A stretch of 12,263 nt of DNA from Clostridia bacterium (lineage in GTDB: Bacteria > Bacillota_A > Clostridia > Oscillospirales > Butyricicoccaceae): the NCBI GenBank assembly GCA_017548175.1, contig JAFYMZ010000165.1, positions 1 to 12,263 of the forward strand, written 5' to 3'. The notes under the pieces are model-generated. The model searched no databases and was not told the DNA's origin. It worked only from the letters and a program-made list of their open reading frames with translations. This document shows, one piece after another, positions 1 to 12,263 of the stretch (its first letter is position 1; each line of letters begins with the position of its first letter). A program made the position numbers and the translations under genes.

Positions 1-750
1 CAGTACTGCATTACCGGAGATCATCACTCTCTCGCCGGCGTTCTCACAGAACAGGGTGCCGCCGCGCTTGGAAAGCTGACGGGCCACCAGCGTGTCCTTG
101 CCCAGACGGTCTGCCCAGAAGGGCACCAGCGTGCAATGCGCCGAGCCGGTGACGGGGTCCTCGATGATGGCATCGTGGGGGTCAAAGAATCGGGATACAA
201 AGTCGCAGTCCTCGCCGGGGGCGGTGGGCACCACGCCCTCTGCCGGAATGATGCGCGCCATGGCGGCAAAGTCCGGCTGCAGGTTTGCCACCTGCGCGGC
301 GGTTTCCACCAGTACGATCAGGTCGCGGGACCGGAAGCAGCCCAGCACGGGCACGCCCAGACATTCGGCCAGACCCTCGGGGGTTGCCACCGGCACGGGC
401 GGACGGGAAGGAAAGTCCAGCGTAAAGCGGTCGCCCTGCCGCAGCACCCGCAGCGGGCCGCTGCAAGAGGCAAAGTCCACGTAGTCGGCCTCCGGCTCAA
501 GCTGGGTCAAGATCACAAAACCGGAAGCCAGCGTGGCGTGACCGCACAGATCCATCTCAAAGGCCGGGGTGAACCAGCGGATGCGCCAGCCGGTCTCTTC
601 CTTGCATACGAAAGCGGTCTCCGGCAGGTTGTTCTCGCCGGCGATCTGCTGCATTTTTGCATCTTCAGGCCAAGCGTCCACCAGACAAACACCGGCAGGA
701 TTACCGGCAAAGGGGCGGGCGGTAAAGGCATCTACCACATAATAGGTCAC
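1..750 (-). CDS. PhzF-family isomerase/epimerase-like protein (3' end outside window)
   Basis: The minus-strand frame from a GTG at 748-750 stays open for 250 codons to the window edge, so only the C-terminus is missing (the family is usually about 260-300 aa). Family hallmarks are visible: an N-terminal DAFT...FAGNPAGV segment (residues 7-21), NLPETAFV (41-48) with Glu44 at the position of the PhzF catalytic glutamate, DLCGHAT (67-73), and EDPVTGSAH (197-205). PhzF proteins catalyse isomerisation in phenazine synthesis, but most relatives outside phenazine producers (YddE/YHI9 type) have no known substrate and no phenazine genes are present here, so the substrate is unknown. The start is GTG, preceded by GGAGG eight bases upstream, and there is no competing in-frame ATG nearby. 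The GTG overlaps the TGA of the upstream calcium ATPase (GTGA), implying translational coupling and co-transcription. The family call is firm; the function is not. Confidence 0.9.
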   Translation of the reverse strand, partial: MTYYVVDAFTARPFAGNPAGVCLVDAWPEDAKMQQIAGENNLPETAFVCKEETGWRIRWFTPAFEMDLCGHATLASGFVILTQLEPEADYVDFASCSGPLRVLRQGDRFTLDFPSRPPVPVATPEGLAECLGVPVLGCFRSRDLIVLVETAAQVANLQPDFAAMARIIPAEGVVPTAPGEDCDFVSRFFDPHDAIIEDPVTGSAHCTLVPFWADRLGKDTLVARQLSKRGGTLFCENAGERVMISGNAVL

Positions 751-3398
751 AGGACATTCCTCCTCTGGGGTGTTCTTGCCTTTATTGTAAAGGATTTCCA
801 ACCGGAACGCAAGCATTTTCCCAGCAGATCCAGCGGGATCACCGCAGCCGCCAAAATCGCCGTCCACCCCAACTGCGCGGCAGAAAGTCCGTGGGAACGG
901 AACAGATCACCGCCCAGATACAACAGTCCCAGCTGCACCGCAACGACGGCCGCCATAATACCAAGAAACGAGGGGTTGCTCCGCAGTCCGCGCAGCAGAT
1001 GCACCGTGTCGGTGCGGTCGCAAAAGGCGGCCGCCACGCCGCAAAAGACAAAGAGGGCGAAAAATCCGGTGAGCCACGCGCGTTCCGTGGGAAACCACAG
1101 CCGTACTGCAGGCAGGGTGAGAAACCCAAGACAAAGCAGTAGGATGCCGCCTGCCAGATGCAAAATCTGCCCCAGCATACTGCGGGTGAGGATGCGCGCA
1201 TCCCGCGGCTTGGGCGGCTCTGCCATCCGTCTGGCATCGGGCGGCTCGCCGGCAAAGGCCAACCCGGCCAAAGTGTCCATGATCAGGTTGATCCACAGCA
1301 TCTGCACCACTGTCACCGGCGTCTCGATGCCGATAAACGGACCGATCAGCGAGATGGCTACGGCGCATAGGTTGACGGTCAGCTGAAAGACCACGAACCG
1401 CTGGATGCTGCGGAAGATGGTGCGGCCGTACAGCACCGCCTTGGCGATGGAGGCAATGTCATCGTCCAGAATGAGGATGTCTCCGGCGTCCTTGGCCACC
1501 TGCGTGCCGCTGCCCATGGCAAACCCCACGTCGGCCAGCCGCAGGGCAGGGGCATCGTTGACCCCGTCGCCCGTCATGCCGGTGACCATGCCGGCCTGCT
1601 GCGCCAGCCGCACCAAGCGGCTTTTGTCGGTGGGCAGCACACGCGCCAGCACTTGCAGCCGCGGCAGCGCTTGCAGCACCTGATCGTCGGTCATCTCCTG
1701 CAAGGCAGCACCGGAAAGCACCAAGCCATCCCTGTCCAGAATGCCACAGTCCCGACCGATGGCGGCAGCGGTATCGGGACTGTCACCGGTGAGCATCACC
1801 ACACGCACGCCTGCCCGGCGCAGCAGCGAGACCGCACCGGCAGTCTGGGGGCGCAATCCGTCCCGCAGCAGAAGGAATCCCAGCAGCGTCAGCCCTTCCG
1901 CAGGGCGATCCTGCTGCCACGAACCGCCTTGGCACAACGCCACCACCCGATAGCCCTGTCCGGCATAGCGCTGCCAATCGGGCAGCGTGTCGGGGGAGAG
2001 GGGCAGCGGATATCCGTCAAAATCCAGCAGCGTGCTGCAATGGGGCAGCAGCACCTCCGGCGCGCCGCGGTAGCAGGCGATCTCACCGTCCCACGCGGCA
2101 GAAAACTTCCGCGCAGAGTCAAAGGGCAGCACCTGCCGCGCCGGCTGCAGAGGAATGGCCTGCCGGCAAAAACCGGCCAGCGCCCGATCGGTGGTGTTGC
2201 CGCCGGTATAACCGCCGGCGGTCTTTTGCACCGGACTGCCCAACAGACAGGCTCGCGCCATCGGGCGGTATAGCGCTGGGTGCTCGGCCAGCGGTGCGGA
2301 TTCCAGCAGCCGACCGCCGGCGCATAAGCATTGCCGTGCCTCCAGCCTGCCGTGGGTCAGGGTGCCTGTTTTGTCGGTAAACAGCAGCCGCAGGCTGCCG
2401 GCGGTCTCGATGCCGGTCAACTTGCGCACCATAACCTTGTCCTTTTGCATACGCAGCATACTGCGTGACAGGACGACGGTGATCATCATGGGCAATCCCT
2501 CGGGCACCGCCACGATGAGGATGCCGATGGCCAGTGTTGCGGCGTGCAGCAGCGCCTGCACCAGCGTTTGCATCTGGTGCAGTTCCGCCCAGATCTGCGC
2601 CGGGTCAAACCCTCCGGCCACCACCAAGTCCCGAAAGAGGGAAACCCCGGCTACCAACAGGGCGGCGCACACCCCCAATCGGCTGATTCGGGTGGCCAGG
2701 TGTTCCAGCCGCAGTTTCAGGGGACTTTCCCGCGGCTGCTCCTGCAGCGAGCGGGCCATACTGCCGAACAGGGTTTTGTCTCCCACCTGCAGCACGCGCA
2801 TCACGCCCCGTCCCCCTGTGACGCTTGCACCGCGCAGCAGTACGGCAGGATGCTGGGCGGTGGTGCGCTCCGGCTCTTTGCCCGTGGGGTCGGGGGTCTT
2901 ATGTACTTCTTTGCTTTCGCCGGTGAGGGCGGCTTGATCCACCGTCAGGCGGCCCTGCACCAGCAGCCCGTCGGCAGGGATGCCTTCGCCGCTCTCCAAC
3001 AGTACCAGATCGCCCCGCACCAACTGATCCACCGGCAGTACTGCCGTGCGGCCGCCGCGCCGCACCCGACAGGTGGTGCGCGCTGCTTCCTCCTGCAAGC
3101 GGCGAAAGGCACGTTCGCTGCTGTATTCCGACAGGGTGGAGATCAGCGATGCCAAAAAGATGGCCAGCGCAATGCCTGCCGTCTCGAACCAGCCTTGTCC
3201 GCGGCATAAAAGCAGCACGTTGGCGCCCAATGCCGCCAGCATCAGCTTCAGGATGGGGTCGCTGAAGCTTTCCAGCAGTTTGCGGAAAAAGCCCGTGCCC
3301 GTCTGTCGGGTCAGCCCGTTGCTGCCAAAGGTCTCCCGGCTTTGCCGCACCTCGGCATCGGATAGCCCCGGGGGCAGGGGCAAGTTGTCTGTGGTCAT
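747..3398 (-). CDS. Calcium-translocating P-type ATPase, PMCA type
   Basis: An 883-aa P2-type ATPase expected to export Ca2+ across the cytoplasmic membrane at the cost of ATP. Landmarks from the chosen start: N-terminal cation-ATPase region (about 10-60), two membrane helices (about 50-90), actuator motif TGES (159-162), M4 motif PEGLP (299-303) with Glu300 as a calcium ligand, phosphorylation site DKTGT (Asp342), nucleotide-binding domain, MLTGD (535-539), hinge TGDGVNDAP (609-617), and M6 motif INLIMDTLAG (703-712) with Asn704 and Asp708 as further ligands, closer to PMCA than to SERCA. Four more hydrophobic segments follow. An upstream in-frame ATG would add 45 non-conserved residues reading through the terminator hairpin at 3454-3482. 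I prefer the ATG at 3396-3398 because GAGG lies about eight bases before it; the ATG at 3402-3404 is too close. No clear promoter is seen in the 55 bases after the terminator. The stop overlaps the phzF-like start. Confidence 0.95.
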   Translation of the reverse strand: MTTDNLPLPPGLSDAEVRQSRETFGSNGLTRQTGTGFFRKLLESFSDPILKLMLAALGANVLLLCRGQGWFETAGIALAIFLASLISTLSEYSSERAFRRLQEEAARTTCRVRRGGRTAVLPVDQLVRGDLVLLESGEGIPADGLLVQGRLTVDQAALTGESKEVHKTPDPTGKEPERTTAQHPAVLLRGASVTGGRGVMRVLQVGDKTLFGSMARSLQEQPRESPLKLRLEHLATRISRLGVCAALLVAGVSLFRDLVVAGGFDPAQIWAELHQMQTLVQALLHAATLAIGILIVAVPEGLPMMITVVLSRSMLRMQKDKVMVRKLTGIETAGSLRLLFTDKTGTLTHGRLEARQCLCAGGRLLESAPLAEHPALYRPMARACLLGSPVQKTAGGYTGGNTTDRALAGFCRQAIPLQPARQVLPFDSARKFSAAWDGEIACYRGAPEVLLPHCSTLLDFDGYPLPLSPDTLPDWQRYAGQGYRVVALCQGGSWQQDRPAEGLTLLGFLLLRDGLRPQTAGAVSLLRRAGVRVVMLTGDSPDTAAAIGRDCGILDRDGLVLSGAALQEMTDDQVLQALPRLQVLARVLPTDKSRLVRLAQQAGMVTGMTGDGVNDAPALRLADVGFAMGSGTQVAKDAGDILILDDDIASIAKAVLYGRTIFRSIQRFVVFQLTVNLCAVAISLIGPFIGIETPVTVVQMLWINLIMDTLAGLAFAGEPPDARRMAEPPKPRDARILTRSMLGQILHLAGGILLLCLGFLTLPAVRLWFPTERAWLTGFFALFVFCGVAAAFCDRTDTVHLLRGLRSNPSFLGIMAAVVAVQLGLLYLGGDLFRSHGLSAAQLGWTAILAAAVIPLDLLGKCLRSGWKSFTIKARTPQRRNVL

Positions 3399-3453
3399 GT
3401 CCATCACCTCGTTGGTACAGGGTATGCACCCGGTGGACAGGATATGCCCAAGC

Positions 3454-3482
3454 AAAAAGCCTGCGGCGTGCCGCAGGCTTTT
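3454..3482 (-). terminator. Rho-independent terminator after the two small genes
   Basis: A 12-bp perfect stem (3455-3466 with 3471-3482) with a CGTG loop and a GC-rich core is followed, on the minus strand, by a run of T (complement of AAAAA at 3454-3458). It ends the small-gene transcript, so the downstream ATPase probably needs its own promoter or read-through. Confidence 0.85.
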
Positions 3483-3492
3483 GTGTTGGCAG

Positions 3493-3675
3493 TTAGCCCT
3501 GCATCCAGTCGGTGAGATCCTCTGCCAGTTCACCCATAGACTGGGCGGCTTTGTGAGCGCTTTTTTTAATGCGCTTGCCGGCGGTGCTGTCGGCCATATT
3601 CATCATGGCCGTGCCGGCGAATGCCCCTGCGGCAAACCCCAGACCGGCAGAGATCCAAATACCCATATGCTTCAT
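3493..3675 (-). CDS. Small membrane-anchored protein, YtxH-like
   Basis: A 60-aa protein with one N-terminal hydrophobic, Gly/Ala-rich stretch (about residues 5-26, with GxxxG-type spacing: GLGFAAGAFAG) and a charged, probably amphipathic helical tail (KRIKKSAHKAAQSM then an acidic end). This layout resembles YtxH/glycine-zipper small membrane proteins, but the similarity is one of architecture only and the function is unknown. The ATG at 3673-3675 is preferred, with AAAGGAG ten bases upstream; a GTG at 3684 is in frame but directly abuts the GGAG, so it is unlikely. It lies 15 bases downstream of the 59-aa gene and is followed at once by the strong terminator, so the two form a small bicistronic unit divergent from prfA. 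Confidence 0.75.
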   Translation of the reverse strand: MKHMGIWISAGLGFAAGAFAGTAMMNMADSTAGKRIKKSAHKAAQSMGELAEDLTDWMQG

Positions 3676-3690
3676 CCTGTTCACACTCCT

Positions 3691-3870
3691 TTATTGCTGA
3701 TGCTCCGTCACCCACTGAAAGGCTTCCCGGATGCTTTCCTCCGAGGGAACGGGAACGCCGCCGTAGCCCACCCTGTCCGCTCTGCGACCGGCCGGTACGA
3801 TGATACCGGTGGGTTCACGGCGGCGGGAGGCGTATAATTTGCGGCTTTTTTTGCGTTGACGCTTGTTCAT
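3691..3870 (-). CDS. Small basic protein of unknown function (59 aa)
   Basis: I do not recognise a family. The 59-aa product starts with a very basic segment ([18 protein letters not shown]), which suggests nucleic-acid or ribosome contact, followed by [20 protein letters not shown] and an acidic helical end ([15 protein letters not shown]). It is supported as a real gene by a well-placed ribosome binding site (GCGAGG, eight bases before the ATG at 3868-3870), by a clean TAA just before the ribosome binding site of the next small gene, and by a plausible promoter 40 bases upstream. The same frame continues open upstream for nearly 1000 codons antisense to prfA and the Sua5-CoaE gene. That extension is an artefact of GC-rich codon usage and is not part of this gene. 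Confidence 0.65.
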
Positions 3871-3910
3871 CACCATCACCTCGCCGGTAGTATCGGCTTT
3901 TTTGCTTTTC

Positions 3911-3938
3911 GGTATACAGCGCTTGTTTTTACGGTAAA
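3911..3938 (-). promoter_or_regulatory. Candidate promoter for the two small genes
   Basis: On the minus strand TTTACC (3933-3938) and TATACC (3911-3916) are separated by 16 bases, each matching four of six consensus positions. It is placed back to back with, and partly overlapping, the prfA promoter, so the two directions could compete for polymerase. Confidence 0.45.
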
Positions 3939-3951
3939 ATTCCTGTATAAT
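3923..3951 (+). promoter_or_regulatory. Sigma-A promoter of the prfA operon
   Basis: TTGTTT (3923-3928), a 17-base spacer and a perfect TATAAT (3946-3951) precede prfA, giving a leader of about 50 bases. No attenuator or riboswitch structure is obvious in that leader. Confidence 0.8.
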
Positions 3952-4008
3952 AAAATGTTGTATGAAATCATCGCGAACCGTACGTGTTTGTGTGAAAGGA
4001 GCCCGGGT

Positions 4009-5076
4009 ATGTTTGAAAAACTGGAACAGATCGAAAAGCGCCTTGCGGAAGTGGAGGCGCTGCTTTCCGACGGCGACCTGTATCAGGACCCGCCCCGGGC
4101 GGCCAAACTGCTGAAAGAGCAGAAGGAACTGCAGCCGGTGGTGGATGCCTACCGCATGTGGAAGCAGCTGGGCGAGGAATTGGAGCAGGCCAAGGAGCTG
4201 GAGCAGGAAAGTGACCCGGAACTGCGGGCGCTGGCTGTGCAGGAGAGCCTGAATCTCAAGCAGCAGATCGAAGAACAGGAGCAGGCCATTCGCATTCTGC
4301 TGCTGCCCAAGGATGAAAGCGATGACAAGAGCGTCATTATGGAGATCCGCGCCGGTGTCGGCGGCGAGGAGGCGGCACTGTTTGCTGCCGACCTGCTGCG
4401 TATGTACAGTATGTACGCCGAATCCCACCGCTTCTCGGTGGAGATCATGAACGTCAATGAAACCGAACTGGGCGGCATTAAGGAAGTATCCTTCTCTGTA
4501 GAGGGCAAGGGCGCCTGGTCCCGACTGAAGTTTGAAAGCGGCACCCATCGGGTGCAGCGCGTGCCCGACACCGAAAGTCAGGGCCGCATCCAGACCTCTG
4601 CCGCTACCGTGGCGGTGCTGCCCGAGGCAGAAGAGGTGGAAATGGACATCAATCCCGCCGATCTGCAGATCGACACCTACCGCAGCGGCGGTGCCGGCGG
4701 TCAGCACGTCAACAAGACGGAGTCCGCCATCCGCATTACCCACCTGCCCACCGGCGTGGTGGTGGAATGTCAGGACGAGCGCAGCCAGCATAAAAACCGC
4801 GAGCGCGCCATGAAGATCCTGCGCTCCCGTCTGCTGGAAGCCAAGCGTGCCGAAGCCGAGGCCGAGCGTGCCGACACCCGACGCAGTCAGGTGGGCACCG
4901 GCGACCGCAGCGGCCGTATCCGCACCTATAACTTTCCCCAAGGCCGTTTGACCGACCATCGCATCGGCCTGACTCTGTACCGGTTGGAGCAGGTGATGAA
5001 CGGCGATCTGGACGAGATCATCGATGCATTGGCCGCTGCTGATCAGGCAGAGAAACTGCAGAACCTGCAGGCATAA
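4009..5076 (+). CDS. prfA: Peptide chain release factor 1
   Basis: A 355-aa class I release factor that reads UAA and UAG stop codons and triggers hydrolysis of the finished peptide on the ribosome. The sequence shows an N-terminal coiled-coil region (about 1-95), the PCRF domain, the tripeptide PDT (186-188) in [14 protein letters not shown], which matches the RF1-type PxT codon-recognition motif rather than the SPF of RF2, and the catalytic GGQ (230-232) in [16 protein letters not shown]. The length is typical. The start is the ATG at 4009 with AAAGGAG seven bases upstream; the frame is open further upstream but without a ribosome binding site and through the promoter. It is followed after 30 bases by the Sua5-CoaE fusion. 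In many Firmicutes prfA lies near a Sua5-type gene (ywlC), so this neighbourhood is expected. Confidence 0.97.
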
Positions 5077-5106
5077 AAACTTTAGTTTTGGATAGAGAGG
5101 GATCGT

Positions 5107-6723
5107 ATGGAGACCCTGCATTTGAAGGGAAAAAATCCCAAAGATATTGAACTGGCCGGCAAACTGCTGGCCGAAGGTAAATTGGTTGCCATTCCCACCG
5201 AAACGGTGTACGGCCTGGCTGCCAATGCCCTGTCCCCCGATGCCGCCGCGGCCATTTATGCCGCCAAGGGTCGGCCGCAGGACAACCCCCTGATCGTACA
5301 CATTGCCGACCTGCAGCAGATCGGCCCGCTGGCCCGGGAGATCCCCGAGGGCGTGTGGAAGATGGCCGAGGCCTTTTGGCCCGGTCCGCTGACCATGATC
5401 GTCAAAAAGAGTGACATCGTCCCCGACGGTGTCAGCGCAGGCTTGGACACCGTGGGCATCCGGATGCCCAGCCATCCCGTGGCCCGTGCCGTCATCCGTG
5501 CGGCCGGTGTGCCGCTGGCAGCGCCCTCTGCCAATCTGTCGGGCAAGCCTTCGCCCACCACGGCCAAAGATACCGCCCGTGATATGGATGGCCGCATTGC
5601 CGCCATTCTGGACGGCGGCGCCAGCCAGGTGGGCGTGGAATCCACCGTGGTGGATATGACGGGCGACTATCCGCAGGTGCTGCGCCCCGGTGCCGTGACC
5701 GAAGAAATGATCGCCGCCGTAATGGGACAGGCCGCCACCGATGCCGCCGTCACCCGTTCCCTCGGCGCAGGGGAGCAGCCCAAGGCCCCCGGTATGAAAT
5801 ATCGGCATTACGCCCCCAAGGCGCCCATCGTGCTGTTTGAAGGCGCGCCGGAGGACAGTTATGCGGCGCTGGCACAACAGGCCGGTGCAGCATACGACGG
5901 CATTTTGTGCTTTGAAGAATATTATCCCGCCCTGAAAGCCGCCCATACCTGCCGCGTCTACAGTTTGGGCGATAGCTGGGATCACGGCACCCACGCCCGC
6001 AGACTGTTTGCTCTGCTGCGTAAGTTTGACGGCACCCGCGCCAAGCGGATCTTGGCCCAGTGTCCCCGTGCCTACGGCGCCAACGCCGCCACCGTCAACC
6101 GCCTGCGCAAGGCCGCCGGTTTTGCCGCGCAAGCCTGCACCGACAAGACGGTCATCGGCATCACCGGACCCAGCGGCAGCGGAAAGAGCACCTTGTCTGC
6201 GATGCTGCGGGAAACCGGCGCACTGGTACTGGATGCCGATGCCATTTACCACGAACTGACCGCCCAGCCTTGGCTGCAGGAAAAGCTGGAGGCACGCTTC
6301 CCCGGTGTGGTGTCGGGCGGTGTGCTGGACCGGAAAAAACTGGGCCGGATCGTCTTTGCCGACGAACAGGCCAGACAGGACCTGAACACCATCACCCACG
6401 GCGCCGTGCGGGAAGAACTGCAGCGCCGCACCCGGGAGCATTCCGGCAAACTGGTGGTGCTGGACGTGCCGCTGCTGTTTGAAAGCGGCATTGACCGGGA
6501 TTGCACCCTGACCGTGGGCGTCACCGCGCCCCGCGATGTGCGCCTGCAGCGCATCTGCGCCCGGGACGGCATCGATAATGCTTATGCCAAGGCGCGGCTG
6601 GATGCCCAGCCTGCGGATGCCTTCTATGCCGCCCATTGTGACGCGCTGGTGCAAAACAACGGCGCAGAAGCCGACTTCCGTCGGCAACTGGAAAACCTGC
6701 TGGGCCGCTACGGCGTACTGTAA
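5107..6723 (+). CDS. Fusion of threonylcarbamoyl-AMP synthase (Sua5) and dephospho-CoA kinase (CoaE)
   Basis: A 538-aa two-enzyme protein. Residues 1-205 are a TsaC/Sua5 domain, making threonylcarbamoyl-AMP from threonine, bicarbonate and ATP for t6A at position 37 of ANN-decoding tRNAs: IPTETVYGLAANA (29-41), KGRP (54-57), HPVA, and APSANLSG (139-146). Residues about 229-342 are the Sua5 C-terminal domain (linker GMKYRHYAPKAP; closing motif YGANAATVNRLRKAA). Residues about 347-538 are a full CoaE domain, the last step of CoA synthesis: Walker A GPSGSGKST (354-362), LDADAIYHEL (375-384), LDRKKLGRIVFAD (407-419), DVPLLFES (453-460), and NNG near the end. All key motifs are intact and there is no stop, frameshift or internal ribosome binding site at the junction (about residue 345), so the fusion is genuine in this sequence. 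The start ATG is preceded by AGAGAGGG. It is co-transcribed with prfA. Confidence 0.93.
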   Translation: METLHLKGKNPKDIELAGKLLAEGKLVAIPTETVYGLAANALSPDAAAAIYAAKGRPQDNPLIVHIADLQQIGPLAREIPEGVWKMAEAFWPGPLTMIVKKSDIVPDGVSAGLDTVGIRMPSHPVARAVIRAAGVPLAAPSANLSGKPSPTTAKDTARDMDGRIAAILDGGASQVGVESTVVDMTGDYPQVLRPGAVTEEMIAAVMGQAATDAAVTRSLGAGEQPKAPGMKYRHYAPKAPIVLFEGAPEDSYAALAQQAGAAYDGILCFEEYYPALKAAHTCRVYSLGDSWDHGTHARRLFALLRKFDGTRAKRILAQCPRAYGANAATVNRLRKAAGFAAQACTDKTVIGITGPSGSGKSTLSAMLRETGALVLDADAIYHELTAQPWLQEKLEARFPGVVSGGVLDRKKLGRIVFADEQARQDLNTITHGAVREELQRRTREHSGKLVVLDVPLLFESGIDRDCTLTVGVTAPRDVRLQRICARDGIDNAYAKARLDAQPADAFYAAHCDALVQNNGAEADFRRQLENLLGRYGVL

Positions 6724-6728
6724 ACAGC

Positions 6729-6767
6729 AAAAACGCTATGTGCAAGAGCTGCACATAGCGTTTTTTT
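6729..6767. terminator. Bidirectional terminator between Sua5-CoaE and the exchanger gene
   Basis: A 13-bp stem (6732-6744 with 6750-6762) with a 5-base loop is flanked by an A-run on the left and T7 on the right, so it works in both directions. The T-run touches the TGA of the convergent exchanger gene at 6767. Confidence 0.9.
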
Positions 6768-7705
6768 CATCCGATCACCAAAATCAAATACCCCAGATAT
6801 AATGTCAGCATTGCCGCGCCCTGCCCGCGGGAAAACCGGCCGCGGAACAAGGCAGGCAGCACCGTGATTCCGCCCATCAGCAGGCAGACGGGAAGATCCA
6901 GCAGTATGCTTTGGGTGCCGAAGGGCAATCCACCGCCGGAAACCAGAGAGCAGAGGGGCAAAATCAAGGTGGTGTCAATGAGGTTGGCCCCTAAAATATT
7001 CCCCACCGACAGGGCGCCCTCGCCTTTGGTGACGGCGGTCAATGCAGTGACCAGTTCGGGCAGGGACGTGCCTACGGCTACCAGCGTCACCCCCACCACG
7101 GCTTCGGGCACCCCCAGCCGCAGGGCAAGCAAACTGCCGTTGTTCACCAGCAGCCGCGCTCCCAGTAAAATGCCGCCGGTGCCCAGCAAAAACTTGCAGC
7201 CTTGGCGCAGCACTTCGCCACGTTGGGGGCGCAGAGCAGGCTGCGACTCCATACTGCGGCGGGCGGTGTGCAGACTGTCCAGCATAAATACGGCAAAGAT
7301 GCCCAGCAGTACCAAACTGCCGCCGCGGGACAACGTCTCACTGCCGGAACAGTGCAGCAGCACGGCAATGGCTGCCGTCATCAGAACGCCGCGCAGGGCG
7401 AAGTCCCGTCGCCGCAGGCAAACGGGGGAAAACAGCAGCGCCGCGCCCAAAATCAGCCCCAGATTGGCGGTGACGGACCCCACAGCGTTGCCGATGGCCA
7501 GATCGACCTTGCCTTGGGTGGCCGCCAGCAGCGAAACCGTGATCTCCGGCAGGGTGGTGGCAAGGCTCACCACCGTAGCACCCACGATCACCGGCGGAAT
7601 GCCGGAGACCCGGGCCAGCCATACGGCGGCATCCACGAACAGGTCGCCGCCTTTGATGATGCACAGAAGTCCCAAAATAAACAGCCCACCGGGAAGTATC
7701 AGCAT
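6767..7705 (-). CDS. Calcium/sodium antiporter, CaCA family (YrbG-like)
   Basis: A 312-aa integral membrane protein with two homologous halves of about five helices each, as in the CaCA superfamily, which exports Ca2+ in exchange for Na+. The alpha-1 repeat is GATVVSLATTLPEITVSLLA (42-61) with Glu54, followed by GNAVGSVTANLGLIL (72-86). The alpha-2 repeat is TLVAVGTSLPELVTALTA (207-224) with Glu217, followed by GNILGANLIDTTLIL (235-249). These match the ion-binding repeats of YrbG-type exchangers, and the length is close to the family norm. The start is the ATG at 7703-7705, six bases after GGAG; a longer frame upstream would translate the terminator of the neighbouring gene. It is transcribed alone, after a terminator and with a candidate -10 TACAAT (complement of 7731-7736), and ends at a terminator shared with the Sua5-CoaE gene. 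Confidence 0.92.
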   Translation of the reverse strand: MLILPGGLFILGLLCIIKGGDLFVDAAVWLARVSGIPPVIVGATVVSLATTLPEITVSLLAATQGKVDLAIGNAVGSVTANLGLILGAALLFSPVCLRRRDFALRGVLMTAAIAVLLHCSGSETLSRGGSLVLLGIFAVFMLDSLHTARRSMESQPALRPQRGEVLRQGCKFLLGTGGILLGARLLVNNGSLLALRLGVPEAVVGVTLVAVGTSLPELVTALTAVTKGEGALSVGNILGANLIDTTLILPLCSLVSGGGLPFGTQSILLDLPVCLLMGGITVLPALFRGRFSRGQGAAMLTLYLGYLILVIG

Positions 7706-7730
7706 CAAGAACTCCACCGCCTTTCCCTGT

Positions 7731-7759
7731 ATTGTATGGGAAAGCGGGCACAAAAAGAA
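7731..7759 (-). promoter_or_regulatory. Candidate promoter of the CaCA exchanger
   Basis: On the minus strand a good -10 (TACAAT, 7731-7736) sits 25 bases before the start codon. The -35 at 17 bases (TTCTTT, 7754-7759) is poor and lies in the T-tract of the upstream terminator, so the call rests mainly on the -10. Confidence 0.35.
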
Positions 7760-7786
7760 CAAATGCCCTGCCGATCGGCAGGGCAT
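7750..7786 (-). terminator. Terminator of the YwaF-family gene
   Basis: A 24-base perfect palindrome (7763-7786, core GCCGATCGGC) is followed on the minus strand by the T-rich stretch TTTGTTCTTTTTG. It starts 11 bases after the upstream gene's stop codon. Confidence 0.8.
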
Positions 7787-7797
7787 CGATGGGGTTA

Positions 7798-8622
7798 TTA
7801 GGCTTTGGTTGTTTCTCGGCGGTGCAGGCGCAGATAGATCTTTTCCAGCAGGTGGAAGAGAAACAGCACGATGCCGGCCGCTGCGGTAAAGCCCAGCATA
7901 TACACGGCCAGACTGAGGCCAAAGGGCAGCACGTCATGCAGGTCGGTATACAGCGGCAGCAGGGAATCGTAATGGGGGCTGAAATAGAACATATTGAACA
8001 GGTCGCCGTCAGCCAGATCAAAGTGATAGACCACTTCGTTCAGCACACAGGCGATGCCGGCGGCTGCGGCAAAGACGGGAAATGCACGGCGCAGCGTTCC
8101 GGGTGCGGAGGGAACATAGCCGCTGTGCAGCAGATAAATGCCGATGGTGACCATACTGCCGTGCCAGAACATCGTCTGCAGGTTGACACCGATGGTTTCG
8201 GTAAAGACGGTGGCGGGGTAGGCCATCACTGCCACGCCGGCGAAGAGGGCGAAACTGCCCAGATAGGCGCACAGGATATGGTGCAGTCTGCGGTTTTTGA
8301 CCAGTGCTGCCAGCAGTCCCACATACATCGGGGTAGAGCAGAACTGCCACGGGAAGGCGTGCCAGATGTATTCGGCCACGATTTTGCCGTCCTCAACGGT
8401 AAAGGTAAAGACGATCTGCTTATAGACTTCCAGCAGCAGACAAGCCACCGAAGTGATCAGCAGCAGGCGGCGGACGTTGCGCTCGGTGGGGGAGAGTTTG
8501 CGGCACAGGATCACGCCGCATACCACGGCCAGCAAGCAAAAGAAGATATGAAACGGACCGTACGGCACGGGCGACTCCATTTCGGTGCCCAATATGGTCA
8601 ATATTTTAGCAAGAACAGACAT
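7798..8622 (-). CDS. TP0381/YwaF-family integral membrane protein
   Basis: A 274-aa membrane protein with about seven hydrophobic segments and a Lys/Arg-rich C-terminus (LRLHRRETTK). The centre carries WHAFPWQFCSTPMYVGLLAALV (87-108), matching the conserved pattern of the TP0381/YwaF family (small-residue helix with a conserved His/Pro and a CS pair), and a second conserved-looking histidine in MFWHGSMVTIGIYLL. No enzymatic or transport activity is established for bacterial members that I know of, so I assign family only. The start is the ATG at 8620-8622 with GAGGAG seven bases upstream; the 30 extra residues of the longer frame run over the promoter and lack a binding site. The gene is a single unit with its own extended -10 promoter and terminator. 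Confidence 0.8.
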   Translation of the reverse strand: MSVLAKILTILGTEMESPVPYGPFHIFFCLLAVVCGVILCRKLSPTERNVRRLLLITSVACLLLEVYKQIVFTFTVEDGKIVAEYIWHAFPWQFCSTPMYVGLLAALVKNRRLHHILCAYLGSFALFAGVAVMAYPATVFTETIGVNLQTMFWHGSMVTIGIYLLHSGYVPSAPGTLRRAFPVFAAAAGIACVLNEVVYHFDLADGDLFNMFYFSPHYDSLLPLYTDLHDVLPFGLSLAVYMLGFTAAAGIVLFLFHLLEKIYLRLHRRETTKA

Positions 8623-8662
8623 AAACAAGCTCCTCGCGAATAAATCAATAAAAAGCGGGCTT

Positions 8663-8668
8663 ATCATA
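8663..8668 (-). promoter_or_regulatory. Extended -10 element of the YwaF-family gene
   Basis: On the minus strand TGCTATGAT forms an extended -10 (TGn-TATGAT, complement of 8663-8668) about 40 bases before the start codon. No good -35 is seen, as is common for extended -10 promoters. Confidence 0.55.
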
Positions 8669-8716
8669 GCACATTTTTTCTGCGAAGAAAAGGCTTTTAA
8701 CAGAAATTTCATAAAG

Positions 8717-8741
8717 AAAAAGCATCCGGTCGGATGCTTTT
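8717..8741 (-). terminator. Terminator of the YbaK-family gene
   Basis: A 10-bp stem (8718-8727 with 8732-8741) with a GGTC loop has an A-run on its left, giving a T-run for minus-strand transcripts. It follows the deacylase stop codon by eight bases. Confidence 0.75.
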
Positions 8742-8748
8742 GGGTGGG

Positions 8749-9234
8749 TTATTCTGCAGTGGGCTGGGGAATGTCACAAACGTCCACCCAAGCCTTGGCA
8801 CCGGCGTAGGTAAACAGTTCGTCGCAGGTCAGTTCAATGGCCGAGTTGGAACTGCCGGCGGCGGGGAAGACGGTGGAGAAGCGCTGCATGGAACGGTCGC
8901 AATACACGGTGACCTGCTGGGGCAGGGCAAAGGGGCAGACACCGCCCACGGCGTGGCCGGTCATGGCAGCGGTGTCATCGTGGGACAGCATCTTGGCCTT
9001 GAAGCCAAAGGTGTCCTTGAAGCGGCGGTTGCTGATCTTGCCGTCACCGGCAGCCACCACCAGCAGACATCCGCCGTCCTTGTCGGCAAAGGCCAGCGTC
9101 TTGGCGATGCGGGCTCCCTCAACGCCTACGGCCTGTGCGGCCAGTTCGACGGTGGCGCTGGAAACGGAAAACTCCAGAATATCTTGTTCACGGCCCAAGG
9201 GTGCAAAAAAGGCGCGTACTTTTTCAATAGACAT
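8749..9234 (-). CDS. YbaK/EbsC-family aminoacyl-tRNA deacylase
   Basis: A 161-aa single-domain protein of the YbaK/ProX/INS superfamily, cytosolic enzymes that hydrolyse mischarged tRNAs (for example Cys-tRNA-Pro or Ala-tRNA-Pro) in trans. Visible family features are the conserved lysine in ARIAKTLAF (Lys45), the GHAVGGVCPFAL motif (93-104), YCDRSM (111-116) and the PAAGSSNSAIELT segment (124-136). Which mischarged tRNA it clears cannot be read from sequence, so ybaK or proX is not assigned. The ATG at 9232-9234 lies nine bases after AAAGGAG. The gene stands alone with a clear promoter (9281-9309) and terminator. It contributes to the translation-fidelity theme of the window together with the Sua5 domain and the tRNAs. 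Confidence 0.88.
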   Translation of the reverse strand: MSIEKVRAFFAPLGREQDILEFSVSSATVELAAQAVGVEGARIAKTLAFADKDGGCLLVVAAGDGKISNRRFKDTFGFKAKMLSHDDTAAMTGHAVGGVCPFALPQQVTVYCDRSMQRFSTVFPAAGSSNSAIELTCDELFTYAGAKAWVDVCDIPQPTAE

Positions 9235-9280
9235 AAGTAAGATCTCCTTTGTGGAAAATGGTCAAAATGATCTGTATCCT

Positions 9281-9309
9281 ATTATACACCACTGAAAAAA
9301 CAATTACAA
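9281..9309 (-). promoter_or_regulatory. Promoter of the YbaK-family gene
   Basis: On the minus strand TTGTAA (9304-9309), a 17-base spacer and TATAAT (9281-9286) precede the gene by about 47 bases. The -35 contains a TTACAA on the plus strand that recurs at 9426 and 9461 in the same spacer. Confidence 0.75.
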
Positions 9310-9396
9310 GCCGTATATGGGGTGAAAAAACAAAGACGGCAGCATATCTTGTGGAATGGAAGAAAATGGTAAAATAAAACGGGGGGATTCGCTGTG

Positions 9397-9416
9397 CTGC
9401 TGTCAAAAAACAGCAG
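9397..9416. other. Small inverted repeat in the YbaK-XRE spacer
   Basis: CTGCTGT and ACAGCAG form a perfect 7-bp hairpin with a 6-base A-rich loop. It lacks a T-tract in either direction, so it is not a good terminator. It could be an operator or without function. The rest of the 289-base spacer 9235-9523 holds the two divergent promoters and no convincing gene. Confidence 0.4.
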
Positions 9417-9459
9417 AAAAATTTGTTACAATTATGACCAAAAGATGAACAAAAAGCCC

Positions 9460-9488
9460 TTTACAAGGTGTAATATGGATGGTATTAT
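9460..9488 (+). promoter_or_regulatory. Promoter of the XRE regulator, with overlapping operator-like repeat
   Basis: TTTACA (9460-9465), a 17-base spacer and TATTAT (9483-9488) fit sigma-A; a TATAAT at 9486-9491 would need a 20-base spacer. The -35 overlaps the perfect repeat TTACA-AGG-TGTAA (9461-9473), placed as expected for repressor binding. Confidence 0.65.
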
Positions 9489-9523
9489 AATAAAACAATG
9501 TCGAAAGGAAGCGTAAAACGGGT

Positions 9524-10195
9524 ATGGTGCAAGATTTTCCCCGGACGCTGAGTTTGCTGCGTCAGGAAAAGAAAATCAGTCAGCGAAAAGCTGCATCCGA
9601 GCTTGGGGTATCCCAGGCTTTGTTGTCGCACTATGAAAACGGTGTGCGCGAACCCGGCCTGCAGTTTGTGGTGCGTGCGGCTGATTACTATGGTGTTTCA
9701 GCGGACTATCTGCTGGGCCGTACCATGGCCCGCGACGGTGGCGCCATTCTGGCCGGCGATGTGACCGACAGCTCCGAGAAAAAGGACAATGTTCTGCGTG
9801 GCAGCGCCGCTGCAATGCTGAACAAAAAGCTGTTGGTGAACTCCACTGCGCTGCTGTACGATGCGCTGGGGAAGTGCGATGCCGCCGTGATCACCGGTGT
9901 GTCCGAATACCTGAGCACCGCATTCTATAAGGCATTCCGTATGGTGTATTCCATGGGTCAGGAAGCACGCAGCGACGTGTTCCCCGCATCCGATGCCAAC
10001 TATTCCGAACTGTGCGATCTGCACTTGAAGCGCAGCGAATCGGTGCTGCGGAAGCTGGCTTGCGGCAAAGAAGCGCCGGAAGTTCCGTTGAACATCAGCG
10101 CCCTGCAGGAGCAGTATCCTCAGCTGGCACCTTCTCTCTTCACTCTGCTGCACGGCGTGTCTGCCGGACTGGAAAAAGAAGAAGAAAATTATTGA
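9524..10195 (+). CDS. XRE-family HTH transcriptional regulator
   Basis: A 223-aa protein with an N-terminal Cro/C1-type helix-turn-helix (about residues 6-62: LSLLRQEKKISQRKAASELGV then SQALLSHYENGVREP and ADYYGVSADYLLGRT). The remaining 150 residues are a mostly helical C-terminal region of no family I recognise, ending in an acidic tail (LEKEEENY). Regulators of this layout are common in Oscillospiraceae, and their targets are mostly unknown. The start is the ATG at 9524. The ribosome binding site is unusual: AAAGGA lies about 13 bases before the ATG, and nothing better is present for this ATG or the adjacent GTG, so translation may be weak. The palindrome over the -35 box suggests self-repression (inference). 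It is followed by the tRNA promoter. Confidence 0.85.
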   Translation: MVQDFPRTLSLLRQEKKISQRKAASELGVSQALLSHYENGVREPGLQFVVRAADYYGVSADYLLGRTMARDGGAILAGDVTDSSEKKDNVLRGSAAAMLNKKLLVNSTALLYDALGKCDAAVITGVSEYLSTAFYKAFRMVYSMGQEARSDVFPASDANYSELCDLHLKRSESVLRKLACGKEAPEVPLNISALQEQYPQLAPSLFTLLHGVSAGLEKEEENY

Positions 10196-10214
10196 GAAAA
10201 TGTCAAAAAAGTGC

Positions 10215-10243
10215 TTGACTTTCCATAAAGCAGGTGCTATAAT
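10215..10243 (+). promoter_or_regulatory. Strong sigma-A promoter of the tRNA unit
   Basis: TTGACT (10215-10220), a 17-base spacer and TATAAT (10238-10243), followed by a GC-rich start region, give a near-consensus promoter about 20 bases before the mature tRNA-Thr. Confidence 0.9.
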
Positions 10244-10270
10244 AAATCTCGCGTTCTAAAGGCGATATGT

Positions 10271-10346
10271 GCTGGTGTAGCTCAGCCGGTAGAGCAGCTG
10301 ATTTGTAATCAGCAGGTCGGGGGTTCGAATCCGTCCACCAGCTCCA
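10271..10346 (+). tRNA. tRNA-Thr (anticodon TGT)
   Basis: A complete 76-base cloverleaf. Acceptor GCTGGTG pairs with CACCAGC, the D arm contains AGCTCAGCCGGTAGAGC, anticodon stem GCTGA/TCAGC encloses the loop TTTGTAA with TGT at 10304-10306, and the T arm has GGTTCGAATCC. Discriminator is T and CCA is encoded. With U36 this tRNA is an expected target of t6A modification, the pathway of the Sua5 domain at 5107. Confidence 0.97.
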
Positions 10347-10376
10347 CCAATCGCAACAATAGAATATGCGGAACAT

Positions 10377-10461
10377 GGGAGTGTTCCCGAGTGGCCAAAG
10401 GGGGCAGACTGTAAATCTGTTGACAATGTCTACGGTGGTTCGAATCCACCCGCTCCCACCA
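10377..10461 (+). tRNA. tRNA-Tyr (anticodon GTA)
   Basis: An 85-base class II tRNA with a long variable arm. Acceptor GGGAGTG pairs with CGCTCCC (one G-T pair), anticodon stem GCAGA/TCTGT holds the loop CTGTAAA with GTA at 10411-10413, the T arm is GTGGTTCGAATCCAC, discriminator is A and CCA is encoded. G34 makes it one of the four tRNAs that receive queuosine, which is relevant to the transporter gene that follows. Confidence 0.97.
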
Positions 10462-10493
10462 AAAACCCGAAGGTGAAAACCTTCGGGTTTTTA
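10461..10493 (+). terminator. Terminator of the tRNA unit
   Basis: A GC-rich stem (AAACCCGAAGGT with ACCTTCGGGTTT) closed by a GAAA tetraloop runs straight from the CCA end of tRNA-Tyr and ends in T5. Confidence 0.93.
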
Positions 10494-10507
10494 ATTTCGA
10501 AATCGCA

Positions 10508-10536
10508 TTGCATTTCCGTTTGCGGTGCGATATAAT
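10508..10536 (+). promoter_or_regulatory. Promoter of the queuosine-precursor transporter operon
   Basis: TTGCAT (10508-10513), a 17-base spacer and perfect TATAAT (10531-10536). The expected transcription start (about 10543) falls directly at the first helix of the riboswitch candidate, a typical arrangement for the compact preQ1-I class. Confidence 0.75.
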
Positions 10537-10543
10537 AACAATA

Positions 10544-10589
10544 CCGACAGTTCGTTTGCACCATCCTGTCGTTAAACAAAACCAGGGCT
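10544..10589 (+). ncRNA. Candidate preQ1-I riboswitch aptamer
   Basis: Helix P1 pairs CGACAG (10545-10550) with CTGTCG (10566-10571) around a 15-base loop that begins TTC and ends in C directly before the 3' strand, as in known preQ1-I aptamers. It is followed by the A-rich tail TTAAACAAAACCAGGG (10572-10587), which from memory closely resembles the tail of the Thermoanaerobacter tengcongensis preQ1 aptamer (UUAACAAAACAAGGG). The pseudoknot partner is less certain: loop TTTG (10555-10558) with CAGG (10583-10586) needs two G-U pairs. The tail overlaps the 5' strand of an antiterminator (10576-10584), so ligand binding should favour the terminator and switch the operon off. The downstream gene belongs to a queuosine-precursor transporter family, which independently supports the call. 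Confidence 0.75.
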
Positions 10590-10647
10590 ACGATGTTACA
10601 TAATTGTGAAAGTATCGTGGTTTTGTGTTGTGCAAAACCATTTTTTT
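10576..10647 (+). terminator. Switchable terminator/antiterminator of the riboswitch
   Basis: Terminator: TGGTTTTG (10618-10625) pairs with CAAAACCA (10633-10640) around a 7-base loop and is followed by T7 (10641-10647). Antiterminator: ACAAAACC (10576-10583) pairs with GGTTTTGT (10619-10626), stacked on CGAT/ATCG (10591-10594 with 10614-10617). The two helices share the middle strand and exclude each other, while the first strand is also the aptamer tail. Three copies of the same sequence or its complement at these spacings are hard to explain otherwise. Confidence 0.85.
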
Positions 10648-10666
10648 ATTATCCGGGAGTTTTTTA

Positions 10667-11416
10667 ATGATGCGTAAGATCAAAACTTGGCTGAAAGCGG
10701 AATATGAAGAAACCCGCGTGCTCTTCCGCTGCATTCCGGCAACGGCGGTGTCGCTGTTTGTGGTCAGTGTGGTCTGTATGAACCTGCTGGCCAATAAGAC
10801 GCTGGTGCAGACCCATTGGATCGCGCTGGACGGCGGTGTGCTGATTTCCTGGCTGTCCTTTATGTGCATGGACATCATCACCAAATATTTCGGCCCCAAG
10901 GCATCCAATAAAGTGGCGGTGCTGGCTTCGGCCATCAATGTGCTGACCTGCACGGTGTTTTATATCGCCAGCATCATTCCCTCGCAGGCCAACGATTATA
11001 CCGCGCTGAATGAAATGCTGGGCGGCACGTGGTTTATCCTGCTGGGCAGTACCGTGGCCTTTTTGATCTCTGCCGGCATCAACAATTTCCTCAACTGGAG
11101 CATTGGCAAGGCGTTCTTTAATAATCCCGATGGGAAACTGGCTTATGCTGCCAGCACCTATCTGTCCACCTTTGTGGGACAGTTTATGGACAACCTGATT
11201 TTTTCCGTCATCGTATTCGTCTTTTTTGCGCCCATCTATTGGAACGGCTTCCATTGGACGCTGCTGCAGTGTGTGATGTGCGCCCTGACCGGCGCCGTGG
11301 CAGAACTGGTGATGGAAGTGCTGTTCTCGCCCTTGGGCTATCGCATTGTAGCAAGTTGGCGCAAGCATCAGGTGGGACAGGAGTATCTGACATATATGCA
11401 GGAGGGCAGACAATGA
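10667..11416 (+). CDS. VUT-family (YhhQ/DUF165-like) queuosine-precursor transporter
   Basis: A 249-aa membrane protein with about six hydrophobic segments (roughly 23-42, 54-72, 84-104, 121-145, 165-190, 199-222). Family-like positions are the acidic residue and YFGPKAS after the second helix (D69, 74-80; compare the D...YG+K pattern of YhhQ) and STYLSTFVGQFMDNLIF (163-179) with Gln172 and Asp175. YhhQ-type proteins import preQ0/preQ1 or related precursors used to place queuosine in tRNAs with GUN anticodons. Start: ATG at 10667, with GGGAG seven bases upstream, just after the switchable terminator; a longer frame would read through that terminator. The gene ends in ATGA overlapping the dehydrogenase start. 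The riboswitch in front predicts repression when preQ1 is plentiful. The exact substrate (preQ1, queuine or another) cannot be read from sequence. Confidence 0.85.
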   Translation: MMRKIKTWLKAEYEETRVLFRCIPATAVSLFVVSVVCMNLLANKTLVQTHWIALDGGVLISWLSFMCMDIITKYFGPKASNKVAVLASAINVLTCTVFYIASIIPSQANDYTALNEMLGGTWFILLGSTVAFLISAGINNFLNWSIGKAFFNNPDGKLAYAASTYLSTFVGQFMDNLIFSVIVFVFFAPIYWNGFHWTLLQCVMCALTGAVAELVMEVLFSPLGYRIVASWRKHQVGQEYLTYMQEGRQ

Positions 11417-12066
11417 AAGTTTTGATCACCGGCACGGCACAAGGCATCGGACAGGCCATCGCGCTGCGCTTTTTGCAGGCGGGCCATACCGTCATCGGTC
11501 TGGACCGACAGGCCGCATCCATCCGGCACGAACTTTATACCCACCATCAGGTGGACGTGCGCGATTATGACAACCTGCCGCAGGTAACCGGCGTACAGAT
11601 CCTCATCAACAATGCAGGCACGCAGAACGAGCAGGACATTGACATCAATTTGAAGGCGCTGATCCGTATCACGGAACAATACGGCGTGCAGGAAGAGATC
11701 CGTTCCATTCTGAACATCGGCTCTGCCAGCGGTCATACGGGCGCGGAGTTCCCCGAATATTGCGCCAGCAAGGGCGGCGTGCTGGCTTACACCAAAAATG
11801 TGGCTCAGCGGGTGGCCAGATTCGGCGCTACCTGCAACAGTCTGGATCCCGGCGGCGTGCTGACTCCCCTGAATGCCTGTGTGATGGAAGACCCGGAGCT
11901 TTGGGCGCAAATTATGCAGGAGACCCCTCTGCGCCGTTGGGCAACCCCCGAAGAGATCGCCGAGTGGGCATATTTCCTCACCGTTACCAACACCTTCTGC
12001 ACCGGTCAGAACATTCTGGTGGACGGCGGCGAAAGCATCAATTATAACTTCATTTGGAAGGACTAA
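11413..12066 (+). CDS. Short-chain dehydrogenase/reductase (SDR), substrate unknown
   Basis: A 217-aa classical SDR, somewhat shorter than the usual 240-260 aa. It has the nucleotide-binding motif TGTAQGIG (6-13), Asp31 at the end of strand 2 (suggesting NAD(H) preference), VDVRD (47-51), NNAG (66-69), the Ser of NIGSASG (Ser104), catalytic YCASK (Tyr116, Lys120), PGG where PG..T is usual (146-148), and the C-terminal GQNILVDGGES (198-208). The region between NNAG and the active site is compact. The ATG overlaps the transporter stop (ATGA), and GGAGG lies seven bases upstream within the transporter gene, so translation is coupled and the gene is under the same riboswitch. No SDR is an established step of queuosine synthesis or salvage that I know of, so a role there is inference. 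It could also be an unrelated passenger. Confidence 0.9.
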   Translation: MKVLITGTAQGIGQAIALRFLQAGHTVIGLDRQAASIRHELYTHHQVDVRDYDNLPQVTGVQILINNAGTQNEQDIDINLKALIRITEQYGVQEEIRSILNIGSASGHTGAEFPEYCASKGGVLAYTKNVAQRVARFGATCNSLDPGGVLTPLNACVMEDPELWAQIMQETPLRRWATPEEIAEWAYFLTVTNTFCTGQNILVDGGESINYNFIWKD

Positions 12067-12073
12067 AATAGTT

Positions 12074-12110
12074 AATCCGCCCTATGAGATTCATAGAGCG
12101 GATTTTTATT
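12074..12110 (+). terminator. Terminator of the transporter-SDR operon
   Basis: AATCCGC and CTATGA pair with TCATAG and GCGGATT around a GAT loop, with one C-A mismatch, followed by TTTATTT. It starts eight bases after the SDR stop codon. Confidence 0.85.
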
Positions 12111-12186
12111 TCGCAATAGCGTGATGCAAAGTCACATACAACGCACTGTATCAAACGGTGTATAGAAGTGCGCCCTTGATCAGTTC

Positions 12187-12224
12187 GACAAATTGGAATT
12201 TGTCTTATTGTCAAATCAATTTGA
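12187..12224. promoter_or_regulatory. Tandem inverted repeats, probable operators
   Basis: GACAAATT-GG-AATTTGTC (12187-12204) and TCAAAT-CA-ATTTGA (12211-12224) are two perfect inverted repeats sharing CAAAT/ATTTG half-sites, with centres 22 bp apart, about two helical turns. They lie in AT-rich DNA before the right edge, probably upstream of a gene outside the window. The binding protein is unknown. Confidence 0.5.
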
Positions 12225-12263
12225 ATTTAAAGGTCTATGTACATAATTGTTGATGAAGTATGG

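Follow-up and report, generated by a model that had tools for sequence, protein, structure and literature searches.

Overall, the leader of a transporter gene in the window (the whole stretch of DNA that was analysed, 12,263 nucleotides long) is very probably a preQ1 riboswitch that turns an importer off at the level of transcription, belonging to class I, resembling type I and carrying a 15-nt loop. That preQ1 is the ligand, that it binds and that binding leads to termination are points that we infer. Specifically, transcription would start at P1, and plentiful preQ1 would bind between P1 and the P2 pseudoknot, locking the tail (10572–10588) into the pseudoknot. With the tail locked, the antiterminator (10577–10632) would be blocked, the terminator (10617–10647) would fold and the transporter would not be made. 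At low preQ1, pairing of the tail with the terminator 5′ arm would let RNA polymerase read through, and the importer would be made.

As read from the sequence, a leader of ~120 nt precedes the Vut_1 transporter gene at 10667–11416. The features are:

10531..10536, + strand: −10 box TATAAT, read from the sequence
10545..10550, + strand: 5′ strand of P1, CGACAG (P1 is paired in 99.7% of cells over 104 sequences)
10551..10565, + strand: 15-nt loop TTCGTTTGCACCATC, which starts TTC (type I ligand-contact columns invariant in 104/104)
Within the loop, + strand: type I contact positions UU (10551–10552) and UC (10564–10565), columns 8, 9, 21 and 22
10558..10562, + strand: 5′ strand of the P2 pseudoknot, GC(A)CC, with 10560 bulged, from covariation
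10566..10571, + strand: 3′ strand of P1, CTGTCG, from covariation
10572..10584, + strand: A-rich tail (L3) TTAAACAAAACCA (columns 38 and 39 invariant in 104/104)
10585..10588, + strand: 3′ strand of the P2 pseudoknot, GGGC, from covariation
10577..10632, + strand: predicted antiterminator hairpin, which uses the tail and excludes P2 and the terminator (minimum-free-energy structure)
10617..10647, + strand: predicted intrinsic terminator, an 11-pair stem followed by the T run 10641–10647 (hairpin −10.5 kcal/mol)
10655..10659, + strand: ribosome-binding site GGGAG, read from the sequence
10667..11416, + strand: putative regulated gene, a Vut_1/QPTR-type transporter of 249 aa (Pfam PF02592, E 1.1e-24)

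The position of the TATAAT box puts the predicted transcription start at ~10543–10545, in agreement with the preliminary description, which had the element begin there. Among relatives, a match of at least 5/6 to TATAAT lies within 25 nt 5′ of P1 in 68/118 leaders, compared with 33/118 base-shuffled leaders, an enrichment that by itself lends weak support to a promoter. The other elements of the earlier account are also present in the sequence: the 6-bp hairpin CGACAG/CTGTCG (10545–10550 and 10566–10571) with its loop starting TTC at 10551, the tail ACAAAACCA, whose last base is 10584, the complement of that tail, TGGTTTTGT, starting at 10618, and the second copy CAAAACCA ending at 10640 and followed by seven T at 10641–10647. 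The tail carries the two conserved type I bases A10581 and C10582, and C10583 may pair with G10554 of the loop. With respect to the pseudoknot, which had been described as weak with two G–U pairs, the window can form four pairs (10562–10585, 10561–10586, 10559–10587 and 10558–10588), all of them G–C, with one bulged A. The G–U register was dropped, as it is the register with four G–C pairs that covaries.

The gene for tRNA-Tyr(GTA), a queuosine target, lies just 5′ of the leader at 10377–10461, and a hairpin at ~10461–10492 was read by eye 3′ of it. Among the 44 element-bearing loci of the transporter search described below, the fetched stretch contains tRNA-Tyr only in L008. In L002, a tRNA-Leu ends 4 nt before P1.

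By folding energy, the 107-nt leader is mildly unusual (z = −2.24, with 4/200 shuffles as good) and the aptamer part alone is unremarkable (z = −0.01). The decisive evidence that the predicted element is more than chance is comparative, and comes from several collections of related sequences. A search for the transporter in bacterial genomes gave 184 loci, of which the best 80 were taken, and 44 of those 80 carry the element 5′ of this transporter; L018, which has a tail-like remnant, is excluded from the 44, and L061 and L065 have nearly no upstream sequence. A covariance model built from 26 sequences, which included P1 and lacked P2, was run on three partly overlapping samples of 391, 394 and 392 genomes. 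Among the 391 genomes sampled by class, 17 matches scored 58 bits or more, each with a length of 47 nt, and 47-nt matches at E≤1e-7 were obtained in 26 of the 394 genomes (order of G007) and in 63 of the 392 (order of G008). A loop and tail pattern that left P1 free hit once each in 63/392 genomes, and a reversed control pattern gave no hits among the matches listed for that 392-genome search. The P1 3′ strand in these P1-free hits is CTGTC in 62/63 and CAGTC in one (L116, with a matching GACTG). The P1 sequence GACAG/CTGTC is thus almost invariant even when the search leaves it free, which is unusual for a helix.

Two sets of relatives were drawn up. The first was collected by a regular expression that demanded a TT loop start, a C..TC loop end and an AC[CT]A tail, and held 83 distinct rows. 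Because the expression itself required those bases, invariance in this set is possibly a selection effect, and real members were dropped. The second set was therefore chosen on overall similarity, without requiring any position, and of its 117 distinct rows the 104 that matched at least 33 of 44 positions were kept; the 13 dropped rows are 12 shorter-loop elements out of register and one chance match. The leader and gene censuses below (118 and 110 leaders; 76 and 55 gene counts) rest on the first set. A regular-expression tally of loop lengths, in which some genomes are counted twice and divergent members are missed, gave 126 hits with 15 nt, 57 with 12, 3 with 14, 2 with 13 and a single chance-looking hit with 16.

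Pairing was counted over the 104 distinct sequences for a structure of 11 pairs in total, comprising the 6 pairs of P1, the P2 pairs of loop positions 8, 9, 11 and 12 with tail positions 37, 36, 35 and 34, and one extra pair of loop 4 with tail 32 (column 11–40). In this structure 98.0% of 1144 cells are paired and 7 pairs show changes on both sides, compared with at most 43.2% of cells and at most 4 pairs with double changes in slid control structures. The outer pair of P1 occurs as CG, AU, UA, GC and UG, and two inner pairs are compensated once each. P2, with the consensus loop GY(A)CC and tail GGRC, is paired in 99.8% of 416 cells; three of its four pairs show double changes, and the loop 9/tail 36 pair holds with no exception (UA 52, UG 27, CG 22, GC 3). 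This pairing is free of selection, since the model that found the rows did not contain P2. Covariation in relatives, a check named in the preliminary description, is accordingly strong for both P1 and P2. The solved type I pairing register was tried as a candidate on the same sequences and rejected, with 36.2% of cells paired versus 99.8% for the proposed P2. The sequences are related to one another. Mapped onto trees of the proteins encoded downstream, the loop 9/tail 36 pair shows at least 5 changes across 50 transporter leaders and 11 across 43 QueD leaders, but the number of supported independent pairs on these gene trees is insufficient for a sign test.

The extra pair between loop 4 and tail 32 is more variable (GC 58, AU 19, GU 7, unpaired 20; 80.8% paired), and it would occupy the place of the type I C8–A12–U32 triple. 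An earlier count on the 83 rows had given 99.0% for all pairs, 99.7% for P2, 92.8% for the extra pair and 37.3% for the type I register. When the rows were re-picked, the contact bases and P2 held and the extra pair fell from 92.8% to 80.8%. Its failures fall chiefly in a subgroup with the loop end CCTTC or CCCTC and the tail CCGGG, which may have an alternative pocket lid. The loop of this subgroup (L186, L187, L193, L194, L230, L239, L241, L245–L248 and L136) starts TTCATT, and loop 4, loop 13 and tail 33 change together in it, with loss of the extra pair.

In terms of the ligand pocket, type I riboswitches contact two stacked preQ1 molecules through U6, U7, U16, C17, A30 and C31, according to the consulted portion of PMC8752633, and the type is marked by UU, UC and a tail C in the corresponding portion of PMC11625349. 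The matching columns 8, 9, 21, 22, 38 and 39 are invariant in all 104 distinct 15-nt sequences, the window included. Thus UU directly 3′ of the P1 5′ strand, UC (with the specificity base) directly 5′ of the P1 3′ strand, and the A–C of the 3′ tail (A30, C31) are each found in 104/104. Two features of class I as a whole are likewise present, namely the H-type pseudoknot (P1, A-rich L3 and a loop–tail P2), as judged by covariation, and the link to queuosine genes, which holds for 72/76 leaders found without regard to the gene. Departures from strict type I are also clear. The tail preference given as CUA in the available text of PMC8752633 is CCA in the window, with the middle base C in 78/104 and U in 26/104; the loop is 15 nt rather than 12; and the P2 register of the Can structure pairs in 36.2% of cells. 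The window also falls below the RF00522 gathering score of 39 bits. Given the class I features found, and the absence of the 12-nt loop, the P2 register, CUA and the RF00522 score, we regard the element as a variant rather than a strict type I member. Taken together, the covariation, the invariant contact bases and the gene context support the earlier proposal of a divergent preQ1-I-type aptamer with a longer loop.

The window transporter scores 43.2 bits against TIGR00697 (queuosine precursor transporter), below the cut-off of 50.95, and a search by sequence found no solved structure for it. The earlier placement of the element 5′ of a queuosine-precursor-type transporter gene is supported. 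To name the genes of the relatives, the first open reading frames after the element were clustered by similarity, and each cluster took its name from a single representative. The 72 gene-blind 15-nt leaders linked to queuosine precede QueD, QueE, QueC, QueF, Vut_1 or nucleoside-hydrolase genes, and the full set of 76 comprises QueD (43), Vut_1 (17), IU nucleoside hydrolase (7), HGD-D (3), QueF (2), QueE (2), QueC (1) and one other. A further 43 leaders, from the window and the transporter-search loci, precede Vut_1 by construction, and L170 and L254 have no open reading frame in range. The 21 rows added later comprise Vut_1 (5), QueD (5), QueE (3), QueC (3), QueF (1), QueT (1), HGD-D (1) and none (2), where the QueC calls have 31–33% identity to the QueC representative and L031 comes from the transporter search. 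The 55 leaders with a 12-nt loop precede QueT (28), radical SAM (11), HGD-D (8), Vut_1 (3) and other genes (5).

In individual genomes, the 15-nt form precedes queD-queE-folE-queC-queF on a 627-kb replicon of Lachnospira eligens ATCC 27750, and the genes for a 2-hydroxyacyl-CoA dehydratase, its activase, queD, queE and folE in Ilyobacter polytropus (Fusobacteriota). Among 27 genomes with both the element and the transporter, tgt is present in 27/27 and queA in 26/27 (a fragment in the other). None of the 27, which are mostly metagenome assemblies, has a queC match above the family cut-off, and weak queC-like matches below it occur in 22/27. With tgt and queA present and queC lacking an above-cut-off match, these genomes appear to need an imported precursor.

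These gene contexts and contact bases bear directly on whether the ligand has changed, such that the enlarged loop and re-registered P2 would form a pocket for preQ0 or queuine rather than preQ1. The departure of P2 from the published type I register and the predominance of C at tail position 32 would fit such a change, as would the nucleoside-hydrolase genes behind the form (7/76), which could belong to queuosine salvage, and the differing substrates of QPTR transporters, preQ0/preQ1 or queuine, given in the consulted portion of PMC11130926. We nevertheless consider a changed ligand unlikely, as every type I preQ1-contact base is invariant, the form is also found 5′ of queD-queE-folE-queC-queF, which yields preQ1, and the presence of tgt and queA without queC in the transporter genomes fits the use of preQ1.

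Several of the downstream genes merit separate mention. In the portion of PMC3766115 available to us, iunH (nucleoside hydrolase) and folE already appear in a regulon survey among the genes placed under preQ1 riboswitches. The IU_nuc_hydro genes under the 15-nt element (L111, L112, L220, L223, L226, L231 and L232), where the loop ends ACCTTC, are candidate queuosine hydrolases. Genes for the 2-hydroxyglutaryl-CoA dehydratase D-component (HGD-D) lie directly behind preQ1-type elements at L266:3633–5402 and in L118, L120, L124, L126, L127, L128, L132, L138, L146, L160 and L249; in Ilyobacter, such a gene is accompanied by one for an activase, ahead of queD-queE-folE. HGD-D was considered as a general replacement for epoxyqueuosine reductase and rejected, with QueG or QueH above cut-off in 10/11 such genomes. 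As for phages, the exact pattern had no hits in IMG/VR, and the sole hit in a phage collection, a contig with a bacterial-looking queD-queE-folE-queC operon, was rejected as a phage link. L264 (MT839497.1), labelled 'Bacteriophage sp.', carries the 15-nt element and queD-, queE-, folE- and queC-like frames, named by reading frames and, for queE, also by similarity; it is probably bacterial and mislabelled. Elsewhere in the window, the protein encoded at 7798–8712 on the − strand matches Pfam PF14808 (TMEM164, E 1.9e-13), and a single open reading frame at 5107–6723 on the + strand joins L-threonylcarbamoyladenylate synthase and dephospho-CoA kinase domains.

With respect to the switch itself, the free leader of the window is predicted to fold into P1 and the antiterminator (−26.6 kcal/mol). 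With P1 fixed and both loop and tail kept from pairing, to mimic bound ligand, the prediction changes to the terminator (−22.6 kcal/mol). Both alternatives of the antiterminator/terminator switch outlined in the preliminary description are thus recovered by folding of the window. A hairpin of −8 kcal/mol or lower followed by T within ~100 nt occurs in 110/118 distinct 15-nt leaders versus 22/118 shuffled ones. At full length, the minimum-energy structure contains the antiterminator in 13/110 leaders, and both states are obtained in 11, the window among them, which disfavours a plain equilibrium switch; since the antiterminator prevails in so few, switching in most relatives would have to be kinetic. 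For transcripts truncated ahead of the terminator 3′ arm, predicted folds join the tail to the 5′ arm in 95/110 leaders versus 289/1100 shuffled, which is consistent with a kinetic switch. Two successive terminator-like hairpins follow one aptamer in 31/118 leaders (L002, L005, L007, L009, L013, L040 and others), and several of these have a second 5′ arm like GTAGTTTTG, a two-block complement of the tail CAAAAC...CTAC.

Control of translation, in which the tail or a terminator arm would hide the ribosome-binding site in place of termination, is suggested by two 15-nt-loop leaders, L020 and L024, which lack a terminator-like hairpin within the scan; in L020 the ribosome-binding site also follows the tail closely. 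With a terminator in 110/118 leaders, and with the window ribosome-binding site (10655–10659) located 3′ of the T run, where neither structure covers it, we judge this mode very improbable. Least probable of all is a protein-binding or DNA operator formed by GACAG-N15-CTGTC, an inverted repeat located at the transcription start and read by a regulator, an explanation that would account for the near-invariant P1 sequence (CTGTC in 62/63 of the P1-free pattern hits) but that is at odds with the compensation of the three inner P1 changes seen (GACTG/CAGTC in L116; GGCAG/CTGCC in L136), with the conservation of loop and tail beyond the repeat, with the covariation of P2 as RNA, with the terminator and antiterminator that follow in most leaders, and with a known riboswitch model being the best match of a 12-nt relative.

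The Rfam preQ1 models, to which the preliminary description had looked for a match, left the window unmatched both at gathering and at E≤10. RF00522 (PreQ1) misses the 15-nt form even at E≤10 in the window and in L053, and its 39-bit cut-off is reached by 0/20 loci, shorter-loop members included, by none of 30 genomes, and by 0/17 element-bearing loci of another scan. A scan of all 4227 Rfam families matched neither preQ1-II (RF01054) nor preQ1-III (RF02680) to the window or the other loci scanned. Shorter elements are also picked up by the covariance model; their loop is TTCGTAACCATC and their tail AAACAAAACTA. For one of them, L120 with a 12-nt loop, RF00522 is the best Rfam match and falls in the right place, at 25.0 bits (E 0.0025; cut-off 39). 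As this relative also scores below the cut-off, we do not count the miss of the window against preQ1. Since the gathering score finds none in the loci scanned, the annotation of queuosine regulons may be incomplete in these bacteria.

We lean, cautiously, towards reading the 15-nt form as a fourth preQ1-I subtype, in which the three extra loop bases shift P2 (four pairs with a bulged A) and the pocket ceiling is rebuilt, both stacked-ligand sites being kept. In the rebuilt ceiling, a loop–tail pair would replace the type I triple in most members. If true, the form would bind two preQ1 molecules beneath a different lid and serve both synthesis and import in many Lachnospirales and Oscillospirales as well as in the fusobacterium Ilyobacter, going uncounted wherever the Rfam model is used. 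To the best-studied class of small riboswitches, the 15-nt form adds a variant whose loop is expanded and whose pairing is defined by covariation, and it offers a direct structural test of whether two-ligand stacking persists under a rebuilt pocket ceiling. For the window, the element ties a transporter that falls below the NCBIfam cut-off to queuosine-precursor import. Among the titles and opening lines of abstracts found by a literature search, none names a loop-expanded type I form, which we do not take as absence from print.

Compared with known systems, the window form is close to preQ1-I type I (Can, Hin and Ngo), with which it shares the counterparts of U6, U7, U16, C17, A30 and C31, the H-type pseudoknot, the A-rich L3 and queuosine genes downstream, as described in the consulted portions of PMC8752633 and PMC11625349. 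It differs in that the Can loop has 12 nt (positions 6–17; PMC8752633, same portion) and pairs in the register A12–U32 plus C10–G34, whereas the window form has 15 nt and pairs GY(A)CC with GGRC. The E. coli yhhQ element, preQ1-I type III, likewise controls a COG1738/QPTR-family transporter and has UU at P1, but the available text of PMC10622847 gives it AC before the P1 3′ strand, a short pyrimidine-rich loop and a translational mode, where the window form has UC, a 15-nt loop and a terminator. The preQ1-I element of Clostridioides difficile queK-qrtT-queL similarly controls precursor salvage and transport in Clostridia, although QrtT is ECF-type and of another transporter family, and this element is likened by its description in the consulted part of PMC11477304. 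The architecture of RF00522 PreQ1 is shared, as judged from its consensus aligned to L120. Also close are the 12-nt clostridial elements (L119, L120 and others), which are found by the same model and have a near-identical P1, UUC, ACCAUC and AAACAAAACUA; their loop is 3 nt shorter, tail position 32 is U in 49/49, and they mostly precede QueT, radical-SAM and HGD-D genes, whereas the 15-nt form precedes QueD and Vut_1.
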